DNA of 64,000 nt from Cucumis sativus (taxonomy: Eukaryota; Streptophyta; Magnoliopsida; Cucurbitales; Cucurbitaceae): positions 22,972,408 through 23,036,407 of the forward strand of contig NC_026657.2 in NCBI RefSeq assembly GCF_000004075.3. Reading direction: 5' to 3'. Of this stretch, positions 1 through 64,000 are shown in pieces (within the stretch, counting starts at the first letter, position 1; each line of letters begins with the position of its first letter). The notes under the pieces are model-generated. The model saw only the letters and a program-made list of their open reading frames with translations. It had not been told where the DNA came from and did no database searches. The position numbers and the translations under genes are program-made.

Positions 1-3000
1 ATATTACACTAATTTGACTGTCTTATAGTGATTCTCATCGGAGGAATATTTTACAATGACATGAGCTTGCTCTTTATTCTACAATTTTTTTCTTTTCACT
101 TTATCATGCATCTAAAACATGAAAATATCATAATAACCAACGCTTTGTCTTTTGATACTCTTGGATCGCGTAATCCATCTTTTTTATGGAATTCATCATA
201 TTTTATCTCATTTTCCTCTCAATTAATTCTTCTTCACTATTCTATTTATTTTTTTATCACACCCTCAAATTTAGAATAATGGTCAGTAATCTAGGACTTG
301 TTGGATCAATTTAGCTAGATTAACTTGCTTTAATGCAATTTTTAATTAATTATATGGACACTAATCCAACCTAGTTAGTTGAGCATCTAGGTTGATTAAG
401 TAATTAATCAACTAATTATGGGATGTAACTTGGGGGTTTCACAAGTTCATGAGCTAAGAGGCTCTTTAGCGAATAATAACTTCTATGATCAAGTAAGAAC
501 AATGTGGATATTTGATTTCCGTAAGCCTATATCTCTTTAATTTGAACTAATCCAAATCCCAACCTCGCTTTACTTTTATCCTATTTTACTAATTGCAACT
601 TACACAACCCTCCCGGTGATCTTCTTGAATGGAAGCGTTGCCAAATATTGTCCTTTAAATTTGTTTTCTTGTCGAGCCAACTCACTCATGCCACTTATAC
701 TACAATGTAATGTAATGTAGGTAGCATACATTGGATATTTTACAAGTTTTATTTGATCAATTATAAGAGACGTCTATCAACAACGACAAACTTCAAGCTA
801 TCAATCATCATGTGTCTTAATTATCATTGCGGTTATGCTTCTAATTTAGGTCAAAGAACAAAAGATATGGATCAAGTTTGAGGTCATATTAAAAAAATGA
901 ACTTCCTTTAGCTTAGACCACATTTACAAATGCGTAACATAGTTTGATTGTTTTTTCTTTAATCATATTTCTTAATATTACAAATAACTCATTAACTCTA
1001 ACATTAAATGTAATAGATTCATAAACAACAACTCTCCAAATATTTTGACAATTATATAATATTATCTACTTTTAGTATCATGCCAAAAGATCTAATATCA
1101 ATATTATAGTTGTTCTCACTTATTTATACATGAACATTCTCTCATCTAATCGATGTAAAACAGTAAAGGTGTGGAAGAGTAATTGAAAAGTGAAAGAGGG
1201 AATTTGGACTTTGTTTATGTGAGAAGCAAAGGATGAATGGAGTCAAAAGCACGTGTTGATTTCTCTTATATTTTTCTTCCTCAAAAGAAGGTGACTCCAT
1301 ATTTTATTGTTACTTTATTATTTTAAAAGAAAATTATTATTATTCGTGTGCCACTTTTTTCTCACCACCGACGGGTAGAATAGTCAAATCTAACTGTATC
1401 CTCAAAATCCCTTTCTTTTTTCTTTTTTTTTTAAAAGTTACTTTTTATAATCTCAAATTATCTTTTTAAAACTATACTAAATTCTGTGTGGATGCCGATG
1501 AGAATGCATACAAAAAAAGAGAAAAATATGTTGATTTTCTTCCAGATGTTCCCAAATTATTTCAACAGTAGAAGAAACTCTAAAACAAAAAGGGTAAGCA
1601 TGAATTGGAATATTTGAATAAAAAGAATAGATAGAGGAAGGATGGATGGGAAGCCACGTTGGGTTTCGTTAATAATGACGTGGAAAGATAATATATTGTA
1701 GAAGGAATAATTGTAAAACAAAATTGGGCGCTGGATCCTTGTCGTTGCTTTGCTGTACACGTTCATTTATATTCATTTATTTATTTGTTTTCTTGTTAAA
1801 TAAAAAGTAGCGTTTCGTTAGGATATGTGATCGTCGTGTCCTACGTGGCGACGCCTCACCCCCCATCCACTCCTCTTTTATGTTACTACCTAACTCCAAA
1901 TCAACCCATTACTCCTAATTCTTTCCCTCTTCTAATGTCCATTCATTTTGACTTTCTATTACTAAATTTTGTGCATCTTTCTGATCTATTATTCTGAGTC
2001 ATTTTCAAATTCATTAAATCATTTTTATCATTTTCTATATCTCCTTTCCAAATGTTACACTTAAAATTGTTGTTTAATTACTTTTTTTTTAGTGCAAAAA
2101 TGGTTAATATCATTTTACAATTACTCTCAACCATGCATCACTAAACATCCCTTTTCATTCTTTAACTTTTATAAAAATAATAATTCTACACTTGTAATAA
2201 TCCATGTAATAATCTATTGTAAAAGATTACATCAAAATTAATTATCAATTTTTTTTAGTATATAAACAAAATTAACCATTTTTTTAGTTTATTCATATAT
2301 GTGTAAGAAACTTGATCAACATTTTGATGTCAAATTAATGTTTACCGATTGTGTAAAATACAATGATCAAATTCGTACTCCTTAAAGTTTCAAATTAAAG
2401 AGTGTATAGACAAAATTTTAACAAATAAATTTTTTTGTGTGAGAGTGACATCAATGATAGGTACAAGGAAGCATTTAAAATAAAAATGGTTATATTATCT
2501 ATATTACAATAATAAGATACTCATTTGACCATTTAACTACTAACACCCAAAAATTCTCTCTATTTCTACTATACATTTGTTTTTCTTAAAAGGATGATAA
2601 TATAAAAACATTTAAATTTTAAAAATATTACACTATTTAAAAGTTTATGAATACAAAAAAAGAAAAAAATTGTATACTATTTATTTATTATATGATAAAA
2701 ACATTATTAAAAAAATAAGTAAATCTACAAAATTTTATGTGCACGAGTATTTTTCTTAATTAGTGGAGAAAAGTGTTGAAATGTTATTCCTAAACTTTAT
2801 ATTTTATACTACTTTTGTGATAGCATATGTTAAAATTTATTTATTTTATGTTGATCCAACCGAGAGAGAAGGTATACAATGAATTGATCTGAATGCATTT
2901 CCTCGAATAATTGGAGTTATAGTCAACTAAACTTTTATATTTAAGTTAATTCAATATCTCATAGATAAAAGTTAAAACCAATGTAGTTTTAGTCCATAAT

Positions 3001-3200
3001 CATAGAAGTGTGTGGTTTATATTTGAATTAATTATAATTGATTAGTCATTAAAGTATTAAAAAAATTAATTAATCAAACTACTTAAAATAATAAATATAA
3101 AATTTTGAAACTTTATTATATTTACTTGACTTTATGAATGTATAATTATTAAAGGAAATTTATCAAAAATAGAAAAGAGACAAAATATTTATTGTAATTA
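1..3200. other. AT-rich intergenic DNA, no gene seen
   Basis: No open frame here reads like a protein family. The stretch is AT-rich with scattered homopolymer runs. A short GC-richer patch near 1820-1870 contains an ACGTG-like core, but no transcription unit can be assigned to it. Confidence 0.6.
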
Positions 3201-3559
3201 ATTTTTATCTTTTAGCTTTCGGAGGAGATAAGGTTAGCGTCTTAAAGAAACTTGTAGCTAACTTTGGACTTGCATGACTAGTTTGGAGTTTGGGTTGGCG
3301 GCATAATGTGGCATAACGAAAGGATTACACATGTAAAGTGTGGAAAATGATCTATGGATATGAAATGTCACTACAAATAGGACCAAAGGCAAATAGAAAA
3401 AAGAGCATGAGATACTAACATTTTGATAATTAATCGAAAGGAAGTTTTGAAGGTTGAACCGCTGATTAAGAGGGCCACTAATTGAAAGAGGAAGCTGGAA
3501 GCAGAAAAGGAAAGAGTGGAGTCTCAAGTATTTGTGAGTGATCCTTATAAATAAATGAT

Positions 3560-5151
3560 TATTTTTTAATGATCCTGTTAAACAAACAATTTGTTTGTGA
3601 GTGGTTCTCACACATATTTAAATAAATTGCATTTCGGTGAATGATTTTCATGAAATGAATATCCTTGTGAATATTTTTCATGAATGATTGAAGTGCTATA
3701 TTATGTTCCTTATATTTGTAAGAAGTATTTGCTGAGTATTGTACGACTATATCCTTTCGTAATCTTGTGTTTCAAATGGTATTGTGTTGTTATGTCATTA
3801 TGTGTTGTTGGACTAACGGTTGTAATGATACTGATCATGTATTGTGTGGTGATGAGATGTATCACGAGATGTTGGTGGATATTCCAGAAAACTCGCGAGA
3901 CGTTGGTTGAGACGTGTCCTAGGTCTAGACGAGGGGAGAATATCTCATATTGATGAGACAAGAAATGATTTATAAGACGATAGTGGATATCTCAGGAAAC
4001 TCGTGAGATGCTAGTTGAGATGTGTCCAAAGTCTAGGCGAGGGGAGATTCTCAAGCCAATGAGGCGAGAAATGATTTATAAGACATTGGTGGAAATTTCA
4101 AGTAACTTGCGAGACGCTAGTTGAGATGTGTGCTAGGTCCATGCATGCCAGGGGAAAATCTCAGGTCCCGATGATGAGTAGTGATTGTTCGATGATGATG
4201 CAAATTGTATGGAATTATTTATAATGGTTGTGGTTGTGTTTGATGCGATAAAGGCTTGTGTTATGAATTGATGAGTTGATGATATATATATATATATGCT
4301 TGCATATTTGGCATTGATATTACCTATATTTGATTGGTTGTATTCCCCAAAAATGTGTTTCCTAAACTCATCACTCACTAAGTCTTTGACTTACATTTTA
4401 AGTTCTTCCTCTCCTGGTTGTTAGGCGTTAGCTAAGTAAGGGATGAAAATCAGAAATAGAACTTAAGTAAGTGAGAAGAAAAAGAGTGCTTGTGTGACTT
4501 GTGCAGTGTGCAAGTCGTGTCATCCTATCTTGTGTTTAGGAAATTGGTTGATAAGCGCAGTGCTCATTAACATGGAGGGATTCAGCTCCGATCAAGAAAT
4601 GTCATCTGATGTGTCACAGTTGTGGGGATGGAGACAATTAGTGTGAAGGAATTGGGCCAGGAAAAGGAAGCAATAAAGATTGTCCTTGAGTCAAGTTGTT
4701 GGCGAATCAAAGAGAAGGATGAAAATTGGAGTTCTTATACTCCTGAGAACCTCTCCACAAAAAGCAACGTTAGGCAGTGTATGAGAAAAGGTGGACAAGA
4801 AGTCAACCTTAGTTTTATGTTCTGCGAGAAAATGAATGTAATTTGAAACACATGAACCTAATAAAAGTGTTAAGTTAATAAAGAGAAGTAGTTATGTTAG
4901 TAAGATGTTCCATTATTATTTTTATGGATTCTCACCTAGGAGTTAAAGTTGCGTGGTGTTAGGTAAAAGTACTAGTCGTTGGAGCAAAGTTCAAAAGTTG
5001 TAAATTTTCGCTAAAACAAGAAAGTCTAAGTTGAGGCAAAGGCTTCACGAGAAGCAAGCTAAGTAAGGTAGCACGTTATCTCATGGAGAGATGCGCGATG
5101 AGTGCACACCCCCATCTAGTACCAAGGAGTAGCATTTGGGGTGGGCGTGAC
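3560..5151 (+). mobile_element. Degenerate LTR-like block, probably Ty3/gypsy
   Basis: The block has no coding capacity. It ends in GGGGTGGGCGTGACA, and a similar though divergent ending (GTGGCATTTGGAGC...GACGTGACA) closes the block near 26330. Both blocks also contain a related AGTTAATAAA segment (about 4875 and 24420). It carries an internal tandem repeat of about 107 bp (3872-4180). I infer a solo or truncated gypsy-type LTR. The left boundary is not defined. Confidence 0.45.
3872..4180. repeat. Three tandem units of about 107 bp
   Basis: Units start near 3875, 3983 and 4089 (spacings 108 and 106 bp). Each contains a GTGGA..T core, then AACTCG(C/T)GAGA, a GTTGAGA(C/T)GTGT segment and AGAAATGATTTATAAGAC. 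The third unit is more diverged and truncated. Confidence 0.85.
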
Positions 5152-5763
5152 AATTTTCCTATATAAAAAGTTTTAACATTAATTATTTATTTAGGGCTTT
5201 TGCAAAAATATAAAAAAAGTTGTGATAATAGAACCTATGTTACAACATTTTTTAAATTTGTAAAAAGTATCAAATTTAAAAGTAACGACCATATGATAGT
5301 CTTACGATAACTGTATGATATCATTAATTTTGTCATATTCGCAATATGCAAAAAAAAATGATACCATAAGCTGTTCTTTTTTCTAAATGTTTTGGTCATT
5401 CGATACAATTTGAAAAAAAAGAGGAACGTATGTAGATCTAAGTTTAGGTTTGAACAATAAGACATTAGTTTTTTTGGTTTTTTTAGATACAATATAACAT
5501 TAGTTAATTGAGTGGATTTATATTTTAGATAATGCTGTTACCAATAGAAATAGTTTATACAGTTAATTTTTTGTAAGAAAAATAGATTAGATAGTTAATA
5601 ACACACAATAACTGCTTTCAGTTGTTGGTTGATTCAACTTTATCCAATGCAAAATAATGAAATGAAATAAAATAGTTATGCTAAGGTGACGTTGAAACTA
5701 ATTTGAATATAAAAAAAGAAATTTCATGGAATTATTTAGGAAGGAAGGAGGTTAGAGGACGTG
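5152..5763. other. AT-rich upstream region of GDPD1
   Basis: No coding sequence is visible. Several A/T homopolymer runs occur. The region leads into the GDPD1 promoter. Confidence 0.6.
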
Positions 5764-5771
5764 GAATATCC
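5764..5771. promoter_or_regulatory. P1BS-like PHR1 site (distal)
   Basis: GAATATCC fits the P1BS consensus GNATATNC bound by PHR1-type MYB factors under phosphate starvation. It lies about 290 bp upstream of the GDPD1 start codon. The match is seen in the sequence; the function is inferred. Confidence 0.5.
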
Positions 5772-5845
5772 AATGAGCATATAATAATAATGATATAATT
5801 TTTTTAAAAAAAAGAAAAAAAGAAAAAAAAAGGTTGGGGAAGAAG

Positions 5846-5853
5846 GAATATTC
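5846..5853. promoter_or_regulatory. P1BS-like PHR1 site (proximal)
   Basis: GAATATTC is a fully palindromic match to GNATATNC, 82 bp downstream of the first site and about 60 bp upstream of a TATA-like box. Phosphate-starvation control is known for GDPD1 homologues, so this is probably the more important of the two sites. Confidence 0.55.
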
Positions 5854-5913
5854 GTGAAGAAGATTCGTTTAGTTCCAGCTTCCTTAGAACGTTGCATTTG
5901 TTGTTTGTATCCC

Positions 5914-5922
5914 CATAAATAC
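5914..5922 (+). promoter_or_regulatory. TATA-like box of GDPD1
   Basis: CATAAATAC lies about 140 bp upstream of the ATG. It is followed by a CT-rich leader (about 6000-6058), which is typical of a plant 5' untranslated region. Confidence 0.4.
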
Positions 5923-6060
5923 CTCATTTCTCCATTCTCATCCGCCATAGCCAAAACTGTTGAAGCTCATTGCAAAGGCCTTGTGCCTATACAACCCACT
6001 CATTTTCTCCTTCTCCGCCGCCGCGTCCCTCCTCTCTCTTTCTCTCTCTCTTTTTCCAAA

Positions 6061-8193
6061 ATGGCACTTAAGGCCGTCCATGTTTCCGACGTTCCTAACC
6101 TCGATCAGGTGCCGGCCAATGCCTCTCTGGCCCTTTACTCTAATCGATTCTCCAAAGGTAATTTTCTTCTACTTTCTTTCTTTTTTTTTTTTTTTTTTTT
6201 ATTATTGCGTTCTTGTTGTTGATCCAGTCATGTTTTCTTTCTGGTAGGTGTGGAATTTGGACAGAAAGCATTTAGAGCCTCGAAATTCTTGGTGATTGGG
6301 CATAGAGGGAGCGGAATGAATGCGTTGCAATCTTCGGATAGGAGAATGAGAGCCATTAAAGAGAATTCGATCTTGTCGTTTAATGCCGCCGCTAAATTCC
6401 CTATTGATTTCGTTGAATTCGATGTGCAGGTTGGGTTTTCATCTCCCTTCTTGTTGTGTCGTCTTCATCGTGATTTGACCGTCGGGTTTCTTTCCGGTGA
6501 CAATTTCCATTAGTTGCTCTCAATCTGTGCGCTACGTGTTTGTCGCTAGTTTTCTGGTTTTGTCTTTTATGCGGTGCGATTCCGCCGGGTTGGACTTGCA
6601 ATTGCCTTTTTGGGACTTTTGTGTGGGGGCATATTTAACCCATTTTCTCTTTCTTCTCTTTCTTCTCTTTCTTCTCTTTTTTCCCTTGATATTCTCATCC
6701 TCGTTCTTCCGTTGAAATGTCGACTCTATGCTATTGGATTCCTCTTACTTCTGTCTTTCCGTATGCAAATTACGATGCACTTCTGATTATATGCTCGTTT
6801 TTCTTTCGCTTTTGATTAAAGAATTGTGGTTATTTTTGTAGGTGACAAAGGACAATTGCCCTGTTATATTTCACGACGACGTTATTCTCTCTGTAGACAA
6901 AGTAAGCTCATCTTTTATCCATTTTCTTCAGTATTTGTATCTAGTTTACACCATTAAATGTTCTATTTTTGCTAAACCTTGTATGTTTGGTTGTGATCTT
7001 GAATTTCAGGGCACTGTTTTTGAGAAAAGAATCACAGAGTTAACCCTTTCAGAATTCCTTTATTACGGTCCCCAGCAAGATCCTCAGAAGGAGGGAAATT
7101 GTTTGCTTAGAAAAACTAAAGATGGGAAAATTGTGAATTGGAATGTTGAAGCAGATGATAGTCTTTGCACTTTAGAAGAAGCTTTTCAGAAAGTTGAAAC
7201 TTCTATAGGGTTCAACATTGAGTTAAAGTTTGATGACCACATAGTCTATGATCATGGTTATCTTACTTGTGTTCTTCAAACTATATTACAGGTAGGGGGA
7301 ATCTCTCCTTTGATTATATTATATCCCCTGTTATCGTATTTCTCAGTGAAATTTAGCTTTGGTTAATGTTGTTTTATGAATCCATTACAGGTGGTCTTTG
7401 AGAATGCCAAAGAGAGACCCATCATCTTCTCCACTTTCCAACCAGATGCAGCATTGCTTGTCCGAAAGTTACAAGCGACATATCCGGTAAGCGCTTTGAG
7501 TAACAAAGGTTTTCCTGGATTTTCTATTTGAGATGCTGAATTACATGGTTTTCCATTTTACCCAAATCTAGTAATTTGTAGGAAGATTCAAAGAAATCAC
7601 ATATTGTATGACATAATCTAATAAATGAGGGTGGTATTTGATGAAGGTATTCTTCTTGACAAATGGGGGAACCGAATTGTATGATGATGTGAGGAGAAAT
7701 TCTTTAGAGGAAGCTCTGAAAGTTTGCCTGGAAGGTGGACTACAGGGAATAGTGTCGGAAGTGAAAGGAATATTTAGAAATCCAGGGACTGTTAAGAAGA
7801 TTAGAGACTCAGAACTATCCCTCTTAACCTACGGACGATTGAAGTAAGTATTATGAACTGTTGTGATGTTTGATTCGAATCAATACAGCCATTTCAATTC
7901 CATTAATTGATAATGGTTGGTTTTAAAAATGCAGTAATGTGGCAGAAGCTGTTTACATGCAACATTTGATGGGAGTAGAGGGAGTGATAGTTGATCTTGT
8001 GGAAGAAATCACAGAAGCAATGGAGGAAATGATGATAAAGCCGAAGGCGATCGAGAAGGGAGAAGAAGAAGAAGGGAAGAAGGAGGAGGGAGAAGGGAAG
8101 GTTGAAGAAGTTGAAATGGATAAAAAACCACAGTTCTCGGAGAGGGAGCTTTCATTCCTTTTGAAGCTCATCCCTCAACTCATAGAGCTCTAA
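6061..8193 (+). CDS. GDPD1: Glycerophosphodiester phosphodiesterase GDPD1-like, seven exons
   Basis: Exons are 6061-6157, 6248-6429, 6842-6901, 7010-7291, 7391-7486, 7647-7843 and 7935-8193. All introns are GT-AG, and the phases join into 390 codons plus a stop. The enzyme hydrolyses glycerophosphodiesters such as glycerophosphocholine to glycerol-3-phosphate and an alcohol, recycling phosphate from lipids. The GDPD signature is complete: HRG at residues 51-53, EN at 71-72, E89 and D91 in VEFDV, and HDD at 104-106. Later family blocks include FNIELKF, FSTFQPDA and FFLTNGG. The N-terminus MALKAVHVSDVPNLDQVP closely resembles Arabidopsis GDPD1 as I remember it. A Glu/Lys-rich stretch of about 30 residues precedes a hydrophobic C-terminal helix. 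Arabidopsis GDPD1 is plastidial and phosphate-starvation induced, and the two upstream P1BS matches fit that. The 6250 and 6842 frames are exon pieces of this gene. Confidence 0.95.
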
Positions 8194-8809
8194 CATAACT
8201 AACAACACAAAATTCATATTTTCTTAGTTGGCCAAGGGATTTTTCTTTTAGGTAAATGGGGGGCTTTGTTCAGGGATATTATTAACGTTGTATATAAAAT
8301 CAAAATCTCTCCTCTCTGCCCATTCCATATGGTCAGGCCACAAATCTTATGACAATCTCAGAAATCTTTGACGATATCAGAAAATATATGAAAAAAGATT
8401 TGACAAGTTGTTGGGATTTTTCTCTCTCACCAATTTAATTCAGAATACTATGCATTATTATATTTAAAAAGATATTGATGACATATTTGAAAAGAAATCA
8501 ATTGAGAAGTTAAAAAGGAATTTCTGTTTAATATAACGTGTTGTGTGACAATTCTTTCTCACTATCAAGAAAATTCATTAATACACCCCTTTTTAGGTTT
8601 TGGAGGTAACTTTAAAAACAATTAGCATAAAAGATTAAAGAGTTGGTTATGCTATACATTTGTTACAAAGTATTTCAAATTTGTCATTCATTTTATCATT
8701 TTTTTTCTTTACTTCTACTGTCATTTTTTTTTAAATAGTTATTTGGTTGAAAATGTGTACTAATTATAAAAAATCTACTTTTTAAATTTTTTTACAAACT
8801 ATTGATTGT

Positions 8810-9290
8810 TCAGATTGTCTACCAAATATAAGAGATGTTGAAAAATAAATGTCCTAGAAAATAGGTAAATCATCATGTACCAATTAATCTTTAAAAAATA
8901 TTTGGGTAGTCAAATTTAAGATCAAATCTACCAAATGTAAAAGATAAATTTTTTTTGAAAAAAATAATTGAGTTTTGACTACTAAATTTTTTTTTAGATT
9001 TGGCTATCCAAATTTAAACTATTAAATGTAAACTATTTTTTTAAAAGATAGTTTAGATTTTGGTATTTTTTTTAGGATCGTTTAGATTTGATTACCTAAA
9101 TGTAACGATTGTGTATAAAGAATCTTGAAAAAAAAATGTTTAACGATCAAATTTAAAGTATTTTCTATTATGGACATGTGAACTTTTTCCGTTTTGAAAT
9201 TATTCTATAAATATTCTAGAATTTGTTATATTATTTTTAAAAACCCCCCAAAATAAGCCCTTTAGGTTATACGATAAAACATTTTTGCTT
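8810..9290. repeat. Dispersed repeat, copy 1
   Basis: It has repeated GATC(G/T)TTTAGATTTGG-like and ACACGATCTTGAAAAA-like motifs, then a segment with GGACATGTGAACTTTTTCCG. A second copy, split by a CACTA element, lies at 14500-14803 and 20826-21130. The family is not identified. Confidence 0.55.
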
Positions 9291-9414
9291 GATAATATAT
9301 TTTCTTAATATCAAATCAATTACATTTCATTCATATTTTAAGAATCTTAATTTTTATAAACTTGTGACAACAATTTACCCAATTATGATTTAGGATCTTT
9401 AGTTGAATTTTTAG

Positions 9415-9545
9415 GGGCACTTGGGAGGACAACTAACTTATAATAGTTTAAAGATTATAATAGTTTGTGTTTGAGACGTAGACTATTATACTTTGTGTTA
9501 TTATACTCTGCATTTGGGTGCACACTATTATATCCAGAGTTTTTA
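9415..9545. repeat. Possible small MITE
   Basis: Imperfect inverted ATAATAGT / ACTATTAT blocks sit close together between CACTTGGGAGG and GGGTGCACACTATTATA. The ends and any target duplication are unclear, so this is a weak call. Confidence 0.3.
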
Positions 9546-9932
9546 TTTTTCTTTTTTACATGTATATCTAAATACATATTTTTCTTAAATGATTTTCTTA
9601 AATATTTCTAATTATAATATTTATTTAATAAATTTAGTCTTGATAAAGATTCTTCCCTATTTTTTGTTCATGTATATATATGGTACTTGTAATAAAAAAA
9701 TTTCTTCAAATAATTTTATTTCATCTTATTAATTAGTATGTGTATTTCATAAATTTAGTTTCAATCTTGTTTTTTACTACTATTTTTTGTTTGCATGCAT
9801 ATATATGGTACTTCAAATGAAAAAAAAAGCTTTTTACTTACGTTCATATTATAAATTAAGTTTCAAACTTCAAATTTTTTAAAATTATTCACAATGTCTC
9901 CACCATAGTTGTCCTCTGCTTGACATTGTACA

Positions 9933-9986
9933 TTCGGCTATTTTGCAATGACCTTCAACTTCGGCTATTTTGCAATGACCTTCAAC
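9933..9986. repeat. Perfect 27-bp tandem duplication
   Basis: Two identical adjacent copies of a 27-bp unit that starts TTCGGCTATTTTGCAATG, at 9933-9959 and 9960-9986. Confidence 0.9.
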
Positions 9987-10134
9987 TGGTCGTTTGTAAA
10001 TTCTATTGTATTGTGAATGATGTCAAGACCATGGAGGTTATAATTTAAATCACTATGACTTCGTATAATCAAATAGTTTCAAGGTTTAGATGGTAATAAT
10101 CAAGTTTATTGGAAAAAAATGCTCATTTTGAAAA

Positions 10135-10246
10135 GTTTATAGATTAAAATAGAACAAATTTGAAGGTTTATTGAAAAAATGAGATTTGAATTTATAGATT
10201 AAAATAGAACAAATTCGAAGGTTTATAAAAAAAAAATGAGATTTGG
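10135..10246. repeat. Tandem duplication of about 56 bp
   Basis: Two adjacent near-identical units, each containing TATAGATTAAAATAGAACAA and ending in ATGAGATTTG, start near 10135 and 10191. Confidence 0.85.
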
Positions 10247-11079
10247 ATCGATTTACTAATGCAGAAATTAAATTTGAAATTTATTTGAAAGTACGATCAT
10301 TCAAATTGAATCCTAATAAATTTGTAAGTACGTGTACTAAAATGATATCTTAATCGTCTTTTAAAAAAACTCATTAAAACAGTACTTTTGTTTTTTCAGA
10401 AAAAAAAAAATATCCTTTCAATCATCTAAATTCAATCTATGTAATTCTAATAAATTTGTCTAATTTATATAGTTTTTTTAAAGCAAGTTTTTATTGAAAT
10501 TAGTTGAATAAAAAATTTCAAACAATCGTAGAGTTGGAGAATTAATAAATGGATTCAAACCTATTGCTCTTTATATTATTGAATAATGCTGTAAGGTGAA
10601 CAATTCATAAAACAAAATTGAAAAATTTTAATTAACAAAATTTATTTTTATAAAATGCACCATTAATATTTTGTTATTTTAATATGATTTTTACTCCATG
10701 ATAATACATTTTCATTAATTATATAAAAAAGAAGATAAAGAATAGATGAGATTGGAGTTATATGAGAGAGATATTATTGGTGGGATCTCATTGTCTTCAA
10801 ATAAAGATCATTCAAATTAGAATTTTTGGTGTCAATACGCAGCAACAAAAATTTCCCCTTTAATCACACACAACTTCCCAATTTTCTCCCCTCTTCTCTT
10901 TTGATCAAAAATAAAATCCCATTACTTTATCCTATAACTCTTTAATGTTAAAAAAACAAATAAACAAACAAAAGTGAAGAAAACTTTACACTAATTCACA
11001 GTAAAAGTGAATGAAAGTTGGGAAGGGATTAACCCAAGTGAATGAAAGTTTCTCTACTACCAACAAGAACAAAGGTCTA

Positions 11080-12085
11080 ATGGTAACCTCTGGGCATGAT
11101 CTCTCGGTAATTAAGCTGACTGATTGCAATTATCTTACATGGAAATTGCAAATCCTTAATACGATATATGGACATTGCTAATGAGTCATGAAAGCCGATT
11201 GGAAAGAAACTCATGAATGAATGTGGATGGAACACAACCTACAACAAATTTTGTTTCAAGAAATGTTGACCAGAAACAAAACGTTCCTATATTATTGATT
11301 AAAGAAATCAAGAACAACATCAATGTAACAATCAGTGGCAAAATAGTGGAAACAGAGGAGGACGAAACAATGGTAATGGAAATCGAGGAAGAGGAAGAAG
11401 GTTTTGGAGTAATTCCAAAACTCAATGTCAGATTTGCAAAAAGTTTGGTCATGCATTTATGAAATGCTACTCATTATACAACCCAAACTTTCTAAAACAA
11501 TTCATTGGTAATGCAGTGTTAAGTCCTTGAAATTACTCAAAAGAAATGCAACAATTCAATAACCTTTCAATAATCAAAATCAATTAAGAGGCAATCCTTT
11601 TCAAACTTATATGTCATCAACATCACAGAACAATTCTAATGGATGGTATCCAAATACAGGAGCATCAAATTATGTTACTAATAATCTTGCTAACCTATCA
11701 TTCAGTACAAACTACAAGGGTGTAGAACAAGTCCCTTTGTTGGTGATGGAACAAGTTTGAAAATACTTAACACTAGTCACTCTTTCTTTGTTCCTTCTAA
11801 CATTTCTATTTCACCCCCCAAATATTTCTCTATTCTTTCATACAAAATATGCTCGATTTTCTTCATATAAAGAAAAATCTACTAAGTTTGAGTCAATTTA
11901 CTAAAGACAATAATTTTTTTTCTTGAAATTCGTTCAAATATTTGTTTTGTCAAGGCTTAGAGAGAACCAAGGAAACTTTACTCCAAAGGCACCTTCACGA
12001 AGGACTATATCGATTCTCATTGGTCAAGGCATATCCCAATTTCAACCTTGCTCAATCCACCAAATCTTACAAAAAACAAAGCAAC
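11080..12085 (+). pseudogene. Degenerate Ty1/copia gag-protease relic
   Basis: The relic begins with a typical copia gag start (VIKLTDCNYLTWKLQIL from about 11107). The gag reading frame stops early. It resumes as an Arg/Gly-rich stretch and a zinc knuckle CQICKKFGHAFMKC at 11426-11467 (C-X2-C-X4-H-X4-C intact). Downstream are a protease-like segment resembling NTGASNYVTNNLANL (11650-11710) and a GAG-pre-integrase-like segment up to about 12085, broken by several frameshifts. There is no reverse transcriptase, and the piece ends abruptly at another LTR-like block. A non-functional copia remnant is clear; its exact boundaries are not. Confidence 0.7.
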
Positions 12086-13690
12086 TGTCACACCTCGATC
12101 TGCAAGACAACCGGAACGTAGGAAGTAGTGCGGATAAGACACGATTTAGCTTTAAACTTTGCAATTGGTCTTATCGCCTAGCTTATTCTTAACCAAAACT
12201 CAATCTTTTTTTAATAACAAGCATTTAGTACAACATTTAACCAAATAAATAATATTTATCAAAACTCTTTAACGTCTAGTGACTTTCTCAACTAGTTACA
12301 AGCCCTTCAACCTTCTTCTTTTTTTAATAAGATGCATTTAGTACAAAATTTGACCAAATAAATAACATTTATCAAAACTCTTTAACGCCCAGTGGCTTTC
12401 TCAACTCATCGCAAGCCCTTCAACCTTCTTCTTTACTTGACCTAAACGCTAAATCCTGAAAGATAAAATATTAAAATGTAAGTCTAAAAGACTTATTGAT
12501 GTTTTATAAAATCCTTTTCGCAATACCTTTTCATAAATCATTTCATCAAATCATACATTTTAACACAAATCAGTTTATTACTAACACATCACTTTGCAAA
12601 ACATTTTGCATAAAACATCATCTTGCATAACACACATTAGTTACAATCTTTCTTTTGTCAAGGATCCCAAATCGTTATCTACGTTTGGTCTCTTTACCTC
12701 GCGTTTAGACTACTGTATTAACAGCGTTCGAGAATATACAGATTCGTCCTTGTTGCTCAAGACGCCTAACACAATGCAATCCTTTTTCCACATTGGCTGA
12801 CTTTACTCCACCATGCATATGCCTTTTCTACATGATTGCCTTTAACCTTATATGCACATAATAGTTAGCTCATTTAAGGAAGCAACTAATGGTTTGAATA
12901 CCATTGTATAATAATTTAAATCGCAATAATCAAAATCATGCTTTAAACATTACAAAAAATGTTTGAAATCATATAAACTATTTAAAAGAAAAGATCACTC
13001 ACCAAACTTTACCAAAGATCCCTCATCTTCCTTCTTTTTTTTTGCAGAGCCTTCACGCAGAACAAACCGCAACACTTAACATTTTGTTTTTCTTCTTCTT
13101 GCCAAAGTAAAACAACCCTACTTTAGCTCCTTTTTTTTATATATAAAATCTTCGTGCTTACTTAATAACCAAGTCCTCTATTTATAGAGCACTTAAATTA
13201 GCTTAGTCATGCTTAAACTATTCTCAGTTCGTCAGCTCCTGCTTAAAACTTTACACGTGTAGATTTAATATTTAACTCAGTCATGCTTAAATCCTTAATC
13301 TTACACGTTAACCCTTGTTAAATCAGATTTGACATTTTCTTGCCAAATTTTTCTTCTTGCCTAACTCCATTCTGCGAATAGTTTTAACCACTTAACACAA
13401 CTTTTGAAAGTCTTAATGCAACTTCTTTTGATTGCGGACTACCCAACATTTTTTCGCGAAGACTCTTTCTCTTGTGAGCGTTTAGACTTATAGGTCCTAC
13501 CACAAATTATTCTTTTCTCAAAACCTCATTGCGAACTAACTTCTTAATTGCAAAACTTATACTTAACCATATAATATTTTATCACTCAATCATTTCCGCG
13601 AATTGATTCAAATGCCAACTTTTTTTATCGCGAAGTGTTACTTTAAAACACCTTCTCTTATCCAAAACGTAAATTTTCTAAGGCGTTAGG
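12086..13690. mobile_element. LTR-like block next to a gypsy gag relic
   Basis: The block begins TGTCACACCTCGATCTGCAA and has no coding capacity. About 290 bp (13270-13560) are clearly homologous to 23635-23920, sharing AGTCATGCTTAAATCCTTAA and TTTGACATTTTCTTGCCAAA. The initial TGTCAC is the reverse complement of the GTGACA that ends two other blocks, so this LTR is probably in reverse orientation. The neighbouring gag relic reads on the plus strand, so orientation and completeness are unresolved. Confidence 0.45.
12208..12433. repeat. Tandem duplication of about 113 bp inside the LTR-like block
   Basis: Two adjacent copies share GCATTTAGTACAA, ACCAAATAAATAA, CAAAACTCTTTAACG and AAGCCCTTCAACCTTCTTCT. 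The GCATTTA anchors lie at 12221 and 12334. Confidence 0.85.
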
Positions 13691-13699
13691 AGCCAAGGA

Positions 13700-14130
13700 A
13701 TTCTCAGGGGCAATAGAACTAGAGTAGACAAAGAAGTGGTTAAGAACATTAGATAAATGTTTTAGAGTTATGCAGTGCTCCGAGGAGAGGAAGGTGGACT
13801 TGGTAGTTTTCTTACTCCAAGAGGGACCGAAGTAGAAGACTATTGGTAGGCGTTAGAAGAAAGTAGGCGAGGTGAGTTGAGAAGAATTCAAGGTGACGTT
13901 TAACGAGAATTATTTCTCAGAAACGTACAAGGAGGAGAGTTGAGATGAATTTTTCCACCTATAGAAACACGGGCTCATAGTTGTAGAATATAAGAAGAAG
14001 TTCACAGAGTTGAGCAAGTACGCATTAATGATATTGGGCAACATAGAAAGATAGGTGTTGACGTTTTGAACATGGTTTAAGGCATTAACAAGATACGAAC
14101 ATTAGTCACAACTTTAGCCACATAGTGTAG
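13700..14130 (+). pseudogene. Ty3/gypsy gag relic
   Basis: Short in-frame pieces match the retrotransposon gag core. FNENYFSETYKEE is followed by a region ending EYKKKFTELSKYA, and later KIRTLVTTLAT. Stop codons and frameshifts separate the pieces, so nothing functional remains. The order of motifs on the plus strand is that of a gypsy gag. Confidence 0.6.
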
Positions 14131-14191
14131 TTACATCGATACATGGGGTTTTCTTAAACTATTATATGGGTCGTAAATATTTAGCACTTTT

Positions 14192-14198
<7 letters not shown>

Positions 14199-14222
<24 letters not shown>
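14199..14222. repeat. Long poly-T tract
   Basis: An uninterrupted T run of about 24 bases in an AT-rich spacer between the gag relic and the dispersed repeat. Confidence 0.9.
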
Positions 14223-14499
14223 TGTAAATTTACCTTTTATTTTTTTCATTTTACATTTTTTCCATATTTTATAATATTTTATTAATTTTTCTGTTCACAA
14301 AATAATATTACTACATTTATATTTTATTTTAATTTTGAATTTGAAATTATATAATATTTAGATTTTTATCTTATTTTAACGGGGTTTTTTAAAAAAATAG
14401 AAAAAATGGTTAATTTTCATAAATATGACAAAACACCCAAATATTTACAACCTCTCTAACAAAATAAAAAAGTCCATGAAGTCGACCATTTTTTAAAAA

Positions 14500-14803
14500 A
14501 CATATTTTAGGTTTGCTCTTTCTTTTCATCTTCTTTCTTCTCTTCTTTTGTAATTTTTCTTTTATACTTTTTTGAAATCATGATTTTTGTTTTCAATCAA
14601 TCATAAATCTTGTATTATTTTTTTCAAAGTGCTATTTGATTCAAGATCATGTACCAAATACAAAAGATTTTGGTACACGATCTTGAAAAAAAATCGTTGG
14701 GATATTGTTACACGATTGTGTACCAAATATAAAAGATCTTATAAAAAAATATTGGAATATTGGTACACAATCGTTTAGATATAGATACATGATCTTGAAA
14801 AAA
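14500..14803. repeat. Dispersed repeat, copy 2, left part
   Basis: It contains repeated GGTACACGATCTTGAAAAAA and ATCGTTGGGATATTG-like motifs. The same motifs resume directly after the CACTA element at 20826. The CACTA element therefore appears to have inserted into this older repeat. Confidence 0.55.
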
Positions 14804-15494
14804 TACTACCAGAAAAACTGTCTACTATGACAGTTGTGTATATCACAAAATGGGAGAGAAAAAAAAAAACTGTCACAAAATGTAAACTTTCACGTTTTTT
14901 ACGGGAAAAGACGGAATTTTTCGGATAATACATTCCATGACAGTTATTTGATGTCATAGAAAAACATAAAATAATATTTTATTTTTATTAAAAAAATAAT
15001 AAATAAAGATTAGAAATTTAGAAAATATTTTCTCAAATCATAAACCCTTATTATTTTCCCCAATTCTCCCAACGAAGTCCCCATCTCCAATCTGATCGTC
15101 TTCCATCTCCAATCTGACCATCTTTCGGCCTCGTCACCTCTTTTGCCATTCGTGCCCGACGTCACCTCCTCTGCCGGTAAGCTTCTATTCCTTCTCTCTT
15201 TGTCTCTCTCTCTCTCTCTGTGAATATTGTGTAATTTTCTTTCATAAACATTCCAACAATCCAATGCCTTTATACATGCATTTCAACTACCCCTCTTCTT
15301 CATACCCAAGTCAGAAGAAGAAAAAAATGCTTTACACAGCTCTCTTTGTCCTCTTCTTCAACTTTTTCTTTCTTTCTTTCTTTCTTTTTTTTTTTCTTTT
15401 GTAAATGGGGTTAAAGTGGATTATTAATTCTATATTTACTTAAGTTATGGGTCTCATGGAGAAGCAACATCAGAATCAGAAGGAGACAAAAAGA

Positions 15495-15546
15495 GAAGGA
15501 ATCAAGAATGTGGAGCAAGTGAAGGAATCAAGAATGTGGAGCAAGC
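15495..15546. repeat. 26-bp tandem duplication
   Basis: Two adjacent copies of a unit beginning GAAGGAATCAAGAATGTGGA, differing at the last base. It lies in a possible short captured or element-specific exon that begins MEKQHQNQKETK at about 15459 and ends at a GTAAGT donor near 15580. Confidence 0.85.
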
Positions 15547-15769
15547 GAAGAGGGATTATGAGAAAATGGAGGAAAGGTAAGTTGGATTTTCTTCTAAAAC
15601 AATATATATGGACTATGTTTTGATGGTATCCTTAAGGGAAAGGGCATTTGCTATTGGCATGTTCTTATGGCCTTAACAACTTTGAATTTACCCACTATGT
15701 GTTTGATGAAATTCCTAAAAGAAAAAGCTATTAAATTTTTATGAACCCCAACTCTGCTCTTGGTTTTGA

Positions 15770-17687
15770 TTGTATCTGGTTTCGCCTGATGTTGTCTTTT
15801 TTGAAGATACACCCTTTACTTCATCACCATCGAGTTTGTGTCAGGGGGAGGATGACAATCTTTTTATATATGAGGTTACCTCTCCCACACCATCCTTGTC
15901 TACTGATGTGCCTCCTTCCCGCCCGTTGATTTCTCAAGTCTACTCCCGACGACCTCCACCACAACCTTCAGACTCATGTCCTCCATCAATGCTTCCTTCA
16001 TCATGTGATCCAGCGCCAAGTGATGATCTTCCCATTGCTCTTCGCAAAGGTAAACGCAAGTGTACTTACCCCGTTTCTTCCTTTATTTCCTATCACCAGT
16101 TATCTCCCTCCACATATGCGTTTATTACGTCTCTTGAGTCCACATCTATTCCTAACTCTGTTCATGAAGCTTTGTCTCATCCTGGCTGGCAAAATGCAAT
16201 GATTGAGGAGATGACTGCTTTAGATGATAATGGTACTTGGGATTTGGTATCTCGTCCTGCAGGAAAGAAGGCCATTGGTTGTAAATGGGTGTTTGCTGTC
16301 AAGATGAATCCTGATGGAACAGTGGCTCGTTTAAAGGCTCGCCTTGTTGCCAAAGGTTATGCTCAAATCTATGGCACTGATTATTCAGATACATTCTCTC
16401 CGGTTGCCAAGTTAACTTCCATTCGCCTATTTCTTTCCATGGCTGCTACCAATAAATGGTCGTTGCATCAACTTGACATTAAGAATGCTTTTCTTCACGG
16501 TGATCTTCAAGAGGAAGTTTATATGGAACAACCACCAGGGTTTGTTGCTCAGGGGGAGAGTGATAAAGTATGTCGCCTTCGAAAATCTCTGTATGGTTTG
16601 AAACAGAGTCCTCGTGCGTGGTTTGGTAAGTTTAGTCAAGCCCTTGTATGCTTTGGTATGAAGAAGAGTACATCTGATCATTCAGTTTTCTATCGCCGAT
16701 CTGAGAAGGGTATAGTTCTACTAGTTGTATATGTTGATGATATTGTTATTACTGGAAATGATGCATTGGGTATTTCGTCTCTCAAAACTTTCCTTCAGGG
16801 TCAGTTTTATACAAAAGATTTGGGCCAATTGAAATATTTTTTGGGCATTGAAGTGATGAGAAGCAAGAAAGGTATTTATTTGTCTCAACGAAAATATGTA
16901 CTTGATTTGTTGTCTGAAACAGGAAAATTAGGCGCCAAACCAAGTGGCACTCCAATGATGCCAAATCAGCAACTTGTTAAAGAAGGAGAATTATGTAAAG
17001 ATCCTGAGAGATATAGGAGATTAGTTGGGAAGTTGAACTACTTAACAGTGACTCGACCAGACATTGCATATTCTGTAAGTGTTGTAAGTCAATTCATGTC
17101 TTCCCCTACAGTGGATCATTGGGCTGCAGTAGAGCAGATTTTGTGTTATCTAAAAGCTGCTCCTGGACGTGGGATCCTATACAAAGATCATGGACATACG
17201 AGAGTTGAATGTTTTTCTGATGCTGATTGGGCGGGGTCTCGTGAGGATAGGAGATCGACTTCTGGATATTGTGTTTTTGTAGGTGGAAACTTAGTTTCAT
17301 GGAAGAGTAAGAAACAAAATGTTGTTTCTCGTTCGAGTGCTGAGTCAGAATATAGAGCTATGGCACAATCTGTGTGTGAAATAGTATGGATTCACCAACT
17401 ATTATCTGAGATAGGCTTCAGTATTACCGTGCCAGCTAAATTATGGTGTGATAATCAATCAAGCTGCACTTCATATTGCATCTAATCCAGTATTTCATGA
17501 AAGAACTAAACATATTGAGGTGGATTGTCACTTCATTCGTGAGAAAATCCAAGATGGGTTGGTGTCCACAGGATATGTGAAGACCGGAGAACAATTGGGA
17601 GATATTCTAACTAAAGCTTTAAATGGAACAAGGATAAGCTATCTGTGCAACAAGCTGGGCATGATCGACATATTTGCTCCAGCTTGA
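15770..17687 (+). pseudogene. Ty1/copia reverse transcriptase-RNase H, 5' truncated and frameshifted
   Basis: A 571-codon frame starts in the integrase C-terminal tail (VSPDVVFFEDTPF). It runs through the copia reverse transcriptase (KAIGCKWVF, ARLVAKGYAQ, LDIKNAFLHGDL, catalytic YVDD at residues 321-324) into the RNase H region (DADWAG, SRSSAESEYRAM). An AATCAATCAAGC sequence near 17450 looks like a 4-bp ATCA duplication. It breaks the frame, and the tail continues in another frame to 17687, ending ...[10 protein letters not shown]. Gag, protease and most of integrase are missing, so the insert is dead. Its otherwise long open frame suggests it is younger than its surroundings. Confidence 0.9.
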
Positions 17688-17694
17688 GGGGGAG
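17684..17694 (+). other. Polypurine tract of the nested copia element
   Basis: TTGAGGGGGAG lies directly between the end of the pol frame and the TGTTATGATATA start of the 3' LTR. This is the usual position of the plus-strand primer. Confidence 0.7.
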
Positions 17695-17838
17695 TGTTAT
17701 GATATATATATATATACATATGTCCTTTATTGTAATTTTACATAGTCTCTAGGGTTTAGTTTATTCTCTATATAAATATGTAACATTGCTTTGACTCAAT
17801 GAGAATAAGACATATACGTTTCTGAATTCTAAATTACA
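17695..17838 (+). repeat. Putative 3' LTR of the nested copia element
   Basis: It starts TGTTATGATATATATA and probably ends ...AAATTACA, about 144 bp. It contains a TATA-like CTATATAAATA and a short R-like segment. No 5' partner remains, so the end point is inferred from the TG...CA rule. Confidence 0.55.
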
Positions 17839-18155
17839 AGAACTTTATGTTTAGACTTTGGATCGAAGTTATTTCTACTTGATTTACATGGTAAGCAGTT
17901 TTCTTTTTTTCAGGTTAATCTTGTAAGAACTAAAGAAAACTTACAAATATCCGTTATGCTTGCAAAGATGAAAACGTAAAGTTATCTCCACCTCGACTTG
18001 TATGTTATTTCTACATTGAGTTCCAATTGTATATATTTTAGTGTTATTGTGAATTCAGTTCTAGAACGTCAGGACACGAGTAGACTGAAAAGCTTTATTA
18101 TATTTTTCTAAGTATGATTACTGACACTAACATCTAATTTTAAATTTAAATGCAG

Positions 18156-18208
18156 AGATGAGTCTTGAAGAAGTGATAGGATATATTGCATCTGATGAAC
18201 TTATTAAG
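18156..18208 (+). pseudogene. Captured exon resembling a TypA/BipA GTPase C-terminus
   Basis: Between a TGCAG acceptor and a GT donor the sequence reads MSLEEVIGYIASDELIK. It resembles the C-terminal segment of BipA/TypA ribosome-associated GTPases, where a DEL(V/I)EVTP motif follows. Only one small exon is present, inside a CACTA element. The family match rests on memory of the motif. Confidence 0.35.
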
Positions 18209-18319
18209 GTAGTTTATGCCAAGAATGACATTGTACTCAACTCGTAATATTCTGATGCAAAAACTATAACACACTTAATTATTGCATTGTGCCAAGACCA
18301 TATTGAAAAAAAAATGCAG

Positions 18320-19266
18320 CAAAATAGAAAAAGAAATTTCAAGAGGTAACTTATGGAAGCTCATTCGGGACTTCGATCTCCATGGAATTACAACATTAGG
18401 TATATGTCATTTATCTTGTTTGTTAATTTCCAATTTCTTTTCTTGGGGTTTGTGGGCTACTTTGGTTGATTCCTTTCTAGCAGATCTTGATGAACTCTCT
18501 GATGAAGACAAGTTTCAGGTTTGTAACGGCGTTTTACTTCTCCATGTAAATGAAGTAATAATTTTGTTGGTTGTATGTAAGTGAAGTCTTTAATTTGTTT
18601 GATTTAGTTTAGTGGCTTTAATTTATTTTGTTAATTTGATGGCTTTATTGGTTGTAATGTTTTGCTTATTTCTTTTAGTCTCTCACTTTTAAAAAATGGT
18701 TTGTTTCATTTCCACCACTCAAGTCAGGTAAATGGATTGAGTTAAGTTACAAGACTCTACACGAATTTCTCATAATACTTAGTTATTCAGATACAAAATT
18801 TAGGATACTTGTTTTATAGTGTACTTCAGGAAGCTAATGAAGCATTTACTTTAGGAATCTCACATGTAACTTAAGAATTGAGTAATTAGTCAGTTGACTT
18901 TCTTACTTGTTGATGTTAGACTTGACATGCAAGAAGCTCATGTTTTCTCCTCTGTTGATGGTTTCTCTTAATGTTTCTATCATCGATGGTTGGCCTTATG
19001 AGATAATATATAATTTAGGCATTTAAATTTTCTTCTCTATTTACTTTATGATCAATACTTGAAAGTTCACAAGAGCAATTCATTCTATCATCTTTTACTA
19101 TTTTGTTTCAAGATGGTATATTGTTTTTCATATTTGGGGACCTGTAAATTTTATCTGATTATGACATATGATTGTTGAGTAATAAAAAAAACTTATTACA
19201 TTTTTGTTTTTTCAGTACTGCGGTATTCCAAAATATGGACAGCTTGATCATGGAACAGATAATGAG
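18320..19266 (+). pseudogene. Exon-like gene fragment inside the CACTA element, family unknown
   Basis: Three segments with good splice borders join in one frame: 18320-18399 (KIEKEISRGNLWKLIRDFDL...), 18484-18518 (DLDELSDEDKFQ) and 19216-19266 (YCGIPKYGQLDHGTDNE). Each is flanked by AG and GT. Charged, helical composition and the preserved phase suggest former exons. I do not recognise the protein. It may be captured host sequence or an element-encoded exon. Confidence 0.4.
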
Positions 19267-20825
19267 GTACTATGCAACTCTTTCTTCTATACCTTTCAAT
19301 TTGTTTTAACAAATGGAGAATCTTACAAGGGTATACTTTGCCACGTGCCACATAGTATAATGATGGGCACTTCATTCCAGTAACAAGCTCTAGCCCTAAA
19401 TTGTCGCAAGCCAGCAATGAATGGTACGTTGATATATGTATATTTTGACACGAACCCCTTTAGTTGCCCAATCATCTGCATTCCACAAACTAGTATATAT
19501 TCTCATTCATTGCTTGTTAGGAAAAGCTATTCCTTGATTATCGTAGTTGCGCAAAACTCTGATTGAAGTGCAATTTGGCTAACTGCATTTCAAGCCTTTT
19601 TTTTTTCGTCATGAACCTGAGTACTTGCTATAATCTTACTCTCTGTTTTAATAATCTGAGACAATTAGTGCATAATTATTCATAGTTCATCTTTATTTGT
19701 GATGATTGCCTAATACAAACTCTTGAACTTTAAGGACTAGGAATTATCTTAGCTTTTTTGTTGTAAGGACTAGGAATAAGGATATATTTGTGATATTGGC
19801 TTTCCATTTTTCACTCTTTGATGATTTGTTATTAATCAATTTTAGTGGTTATATATACTAAAACAAACTATTGAATTGCAATGATAGGTAATGCTAAATG
19901 TTGAAATTTTCTATAAGAGTTGTACTCTCTTGTCCTATGATGGATGTTTATATTCATGTTGTCTTTGTAGGTTTAACTGGAATCGACAACTTCATGAGTT
20001 TACTTTCAAAGAACATTTTCAGAGACGAACATTCTCGGTTGGTCGTTTATGCTTTAGCAGAAAATCTTGTTATATGTATTCTGATGCTATTTAAAATATT
20101 TTTTGATTAAGGGTTGGACTTCCGTACTTGTAAATTGTTAGAACTTGATTGGAAATGTACGAATATTATAAATTGTATTATAGCGTATATATATTAAAGT
20201 GTCGGCTATTTTTTTCTATATGAGTGTCAATATTATAAATTCAAAATTGTCATTGTCGGCTACATTATTGTCATTCAAATGGTTCGTGTAATGGCGGATG
20301 ACAAAGAGAACAGGAGAAAATTGTAGTAATCGAGTAATTTGCAACAGGAAAAACATGTCGTAATATATGAATTTGTGACAGTTATTAATTGTTGTGAATA
20401 CCAAAACAATGACAGTTTGCTTTACAAAATTAATTGTCACGATTGCCCTATCTTTGACAGAAAAAAAATGTTGTCAATAGCAAAACAATGACATTTCTTT
20501 AAAATAAAATTGTCGCGATTGACATATCCGTGACATTTAAAACATGTCACAATAAACGAATTCGTGACATTTATTTAACTGTCGTTAATACATAAATGAT
20601 GATAGTTATTTATTGTCATAAAATAAAATATGACAGTTATTTGATGCCGTAGAATGCTAACTAACGACATTTATTTTATGTCATGAAATAAGTTATTGCG
20701 ACAGTTTTTGAAAACTGTCATGGAAGGACTTTCCATGACTCACGCTTCTATAACTGAAAATAACTGTCATGGATTTTGTTCGCGACAGTAAATAACTGTC
20801 GTCGTAGACCATTTTTCTTGCCGTG

Positions 20826-21130
20826 AAAAATCGTTGGGTATTTATTTGGTACACGATCTTAAAAAAATTATTGGGATATTGATACTCGATCGTGTGTACC
20901 GAATCTAAACAACCAAGATCGTTTAGATTTGGAATGCTATCGTATATCATTTTCTATACAATAGCATATCATGATCGTCTAGAATAAGAATTACACGTGC
21001 AAGTGGCCAATTAATCGAGTGTTGACTAAAACATCTTTTGCATTTTATATTGTGGGCATGTGAGCTTTTTCGTTTTCGAAATTGTTCTATATAGTGTAAA
21101 TATATTTTTGATTTGTTATATTTTTTAAAA
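20826..21130. repeat. Dispersed repeat, copy 2, right part
   Basis: It resumes the GGTACACGATCTT and ATCGTTGGG motifs. It then shows a segment with GGGCATGTGAGCTTTTTCG, homologous to the segment near 9173-9195 of copy 1. Confidence 0.55.
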
Positions 21131-22953
21131 AACAAAAAAAAAGTTATTTACATTCCATAAAAAAATTACTAAAAGATATTTACACTTTATAGAAAAATCA
21201 AGTGTAGTTAATTTTATTTTCTAGTAATTTTTCTATAGAATAATGTAAATAATTTGTCAATTTTTCTATTTTAATTTTGAATGTGTATATTAATTTTTTT
21301 ATATTTCAAATTTTTAGTATTAATTTTTGCAATATGTGTATTTATATATTATTTAATTAGAATATTTTTAATATATAATCTCGAATGTAGTTGTTTTTTT
21401 AGAGAAAATCAAGTAAAATTTTATAACTAAGCCCTTCATTTAGTTTAGTTATAATATTTTACAACCATAATATTTACATAATTATATAATTAAGTTGGAT
21501 TTGACTCAGTATCATTTAAGACAAATAAGTGAAGTTAGAGATGACAATGTCGATTCAATTTGGACAAAGAAACAAAAGAAAAAAAAAACAGGAAACAAGA
21601 AACAAAGAAAAACACACGTACCAAAAAAAGAAACAAGAAATAGTAATAAATAAACTTGTCTTCTTTTTTTTTCTCAAGACACAATAAACATCAATAATTA
21701 TCGAAGATAGTTTTGTTTTTTTTTGTTCCCACGAAAGAAAAAAAATAAGAAACAACAAACTAAAAATTAATCAATTATCATCCTCCATATAGAAATTCTA
21801 TTAGTGATGTTAAAGCCATAAATATTCTTCAAAATCAATATTAAGTTGTTAACTATATCTTTTTGGAGGAGACAAAGAGAGATAAAGAACTTTAAGATTA
21901 AGGAATGTCTAACATAGTAATCTAATATTATCAATTATGGTAAAATCTACTTTTCTGCATTAAAAGAAGTTTGTGAATCATATGAAAACAAATCAACATT
22001 TTGATTCTGATTCAATGTTGAGTGTTGAGTGTTGAGTAAGTGACTTGTAGTCATAAACCATTTAAGATTATTATTACAAAAAGGATTTTACTTATCATTA
22101 TATCCAAAGAAAGGATTGCATTAAGATTTTTCCAAAGTTGAAAATTCTTTCATTTTGGAGACTTTGCCATATATTTAGGCTAACCTTAACCTTTCCACAT
22201 GAATCCTAATTATATATACTATCATATTTTAGATATAATGATAGATTTTTATATATTCACAAATCAAAATTATTTATCAACTAAAAAAAGCTGTATTAAC
22301 TTAAGTTTTTTCCACCTTATTTAATCATATGGTAATATTTACGAAAATAAACTTTTAAAACGTTGGATTTCAATTTATTGAGTTCAATAAATATGTGTTT
22401 AGTAGACAACTTGTATTCTATTTTTAAAAATTGTCGTTTATCAATTTTGTAATTCAAACTATACAAATTCGAATAGTATCATTACTTTTATTTTAATTGT
22501 ATATAAATTTTGAGTTTTAAAGTTTAAATTGCAAAATTATATTAGATAAAGAGAAAAATATTTAAACATACAATATGTGAAATTATAAATTCCATTTATT
22601 TTATAACAGAATATTAAAATATTATTTATAAATTATATATTACTACAAAATAATAATTACACAAAAAATTATCATAAACATAAATAAACTAATAATAAAT
22701 ATTTAGTAAGTCTCTAACTAGTTTTATATTTGTAATAACCTATTTTGATCCATGATTTAAATTACAATCTCATTTTTCAATTTAGTAATAAACAAAAATT
22801 TGTGACATATGAAATAATACAACAATGTGTCTTCATTAAATCTGTTGTTTTTAAATTTTTGTTTTACGATACTATCACTTAAAAAAAACCATGATTGTTA
22901 ATTTACATGTAAACTTAGATCTATAATAATGTTAATTTTCCAAAAAACTAATG
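21131..22953. other. AT-rich intergenic DNA, no gene seen
   Basis: Strongly AT-rich with A-runs near 21560-21750. Frames here are low-complexity Lys/Phe-rich artefacts. Confidence 0.6.
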
Positions 22954-25900
22954 TGTAAGGCCCTGATTTGGAGAAGATATCATGTTGAGGAGAGCCTTGT
23001 TAAAAAGTTGTTTTAGCTAAGTGTTGAGACATCCCGTGAGGAAAGACGCGAAGAGAAAAAAGTAAGTCAAACGTCCTATCGCATGAAAGTGAGTAACGTG
23101 ATAAGAATAGTTGACAAGAAAGACGATGAGCTGAGCGAGCCATTGGCAGGATACCGCAAGAAGTATTTGTGTCCAAGAGATTGAATTGAGGAAGTAAACG
23201 TCTTGCCGAGTGACATGACAACTCACTGTGGGAAAAGAAACGATGATAACTTCTTTAAGAAGAGAACGGGGACAGTCGGATATTTAAAAGTTTGACTTTC
23301 CAGTGAGATAAGGTGTGCATCTCAAGGAAAAGTCAAATTGTCGCTGACGAATAGACTACATATCATGTTCAGATTGATAGCATAACATAGTGCGTGCTCA
23401 GACAACCAGTATAAAGTAAAGAAGTGACCATTGAATATGAAAGGGTCTTTATAAATAGGGTCGAAAGTCAAAGAAAATGGCAGTTTTCCTAAAAGAAAAG
23501 GTGTAGATTTATCTGATGAGGAAAAAAAGAGAAAGTCTTGAATGCTGAACAGATGGATCCTCCAACCTTAGGACGTGAAGAGGAAGCTAAAAGCCGAGAA
23601 GGAAAACCTCACACATGTAAAATTAATATTTATATTAGTCATGCTTAAATCCTTAATCTTACACGTTAACCTCTGTCAAATCGGATTTGACATTTTCTTG
23701 CCAAACCTTTCTTCTCGCCTAATTCCATTCCGCGAATAACTTTAATCGCTTCATATAACTTTCAAAGGTCTTAATGTGTAACTCTTCTTGTGAACTACCC
23801 AACTTTCTCGCGAAGATTCTTTCTCGTGTAAACACCTAGGCTTCACAGGTCTTATCGCAAATCCTTCTTTTCTCAAAACTTCCTTGCGAACTATCCTCTT
23901 ATTCGCGTAGACTGACCAAAACGCCTTTGTCTAAATCACCAAAATTGAACATTTGAGCAAATTTTACTTCTTATACTCAAATTAGAAGTGGGTCTCACAA
24001 TGTTAGCCATGACATCTCATCATGCGTTCAAGAAGTTGGTTGGTAAGGTTACCGCTCCTTAACACTCAATCCTTAGCTATGCAGGGAAAAGAGGCATAAG
24101 CATTTTGAGAAGCTGAGGTGGGGAAAGGAAGCCTTGAAGATTGTCTTCTAACACAGGATGATGAGGTGAATGAGATAGGGAAGATAAAGAGAAGCTTCAC
24201 ACCTCTAAGCCTCTAGCTCGGGGAAGAATTGAAGGGGCAAAGAAGGAAAACAGGCAGTAATTAAAGTGAAGGTCGAGTATCAATGCCAAGAGAGTTTCGC
24301 CAAGTCTTATTCCCCACAGTACGAAAGGTTGCACCTTAGTGAAAAGAAGAAAGATGTGAGAAGACCAGAGTAATTTATACTTATGTAAGCATTAAGTTAA
24401 TTTATACTTATGTAAGCATTAAGTTAATAAAAGAAAGATTTTAAGTATTCCACGGTTTTAATTTTCTTGAGTTATTTCCACTATAAAAGAGGTGATGGCC
24501 TTTAAGGTTCAAGTGAAAGAGCTTCGCAAAGAGATGGAAGAAAAGAGTTGTTCCATGTTAGAGGATCAAACCGAAAAGCAACAACAAATATCGATGATGA
24601 AGACCATAGTCGACAAAGAAAAGACATCGACAAAAAGAACCGAAAATGAAGTACAAACGTAGAAAATAGAAATTGCAGAGAAGGTGAGTGATCGAAACAA
24701 GTTCAAAATAGAAATTGAAAAGAAAGAGAGTGATTGAAATAAGTTCGAGTTGCCAATGGTTAGCGTAAGTAGTTCTTATGGAAGCGCTGTAGATGGTTAT
24801 CAATCACTGGAGGAGCGTGATGCATTCAAGAATGGGTTGGAATTGAAGTAGAAGTTGTTATCTCGTTTCCGTTCAGCGAGGTAAGAAGATGTCGACAGAT
24901 ACTTCTTAGCCATCAATTAGGAAACGATCCTGGAGGGTAGGCAGGAATTATCGAAGGGATTCGAAACAAAGACTCGAGTGAAAAAGAAATTGCTGCTTGA
25001 GGAAACAGAAAATGATTGGCTACTATGGAGAATGAAGCCGCCAGAAGTTGTTTGGTTATGATGGGAAAAGAATAGGGCAAAAGTCGTCTGGATGCAAAGG
25101 CGAAAGAAAACGTTGGCAAGTGGTGGTTTATACGATGGTTTGAGGAGGTGATTGGAAATATGGGAGAATCACGTGAAGAAGAAGAAGTTACACACATAAG
25201 GATGCTAATGACATGGCAGAAAGTGATAGGAAAGAAGATTAGGGCAAGAGAAATAAACCATAAAATCTTGGACTTTACTATTTCAAGTGGGATTCAACTT
25301 TTGCTAAATGGGCTTCAACTTATTATAAATAAAAGGGTAATTATAATGGATGACTATTTGAGAAATAATAATTAAGGATATAGCAACATTTTAAAAAAAT
25401 TGCAAATATAGCAAAACTATCGTTGATAGACTCGTATGATTTATCGGTGATAGACCAATTTTTACAACATGATCTATCAATGATAGACTCTATCATTGAT
25501 AGAATTTGACAAATTTTGCTATATTTGCAATTTTTTTAAAATGTTGCTATATACTTAACTATTTTGAATTTAATTGCTAAATTTGCAACTATCCCTAAAT
25601 AAAATAGTGGAGGTCCATTATTGTGTAGATGAAGTGGGTGGTGATTTTCAAGAATGGAAGACACGAAAAACGTGTCTAAAGGTGGGGAAAGGAAGATTCA
25701 GTAACAATGGGCTAGTTTGTGGGCTGAAGGAAGTTTATTTGGGCTATGGGCTGAAGTAAACGAGTCTTAGCTTATTGAAGCCAATAGTTTTTTTAAGATG
25801 AAGGAAAAAAAATTCTTAATAAAATTTCTCAAACGTGATGAGTAGATCGTTGGAAATGGATGATAATTTTAAAAAATAAAATAAATAGTCAATTTTGTGA

Positions 25901-26330
25901 TCATATTTGTGAGCATACCTTAAAAACAAGGTGTTTTTAAAGGCCCGGGTAATATTAGATACCTAGATTAGTATAGGGCAGAGGTATAAGGATAATTAGA
26001 TTTGTTGACAATTAGTTGGTCATAAATAGAAAGTTGGGGAAGGAAGAAAGACATGAAGATTTTGAGGAAAATAATGGACTGCAGCATTCCTTGAATTAAG
26101 AAAGGAAGGGCTTAGGGTTAGGGTTCCTTTTACTTGTTTGTTCTTTTATATTGTAATATTTAATATTTGTTGGAGATATCAATAAAGCATAGACATTATA
26201 TTGGTGTTCTACCATTTTGCTTACTAGGCATTTAACGTGTTATCTCGCAAGAGGTATGCATTGAATGTCTAGGAGGCACGCTCTTCATCTGGTCACAGGA
26301 AGTGGCATTTGGAGCGAGACGTGACATAAT
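22954..26330 (+). mobile_element. Ty3/gypsy-like remnant block
   Basis: It begins TGTAAGGCCCTGATTTGG, a common start of plant gypsy LTRs, and ends near ...GAGACGTGACA. About 290 bp at 23635-23920 match 13270-13560. A 30-bp duplication (TTTATACTTATGTAAGCATTAAGTTAA-like) lies at 24371-24425. Fragments at 24480-24660 read as a charged coiled-coil-like peptide (QVKELRKEMEEKSC...) with early stops. No pol domain was seen. The block looks like several LTR or internal pieces, and its internal order is not resolved. Confidence 0.4.
25379..25551. repeat. MITE-like foldback element with perfect 38-bp arms
   Basis: The left arm (25379-25416, starting TATAGCAACATTTTAAAAAA) is the exact reverse complement of the right arm (25514-25551). 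The loop also contains complementary ATCAATGATAGA / TCTATCATTGAT. Related, more decayed sequences lie near 28457-28625 and 60420-60612. Confidence 0.85.
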
Positions 26331-26335
26331 GGGTG

Positions 26336-27330
26336 TGGGCATTTTTTTTGTTAATTACTTAGGAGCTCATAACTTTATAACTCCTAATTGGCTTGGATGT
26401 AGTTTAAATAGGTTTGGATTGATTTTTTAAATGTTTAAATGAAGATGTTGAATAGAAAATTTTGAGACCAATCACAAATTGTCACATCATTTATTAAATT
26501 AATGATGAAAAGTGCAAATAATTGAATTTGAAACTTATTAAAAATTTATATGTATCCCAAATTCAAATTGAAAACATAAATTGGTCAATTCTGATAATGC
26601 CACATGTTTTCATTATAACCGTTGGATCAAATTAATTATTTTGGTTTAATTAAATATTATTTATTCGGACTAACTTCAATTGAGACAAAAAAATAAACTT
26701 AATTGAGCCCAAATGGTATATGACTCAAATCCATGTGGTTGAGCTCATGGCTTTGGTCCATAGACCAACCAAGCTTAAGTCCATAAAACCCACTAGAGAA
26801 CTCTATAAACAGAGGAGTTCTCCTCATTGGTAAGAGTTTGAAGTTTTTGACTGAAGGTCTAGAAAGAATTCTCCCAAGAGCTATCATCCTTGAAGATTAA
26901 AGCTCCTTTGAAGATACAAGTTTTCTTCCAAGACTCCAACTTCCCTCGAAGATTGAAGCTTCTTTGAAGATACAAACCTTTCTTTCAAGACTTCAACTTT
27001 AAGAACATCACATGTTCTAATTCCTCAAATCAAGCGTAAGCATTCAATCGAGAGAGAATCAGATGATCAAATTCAAAACATCGAGAACCGCATCGTATCA
27101 ATCAACAAAATACAACATCAACTCAAGTTCAACTCCACGAATCAAATTTCTTCGAAAATCTCGTGCGAACAAAAGGTTGATAAAGTATTTATAAACACCA
27201 ATTAAAAAATATAGACACTCAACGTTCTTATCAAATTATTTTAGTATTATTGTCTTTTACATTGTTGCCCTCTTAAGGTTAAAATACTGTGGACAATTAA
27301 TTCTATTCCATTTTATTCGTTTTATTTTCA
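26336..27330 (+). mobile_element. Possible LTR-like segment
   Basis: A promoter-like TCTATAAACAGAG lies at about 26801, followed by a non-coding leader with a duplicated segment of about 55 bp (26891-27000; units share TTTGAAGATACAA and CAAGACT(C/T)CAACTT). This looks like the U3-R part of a plant LTR. No partner LTR, ends or coding region are recognisable. Confidence 0.3.
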
Positions 27331-30300
27331 ATTTTCTTAGTCGATCAGCTCAATAAACTGTACATATTTTTTTTTCTTTTTTTGAGAAAATTATCCATAA
27401 ATTTACCGAAGTATACAGATAGAAAAATAGAATGAAATTCAAACCCAAATACCAATATGGTATTTTAATAATGAGATTTAAAAAAAAAAATACAAAAATT
27501 CATAAACTATTTAGGGTTTGGATTGCCTTTCAAAAAATTTTTTGAAAGAAAATATTAAAAAAAAAACATTTTTTGTAAAAGGAGTTTGAAATCTAAACAC
27601 TTACATGTTTGGTTTGACCTAATTATAAACGTTTATGTGCAAAAATGTATTTGGTTTGTCATATACTAATAATGTTTTATACGTAGGTTAAATTACTATA
27701 AAATATTCTTAAATATTATAAATTAATTCCATAACGAAATACATACATTTTATACTTTTTTTAAAGAATATATTTTAAAATTAATCGCACGTTAACTTGA
27801 AATTATTAATTTTTTAAATACTTGAAATTAAATATTAATTTTGTTATTATTATTATTTTGGACAATTCAATTTTAAAAGCACAAATATCTTGAAATATAA
27901 ATACATAACTATATAAAAAATAATAACGGATTTCCAACAACAATATATAAATAAGATAAAAAAAAATTTAAAATCATTTTTATTTCACAAACCGAACGAT
28001 CATGTTCTTCATTGACGTCCTCATGATTTTTTTCATAGATGTGCAGACGAAGTAGATTTGACTGAAAGATAAACATTTGCAAATCTTTATATTTAAATGT
28101 ATATAAACACACATTAAAAAATTATTCAAATTATTTAAAAAAAACGACGGAGTGAAAAATAGATAGTAAAAAGAAATAGAATAAATAGAGGGAGAAAAAT
28201 ACACATTTAGAAGAAATTTCTCATTAAACACCAAATAAACATTTGTTTCATCATCTCTTTTTTCCAAAATTTATTTTAAACAAATATCAAACACCTCAAT
28301 TTATCTTAAAATTAATTATTTTAAAAATTAAACACTTCAAAAATCAATTCAAACACACTCTTAAACTCGAACACAAAATTCATTACACTTGAGGTAAATG
28401 TTTTATCTTTTACAATTTCTCTTTAAAAATAATATTACTCTCTTAATTTAATAGGGATATTCTTAAAAACAGCAAAATAAACTAAAATATTTATAAGCTA
28501 TAACAAAATTTGGATTCTACCACTGATAGTCTTCTATCATTATAGCATATCAACGACTATCAATGATAGAATTTACTATAGACTGTAAATATTTTGTAAA
28601 ATTTGCTATTTTTGAAAATTTCTGAAATATATGTTTAAGGGAAGTTCTATAAGTTTCTAAATCTATGTTTAATTTATTCTTTTTTCAGTAACTTTCAAAA
28701 TATAAATTCAAGTTCAGTTTTGAAAAATTAAAAATAATTTTATTATTTTAACAAATTGATCACTTAGTTTCGATTATGTTTGAGCGCCATGCTAATACAA
28801 ACATGATTTTAAGTTAAATCAGAAAGATCATGGAAAGAGATCATAGCAAAGACCATGAAGTGACCACGAGAGACAAAGTCTACTTACTATTGTTATTGAA
28901 TTTACGTTTGTTTTCTTTTTGAATCTAATGTTGGTGAAAGGATCGAGCTTCTAACTTCAAAGTGGATGGTATATACTTAATGTTAGTTAAACTAAACTTA
29001 CTTTGACTTTAATTAAAATACTTTTGGTTAAAAAATAAATATTTAAGTGAATGAATAAGAGAAATATTATATTCACAAATTGGTTAGGAACGTCGAAGTA
29101 TTAAATTTTCATCGACATCTATGTACTTCTATCAACATGCCCATTATTTCATTAAAGAAAAATGTTAGGGATTCCCACAGGAAAGATTTAAAGCTCTACC
29201 GCCCTAGTTTTTCGTTACTGGAAATGCTTCATCTTGATTTAGAAATGGGGAGGAGATTAAGACATGAAGCCTTGTTGTTCCATCCAATGGAGAAAAGAGG
29301 GGGCGGGGGAAAGAAGAAATAAGAAATAACCTTATCCTTTCCATCTCCATGGGCTGAGAGTTTGTTTTCATTTTGGTTTAGGGTTTAGGTTGGATCCCCA
29401 ATTGAATACAGTAATATATACTATACAGGACTTTTCATTTTTAAAAAGATGGCAAAAATATATATATATTAAAATTAGATGAATGACAAAATCATTTATT
29501 GAATTATAAATTACAAACTTTCATTCCTAAAATAAACTTATCCTTACTATTAGGTAATTTAAAATTTTAACATAAAATTAAAATCTTAACTTAAATTACA
29601 TTAACCAACTTTTTTTAATAAATAGGATAAAAAAAAGTGTAGACAAAAATAAGATAGCAATATCGTATAGTTTACTACTACCCAAAATTGTAGACGGAGT
29701 CCACAACTTCGCTGATTAAATCTAATATATAGTATATATTACAAGATAACATTGTTAGATAGAAGTTTTTACATTACATTAAAAAAAATAGAAAATAAAA
29801 TAAAATACATAATAATAATAATAATAAATCATAACTGAGTTGCAAAACACAAGCATAAGGTCACCTTTTTTTTTCACGAATTGACAAAATCAAATAGGGC
29901 TAATATTTTCTATAAACTCACACTTGAAGGATGGAAGAAAGTATAAAGATGCATACATAGCATATAATACATATAAACACACATACACATTACCCCTTAT
30001 TGATATATATATATTATATATTTGAACATGAAGTACATTACAACAAATACACCACATTATTCACTACCCAGTTTGCATAGATTGAACAAGTTTAATGCAA
30101 ACGGATAGTGAAAACGAACCTACACTATAATTGTAAAAGCAAAATAATAATAATAATAATAAATTCATTTAAAAAAAAATTGAATTTAAAGGAATTAGAC
30201 AACTAATGCCAATTGATAGGATAAAGCAAAATGTAAATACATTGTATTTAAAAATACAATTGTAGTAGGAGAATAAATATACTTCATTCAAAAAAATTAA

Positions 30301-32474
30301 ACAACAAATTTTAACATGATCAACTTCACCTACCTATTCAAGAGAAAGAAAAGCATATACCTTGCATTTGCGTCCAAGCAAAATTGTATATATGCATGCA
30401 AAAGTAACAAAAACATTCTCTTCTAAAATTACAATTAGATTCCTAAGTGAGCTTTCAGCCTCATTTCACTACACATTTAAAACCCTTTAATTGCTTCCAT
30501 GCTTGAAATCCACAACGCTAAGGTAAATTGGAGTCTATGGCTTGAACTCTATGACTTTCGATCTATAGTGATTGTATTAATACGAGGGTTTAGTCTTATT
30601 GTACTTCCCCTCATTGTTTAAATTGCGCCACCATCCCTGCAAAGCCAGACCGATTTTGACCATGTGAAATGGAGAGAACTTGCAAACCTCCTCATAGTCT
30701 TTTACAAATGGGTCTTAATCCTAAGTTTCTTATGTTAGCTCTAATTTAATAATTGTTCAATCATTTCTCTCCTTTGATTTTGATTTTAAAAATGATGTCT
30801 TGACAAGTTAAACCTCAAGGTGGTGGTTTCCATTGTTGGAGGCTCCATGAGGTTGGAGATCAAAACAAGAGGAAAACACTTAAGTAGCAAATTTTTGGGA
30901 GGAAATTAAGTTATTGGTGAATAAGCTTAATTTCTGTTGAGAAATCATTTTGTATAGCAATGAGAAGGTGATGATGAAATAAAATGAAAGTATAGAGAGA
31001 AATGACAGATACAAGATTTTAAGTTTGAAGGTAAATTTATAAGATGATTATGATGTTTGTCTTTGGCTGAAAGCTTGTACTGGATATTATGGATATCTTG
31101 TATTTATCATTTGAATTTATTATCTATTTTTATAGTCACTTAATGTATTTCAAATTAATTCAATTGTTAGATTGATTTTTGTTTTAATTGGACTAATTTT
31201 TAATTTTGTGATTAACCAAGATTCGTAAAAGAAAAGATTGTTTGTAACTAAATCAATTAGTTAGACTAACTAAGGAAGATTAGAGAAATACTAAATATGA
31301 TAACTTTTTAAATGTGATTTTAGTTATTAAAGGTTTGGTGTTAGTATTATTTTCAAATAAAAAAAATAGTCCTTTTGAATATTTAGCCATTTGATGAAGT
31401 TTTTTTTTTTTTTCTTTTGCTATAAATAATAATTTCTTCTTCATCCATGGAAGACACAGCCCAAAAAAGAAAAAGTCACCCAAAAAAAACCTATAGATTT
31501 TTACAACATTCACAACCTTTAATCTTCATAGTCAATATTTCTGTTGGCATTCATCTCTTCTTAAAGAAAAAAGACAAAAAAATCTATAACATTCATTTTA
31601 TTTTCTCATCTAACAAGCTTCTAAATCTTCATTTTCTTCAAAAAAAAAAAAATCTCGCTACAATACAAAAACTAAAAACTCCACTGTAGAAGAAAAACTC
31701 TAAAATAGTTGAAAATGTATGATAAGGTGAAAATATATGATAAGGCTTAAGTTTCAATAATCTCTACTTCAAACAAATTTATTGTTTTCGATTTCAATTT
31801 TTTTTTATATATTTTCCAATTTCTGTAGTTATTCTTCTATTTTTCTTTCTTTTACCTTTATTTCAGCTTCATTTTATATATAACTTTTTAAAATTTTTAT
31901 TGTTTATGACGTTTGTTAATTTATTCTTTATATATTTATCTTTAATTCTTTTATGATTAAGATTTTGTAAATCTTTTTTCTGATCAGGTTGTTTTTTTAG
32001 TATTTTTTTCATTTTTATATGCTATTTAATATTATTTTTTCTCCGTAATTTTTATTTTTGTTATTCCTATTTCTCCATTTTCTTTTCTTATAATTACTTC
32101 TTTACTATTTTATTTCTACATTTTCCCTTCTCTTATACCAAGTTGATTTGTTTATTTACATTGTTTCTTATGTTGTTTATCCTTTTTTGTACTCATCAGT
32201 CGTTCTTACTCTTTTCTTCTTTTTTCTTTTATTAGTAATTTTGTTTAATATTTTTATTTTATTATTTTACATTTTTATCCTCCTACATGTGTTTACATCA
32301 TGGTCCATTTAATATTTTTGCTAATAGTTGTTTAATTTTTCTTAATATTTCAGTTAATTTTCTTTAAAAAAAGTCATCCGATCATGAAATTTATAGAAAA
32401 ATTGGAAAGTTCGATTTTCTAGAATTCAGGTGAGTAAGTTGATTCTTTGGAAGTTTAAGATCAATTTTCAATAT
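27331..32474. other. AT-rich intergenic DNA, no gene seen
   Basis: It contains one decayed MITE-like copy and several microsatellites, including TAA-type repeats near 29808-29827 and AT repeats near 30004-30020. No frame matches a family I know. Confidence 0.55.
28457..28625. repeat. Decayed MITE-like copy, same family as 25379-25551
   Basis: GCAAAATAAACTAAAATATTT on the left pairs imperfectly with AAATATTTTGTAAAATTTGCTA on the right. The centre has the same CTATCAATGATAGAA motif as the 25.4-kb element. Confidence 0.6.
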
Positions 32475-32756
32475 CACCACAAGAAATAGGGCCTTTTCTA
32501 ACGCAAAGGGACGTCGGAAAAAGTTTAAACAATAATTATTATTTAGCATTTCCGCAACGTGCACACTATCACATAGCGGGAAAAGTGAACACATTAAATT
32601 TAAATTTAAACTTTCTGCGACGTCTTGTTTTTGTACGTCGCGAAAAGCCCCTTTTCGCAACATAACATTGTGTACATCGGTAAAAGGTGATCAACGACGG
32701 CATACCTTTCACTGACGTTGTTTTTGGTGTCGCAAGTGTTCTCATTTTTTGTAGTA
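32475..32756. mobile_element. 282-bp CACTA-derived MITE
   Basis: It starts CACCACAAGAAATAGGG and ends CATTTTTTGTAGTA (reverse complement TACTACAAAAAATG). TAT flanks both sides (32472-32474 and 32757-32759). The interior has GCGACGT motifs and is homologous to the last 350 bp of the CACTA element at 35341-38407, sharing GATCAACG(A/C)CG and a GGTGTCGCAA stretch. It is probably an internally deleted derivative mobilised by that family. Confidence 0.75.
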
Positions 32757-34707
32757 TATATATATTTTTTTTATTAAAACCACAATATGTTATTTTACGT
32801 TTGCATAATTTGTTATGATTGTTCTTTACTGTTGTTTTACCTTTCTAATTTTTATATTAAGCCTCATTTTGTGTTCTATTTAAAGTTTACAACTCTTTCT
32901 ATTTAAAATTTTTTATTGTTTTAAAATCCTTTCAATTGAAAATTCTCCATGTTTTAAAATGAACTCTTTTTTAATCATTTAAAAAATTTGTCTTTGACGT
33001 TATACTTTTTCTATATGTTTTTCAAACTTTTAAAATTCAATATAGGATTTGATAAGATTTCATAATCAATCTTTTAATTCGCTAATAAACATAATTTAAA
33101 ACCAATCGTAATTTAAAAAATTGATTTTCTATTGATGTGACAAATCACATCTTTGGAAGTTCAAAATTTGATCCCAAAAAAAATTTATTTGAATTAATGT
33201 TTTAAAAAATATCTTCTTATTAGAAGACTATTCTTACGACGGATTTTGAGAAATGGTACTAATATCTCACTTACTTACTTGAGGTAATTGATGAAAGGCT
33301 CACCACCATATTCTATGAGATCACTGAAGTTTATGAAAGGTAAAATAAGACATTAATTTTAAAAGAAATTAAAGAATGTTTTCAATTCAAGATTTTAAAT
33401 TTGGCCACCATTTTCTAAACGAATGTTGTGAGATGCTAGCAACTTCCTCATATACAAATGATTTTCAAACTCAATTCTAGGTTTTGTAGACCATGTTTTT
33501 TTTATGAATTATTAAAAATCGTTTACTTTATTTCATTTCAGTGTCCAATCACTGTCAAAAAGATGGGTGACGACTAATATTTTGTTTATAAACTAACTTT
33601 TTTTAGGACGTTGGCGGCTGCTCCGTAGCATCTCAGACACGTGATGACAACTACTACGGTGTTATAGATAAATTTAAGCATTTTAAATTAATAAAAGATA
33701 ACGATAATGACCCGAAAACCCAATTCAACCCAAGCTAAATTTTAACTTTTAGGTGGAGTTGGATGGAAGAGATTGTTAGGGTTTTTTTGGGTAGTCAACC
33801 CAACCGATCCAACTTTTTAGGTTGGTTAAAAAAATCTCTCTAAACCCAACTCAGGTACATCCCCTAACATATAATTATATGTTGACAGTGATGAGATTGA
33901 ACACCCACAGCAAAAGGGTTGTATATCACTCTTTCTTTAATTTTTGGAAAGATGAAATACATAATTAAAATATAGTTCTAACAGACACCACATGCTGCAA
34001 AATTATTATGTTAAGCACAGTTAGAAGAGAAGAGAAGATGAAGAATTACCTTTGAAGATCGTTCTTGATCAAATTCACCAAAAATTCTCCTACACAGTTG
34101 TTCATCTCTTCCTTCGTTGGAAACGTCTCTAAAAGAACTTCCTCATGACTCTATGACCCTGTGGGCAAAACAAAAGCCAACATGTTTGGATTTTTCTGTA
34201 ATAAATTTAATTATGCAAATTGATGACACATAATATAAAATATTGGATTAGTTTATTAGTAATCAGAAATATGTTCATTTATTCACAAATCACCATGTTT
34301 GATATATAATGCAAGTTCAAATTTAAAATCACTTGAACTAAGTTCAATTTTTTTAACAAACTTTTCGTAAGAAGACAAACATCTAGTATGGATGCCCAAT
34401 TTGATAGGAGATTAACAATTTAGATAGACTTTTTTTTCCACATATATTTCCAACAATCTTTTCATTATTCATGAAAAATAAAAAAAAATAGCAATAAAAT
34501 GTCACTAATACAAAAATAATATAGATACAAAATAGCAATAAAGTGCGACTAATATGAAAAGAAATCATTAAAATTAATTATTTATAAATATTAATATTTG
34601 CAATCAATATTTTTATAAAACTAAGATGTCAATATATATTTTAAATCTATAATAAATTTTATAATTGATGTCTATTATCCTCAGTGCCATTTCGAGAAAA
34701 TGAATAA
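32757..34707. other. AT-rich intergenic DNA
   Basis: No complete gene is seen. One exon-like segment on the minus strand is listed separately. Confidence 0.5.
34050..34158 (-). pseudogene. Exon-like segment with splice borders, family unknown
   Basis: On the minus strand a TTTTGCCCACAG acceptor precedes a segment reading EEVLLETFPTKEEMNNC and then GEFLVNLIKNDLQ. It ends at an AAAG|GTAATT donor. A stop codon lies near the 5' border in the same frame. A following acceptor near 34000 could add a short tail. The composition is protein-like but no family is recognised, so a gene fragment is likelier than a functional gene. Confidence 0.3.
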
Positions 34708-34782
34708 GGGAGATTAGGAATATGTAAAAGGAAATTAGGAATATGGAAAAGGGAATTAAGAATATGGAAAAGGAAATTAAGT
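34708..34782. repeat. Short tandem repeat, about 21 bp by 3.5
   Basis: Units vary around AATTAGGAATATGGAAAAGG. This purine-rich array sits just before a larger 70-bp tandem array. Confidence 0.8.
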
Positions 34783-34914
34783 AGAGAAAATGGTTATTAT
34801 AATCCTTGTTTGGAAAAGGATTAAGTGGAAGGAATACGAGATTATTATTATAATCTTTGTTTGAAGAAGAATTACGTGGGAAAGATTACGACAAAAAGAT
34901 TGTATTCATTTTTT

Positions 34915-35225
34915 TTATTTATATAAAATTTTGATTTTTTTGTTTCTACCGAAAACCCAATGTAAAAAAATTATTAATTTTTTTTTCATTTGAATAAAAA
35001 TCTTGTTTTTTATTTCTATCGTAAACTCAATACAAAAAAATTGAATTAACTTTTTTATTGGTATAAAATTCTTGTTTTATTTTTATTTCTATCATAAGTT
35101 CAATATAAAAAAATTGTAATAATTTTTTTCATTCGTATCAAATTCTTGTTTTTTATTTCTACCGTAAATTCAATACAAAAAAAATTGTATTAATTTTTTT
35201 TTCATTTATATAAAATTCTTGGATT
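34915..35225. repeat. Tandem array, about 72 bp by 4-5 units
   Basis: Each unit has TTTTTTCATT, then ATAAAATTCTTG, TTTTTATTTCTA and a CCGTAAA.TCAATACAAAAA segment. The units are 80-90 percent alike by eye. Confidence 0.8.
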
Positions 35226-35709
35226 TTTTTTTTTCATTTGGAAAAATTTGGGTTGAAGAAGAGAAGAGGATTTTGGTAGGGAGAAAAGAGGAAATGAAAT
35301 GAATAAAGAGAAGAAATAAGAAATGGAAAGAGAAGAATTATACTACAAGAAATAAGGTTTTCTTCGGCGTAGCAACGCGTCATCAAAAACCCTAAATAAT
35401 GTTGGAGAAGGTTACCGCCTCGTCGAGGACGACGTCGATCGGTACGTCGGGGAAAGCACATCGGGGGTATTTTCCCCGATGTAGATCATGTCAACGATGG
35501 AGAAATTTTTGTCGGCGCACGCTATCAGCACATTGCAGACGGTTTCGGTGACGTGGAAAACGTGCATCGGGGAAGGGTTTAAATATTTTGTTTTGTTTTA
35601 TTATTTATTTTGTCATTATTTTAGTTAATTTAGCTAAGTTCCAACGTGGTAAAATTTGCAGTAAAATTATAAGAATGAAAATATTTTCATTAATTACAAA
35701 ACAATATAC

Positions 35710-36942
35710 TGTTGGATCGGTATGACAACCCTAGAGGGGGGTGAATAGGGTTTAAATAAACTTTTTGACAAATAAAAAGTAAAATCAACTAATTAGATAT
35801 TTTCTAAAATTTAAATAAAGAACTTTGTAAACTTTGTTAAATAACAAGATTGATAAAAAGATATGAATGGAAGTATGCAATCAAACTCAACCAATAAGAA
35901 TATGTAACTAAAATTAAATTAAAAAATAATTAGAAAAGAGTTAGAGAATAGGACACCGTAATTTTGTAGTGGTTCGGTTAAACTCAACCTACATCCACTT
36001 TCCCAAGCACCCCTTGGGATTTTAATTGAAAATCTTCTTTGGACTCTTTCCACGGATTTGAGCCGAACCGATTCTTGCTCCTTTTTCGGGTTCAAGAGCA
36101 AACCCGATTCTTTCCACGGGTTAGGATCCAACCGTTACAATATGTTGAAATTTTTAAATCACACAAAAGAAAACTCTCTAAAAGAGTGAGTATACAATTT
36201 GAAGCTCACAAATTTAATCCTCGCAATACAATAAGAAGCTCTCAAGAATAAGATGAAAAGAATAAAAATTGGAAGCTTTAGAGAGAATAACAATGTTGGC
36301 TTTTTGCTTGAGGATTGTAAAGATGTTGTGATCTTGTGTAAATGTGAAGTATTTAAAAAGAGAGGAAATATAAATTCAAAATCATTTGGGTCATTAGATA
36401 TAAGTAAAAGAAAAATGAATGGTTGAGATTTAAACTTAATTAGCCGTTAAACACAATACAAATAATAATATAATAATATGTCTTTTCAAAATATTTTGTT
36501 TAAAAAGAAATCAATAAAGCAACTTCACCCTCTTTTAAAAAAACTAGCCGTTAGACGCAAGAAAAAATAATAATATTAAAATCATTTTTCTTTTAAATTC
36601 ATTTTCTTTATAAAAGCCAATAAAACATAACAAAAAGCCACATTTGTTACTTCTTCATTGCTCCAAGTGGCTTTCTCTAATTGGTTCAAATTGAATGCTT
36701 GGTCGCCACGTCACCATCTCGGGTATTTTTTCGTTAAGCTTATTTTAGCAATATTTTCTTCATTTGAACTTCGATTTGGGTGATTCAAGAGGCGTTAGAA
36801 TCATTTTTCCAAGCTCTACGATATGGTCTATTCAAATTAATAAAATTGTCAATAAAAAAAATCAGATTTGTTATCATCAAAACATAAATTAATTGAATAA
36901 TTAAAATAAATTAATTTGAGATTAAGGGCCAAGAAGCCAACA
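35710..36942. mobile_element. Solo LTR, 1233 bp, target duplication TATAC
   Basis: It starts TGTTGGATCGGTATGACAAC and ends GGCCAAGAAGCCAACA, so the ends are TGTTGG...CCAACA. TATAC flanks both sides (35705-35709 and 36943-36947). It has the ACCCTAGAGGGGGGTGAATA segment known from many plant repeats. No coding region, primer-binding site or second LTR is visible, which fits LTR-LTR recombination; a short TRIM element is the alternative. Confidence 0.7.
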
Positions 36943-37119
36943 TATACATGAAATATTTTTAATACAAAAAGCAATTACATAATTCAAAACAAGTACACTA
37001 ATAAAAAAAAAAACTGAAGGCTAATGCTCTAGTGCACTCTAGTTACATATGTAAAACCTACGAATAACATAAAAATAGAGTTAGAATATTACATATACAA
37101 AATTTTAAAAAAAAATATT

Positions 37120-38020
37120 GGAAAATGCGTACCCAAGTGATCACAAACCTCTCTGTGCCCGACTCATCTGCTCGATCATCTTCTTCATCTCTTCCATTTG
37201 TCGTGCATGGTCTGTCATTTATCGATCTCGCTCCTCCTCCCTCAGGCGTTGTTCATGTGTGCCTAGTGGTCATACAAATTGGAGGAAGAAGATGAAGCGA
37301 CACTCGTCCTAGGCTTGGGTTTTGGGCCCTAACCAAGACCTTTTGATTAGTTCGATCGTCTACCCAAAATTGTCTTGCATATCTCGTCCTCTGTTAGTGG
37401 TTGAGAACCCACTGGAACGAGTTGAGACTGAATTTCCACCATTTGATTCTACACAATAGAAGCTTGTAATTAAGTTTGAGAGATGATCAAACTTAAAAAC
37501 AGAATTGAAAGTATAACAAGACATAAAGTTTTCTTAAACTTACAAAACTGTCCTCTACTGCTGGTGAAATGAACTCGCCAGTACTACTGACGTGCGTTTC
37601 GCTGAATAACTCGACACGGTCCATCAGACAATCGTGTAGTTTAGTGAGCTCTATTTGTCTTTGAAGAAATGACTTTGTACCGCTCCTGTGATTGTAAGGT
37701 CGTCGCACCCTAATAGCCTTGCCCATATTTGATTGCTCCGACATTCCAAAAATGACGATGATCAAAATGTTATACTTTCAAACAAATTAAATAAATAAAT
37801 GTTAATTGATTTCAACATAATTAAAACTATGTAAATCACCTGAAATTGTCGAGTGATGTAGTGTGCCAATCTTCCACCTGATTGACCAACCTCGGGGGTG
37901 GGTTTGTTCGTGCTTGTTCAAGATCGCTAAACTTCTTAAAAGGTCGATGGTTACTGAGCATTTGATGCTCAACAAACCGATTAAGTGTTGGATCGTTTAG
38001 ATCAAACACGAAAAATTGCT
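37120..38020 (-). pseudogene. Plant transposase-like protein (Ptta/En/Spm, Transposase_24 type), broken
   Basis: Minus-strand pieces in order: RFVEHQMLSNHRPFKKFSDL and EQARTNPPP (about 37990-37870), then YNHRSGTKSFLQRQIEL and DRVELFSETHVSSTGEF (37700-37560), then QSQLVPVGSQPLTEDEIC and ILGRRS (37440-37350), then a C-terminal coiled-coil EERDR / HARQMEEMKKMIEQMSRAQR (37230-37140). This is the canonical order for the small CACTA-associated protein. Stop codons in the third exon and a frame change near 37250 show it is non-functional. It lies in the element with matching CACTA ends, so it is element-encoded. Confidence 0.8.
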
Positions 38021-38520
38021 ATAAAAGAAATAGGTTTCAACGTATAGCTTTTAATTTTAGAATTTTCGCGACGTGCGGTAAGGTGGCAGGGTGGACGTAT
38101 TAAATTTAATTTTAGACTTTTCGCGATGTCGTCCTGCCACACATCGTGAAAAATGGAAATTAAATTTAATACATAACCCTAAACCCTAAATCATAAGCTC
38201 ACTTTCTCTGACGTATGGTAGGGTGCACGTCGCGAAAAAGTCTAAAATTAAATTTAATTTTAGCCTTTCCGTAACATGCCATTCTTGTACGTCGACGAAT
38301 GGCCCTTTTTGTGACATGGCATTTTGTGCGTCAGTAAAAATTGATCAACGCCGACACACCTTTCGTCGATGTTTCTGGTGTCGCAATTATTCTGGTTTCT
38401 TGTTTTGTTAAGTGGGGAAAGAGGAGGAATAAGAAGGAATAATGAGAAAATAATTGTATTCATTTCACTGCCTTAATTTGTAGGCCAAACTTTTCCTTTC
38501 CTTTCCTTCAAACCGTCCTT

Positions 38521-38750
38521 TAGTGTTTGATTGCCATGTGTCACTCCCTCTATATTCTAACTATATTGTCATGTGTGTTCTTGAAGATACCAATTTTTAG
38601 TAATCGTGTAAGACCTCATAGTTGTTAAATTGGAGATAGTGAAAATTTTTGGAGAGATTTCATATTTTCTTAATTTTAATATTATATTATCTTATTATCT
38701 ATTTTTTGACTGTGTCTCATTTTTATAACAAATTATTAGCCTAAGCTTTT
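38521..38750 (+). repeat. 5' LTR-like end of the split copia element
   Basis: It aligns by eye with 50155-50440. Both have ATTG(C/T)CATG.(G/A)TCA, then a TTTGGAGAG block and an ATTATA(T/C)TAT(C)T block. Exact ends and target duplication were not found. Confidence 0.55.
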
Positions 38751-40039
38751 TTTTTTTTTACTAAAGGTAGGTTCGAAAATTATGTCGGTTTTCTCGTACT
38801 CGTTATAATTAATAAATATTATTTTGCATGATTGATATATATTAAATTTCTAATAAAATTACAATATTTTGTAATAATGGTACAATGACAAATATTACAA
38901 AATTATAATTTCTAGTATTTCATACAAATAGTAACAATTATTTATCATGAATGTTTAATGTTGAAATACATCGAGATGCCATTAAAACATGAGCATAAAA
39001 AATCAATTATTCTTTATAAAACTCGTTATAAATAGATGCACTTGAGGCTCCAAAATTTTAAATCAATATGTTAGAGAAGATTTTTCTATGTTATGGATAC
39101 CTTATTGTAGTAGAAATATCGAGAGAAATATTTGAAAATTATTATGCACTTATCTGATGTCTTTTCGTGGATGAATGGAATAACAGATTGTTGTTTGAAA
39201 AATCATGAATATTGGGCAACTAAAGAACTAACATTTTCTAAAGCGAATGCTGTAAATTTTAATAATGGTGGATGCAAAATTATGAATATTGACGAACTGG
39301 AACAATCTCATTCTATGAAGTAAATGTTGTAAATTTAACAATTGTAATCGAGATTGTGATTGCAAGCAGTAAAGGAAAAAATAATTTTTATTTGTGATTG
39401 GTCGTCATATAATCACCCAAATCTCAAAAGCTCGTTAAAGAAAAGAGGAAATGTGAAATAAAATTTTGGATATAAGATTAATAATATATTTGACCCATCT
39501 ACTATTATAGATTTAGATGTTGGTAGAGTTTTTGATTCTCCTCCGGAGAAAATTAGCATATTTTCATAAGATAGCGCAAACATTTTCTTTATGGATTTAT
39601 ATAGTAATTAATGCTTTTTATGAATCATTTTCTTTTATATATTCTAAACTTTGTTTCTCTCACGTATGTCTAGCAAACGGTGCGTAACTGCACACAATAC
39701 TGATAAGTAAAAACCATTTTTCCAAATCGACAATTCTAGAAGCAAAAGTCAATACGATATCAAGTTTGCAAACCTAATTGAAGGATTTGAAAAAACAAAT
39801 ATTATTTAATTTTTCTTAGAGGAACAAAGTTCACAATTGATAATACATTGTTCTCTAATCAATTAAAGAGACGTCTATTGAGTTTTAAAGATATATGTTA
39901 CAATGGTTATTATATTAAGACTGATAAAAAAAATGAGACAAAATATATTTATATCATCGATCTCCAGTCTCTCAAATGAAAAACATATACTGTAAAAGTT
40001 GTTTGGTTTATCTTCTAAATTATATTATACTCATATATG

Positions 40040-40283
40040 ACAAAGATCACTCGATGCATTGAAACAATTAAGACGAATGTTGTATAATCGCCTGAGTGGA
40101 TATTTTTTGAAAGAAGGATAAAAATAATTCAATATGTTCATGCATTTCAATAAAGAAATTACAATTAGAATTTTCTATTAATTATAAGTGCATTATGTTG
40201 CTGATTTAAATATAAATGAAACTCTTCGAGATCAACTTTTAAAGGCAATAGAATATCTTAAAAAAAAATTCAAAATGAAAGAT
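40040..40283 (+). pseudogene. Copia reverse transcriptase fragment before the MULE
   Basis: Reads SLDALKQLRRMLYNRLSGYF, then after frameshifts VADLNINETLRDQLLKAIEY and KKKFKMKD. The last three codons, ATG AAA GAT, are exactly the MULE target site. The frame continues at 43782. Confidence 0.75.
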
Positions 40284-40393
40284 GGGGAATTATCAAAAAT
40301 AGGATAATTTGGAAGGATGTAAAGAGTTTTGAGATGAATTTTAAAAAAGATGACTTTTAGGACAAATTAGTTGGAAAAAGTCTATATTACCCT
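40284..40393. repeat. MULE left terminal inverted repeat
   Basis: About 110 bp, imperfectly matched to 43672-43781. The best shared blocks are the first 18 bp and TAGGACAAATTA. Confidence 0.85.
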
Positions 40394-40920
40394 CAAGTTA
40401 AAAAATATCCTAAAATCAATTTATGAATCCTCTCTTCTCCTTCTCCCTCTCCCTCCGTTTTTTCACTTTCTAAAAATGTTTCATTTTTCTCTCATCCCTC
40501 CCTCTGGTGTTCCATTTTCCCTCATTTTCACGAAATTTCCTTTTTCTTCATTTTCCATTCTTTAATTCGTTTTCTTGAAATTTCTTTCTGAAGCTCTTCC
40601 CATGGTCTCCCACCGGCCTTTGAAAACCATTTTCTCCATTTTCTCACTTCCAAAAAGAATATTTCATTTTTCTCTCATCTCTCTCCATTTTCATACATTG
40701 TAGGATAAATTGGCCTTCCTAATTCTAAGAGCATGAAAATGTTGCTCTCACCTGCATTGTTGTACATTATATAAAAGTTCTGCACACTTTACAATTTTCC
40801 AAGATAATGAAATAAAAATTGCATACCAAAAAACAAAAATGGTATTCATTCCATTATATAAAACTATTTATGTACATAGTTTGGAACATATACAATTCCT
40901 TCAAAAGTTGGAACTAAAAG

Positions 40921-41378
40921 TCAATACATGGGATTGTTGGTCCATAATTGAAATGCCAATTGTTTTCTAAAATATGACATGTTTTCTTGACATAATGTAG
41001 CTACATCTAAACCAGAAGCTTCATATTCTACTTAATTGTAAATACACCACAATCACTATTGTTGCGTTGAAGTGGAATGGAGTCGACAATGACAAGTGGC
41101 CAAGGTTCCTTGTGTGTTGATGATCCGCCTCTCCTAACAAAGAATCCAGTAGCATCGAGCAAATTTGGCACCATCTCTTGAATTGGCTCTAATATGCTTC
41201 TCATATCTTCGGCACTCGTCAGCGACGGAAGCGAATCCCATACCTTAACTTGACAACGTACCAAGTCCAAGCATAATATAATCCAATGATTGCCATGGAT
41301 ATTGAATGGAGAGTAAATGTAATCAACATTCACCCAAGGATCTTGACAGTCTTGTTTTGATCCGACAACATAGTCAAC
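40921..41378 (-). pseudogene. Ulp1-type SUMO protease C-terminal domain (C48), frameshifted
   Basis: A segment after an AG acceptor reads VDYVVGSKQDCQDPWVNVDY and on through the C48 core. The catalytic residues are present: His in GNHWI, Asp in VWDSLPS, Gln in PLQRNNS and Cys in SDCGVF. After TIK the frame is lost and a stop appears. A second frame carries EYEASGLDVATLCQEN and the tail to a TGA at 40921-40923, so a small deletion (about 4 bp) is the likely lesion. Family members cleave SUMO conjugates. In MULEs the role is unknown, and this copy is probably dead. Confidence 0.85.
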
Positions 41379-41546
41379 CTGCTTACTAAATGTGATAAAC
41401 TACTTACTATAGACTGAAAATGATGAGCAGGGTCAATCTTGTACATGGGACCGTTAGTTGATGTCGAAGCCATACTGAAACCTGCATAAAAAAACTAATT
41501 AAATATAATTGCATAAGAGACTTACTAAACATGGATGCACTAGCAT

Positions 41547-42387
41547 CTTGGGACTTTTACTCAAAATTTTGGAAGGTGAGAGATAGATGCTGATAGGTGC
41601 AAGATGCTGGAAAACTTCAAGGCAAAGTTGCTAAGTCTAATAAAATTGCTAACCCTAAAGCCTTAACACCTAGTAGAGTAGCTAAACATGCATTCTAAAC
41701 GGTTTAGGAAGGTTAACACTCTCATCTTGGGACTTCTACTCAAAATTTTGGAAGGTGAGAGATAGGTGCTGATAGGTGCGAGATGCTGGAAAACTTCAAG
41801 GCAAAGTTGCTAAGTCTAATAAAATTGCTAACCCTAAAGCCTTAACACCTAGTAGAGTCCCTAAACATGCATTCTAAACGGTTTAGGAAGTTTACACTCT
41901 TATATTGGGACTTCTACTCAAAATTTTGGAAGGTGCGAGATAGGTGCTGATAGGTGCGAGATGATGGAAAACTTCAAGGCAAAGTTGCTAAGTCTAATAA
42001 AATTGCTAGCTAAACATGCATTCTAAACGGTTTAGGAAGTTAACACTCTTATATTAGGACTTCTACTCAAAATTTTGGAAGGTGAGAGATGATAGGTGCG
42101 GCATGATGGAAAATTTCAAGGCAAAGTTGCTAAGTCTAATAAAATTGCTAACCCTAAAGCCATAACACCTAGTAGACTAGCTAAACATGCATTCTAAACG
42201 GTTTAGGAAGGTTAACACTCTCATCTTGGGACTTCTACTCAAAATTTTGGAAGGTGCGAGATAGGTGCTGATAGGTGCGAGATGATGGAAAAATTCAAGG
42301 CAAAGTAGCTAAGTCTAATAAAATTGCTAACCCTAAAGCCTTAACACCTAGTAGACTACCTAGACTAGCTAAACATGCATTCTAAAG
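41547..42387. repeat. Five-unit minisatellite inside the MULE
   Basis: Units anchored on (C/A)TT(G/A)GGACTTCTACTCAAAA start at 41547, 41726, 41904, 42053 and 42225 (spacings 179, 178, 149 and 172 bp). Each contains GATAGGTGC, AACTTCAAGGCAAAGT, AACACCTAGTAGA and TAAACATGCATTCTAAACGG. The third unit has lost about 30 bp. Confidence 0.9.
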
Positions 42388-43671
42388 ATTGTATTCTATT
42401 GGAACTACATCACTAAAAACATTAACAAAGTAGAGAACAACAATGCAGCTTATGATAATGTCTTTCAACAAATTGCAAAGGAAATGGTCTTTCAACAATG
42501 CAGCTTATGATATTCTATTGTACTGGTAGCTTTGCAGAGTTTATATGGGATACCAAATATATGTTCGAATTCAAGTTCTAAACTCCAAGGTATGGTTTTT
42601 CTATTATTACAGTACATTGCAAAGGAAATGATGGATACGGCACTGCCAACGTAGAGGAGTGGATAAGAAATGGAGAGGTCCGGTGAAAACAAACCTGAAA
42701 TCGAAATGGATGGAAGTGGAGAAGCGTCCGCCGGAGTTGAAGTCGAAAGTAAAACAGAGACACGTGCAATGTCAGTAGTACGACTCTCCTTCCTTGCATT
42801 TTGAAGATTAGTGAATATCCCTTCAAGGTCATTAACACAATTCTTTTCTTTTTCCTTCAAAACCTAATGAGAAGTAGATTGATATTTACTCTTCAAACCC
42901 TTTGGCATTGATCCGTCTCTTTTCTTCCACCAAAATTATCTTAGCAGCAACTGAAAAAAAAAGAAATCACAATGAAGCACCAACCCTATATATAAAGTCC
43001 GTTCAGATTGCAAAACAGAATCTACCCAAAAGGAAAAAAATCATATGGGCTTTCGAAACAAATACATTTCTAATGCTACCATTGAATATTCATCCACTCC
43101 CTCTTACTCAGTTCAAAAAATAGGAGACTGAATTGGAAACAAGTAAAATTGTAACCATTATAACGATCATAAAATGATCACAAAATTTCACCTAAGCTAA
43201 TCCATCCTTACCTAGGTCTCTATTTAAAATTTCGGCAAAATCTTAAACATGTTTTTCTATCATGTACTAATTCACCGTGATCTCTGTGTGCCATCATCAA
43301 AGATTCGACTCAGTAAGCGGTCTTTTGATTCAACCCTAATTCACGTATTAAAAAGGAAGAAAAATAGAAATAAACAAAGAATAGTTACCCACCAAATTGC
43401 TGAATATTTGAGTCGAAAATCAGAGGAAAGTTTGGAGGAAGAAGATTAGGGGGTTTAGTTTTTTCCTTAGAGAAGTAACAAGTGTAGCTTTGGCTCTTTG
43501 TTCAGATCTTTTAGTTCACACCGGAGGAGCGACGAACGACATCCGAGAAGCGATGATATGCACCGAAGTAGAAGGAGAAGAAAGCGAATGTGTGTGTGTG
43601 TGTGTTTTTTTTTTTTTTTTGTGCGTTTTGTTTCTGCGTTGAGGAGAAGGAATGGAAGGTAAAATGAATTA

Positions 43672-43781
43672 AGGGTAATTTAGACAATTCACACATAATT
43701 TGTCCTAGAAATCAACTTTTTAAAAATCAATCTCATAAATCTTTTATTCCTCCATTTTTGGCTTATTTTTGGTAATTTCCC
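43672..43781. repeat. MULE right terminal inverted repeat
   Basis: Reverse-complement partner of 40284-40393, with the same length and spacing of shared blocks. Confidence 0.85.
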
Positions 43782-44356
43782 ATGAAAGATCTCATAAAAA
43801 TAAAATTTTGCCTTAACTTGTGAAAGATCTCAAGAAAATGTGATATTTGTTCATCAATCAACTTATACAATAAAAAAAATTGAAAAGGTCTTATATGGAT
43901 AAAACATATTCATTGAACATTCCAAAACAAGTTCGTTCACGAGATGTGAAGAATATGTATTTTTTACCTCAAGATGATAACAAAAAACTTCTAGCTAGGT
44001 CCAAAAGTACCATATCTTAGTGCAATTTGTGCACTTATGTATCTTGCTAATAATACAAGACTCAAACATTGCATTTTTAGTAAATTTATTAGCTAGACAC
44101 AGTTCATCTTCAACAAAAATTCATTGAAATTAAATTAAGCATATACTTTGTTATCTTCGATCAATTGATATGAGTTTGTTTTATTTAAATAAATCAAAAT
44201 TTGATTTATAATTAGTTGGTTTTGCATATTGTGGATAATTATCTAATTCACACCAAATTAGATCTCAAACAAGTTATCTATTCACATGTAGAGGAACTGC
44301 TATATCAAGACATGCAATTAATGAAACAGACCATGATAGCCACCTTCTCAAATCAT
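43782..44356 (+). pseudogene. Copia RT/RNase H fragment between the MULE and the CACTA element
   Basis: It resumes MKDLIKIKFCLNL, the expected continuation of the copia MKDLGKTKFCLGL motif. The middle resembles VPYLSAICALMYLANNTRLK after frame changes. It ends in a segment read ATFSNH, just before the CACTA insertion. Many stops and frameshifts. Confidence 0.75.
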
Positions 44357-45133
44357 CACTAGTAGAAAAATGGTTTACTATGACAGTTGTATATATCCCA
44401 AATTGAAAGGAGAAAATAAAAAACTGTCACAAAAGCTAAAAAACCGCGTTTTTGGCGGGAAAAGACGGAATTTTTCGGATTTTACTTTTCGCGACAGTTA
44501 TTTGGTGTCATAAAAGATACAAAAAATATTTTATTTAATTTATTAAAATAAAATTTATTTTAAATAAAAAATTTATTAAAATCAGATTTTTTCCTAATTC
44601 TAAAAACATTAAATAATTTATTTATTAAAATAAAACATCTCCAAAACTTTTTCTCTACCTCCTCCTCCTCTTCTTCTTCTCTTCTTCTTCTCTTCTTCTT
44701 CTTCTCTTTGGAAGATCCACACGTCGCCCCTCTTCGATTTTTCCTCCCATCCGCTAACCATCTCTCTCCCTCTCTCACATACGCCGGAAAAGACTAGACG
44801 TTTGGTCAACAACGCGCAAAATCCCTCTCTTTCTCTCCTTCAGCCGATGCAACCACCCAACACCCCTTGCACCGCTGAACTCACTGGTGAATCTCAACCA
44901 TTATTTCTATTGTTTGTATTTATACAGTATATTAACTTCAAATGCTTTCATTTTACCCACAATGTGATATATTGATGGTTCTTTTTATGAAAAACATCCA
45001 TCATAGTTTTGCTTTTATATGAGATATGTGTTTGTTTTGTCTACCATCCTATTCAATATTGTTGTTTACAATCATTTTTCTAATTTGAATCTACATTTTT
45101 TCTTTATGGTTGGCTATGTGATGAAACATTTTG

Positions 45134-45215
45134 GTAGCTTACAATGTGTTTGATGAAATGCCTCAATGAATCATTTTTGTAGCTTACAATGTGTTTGATG
45201 AAATGCCTCAATGAA
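45134..45215. repeat. 45-bp tandem duplication with a PPR-like peptide
   Basis: Two copies of GTAGCTTACAATGTGTTTGA..., starting at 45134 and 45179. Each reads AYNVFDEMPQ and then a stop. VFDEMP is typical of plant PPR proteins. The sister element has YVFDEIPKRK near 15695. Confidence 0.8.
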
Positions 45216-46357
45216 GCATTTGGTTGATTTTTTATTGATATTTGTTCGTTCGAATTAGGAAATCAAGGTCAAGGGAGATGTCATGGCTATGGGCTGAAGC
45301 TTTGAGAAAAAGAGAATGAAAAATGAAATGTGAGATTTTAAACTTTGTTAGTGTGTAGGGTCTTTTTGTTTGTCTATGTATTTTCCAAAATTAATACTTT
45401 TGATTTTTCTATTGATATTTTGTTTATGGTTGCTATTGAGTTGCTTTGATTGAAGGATAGAGGGAAGTGATTATTGATAATTATAGGTATGTTCTCTCCC
45501 TTTCTTACAATAAGGACAGTAGCAACAAAAATTACTACATGTTCTATATTGAAAGGAAAAGCAAAAAAATGATGGTGAATTAAGATTTATTTTGTATGGT
45601 AGAATTTTATTTGCCACTCACTTACTATGCTAGACCTTTCCAAGAGGAGTAAATTTGAAAATGTCGAAATACACCATCTGCTTGAAACATAAACCGCGAT
45701 GTATGTTATACACATTGGAAATGTATGAATGTGTATGTTGAAACTTAAGCCTATACACTTTCCAAGAGAATTTATGTATGTTATCTATTTGGTTTTTGAC
45801 TTTAAGTTTTTGAAACTTAAGCCTATACACTTTTTTTACCTCTACTTTTAATCAACGTTTTTAAACTATATTTTCTTCCTATGACTACCTTATGACATTT
45901 TGAATAATTGATTGAATTGAGGATTAGCATAAAGTTCTCTTACTTCAAGGACGTTGTCGTTATTTGTTCAAGTAAGTAGTATCTACCTCTCTACCAAAAT
46001 ACATATTCAACTATTGTGGTTTAAAGTATATTTTGTATAATTCTAGTCTCGTTGAAAGTGTTTTAGTCTAATTAGTATGGTATATTAGTAGTATATCAAC
46101 GTTTGCTTGAATTAATATCATCCAAAATCTCCATAGTAGTTATTTCCTTACTTTGAAAGATCTTGTTGTTCCTTTCCAACAATAGTGTTGGAAATTGGGG
46201 GAGGGGGGGATTAAGGGCTTTATGAGAGTTATCAACTCAACTTTGTCAAATTGTCATGTAAATGGAGTACGATTTAATCATTGAACATTTTTTCATACTT
46301 AGGGCTTGAAGAATCCTCGAGAGAGTGACAATGCTTGTTGAATTTTTATGAAAATGC

Positions 46358-47460
46358 AACATTGAAAAGGTATTACTTATGAGTATTTATGTTCAATCTT
46401 ATTTTGTTGTGATCAATTGAGATGCATAATATGCACTAGAAATTTGTTAAAGTGCTAGACTTATATGTTTTTTTGATAGGGTTGGAAGGGCTCCAAGGTA
46501 CGTTTTTAACTATTGAATTACAATGAAAATTGTTTGAACTTGTTAGTTCAAAGTTTAAATTGAGTTTAGCTTGTGAAACTCAAAGATTTCATTTGTATAC
46601 TGATTATATATGTTGGTGTGGAATAGTTTATCTTGCATGTACCTAACAAAATGATTATGTTTGCTTGATTATATTTCTATTTGTCAATTTTCTTAAAGGT
46701 TTTGAGTGAACTCAAGTTTATGGTAGATTGGGGTACATTAAAGTTTATTGAACTTATTTTTCATTGTCCCATTACATAATGTCCTATATAAGGTGTGTAT
46801 ATATATATCTTGTTATATTTTTTTTAATCTTTCTTAAAGTTTATAAACCATGGAAAGTAAGTAGAACAGTAGTTTCTCGTCAGGTTTTGTTTCTAGAGAC
46901 ATGTCTTTTATGTACATAGTTCTCTTTAGGGTTTGTTGAAATTGGTTTGTTGTGAATATCTATGGATTTTATGAGAGTCACCAAAAAAAAAAACACAATG
47001 GTTTGTTTATCCCACATTGTTCTTGTAGTGTACCATTTTGATCAATTATGTTAATAACATGTTTTGAAATTGGAGCTTCTGCGTTTTGTTGTGTCGTTTG
47101 TTTATTGATTAATGGTAATTTGTAGTATCAAGGCTACCCTAATCTATTGGCATATTTGAGGAGATTGTTGATTTTTCTTCCCATGTATTTTACTTCTTCA
47201 AGTTAAACTAAGTGAATAATGAATCCCATTTCATTCATTTTTGCTATTTGGTATCTCATCGTATTTTTTTTATTATTATTAAAATGAAGTTTGTTTAATG
47301 ATCAACATTGAAAAGGTATTGCTTATGGGTATTTATGTTCAATCTTATTTTGTTGTGATCAATTGAGATGCATAATATGCACTAGAAATTTGTTAAAGTG
47401 TTAGACTTATCTGTTTTGTTTTTTTTTTAATCGGGTTGGAAGGACTTCAACGTACATTTT
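46358..47460. repeat. Direct repeat pair of about 150 bp inside the CACTA element
   Basis: Copies at 46358-46507 and 47304-47460 share AACATTGAAAAGGTATT, ATTTATGTTCAATCTTATTT and GCATAATATGCACTAGAAAT. They are about 95 percent alike by eye and lie 946 bp apart. Confidence 0.85.
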
Positions 47461-47493
47461 GTTAAAGAAAATTTGATCTTTATATGGCTAGGT

Positions 47494-47645
47494 TGATGAG
47501 TTTCCAATTTCAAAAGTCTACCTAAAGCTCTATTGTTTGTTTAACTCAAAGGTAAAAAAAAAGTAAAGTATGTGGACTTGCACCGAATAGAGCCATGGTA
47601 AGTTTCCAATTTCAAAAGTTTACCTAAAGCTCTATTGTTTATTGA
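47494..47645. repeat. Short direct repeat pair of about 45 bp
   Basis: GTTTCCAATTTCAAAAGT followed by CTACCTAAAGCTCTATTGTT occurs at about 47499 and again at 47602, with one or two differences. Confidence 0.8.
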
Positions 47646-48227
47646 TGAGTTTCCATAGAATTTTGTAAGTTTGAGAAGAGTTGTGGAAATTTGGGACAAT
47701 ACCACCCTCCTTACTTGTATTTATTCTCATTCTTATTAAGTTTTTCTAACTACGTTTCTTTGGTCCCTCAAGGATATGTCAAACTGTTCAACTTTAAGGA
47801 CTACAAATTGTCATACATGTATTGTCGTAGCGTTTTTGTTGTAAGGACTAAGAACGACCCAACTTTAAGGACTACAAATGGTTATTTTGCTCTACTTTAA
47901 ACATTGTGAACTTTTCATTGATGAAATTTGCATACCTTGGACATTTTTTTTTTGAAGTACCTTTCTTATCATGGACAACAGTGCAGTAAGCCTAGGGAGG
48001 AGGAAACTTCTTCTTTGGCCGGTCTCACATTTTTCAATGTAATAGGTTTTAACTTAAGAGTAGAGTATGTACAGATTCTTAGAGCTAGTATTGACAATGG
48101 GATAATAAACTAAATTTCATCGAAGAAGAGTTAACCAAAGAATAGCTAATGTTTGTTACTATATTTAATTTTGAGAGTTTTATTGCAAGAAACAAGGGTG
48201 AGAGAGTGCTTTGCATTCTTATACTTG

Positions 48228-48297
48228 AAGCTTCGATCTCATCTCACTTCTTGTTTTTCTGCTTGTCATGCTAAGCTTCGATCTCATCTCACTTCTT
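48228..48297. repeat. 25-bp direct repeat, 45-bp spacing
   Basis: Copies at 48228-48252 and 48273-48297 both read AAGCTTCGATCTCATCTCAC followed by TTCTT. Confidence 0.9.
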
Positions 48298-48678
48298 CCA
48301 TCGTGTACATGTTTGAAGAAACCTCAACCCAAGTAACTAGGAAAAATTAGTTTGTGGAATTACTTGTGAGAACAGGATTATATATTTCATGGTTGACATT
48401 TTGCAATTGACATTTTGCACGTACAAATGAACACCATCATTTCTATTCATGAAAAATATTCAAGAGTGGTTGTATATATATTGGTTTGATGTGCCCTAAA
48501 CCTCAACCCTATCTAGTGCTTTATGCACACATACACACACACTTGAACTATCTGTATTTGTCTCTTTTTGTCTCCATGAATAATGAGAAGCCAATACAAA
48601 CAGATGAATTCTCTGTTTGGTTCTCTTTCTCTATCTCGATGTTGGGAAAAAGCTAAATATTTGAGGCATTGATTTCAG

Positions 48679-48755
48679 GAATTGGTGCAAGGGTTTGATC
48701 AAGAGGCTGCTGCAGTTGTTGTGGCAAGATTAACTTCATAAAAAATGGAGATGAA
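48679..48755 (+). pseudogene. Captured SEC23 (COPII coat) exon fragment
   Basis: After a TTTCAG acceptor the frame reads ELVQGFDQEAAAVVVARLTS, then TAA, then KMEMK. Plant SEC23 has the conserved FDQEAAAVxMARLTSxKME segment, so the stop replaces one residue inside the motif. SEC23 is a COPII coat component acting at the ER. This single exon inside the CACTA element is a captured fragment, not a gene. No other SEC23 exon was recognised nearby. Confidence 0.7.
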
Positions 48756-49775
48756 AGTATTCTTAAATGCTTATATCCTTAAAAATGCTTATATCACTTA
48801 TATTTATTCGTTTACGTCACCAATAATTCTCTTCAACATTTTACATTCACATTACTACATGGTAGCCCTCCATTTTCTTCTTTGTTGTGGTAATGTTGGT
48901 TCACAAATGTATGTGTTATGGACGCTTATATTCATGTTGTCTTCGTAGGTTCAACCGGAGTCGACAACTTCATGAGTTTTCTTTCAAAGAACATTTTCAG
49001 AGACAAACATTCTCGGTTGGTCGTTTATGCTTCTGCAGAAAATCTTGTTAGATGTATTCTAATGCTATTTAAAATATTTTTTTGATTAAGGGTTGGGATT
49101 CCGTACTTGTAAATTGTTGACACTTGATTGAAAATGTACGAATATTATAAATTGTATTATATCGTATATATATTAAAGTGTTGCTACTTTTTTCTGGGTG
49201 TCAATATTATAAATTCAAAATTGTCATTCTCAGCTACATTATTGTCATTCAAATGGTTCGTGTAATGGTGGAGAAGCAAGGAGAACCGGAAAAAACTGTA
49301 GTAAATTGAGAAATTTGCAATATAAAATAAATGATTAATTGTTGTCAATCCGAAAACGATCACAGTTGTTTAATCAAATAAATTGTCACGATTACCCTAT
49401 ATGTGACAAAAAAAATGTCGTCAATAGCAAAACAATGACATTTTTATACAAAAACACTGTCGCGATTAACATATTCATGACAATTAAAAAATGTCACAAT
49501 AAATGAATTCGCGACATTTATTTAACCGTCGTTAATACACAAATGATGATAGTTATTTGTTGTCATAAAATAAAATATGACAGTTACTTGACGTCGTTGA
49601 ATTCTGATTAACGACCTTTATTTCATGTCATAAAATAACTTATTGCGACAGTTTTTAAAAACTGTCATTGAAGGACTTTCCATGACTCCCGCTTCTATGA
49701 CTGAAAATAATTGTCGCGAATTTCGTTTACGACAGTAAATAACTGTCGTCGTAGACCACTTTTGTACTAGTGCAT

Positions 49776-50145
49776 GTTGAAGTTCTTGCAATAATGTACG
49801 AGGCCAAGTCGAGAATGTGTATGGCTAAGATCAATGACTCAGCACATTCATGGAACATGTGGCTTGTCTTCTAGTAAAATTATTCCAACAATACTATAGG
49901 AAGACAACATGTCATGTATAGCTCAAATCAAAGAGGGATATATTAAGGGAGAGAAATCAAAGCATATATTTCACCTAAGTTTTTCTACACTCGTGATCTA
50001 TTGAAGAAAATGACGACACATCAAAGTACAACAAATTTGTTCAAAAATAACTCTAACAGACTTATTTACAAAATCATTACCAACCTTAATATTTGAAAAA
50101 TTGGTGTACAACATTCAAATACAGCAACTCAAAGATCTCAAGTGA
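49776..50145 (+). pseudogene. Copia RNase H tail after the CACTA element
   Basis: Reads VEVLAIMYEASRE, then VWLRSMTQHIHGTCGLSS, then YEDNMSCIAQIKEGYIKGEK and KHISPKFFYT. It is followed by a degraded end (LIYKIITNLNI resembling LFTKALPTSTF). It follows directly on the ATFSNH segment before the CACTA insertion. Confidence 0.8.
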
Positions 50146-50154
50146 GTAATGTTT

Positions 50155-50440
50155 AGTGTCTATTGTCATGCATCAGTCCCTCCATATTCTCACTACATTC
50201 TCATATACCCTGAAAATATCAAGTTTTAACGATTATATAATTCATCTCATGTTGACAAATTATATCTAAATAGTGATATTTTGTGAATTTTGTTAGACAC
50301 CCATTTAGATTTAGATAATTTGGAGAGGTTTTTATTTTCTTATTTTATTTATTTTAATATTATACTATCTCGTTATCTATATTCCCTTTGGTGTCTCCAC
50401 TTTTTACAAGAAAATCTTATTTATAAATTGAAAAACCAAT
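50155..50440 (+). repeat. 3' LTR-like end of the split copia element
   Basis: Pairs with 38521-38750. It starts shortly after the last RNase H-related codons. The exact ends are eroded. Confidence 0.55.
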
Positions 50441-53400
50441 AAATGATAATTACGTCTTTTTTTAAAATAATAAATAATGCATTTACATGATAGTCAGCCT
50501 ACGATACATATAAAATCTATTCGACTTTGGTGTCTCTTCATTTACTCATACAAGCTATTTGATATAAGAATATGAATAAGAATAAAATTTATTTCCACCA
50601 AATAAATATATAAGATGGGAATCGATAAATAGTGAAATTGGTTCCATCTAATTTCCTACCATTCATATCATACACCCTTGTTGATTAAAATTGAATATCG
50701 TAATAAGATCATATTTAATTGTTAATAGGATTATAGTATCACTTATCATATCAATCGTGTGGTTTGAAATCACTTATAAGAACTTCCCACTCATTTTCTT
50801 GTTAGTTGAATCTGGACAAAATAATATTTATATTCTAGATCGATGATTAATCTCATATTAGATCGATAACTTTTGTTATTTGTTTAGATGTACATTTTAC
50901 CATACTCAATGTTAAACACAACTTGAAAACGGATAAACTTATATTGGACTTGTGTTATAGGTGATTTCTCCCATGGCTTAAGATCAAATTCTTTTTTACT
51001 TGTATTCTTATATAATATTAATATTACTAAAAGGAAAAGGAAAAGGGAATTAGAACCAAATTTATTCCAAGGGGAAACGTTGGGATGAGAATAAATGTTC
51101 TCATATATTTTGTTCAAATTTAGAATCTTAATTCGAAAAATTTTTTGCAAAGGAAAATGATTCTCCTTCAAGGTTAAATAAATTAGAAATCAAAGTTATT
51201 TATATTATCATATACAAAATAATGTATTTAAATTCACATTCAATACTTTTAAACCGACTTAACTTTATTTGCTGATTTTTGTTCTCTATTAGTTGATTTT
51301 TGTATAGTTCTTTCAAATAGGGAGATCTTACCATTAAACTTTTTGAATGGTGATCGATCTGTGATCTTTATTCACTTTTAACTATGCTTGAATTGACAAC
51401 TTTATTAGTTGAATTAGTTACAAAATTAAATAGTTACTTTTGAAAGAGAAAATTAAGACCTTAGGTAAAAAAAAAAATAGTTGGACTTATAGATTTACTT
51501 ATTTGTGTTTTTAGTTACCCTATATGGACGATGATTTTCTAACTAAATCTCGAAAAACTTTATTCGAAAGCTAAATGTTGTACAATTGTATTACATGTGT
51601 GGTTGACGAGGAAGAATTCTTAGACTACAACACTACATGCATGTGGTCACAAATTGAATCAACAAAATATAAAACCTCCTTTGACAATATATATTTTTTT
51701 TTTGTACAACGATGAGAGTAAGAGATTGAACCTTCAATCTCAAGAGATGAAAATCATGACAATATTACTAAGTCAAGCTTACTTTGAGATGTGCTTGATA
51801 AATTTTGCTTTGTAAAACTATTTTAGATCAAAATGGGTAAATGATACAGCTTCAAGAGCTTCTTTGAATATGCTTCCATAAACCGTAATTGTTTTAGCTC
51901 ACTCAATAAATCAAACCCAAAAATTGTAATCTCTCCATAGGCATCAAGGTCATACCGTTAGAATCACAAACAATAGACCCAAAACTCACCTCACCATCAA
52001 GGACAACCAACAATAATGTTGATTCTAGGAAACCTGTAGAAAAAGGTCAAACAATCAATTCATGATCCAAAGATTCCATTAGATTCAACTCCCACCCGAG
52101 GGATCCAAAGAAATGAAGAATGATCGTTAAAGACCAAAAAAACCTATATTTGTGCTAGGTTATTGATCTAAACCCAGTGACACGAAGGACTGTCTGTGTT
52201 ATAAACAATTGATTGACATGAATATTGCAAGTTGATAACAAGAATATCACATGCTTGAATGAGGAGACATGCATGTCTTGAGAAAATTTACGTCTTGGTA
52301 GAGGTTAGGTCTACAAAAAATCGAAGCATATCTTTGTTACCGTAGAATGCATTGAGTGTAAACATAAGTTATAATCATACTTGTGTGCTAATACATTACT
52401 TATTTTTTTCACTCTAAAATTTAGATAAACATATTATATAAACTCTCTAATTCTATAATCATCTTTAAGCATTTAAAAATCAATATAGATTCTCACTTTT
52501 TAAATTTCAACAAAATACTTAGGGTAGATTTAAAGTTTTAACTTCTTGATGAAAGTATATGAGTTACGTTTTTTGGATGGTTATATGTATGAAAAAAGCT
52601 ATTTGATTTGAAATTAAACGATGGAAAAATGGATGATTTTTAAATTACAAATATGTGGTTAAAAAGTAAAAATGCATTTAGAAACTTTGAAAATGCATTT
52701 AGAAAAATTGTTGGTTAAAAATGTATAGGAAATGAAAAAATGTATAATAAAAAAATTAAGATTATGTAGTAAATAATAGAAAAGATTTAAAAGGAGTAGA
52801 TGTAGAAGAAGGTTCAGAAGTGTATGTAGTTTGAGAAGCAATGAGAGTTCCAGAATTCAAAATAATGCTTAAAATTGTTTTTGAATTAAAAAAGTACGAA
52901 TACGTATAGATATATATTTGTGAATTTTGGAAAGTAAATGTAAAACAGAGGTTGCTTAGGTTGGCGTGTTAATAATAATAACAAAGGAAGGCTTTTTTTG
53001 GAGTTTGTTAGGGACACGCGGTCGTGAGAGCAAACGACGCCGTCAAAAGAATTCGGTTTCGAAAAAGTCAAAAATACAAATATTATATAATTATATTATT
53101 TAAAAAAGAGAAAAAGAAAGAGAAAAAGAAAAGAGTTTTGGGATTCCGAATTGTAGTGGGACTAAGGATTTCCAATTTCTTACATTCCATAAAACGCAAG
53201 GAAAGATCCTTGTCTTTCTCTTACGCACCGCACCACACCACACCACACCACAACACTCCCTTCTTCCTTTCTTTTCTATCTTCCTTCTCCTCCTTCCTAA
53301 TTCCTGATTCCCAATTCCTATTTCTATTCCCCTTCATCTTCACTTTTTTTATTTAAATCAATCCCCACATGGCTTCTTTCTTCTCCATTCATATTTCTCT

Positions 53401-53453
53401 ATCTCTTTGAGACTTCTTCTCACCCATTTCCTACCATATCATTCTTTTCCCCT
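50441..53453. other. AT-rich intergenic DNA leading into the NAC gene
   Basis: No gene is seen. The last 400 bp are richer in C and form a plausible promoter and leader, including a CCACA repeat near 53228-53252. Confidence 0.55.
53228..53252. repeat. CCACA microsatellite in the NAC leader
   Basis: About five units of CACAC in ACCGCACCACACCACACCAC and following bases, about 210 bp upstream of the NAC start. Confidence 0.8.
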
Positions 53454-54435
53454 ATGGACAACATTTCAACCTTTGTCCTCAATGGAGGATCCATCAGATT
53501 GCCTGTTGGATATCGATTTTGCCCTACAGATCAGGAGTTGGTCTCCCATTACCTGAAGAGGAAGGTCTTTCATTTGCCACTTCCTGCTTCTATTATTCCT
53601 GACGTCGATATCTTCCTCACAGATCCATGGGCTTTGCCAGGTTTCTTCTATTTCTCTACAAAACTTATCATACACTTTCTTATTATCTGGATTTTGATGG
53701 GATTCTTTGTTGTTGTTCTTGCTGTTTTTGTTTCTTGGTTAGGGGATTTGAAAGAAAAGAGATTCTTTTTCAGCAAACAGAAGAGTTTCTTTAGGAGGAG
53801 TGCTGGGTGTGGGATATGGAAGTCTATTGGGAAAGAGAAGTTGATATTAAGCCAAGAGCCGATGAACCAGTTGGTTGGTTTTAGGAAAACTTTGGTTTTT
53901 TCTGAATCTAAGTTTTGTGAGAGAACAAGTGCAACTCGGTGGGTCATGCATGAATATCGATTGCCTCCCTCTGCATCTCCAACAACTCCCAACTCAACAC
54001 AGGTAAAGACAAGTTTGACCGTCGACTTGTACTAAATTACCAATACTACCCTTTTTTTAAAATATATTTACAATGAACTGATTCCTTTTTTAATTCTGTG
54101 AGTTTGTTTTTCTTTTGGTTCTGGACTAATTGACTACAAAATAAAAGCAGATTGAAATGGGGGATTGGGCTGTGTACAGCTTGTTTCAAAAGAGAAGAAG
54201 GCCTAAGAGGCAAGGGGTGGAAGAGAAGCAGAGATTGAGTGTAGCCAAGGAGGCAAGCGTATTGGATTTGAGGGTGGAGGATGGTTGGGAATTTCCACAG
54301 CCTTCTTCGTCAAGTTCAAGTGGAGTCACTGAAGTTTCTTCAAATGCTACAGATCAAGAAGAGAGCAGCAGTAGTTTAGGCTTAGGCTTAGGCTTTTCTT
54401 CATATTTTTCTCAAGCTCACGTGAGAGGGGTGTGA
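53454..54435 (+). CDS. Divergent NAC-domain transcription factor (NAC083/VNI2-like)
   Basis: Three exons (53454-53640, 53743-54002, 54151-54435), GT-AG introns, 243 residues. NAC subdomains can be followed. A is LPVGYRFCPTDQELVSHYLK, B/C is PLPASIIPDVDIFLTDPWAL then PGDLKEKRFFFS, D is CGIWKSIGKEK then QLVGFRKTLVF, and E is RWVMHEYRL then WAVYSLFQKR. The closest family I recall is NAC083/VNI2, plant-specific nuclear regulators of vessel differentiation and senescence. Odd points: usual GFRFHPTDEEL is GYRFCPTDQEL, and the DNA-binding YWKATG segment is IWKSIG, so DNA recognition may be altered. The intron positions match the family. The C-terminal third is Ser-rich. The extended frame through intron 1 is an artefact. 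Confidence 0.88.
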
Positions 54436-55392
54436 CTTAGAGATACCCCTCTTCTCTTCAGCAGCTCAACGTTTGATTTGTTTTGTTCTGTTTTGTTTTG
54501 TTTTGGGTTGCTCTGGCTCTGATTAAGTAACGACAATGAGTCAAAAAGAGAAGAACCAAAAGGAAAAAAAGGCAAATTTAACTTGGGGGAAAGCCAAAAG
54601 AGAAAGAAAGAAAGATAGATGTCTTTTTTACATTTCCACCTTTTCAATGCAATTTGAGTTTCCCACCTTTTTGTGTGCCCTGGCGATAATTCTACCAAAA
54701 CTCGGTTTTCGAGATAATCATGAGGGTGGGGGAGAAGGGAAAAAAGTAGCACCTTTTCTATTTCTTCTTTCTTTTTGGTATTTTAGCTGACTATAAAAAA
54801 AAGCCAGAAGGCCAAAACTATGGGGCAAATGAGACAATCTACAACTCGTCCATAATTATGAAAGATAATGACAAACTTAAGCATCCATTAGAGAGGGCGT
54901 AGTGGTATTTTGGTATCCAATTTAATAGATAATTAGTGGAGAGTGAGGAGCCTTCATGTGAGGCTATTCGTAAAGGCATCTTTGGCATATGAATTTGATA
55001 CCCCATCACTAGTTTTAATATCTTTGCAAACCCTCGAATCTCCACGACTTTCTTGATTTTAGATTTTTATTGATTTTTTTAAGAGTGGGAGAGAGAGAGA
55101 TTCTCTCATCTTCAATAGCTGTAGAGGTATAAATTATTAGATTTGGGTTGGATATGTTTTCTCCTAAAGAATGGGGTTTGGTCGAGAGGGGATGGCTGAG
55201 CAAGATTTTAAAATAAAGTAATTGTATTTCTTTTATTGAGGGAAAATGTAAATTTGAAAGCTTTGAGCAACACAACGCATCCTCACGGTGAGCTACGACC
55301 TACGGGTATAAGATTCTTTTTGTCTACTAGTAGAAGACCTAATAAACACAAATATCCAGGAACTCTTCTTTCCAAGAAAAAAGAATACATGC

Positions 55393-55438
<46 letters not shown>

Positions 55439-57335
55439 TGTTCTGCTTCAATATTTCAAGAATAATAATAAAAAAAAGAATCCTTCTACAGTTGAGAAAT
55501 TTCCTGCTCTTTTAGATTTGTGTTCAGGTTCAATTTTTCAAGAATTCAATGTTTTTATATATATAAACAAGCAAAAACGACGTGAGATTCCCTAAGCAGC
55601 AGAACAGTAGTGGAAGTCTAAAGAGATATAGTTGAATGGAGAAGCAAAAGTTAGTTTCTTGCCGCAGAGGTTTTAGAATCTTTGAAGAGAAGATGATCTT
55701 ATTAAAACGAAGGTAAAATTCTGCACGCCACAATATTAAAGAAGAGAGATGAAGATATATAGAAATTTAACCTGTAAGTTCTGGTGTGTAAGCCCCTGGA
55801 GTGGACCTGTCATGTCAATTTCAGAAATTCATTAGCAAGTACGAGAGGTACTGGTGTTTGCCATGTTTGTGTCTGTCTATTTAAAGCAGCTAGTAATGAC
55901 ATTTGCCACAACTTTTAAGGCAATAATCTTCAACAATACGAAAAAATAATTTAAAATAGCAAAAATATTAACTCCATCGCACAGTTCTATGGATAAGTCA
56001 TCCACAATATTCAATTAAGAAGTGGTTCGTCAAAGTAGCAGCTGATATTACGCAATCCTTGGAAGTGATCGACAGGAAATCTTCCGAGCTCATCGAATAG
56101 AGGGTTTTCGTTTCAAGTTTCAATTTGTTTTTTATTTATTTATTTATTCTTCAGAGTATGTCTGTATTCGAATGCAGAACCACCAGCAGGAGCTGCTGAC
56201 ACAAGTAATATGCCAAGCCCGCACGTCTTCAGCATAACTTTATTCTAGTTTGAAACGTTAAAATAGAGACCCTGAAGCAAACCAAGGAAAAACTAAAAGG
56301 AGCTAAGAGAAGAACATAACCATATATTGTAACATGATACCCAGTTTTCTTATTCGATTAATCTGAGACAGAACCAATATGTGCACAAGGGGCATGTAAC
56401 GGCCGTTCTGGCTCATCTACAGAATTCCAGGTGAATGCAAATCAAGCTAATCCCATAATCTTAGTCACTTCATTTGCAGGTCCTTCACAAACAACCATCC
56501 AATTCACTAAATGAAAACTACCCTCCATTTGCAGAACATTCACAAAAGAAATTCCTTCACGATCTTCTCAATAACCGTAGTTACTTCATCAGGCCTTTAA
56601 AGGCTAAACTATAACAACTGGAAAGATAGAATAAATGACATAAATTGAAAAGGAGAAAGTGTCCCCTATAGGCTTCAAACTTTCTTCCACTTTTATAACT
56701 CACTCGGGACTCTTTCTACCATAGGCTCTTAAAACTGTAAGCATATTGGAGTACCAGAGTAGAAAACCACGTACTTCAGGAGCCATGACGTAGAAGTAAT
56801 AGGAAAAACACAGCCACGTAGGGAAAAGGAAATGGTTGATACTATAATCAAATACAGCACCATCACGCAACCATACCAAGTTGAATCGTGAACACGATTA
56901 TCAACTAACAGGCAAATGTGAACTAAAAAAGAAGAAGATGAGATACCTCAAATTGCAAACATATTCGCCAGGTTCAGTCGAGCGCTTGGTATTCTATGAA
57001 GAACAGAAATACTTCCAATTTCTAGTTTTTTATGCATCAAACAAATTGGTTTAAGGAATTGTGTACGAAGAATATTTTGTCAGTCTTCATAAATATTGAC
57101 GGCACAATAAAACTATTGAAAGCATAATACACTACAGATATAAGAATAATGGAATCCTAAAACATAATAGTGAACCACGGCCGCCTCATGGATGGAGAAA
57201 GGAAATTGACCTTTCATTGTGACCCAAGAATCAGGTTTTACACGACACTATTTTCATATCATATTCGTATTATATTAATATACTCAGCGCATGGCTTGTG
57301 TGATGATAGTCTAAACTGCTCATAAGATTTTACAG
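54436..57335. other. Intergenic region between NAC and the PPR gene
   Basis: The two genes converge here. No additional gene is convincing. On the minus strand, a cluster of AATAAA motifs near 56136-56152 could polyadenylate the PPR transcript, about 1.2 kb past its stop codon. Confidence 0.5.
55393..55438. repeat. Compound AT/GT microsatellite
   Basis: (AT)n then about nine GT units then (AT)n: ATATATATATGTGTGTGTGT and onward. Probably polymorphic. Confidence 0.95.
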
Positions 57336-59786
57336 TCACCAATAATCCCCACAGGAGCAAACGCCGTCTTTAAAATGATGAAACCTACTTGAATCTCTAA
57401 CAATAATTTCCCTTTCAACAATCTGTGAGATCACCTTGATTGCAGCATGACAGTCTGTACAAGCTCTCAAGTTTTTCATTACCACGATTGGCGACCCATC
57501 CGGTGTGTTCATTAGAGCAAATGCAATAGCAAAGCGTTCACTGTGGTATTTAAGAGATTCAATTTTAATAACCTCATCCACATCGTGAAGGGCACAAGTT
57601 GTGTCGGGCTTATATCCTTTCTTCTCCATTTCCTTCGATAATGCATTGATCTTTCTCAAAATCTTCTTCATCTCGGGATGGGACTTATCATTTGCTGAGA
57701 ATACATGAGTCTGATGTTTGATTTCAACCCAACTATAGGCTGGGACCTTTCTAACCCCCCGGTCCCTCATTGCCTTCTTGACCTTTGCAACATTGTCCCA
57801 CTGACCAGCTACCGCATAAATATTGGACATGTTGATATAAGGAGCAGCATCTCGAAGATCTTCCATATTAAAAAGCCGATCTGCTGCTTTCTTTGCCAAT
57901 TCATGATTCTTGTGAATTCTGCACGAGTTTAGTACCGAGGACCACATGATCTCAGAAGGCTCAAATGGCATTTCAGTCATTAACTTTTCAGCTTCATCAA
58001 ATCTTCCATTTCGACACAATACATCAACCATTGATGTATAGTGTTCCCTCTTAGGAGTGACTTCATAAATTTGAGTCATGGAGTTGAAGTGCCAAAGAGC
58101 TTCTTCGACGAAACCACAGTGACTGCAAGCTGACAAAACGCTGAGGAAACTAACAGAATCTGGCTTATAGCCTGACTGAATCATCTGCTGAAAAGAATTG
58201 AGCGTGCCGTCAACATTCCCATTCTGTGCATAAGCTGAGATTAAAGCATTCCACGAGACAGAATTCCTCTCAGGCATCTCTCCAAAAGATTTTATGGCAT
58301 CTGTCATGCAACCACATTTTGCATATGTATCTAGCAACGCGCTCCCAGAATATACATTGGACATAAACCCTGAACGAATTAGCAACGAATGCAGTTGCCT
58401 TCCCAAAGAAATTGAAGCTAGATTTGCACATGCTCTTAGGATACTAGCAAAGGTTGCTTGATCAGCAGGGACACCAGTTCTTCGCATGTCACTGAATACA
58501 TTTATTCCTTCTTCATGCTTTCCCTTCTGAACGTAGGCCGAGATCATTGCAGTCCATGGCACTGTACTTTTGCAAGCAATATTATCAAATATCTTCTGAG
58601 CTTCCTTATCTCCGTTACATTTGGCATACATGTCAACCAAAGCATTTTCTACCCGAGATTCAAAATTTGCTCCAACTGTAATTGCCTGACAATGTATTTG
58701 CCGACCCATTCTCAAATTAAGACTACTTGTAGCTATGCTCAATAGTGTTGCAAAAGGGAATTGCCTCCGGTCAAATCTAGTAAACTGTAATTTCCTGAAA
58801 AGATCAAAAGATTCTTTGAATTGCCCATTCCAAGCATAACTTGTGATGACTACATTATATGATATTCCATCTAACTCTGGCATCTCATAAAAAAGCTTCC
58901 CTACCTCATCCACTTGGTCATGCTTTGAGTAGTAATCTAGTAATGCATTTCCCACAAACACATTCCAAACGAAGTTGGTTTTGAGAACAAAACCATGAAC
59001 CTGTTGTCCAAACTTTGTGTCATCTAGACCAACAGCAGCAGATAGAAGGGCTGCAAATGTAAAGTCTGAAGGTTTTATTCCACTATTGTGTAGTTCTAGA
59101 AAGAGCTCTATTGCTTCTTCATTCAATCCCTCATTTGAGTAACCTGTCATTAAGGAATTGAAGGTTACTGTGTCTTTGTTTAACATGTGCTTGAAGAGCT
59201 GACTAGCTAAATATAAGCAATGGGTTTTGCAATAAGCATCAACCAACGAGTTGCAAACCATGAGATTGTACTCATATCCAAGTTTAATGACATGGGTATG
59301 AATTTGAACAATCACATTCTTAGTTTCCAATTCCCCAAAGCCTGATAATAAAGTCACTAAAGTCACATAATCTGGTTCTATCCCTCCCCTTCTCATATCA
59401 GCATAAAGCCTAAACGCTTCTTTAGATTGGTTAGATTGCAAATAACCACCAATCAAAATTGTCCATGACACTGCCGTACGTTCCACCATGCCATCAAACA
59501 ACTCTCTAGCTTTAGATAACTTACCAAACTTAAGGTGACCAGAAATCATCATGTTGAGAGAGATTGTATTCTTGGCAGGCATTTGATCAAATACCTGATG
59601 TGCGTGGACAAGATCTCCTCTCTCGAGAAAGTTGTTGACCTGGAAGTTAGAGCGGCATGTATTGGGATTGAAGCCAGTTTTGACAATGTGTGCATCAATT
59701 AGATGATTACTATTCAAGGACGGCTTTGGAGCTGGAGAGTTTCTTAGAACAAGGTTTTGAAATAAGGTCGCTCTATATGGCTTCAT
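57336..59786 (-). CDS. PPR-DYW RNA-editing factor, intronless, 816 aa
   Basis: A single uninterrupted frame, usual for plant PPR genes. PLS-type pentatricopeptide repeats run from about residue 45 to 610, with typical starts such as VSWTILIGGYLQSNQSKEAF and VSWNALISAYAQNG. E and E+ motifs follow, then a complete DYW deaminase domain. The zinc-binding active site HSE is at 748-750, CTDCH at 776-780 (C776 and C779), HHF at 803-805 and CSCGDYW at 810-816. DYW proteins convert C to U in specific organelle transcripts; the repeats read the RNA. The N-terminus is Arg- and Ser-containing with few acids, so mitochondrial or plastid import is likely, but the target compartment cannot be decided. It resembles Arabidopsis proteins I recall as At2g01510/At3g02010. 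Nothing looks broken. Confidence 0.95.
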   Translation of the reverse strand: MKPYRATLFQNLVLRNSPAPKPSLNSNHLIDAHIVKTGFNPNTCRSNFQVNNFLERGDLVHAHQVFDQMPAKNTISLNMMISGHLKFGKLSKARELFDGMVERTAVSWTILIGGYLQSNQSKEAFRLYADMRRGGIEPDYVTLVTLLSGFGELETKNVIVQIHTHVIKLGYEYNLMVCNSLVDAYCKTHCLYLASQLFKHMLNKDTVTFNSLMTGYSNEGLNEEAIELFLELHNSGIKPSDFTFAALLSAAVGLDDTKFGQQVHGFVLKTNFVWNVFVGNALLDYYSKHDQVDEVGKLFYEMPELDGISYNVVITSYAWNGQFKESFDLFRKLQFTRFDRRQFPFATLLSIATSSLNLRMGRQIHCQAITVGANFESRVENALVDMYAKCNGDKEAQKIFDNIACKSTVPWTAMISAYVQKGKHEEGINVFSDMRRTGVPADQATFASILRACANLASISLGRQLHSLLIRSGFMSNVYSGSALLDTYAKCGCMTDAIKSFGEMPERNSVSWNALISAYAQNGNVDGTLNSFQQMIQSGYKPDSVSFLSVLSACSHCGFVEEALWHFNSMTQIYEVTPKREHYTSMVDVLCRNGRFDEAEKLMTEMPFEPSEIMWSSVLNSCRIHKNHELAKKAADRLFNMEDLRDAAPYINMSNIYAVAGQWDNVAKVKKAMRDRGVRKVPAYSWVEIKHQTHVFSANDKSHPEMKKILRKINALSKEMEKKGYKPDTTCALHDVDEVIKIESLKYHSERFAIAFALMNTPDGSPIVVMKNLRACTDCHAAIKVISQIVEREIIVRDSSRFHHFKDGVCSCGDYW

Positions 59787-62354
59787 AGAAATTCAATTAC
59801 TATTCACCCACAGAATTGAACACCACATATGTATGTGTAACACCAGCTAATGCTAATGAGTTTTCCTTAGGATTGAACACAACAGTGTGCCTCATACAAT
59901 CAGGCCGAATTTAAAAAAGCTATAGGCATAAAAGAAAACTAATGGGTAATCACAAATCCAAGATTAATACACTTACAAGCTCTTTAGTGTACAACCATGA
60001 TGAGAAAATTGTAAACTGCAAGGGGGTAAGGAAAGTGATTTTGAATCCGAAGATGACTTATAGTGTACATTTCCCAATTTTTGAGACAGCGATTCGTTAA
60101 ATTTTGGAGAAATGTAATGAATGATTAGTGATGGCGTCTTCATCTGAAGTATTGGCGTTTTCAGAGAATTTTGAAGTGAAAACTTGATTCGAAAGGAGAT
60201 TGGAAGTAAAAGGAATGAGATTGAGCTTCGTTGAAGTTGGAGAACAAACGAAGGCGCGAAAACTTTGATCCAACAGAAGAAAACGAGGGGGCGCGATTAG
60301 CTAAGTGGCTGGGGCTTGGTATTGGGAAATTGTCCAAAGCCGCGCCCTCCGGGTCTCACATTTCAAAAAGGAAAATTGGAACAAATAGGGTAAAATTATA
60401 AAATAAATATAATATACAACCATTTTTAAAAACACCAAAATAAATTAAAATATTATAAATTCTAGCAAAAATTTTAATATACTTCTACCACTGTCTTTTA
60501 ATGTCACTGACAGAAATATATTAGTGTCTATCAATATCTATTATTGATAGAATACAAATTTTTGCTATATTTATAAATATTTTGTCAACTTTGTTATTTT
60601 TGACAATTTTCCTATAATCTATAGCAGAAGTAAACAATATTTGCAAAAGTAGCAATGTTTTATGTAAACTTTTTAAAATGTCAATTCGACCTTTAGGTTC
60701 CTTTCTCTCATGCTATCAGTGATATCATGCTATTTGAGATGGTTTCTATCAATGACATCATGTCTATATGTCAATGTGTTTTTCATGAATATATCAATGA
60801 AAAAACCAGGAAATCGCTAGCACCAAAGGCCAAGAGATCCATTGCGGGAAGGTGGGTATTTCAAAGGTAATTGGATTGATAAAAATCTACCGTCGACGAA
60901 GTTTGAGAGTAATTTAAAATTCTTGTCGAAGCAACCACCGATGACAAAGAGGAAATACTTTTATAGAGTGGAGAATACGGTGACATCGAAAGCGGATAAC
61001 CCAATATTGTGTGAAACCGGTGACAAGGAGGATTCATAAATTTGCTTGGTTGTTTATGAATCAAAGCCTTACGAAAGGAGTGGCCGATAAATTGTGTTCC
61101 ATGTATATGTTTATTTAATGGTATTTGTACACAGGCCATTCTAAACCTCCTCATCTAGATAGAAATAAAAGAAACTGGAAAGCGTATAACTACAAAAGAA
61201 TATGAGTTGCAAGCCAAGACATAGGTATAGAATTCTCAAACTTTTCCTTTAAAAAGCATAACCACAATTTTAAAATAACGAAAATATGAATATATCTTAA
61301 TGTCAACTAGTTAAGGTAGAACTTAGTTAAAGATTGAAGCCAAGAACTCAATTGGTATCAAAGTGAAAATTGTAAGGCCTAGGGTTTGAAACCCTAACCC
61401 AATTGTTTGTATTGAAAATGAAGAAAAGCAAAACCCTCAAATGCAAGGCTTAAAAGAAAGTAAAAAGAACTGAAATTCCCGCATTACCAAAGATTCTTCC
61501 AATTTTAAGATACCAAAAGGGACGATGCATATCAAAATGCCTATCCCCATCAACAAAGGACAAAGATCTGAAAAACAGGCATCTCATCAAAACAAATTAA
61601 TCACAAATATCTAATAAAAAAAGAAAAGTAAAGCATTCTTTTACGGATGTCTACAATAATTTTTAAGCTCAACTCTCATACAAGTTCTCATGTTAAACAA
61701 GTTAACACAATCTAATCCCTCAACCAGCTGGGTATTTTCCTGATACAATTTCATAAACTTTATATCTACTATCATATCACTTTAGAATTTTCTAAAACTT
61801 CAGCACACTTAATTAATTATGAGCCCTAAAAGTACTGTACCCAAACATTTTAACTATTGTCCAAGAAAAAGCATGAGAATAAAAGGAAAAGTCAATAATA
61901 AGATAAACAATCATTTCTTAACCATACCTAGGAGAATGAACACATTGTATTTTATTGAAAGACTTATACAAAACTGAATGCAAGTGAAATAACTTTACTT
62001 GAAACAACTGCCTTCAGAAGAGAAATGTCAAACATTACATTATATAAAGACAATAGTCTGTATGATGTGCACACAAAAATATACTTAACTAAAAAGGCCA
62101 TCCCAACTTGAACAAGGAAACCAATTTATCAAGCTGGAATATTATTGATACCGGAGGTTCTATCGAGACGATAGGGGCGCCTACCTCCCCGTAGAGCTCA
62201 AACCAAGAACATTGTAACTATCAGATAAAGAAAATCAAAGAATGTAATACTTATTGATACGTGACATTCGGGGCATAAAATTCGCATCAAAGACCAAATT
62301 TGGACTCATAAATTATTTCACAGGAAGCGCCATGATAGAGACGAATCCAATCCA
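59787..62354. other. Intergenic region upstream of the PPR gene, with a decayed MITE
   Basis: The first 500 bp hold the PPR promoter and leader on the minus strand. A MITE-like copy lies at 60420-60612. The rest is unassigned; the end nearest 62354 is probably the 3' untranslated region of the V-ATPase gene. Confidence 0.5.
60420..60612. repeat. Decayed MITE-like copy, same family as 25379-25551
   Basis: AAAATATTATAAATTCTAGCAA on the left pairs imperfectly with TTTGCTATATTTATAAATATTTTG on the right. The centre has TATCTATTATTGATAGAATA. Confidence 0.6.
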
Positions 62355-63332
62355 TCATGCAGCAACTTGACTGAAAAGGCTTTTACGGATCTGCCAATGA
62401 GAAATACAGCTGTTAGTTTATTACATTAAATATGAACAACGTTGATAAAATGGTGCAACAAAATAAAAAACCATCGGCGTTCCTTTGCAGTTGGAAAAGG
62501 GGTGATAAAAGAAAGACGTATTGGAATATTGCAAAGAGCCCCCGATAAAGTATTTGTATTTTTGTTCTTTTATCAAAAGTGTAAAATCCTCGAATAAAGA
62601 ATTTGTATATTCCTAAAGGATAAGAAAAGGTGAGGGAGGAGTATAAAAGTGCACCTATGAAGGCCGATATAAAGTAAAGGAATCATGTTGTTGAGCTTAT
62701 ATTCCTAAATGTTAATCAAAAGTTAAAAGTTTGACCTCTTTATTGCCAATCTAAGCGTAACTAACCAAAGTTAGAAATATGCATCCTGGGCAGATGAATT
62801 TGAGTGGACCCGTCAGTAAAATAATAACGCACTGAGGAACTTACAGATGCAGTCGGCAAAAACGTTAAAGCTTGTCTCACATCCTCTCCTTAATCTTTAA
62901 GTATGTGCTGTTATTTGTGAAAGATTCATCCAAATTCTGGAATGGTGCAACAAAACTTTTCCATCTTTGTATGTAGAGAATACACAACCGATAGCAGTGG
63001 ACATTTATAAAATTAAAAGAAAAAAACTGAGTAACAACCTAGTAAACTAAGCCTTGTCTTCTAGCAAAACAAGAAATCTTCTAAATGTGGATCTTTTCCT
63101 TTCTAAAATTCTTTTTGAAGAACTTTTTCGCTCTAAAAATGATGTAAGACAATTAGAGCGGATTAGTAATTAGTGATGTAATTAGCACCCACCCCAGTAA
63201 CACAGTAAGGTATGGTTGAGAAGTATACGTACCTCTGGAAGTTTTTTACGGAACACAACATCCAATCTAGCATCAAGGGTGTTCTCACAAACAATCTTCC
63301 CATCTCGAGATGCCAAGACCACTCCTCCAGAG
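62355..63332 (-). CDS. VHA-E: V-type H+-ATPase subunit E, last two exons (partial)
   Basis: The penultimate exon (63233-63332) encodes SGGVVLASRDGKIVCENTLD and ARLDVVFRKKLPE. The last exon (62355-62390) encodes IRKSLFSQVAA and a TGA. Splice borders are GT-AG and the phase joins cleanly. The peptide is the highly conserved C-terminus of subunit E, a peripheral-stalk component linking the V1 and V0 sectors of the proton pump on the tonoplast and endomembranes. The final exon is tiny (11 codons). The N-terminal exons are not in 63333-64000 and must lie beyond the right edge. Confidence 0.92.
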
Positions 63333-64000
63333 CTGAACGATCAAAGCTTAATATTAGAAGCCTATAGACATATTGTTCATTTCTCATAGAAAACAGTGCA
63401 TACTGCATAGCATAGAGAACCAAAAGGAGAAAACCTTGTGATACAAGGGCTCAATACAATTTACATAGAGAAAATTTTAAATTGTACTCCGGTCAAATTT
63501 CATACAGCATAACCTTGTATTTTGAAGTTCATATTTGACAGCCCTCGTAGTTTGCAAATTCTACAAATTGAACCATTCTATCAATTACAACTGATACTTC
63601 TTAACTGAATTAGTAAACATGGATTAACATAAAAAATGCCATGCCTAGTATCTCTATCAAAAGTAACAGTATTGTTTATTAGCATAGTTCAATTCACAGA
63701 TTTGGAAATGAACGAACCATGGTGTATCTAAGACTATTGTCAAAATAAAAAGGTACAATCTGCAATTGTAAGAAATTGCAGGATTAATAATCCTAAAAAA
63801 AATTGTGCCTGTCCCCAGGGAAGGTGTAATTAGTTACAAACTAGAAAAATAAGATATGCCTGTCAGGCTGAGGCAAAGTATTCAAAAGTTACCTCCAAAT
63901 CTCATAACACATAAGCATAACTTTGCCAATGCTGAAATAATATTATAACTGACCAAGTTTAAGAAGCAGGAAGTTCATATGCAAAAAATGGTAAAGATCG
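63333..64000 (-). other. Probable intron of the V-ATPase subunit E gene
   Basis: No exon of subunit E or any other family is visible on the minus strand up to the window edge, so this is the 3' part of an intron at least 668 bp long. Confidence 0.6.

What the first reader, a model, noticed from the sequence alone, without database searches (positions are those of the whole stretch)
38521..50440. A decayed copia element split at codon level by a MULE and by a CACTA transposon
The MULE target duplication ATGAAAGAT is the copia RT motif Met-Lys-Asp, and the copia frame resumes with LIKIKFCL after it. The CACTA target duplication CAT is the His codon in the copia SNH(A/V)E motif, and RNase H resumes with VEVLAI. 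This gives an exact insertion history: copia first, then the other two.
Basis: partly seen in the sequence, partly recalled or inferred. Interest (0 to 1): 0.75.

Follow-up and report, generated by a model that had tools for sequence, protein, structure and literature searches.

The report
Old copia split by two transposons
In a cucumber-like plant genome, an old broken copy-and-paste element was later interrupted by two younger cut-and-paste elements whose entry points can be read to the base; this is a clean example of ordinary nested transposon insertion.

Summary
A 3498-bp Mutator-like element (40284-43781, 9-bp duplication ATGAAAGAT) and a 5416-bp CACTA-type element (44357-49772, 3-bp duplication CAT) sit inside a decayed copia remnant (about 38524-50411). 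With both flanks at least 78/120 identical, they meet sharing exactly the duplication at 20 of 29 loci (MULE site) and 22 of 29 (CACTA site); five loci at the first site and one at the second lack a usable flank. Corrections: the two inserts lie side by side, so structure does not order them; private substitutions favour CACTA before MULE (1.09% against 0.34%, 4 rows each), a weak inference. The copia also has an internal deletion junction at about 40040-40054 (about 2.9 kb compared with one relative), LTR-like ends at K2P 0.25, and no target duplication of its own that I could see. The MULE keeps an Ulp1 peptidase segment; relatives carry a MULE transposase beside that segment at 10 of 11 places. 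All families and the process are ordinary: a well-resolved new member of a known kind, low interest.

The parts
38524..38730 (+). 5' LTR-like end of the copia remnant (approximate borders)
   Evidence: aligns with gaps to 50157-50411; K2P 0.254 over 257 compared sites of a somewhat wider alignment that includes flank
38731..40040 (+). 5' internal part of the copia, decayed
   Evidence: matched in pieces at 71-89% by relatives elsewhere in the genome
40040..40054 (+). junction of an internal deletion (about 2.9 kb present at this point in the C2 relative)
   Evidence: matches begin at 40024-40058 in 21 of the 25 3'-side loci that match here; two 5'-side loci (L002, L007) end at 40040 and 40022; places of L002 and L031 on C2 lie 2.9 kb apart
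40054..40283 (+). C-terminal part of reverse transcriptase up to and including the MULE target duplication
   Evidence: mostly 70-80% DNA identity to paralogs, of which some frames hit RVT_2
40275..40283 (+). left copy of 9-bp target duplication ATGAAAGAT
40284..43781 (.). Mutator-like element, non-autonomous, 3498 bp
   Evidence: inverted ends; near-identical full-length copies elsewhere with other duplications
41028..41399 (-). 123-aa open stretch, Ulp1 peptidase C48 domain fragment
   Evidence: PF02902, E 3.1e-18, profile 74-177 of 217
41544..42362 (.). tandem array (179-bp unit) inside the MULE
43782..43790 (+). right copy of ATGAAAGAT
43782..44356 (+). copia segment between the inserts (end of reverse transcriptase to RNase H)
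   Evidence: 40 other matches at 75-82%, two of them at one place
44354..44356 (+). left copy of 3-bp target duplication CAT
44357..49772 (.). CACTA-type element, non-autonomous, 5416 bp; no Pfam domain over a cut-off in the 3 open frames scanned
   Evidence: ends CACTAGTA / TACTAGTG, inverted ends, copies at 96-98% elsewhere
49773..49775 (+). right copy of CAT
49773..50143 (+). copia RNase H remainder to the end of pol
   Evidence: 71-81% DNA identity to paralogs
50157..50411 (+). 3' LTR-like end of the copia remnant (approximate borders)

Best explanation
A copia LTR retrotransposon inserted long ago and decayed (stops, frame breaks, an internal deletion). Later a CACTA-type element and a Mutator-like element each inserted by cut-and-paste integration into its pol remnant, each duplicating 3 or 9 bp of the target by filling a staggered cut. 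Shown: borders, duplications, related empty sites, youth of the inserts relative to the copia. Inferred: that transposases supplied in trans moved both inserts, and that CACTA came before MULE.
For: Exact duplications; exact empty-site overlaps at 20 of 29 and 22 of 29 paralogous loci; RVT_2 in 3 of 7 paralog frames scanned (L026 and L013 over the cut-off, L010 below it); other copies of both inserts end at the same borders; MULE relatives hold a transposase domain 1.4-2.5 kb from the same segment at 10 of 11 places; the best long copia matches are 81% identical while full-length relatives of the inserts are 96-98%; LTR K2P 0.254 against private change of 0.2-0.3% (MULE) and about 1% (CACTA).
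Against: None found against nesting. None of 8 window copia pieces scored over a Pfam cut-off, so its identity rests on DNA identity to paralogs. The copia's own 5-bp duplication was not seen. Not every locus is an exact empty site: L011 and L015 gave overlaps of 10 and 6 at the MULE site, L036 about 92 extra bases (left flank below threshold); L011, L026 and L035 gave 68, 13 and -2 at the CACTA site, taken as small indels or misalignment in decayed copies. No CACTA transposase partner was found.
Confidence: 0.96

Rival explanations
1. Chimera of assembly: the three elements were joined by a misassembly and not by transposition.
For: All three are repeats; the assembly holds stretches about 753 kb apart on C5 whose matches score alike.
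Against: A join error would not create exact 9-bp and 3-bp target duplications at the element ends with the copia continuing in register on the far side.
Confidence: 0.02
2. The order was copia, then MULE, then CACTA (reverse of my preferred order of the two inserts).
For: Position alone does not order them; the CACTA count is from one 1.1-kb stretch and 4 rows only.
Against: Private substitutions: MULE 9 in about 2679 sites outside the tandem array, CACTA 12 in 1103, 4 rows each, Fisher p 0.007. The count depends on which copies were compared.
Confidence: 0.2
3. The CACTA-type insert belongs to another superfamily with 3-bp duplications.
For: No transposase-bearing partner found.
Against: Termini begin CACTA, and the duplications CAT, TTT and TTG are not the TTA/TAA type recalled for PIF/Harbinger (superfamily rules recalled).
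Confidence: 0.04

Closest known systems
Ulp1-bearing Mutator-like elements of melon, Arabidopsis (Kaonashi/KIU) and rice (van Leeuwen 2007 seen only in reference lists; review PMC13317346, passages)
   Same: MULE carrying an Ulp1 peptidase domain
   Different: the window copy has long inverted ends and no transposase was seen in it; the review calls the KIU carriers non-TIR MULEs
CsMULE in the cucumber gene CsMYB60 (PMC6305189, passages)
   Same: cucumber MULE with inverted ends of 117 and 115 bp (about 115 bp here); 6994 bp becoming 7003 bp, which implies a 9-bp duplication
   Different: CsMULE is 6994 bp with a transposase gene; its sequence (MG558001) was not held, so family identity was not tested
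Plant Ty1/copia retrotransposons
   Same: RVT_2 in paralogs, RNase H end of pol, LTR-like ends
   Different: this copy is internally deleted and interrupted twice
Non-autonomous CACTA (En/Spm) elements
   Same: CACTA termini, 3-bp duplication, inverted repeats near the ends
   Different: no transposase-bearing partner identified here

Membership tests
Mutator-like element (MULE) | 8-11 bp target duplication | tested here: met
   9 bp, exact; the 8-11 bp rule is as printed in PMC6305189
Mutator-like element (MULE) | long terminal inverted repeats | tested here: met
   115 bp at 75%
Mutator-like element (MULE) | MULE transposase in the element or its relatives | tested here: met
   met by relatives only: PF10551 beside the shared segment at 10 of 11 places; in the window copy 2 frames were scanned without it and (150 best candidates scored) lists no hit inside it
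CACTA (En/Spm) | termini CACTA...TAGTG | tested here: met
CACTA (En/Spm) | 3-bp target duplication | tested here: met
   CAT here, TTT and TTG at two of three other copies; the third has lost an end
CACTA (En/Spm) | CACTA transposase in a family member | tested here: inconclusive
   no listed PF02992 hit (150 listed) within 15 kb of 40 terminus copies; one lies about 550 bases outside a copy at C3:19368093; lists are capped
Ty1/copia LTR retrotransposon | copia-type reverse transcriptase | tested here: met
   through paralogs only: RVT_2 in L026 and L013 over cut-off, L010 below; 8 of 8 window pieces give no hit over a cut-off
Ty1/copia LTR retrotransposon | two LTRs | tested here: met
   gapped alignment, 257 sites including some flank, K2P 0.254; borders approximate
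Ty1/copia LTR retrotransposon | 5-bp target duplication of the element | tested here: inconclusive
   by eye, the 5 bases outside the approximate LTR ends differ; the ends are uncertain and the element is old

The most novel reading that the evidence does not exclude
Transposase-free MULE derivatives that keep the Ulp1 segment spread recently in this genome because that segment itself helps them (as Ulp1-bearing KIU elements of Arabidopsis are reported to do by lowering methylation of their relatives, PMC13317346 passages), and the window copy is one such recent insertion, possibly still polymorphic among cucumber lines.
Probability: 0.08. Interest if true: 0.4.

Novelty: new member of a known kind. 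Interest (0 to 1): 0.13.

Why it matters
It is a clean nested insertion that gives relative dates for three element families and supplies two presence/absence markers that could be typed across cucumber lines. It changes no general view of how transposons work.

Tried and rejected
Pfam on 8 pieces of the window's own copia gave nothing over a cut-off (one piece had two unrelated matches at E 0.07-0.08), so I used paralogs. The 35 MULE differences private to the window copy (4 rows) first suggested a greater age; 26 of them fall in the tandem array, where repeat turnover and misalignment make them useless for dating, so I left those 26 out of the rate. Dates with the published cucumber rate of 4.5e-9 (PMC6582320, passages) are rough: LTRs about 28 My, CACTA 1.4-2.4 My, MULE 0.5-0.7 My. 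I did not find a CACTA transposase partner. Three literature searches on nested elements and Cucumis CACTA elements showed 15 of 74, 10 of 81 and 10 of 32 papers as listings; none shown has this locus in its title or opening words, which is no proof that it is not in print.

Full report
Place. The window is G000:C3:22972408-23036407; G000 has 226.6 Mb in 88 contigs. Size and seven large contigs fit the cucumber assembly of PMC6582320 (226.2 Mb, 7 pseudo-chromosomes; passages). That this is cucumber is my inference.

Borders. The MULE is 40284-43781 with ATGAAAGAT on both sides; the CACTA-type element is 44357-49772 with CAT on both sides. MULE inverted ends: 115 bp, 75%, E 8e-17; CACTA: 32 bp, 84%. 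Besides the window the genome search lists three MULE copies matched over the full length at 97% (only the 40 best candidates were scored). They differ from the window copy at 38-43 of about 3487 sites and from one another at 5-9 of about 3529. Their flanks carry other direct repeats, 9 bp at L040 and L042 and at least 8 visible at L041 (my reading). The CACTA-type element has three near-full-length relatives at 96-98%, two with TTT or TTG duplications and one missing its last bases.

Empty sites. Instead of rebuilding the copia I took 120 bases on each side of each insert and aligned them apart to 29 paralogous loci (one search listed 40 other matches; loci were cut for the best 29). With both flanks at least 78/120 identical, the MULE flanks overlap by exactly 9 bases at 20 loci, by 10 at L011 and by 6 at L015; two more overlap by 9 below the threshold (L010, L031); L036 has about 92 extra bases with a left flank of 72/120; L024, L027, L035 and L037 lack a usable flank. 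The CACTA flanks overlap by exactly 3 at 22, with 3 more below threshold (L016, L019, L032); L011 gave 68, L026 13, L035 -2, and L018 lacked the right flank. Where both flanks align, no insert of transposon size is seen. Loci that lack a flank cannot exclude one, because they reach only 1500 bases past the match. L022 and L023 are probably one duplicated locus, which lowers each count by one. The target is exactly ATGAAAGAT at 8 of the 20 and CAT at 17 of the 22, the rest being variants (read). These are related sites in other copies, not the same locus in another plant. Both duplications starting at a codon border has a one in nine chance and needs no explanation.

The copia. Of seven paralog frames scanned, three hit RVT_2 (L026 107 bits, L013 64, L010 28.8 with cut-off 31.6) and four did not. 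MKD lies at about profile position 194-196 of 244, by its place in the L010 match. None of eight window pieces scored over a cut-off. The stretch at the active-site motif (YVDD, recalled) reads YVAD in the window. Of 25 3'-side loci with a match in 39960-40283, 21 begin it at 40024-40058; the exceptions are L015, L019, L024 and L031. Two of seven 5'-side loci reach this point and end at 40040 (L002) and 40022 (L007). L002 and L031 lie on C2 with these two places 2.9 kb apart. So the window copy lost an internal stretch there, unless the C2 copy gained one. LTR-like ends differ by K2P 0.254 over 257 sites that include some flank.

Ages. With 4 rows each (the window and three copies), the window copy has 9 private differences in about 2679 MULE sites outside the tandem array (35 in all, 26 in the array) and 12 in 1103 CACTA sites (Fisher p 0.007). 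With more MULE rows (25 on the left, 8 on the right) it is 5 of 2361 (3 of 1068, 2 of 1293). This favours CACTA before MULE. It is weak, because private counts fall as more copies are compared and the CACTA stretch is short; two of its rows have 11 and 5 private differences of their own.

What the MULE is. It holds a 123-aa stretch with the Ulp1 C48 domain. A segment with most of that stretch (query 403-464 to 1095) occurs as a match ending at 1095 at 11 listed places; at 10 of them a MULE transposase domain lies 1.4-2.5 kb away on the same strand; the exception is C48:160489, where the nearest listed one is 10.7 kb away. Six of these ten transposase frames are 810 aa and none of the ten holds a stop. 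The window copy has about 400 bases between its left end and that segment, so I read it as a deletion derivative. A cucumber MULE of 6994 bp with 117- and 115-bp inverted ends and a transposase is published (PMC6305189, passages); Ulp1-bearing MULEs of melon, Arabidopsis and rice are known (PMC13317346, passages). Whether the window element is of the CsMULE family was not tested.

The CACTA partner. None of 150 listed PF02992 hits lies within 15 kb of the 40 listed terminus copies; against 43 of the 94 matches, one hit lies beside a copy at C3:19368093, outside its left end.

Verdict.

Noticed in passing
window 37493-37777 (-): Remnant of a Ptta/En/Spm-type plant transposase (PF03004, E 5.2e-8) just upstream of the copia: another decayed DNA transposon.
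   Followed up: partly
window 41544-42362: A 179-bp tandem array inside the MULE holds 26 of its 35 private differences against three full-length copies, which suggests repeat turnover or misalignment.
   Followed up: partly
G000:C5 about 7.87-8.02 Mb and 8.62-8.78 Mb: Matches of copia, MULE and transposase recur in pairs 753.37 kb apart with equal scores: a large recent duplication or an assembly duplication.
   Followed up: no
G000:C3:19366946-19368093: A CACTA transposase domain (PF02992) lies about 550 bases outside a copy of the CACTA family's left end; the only near candidate partner seen.
   Followed up: no
L070/L071 (G000:C7:15342488-15347872): A near-full-length CACTA copy lacks the last bases of its right end.
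   Followed up: no
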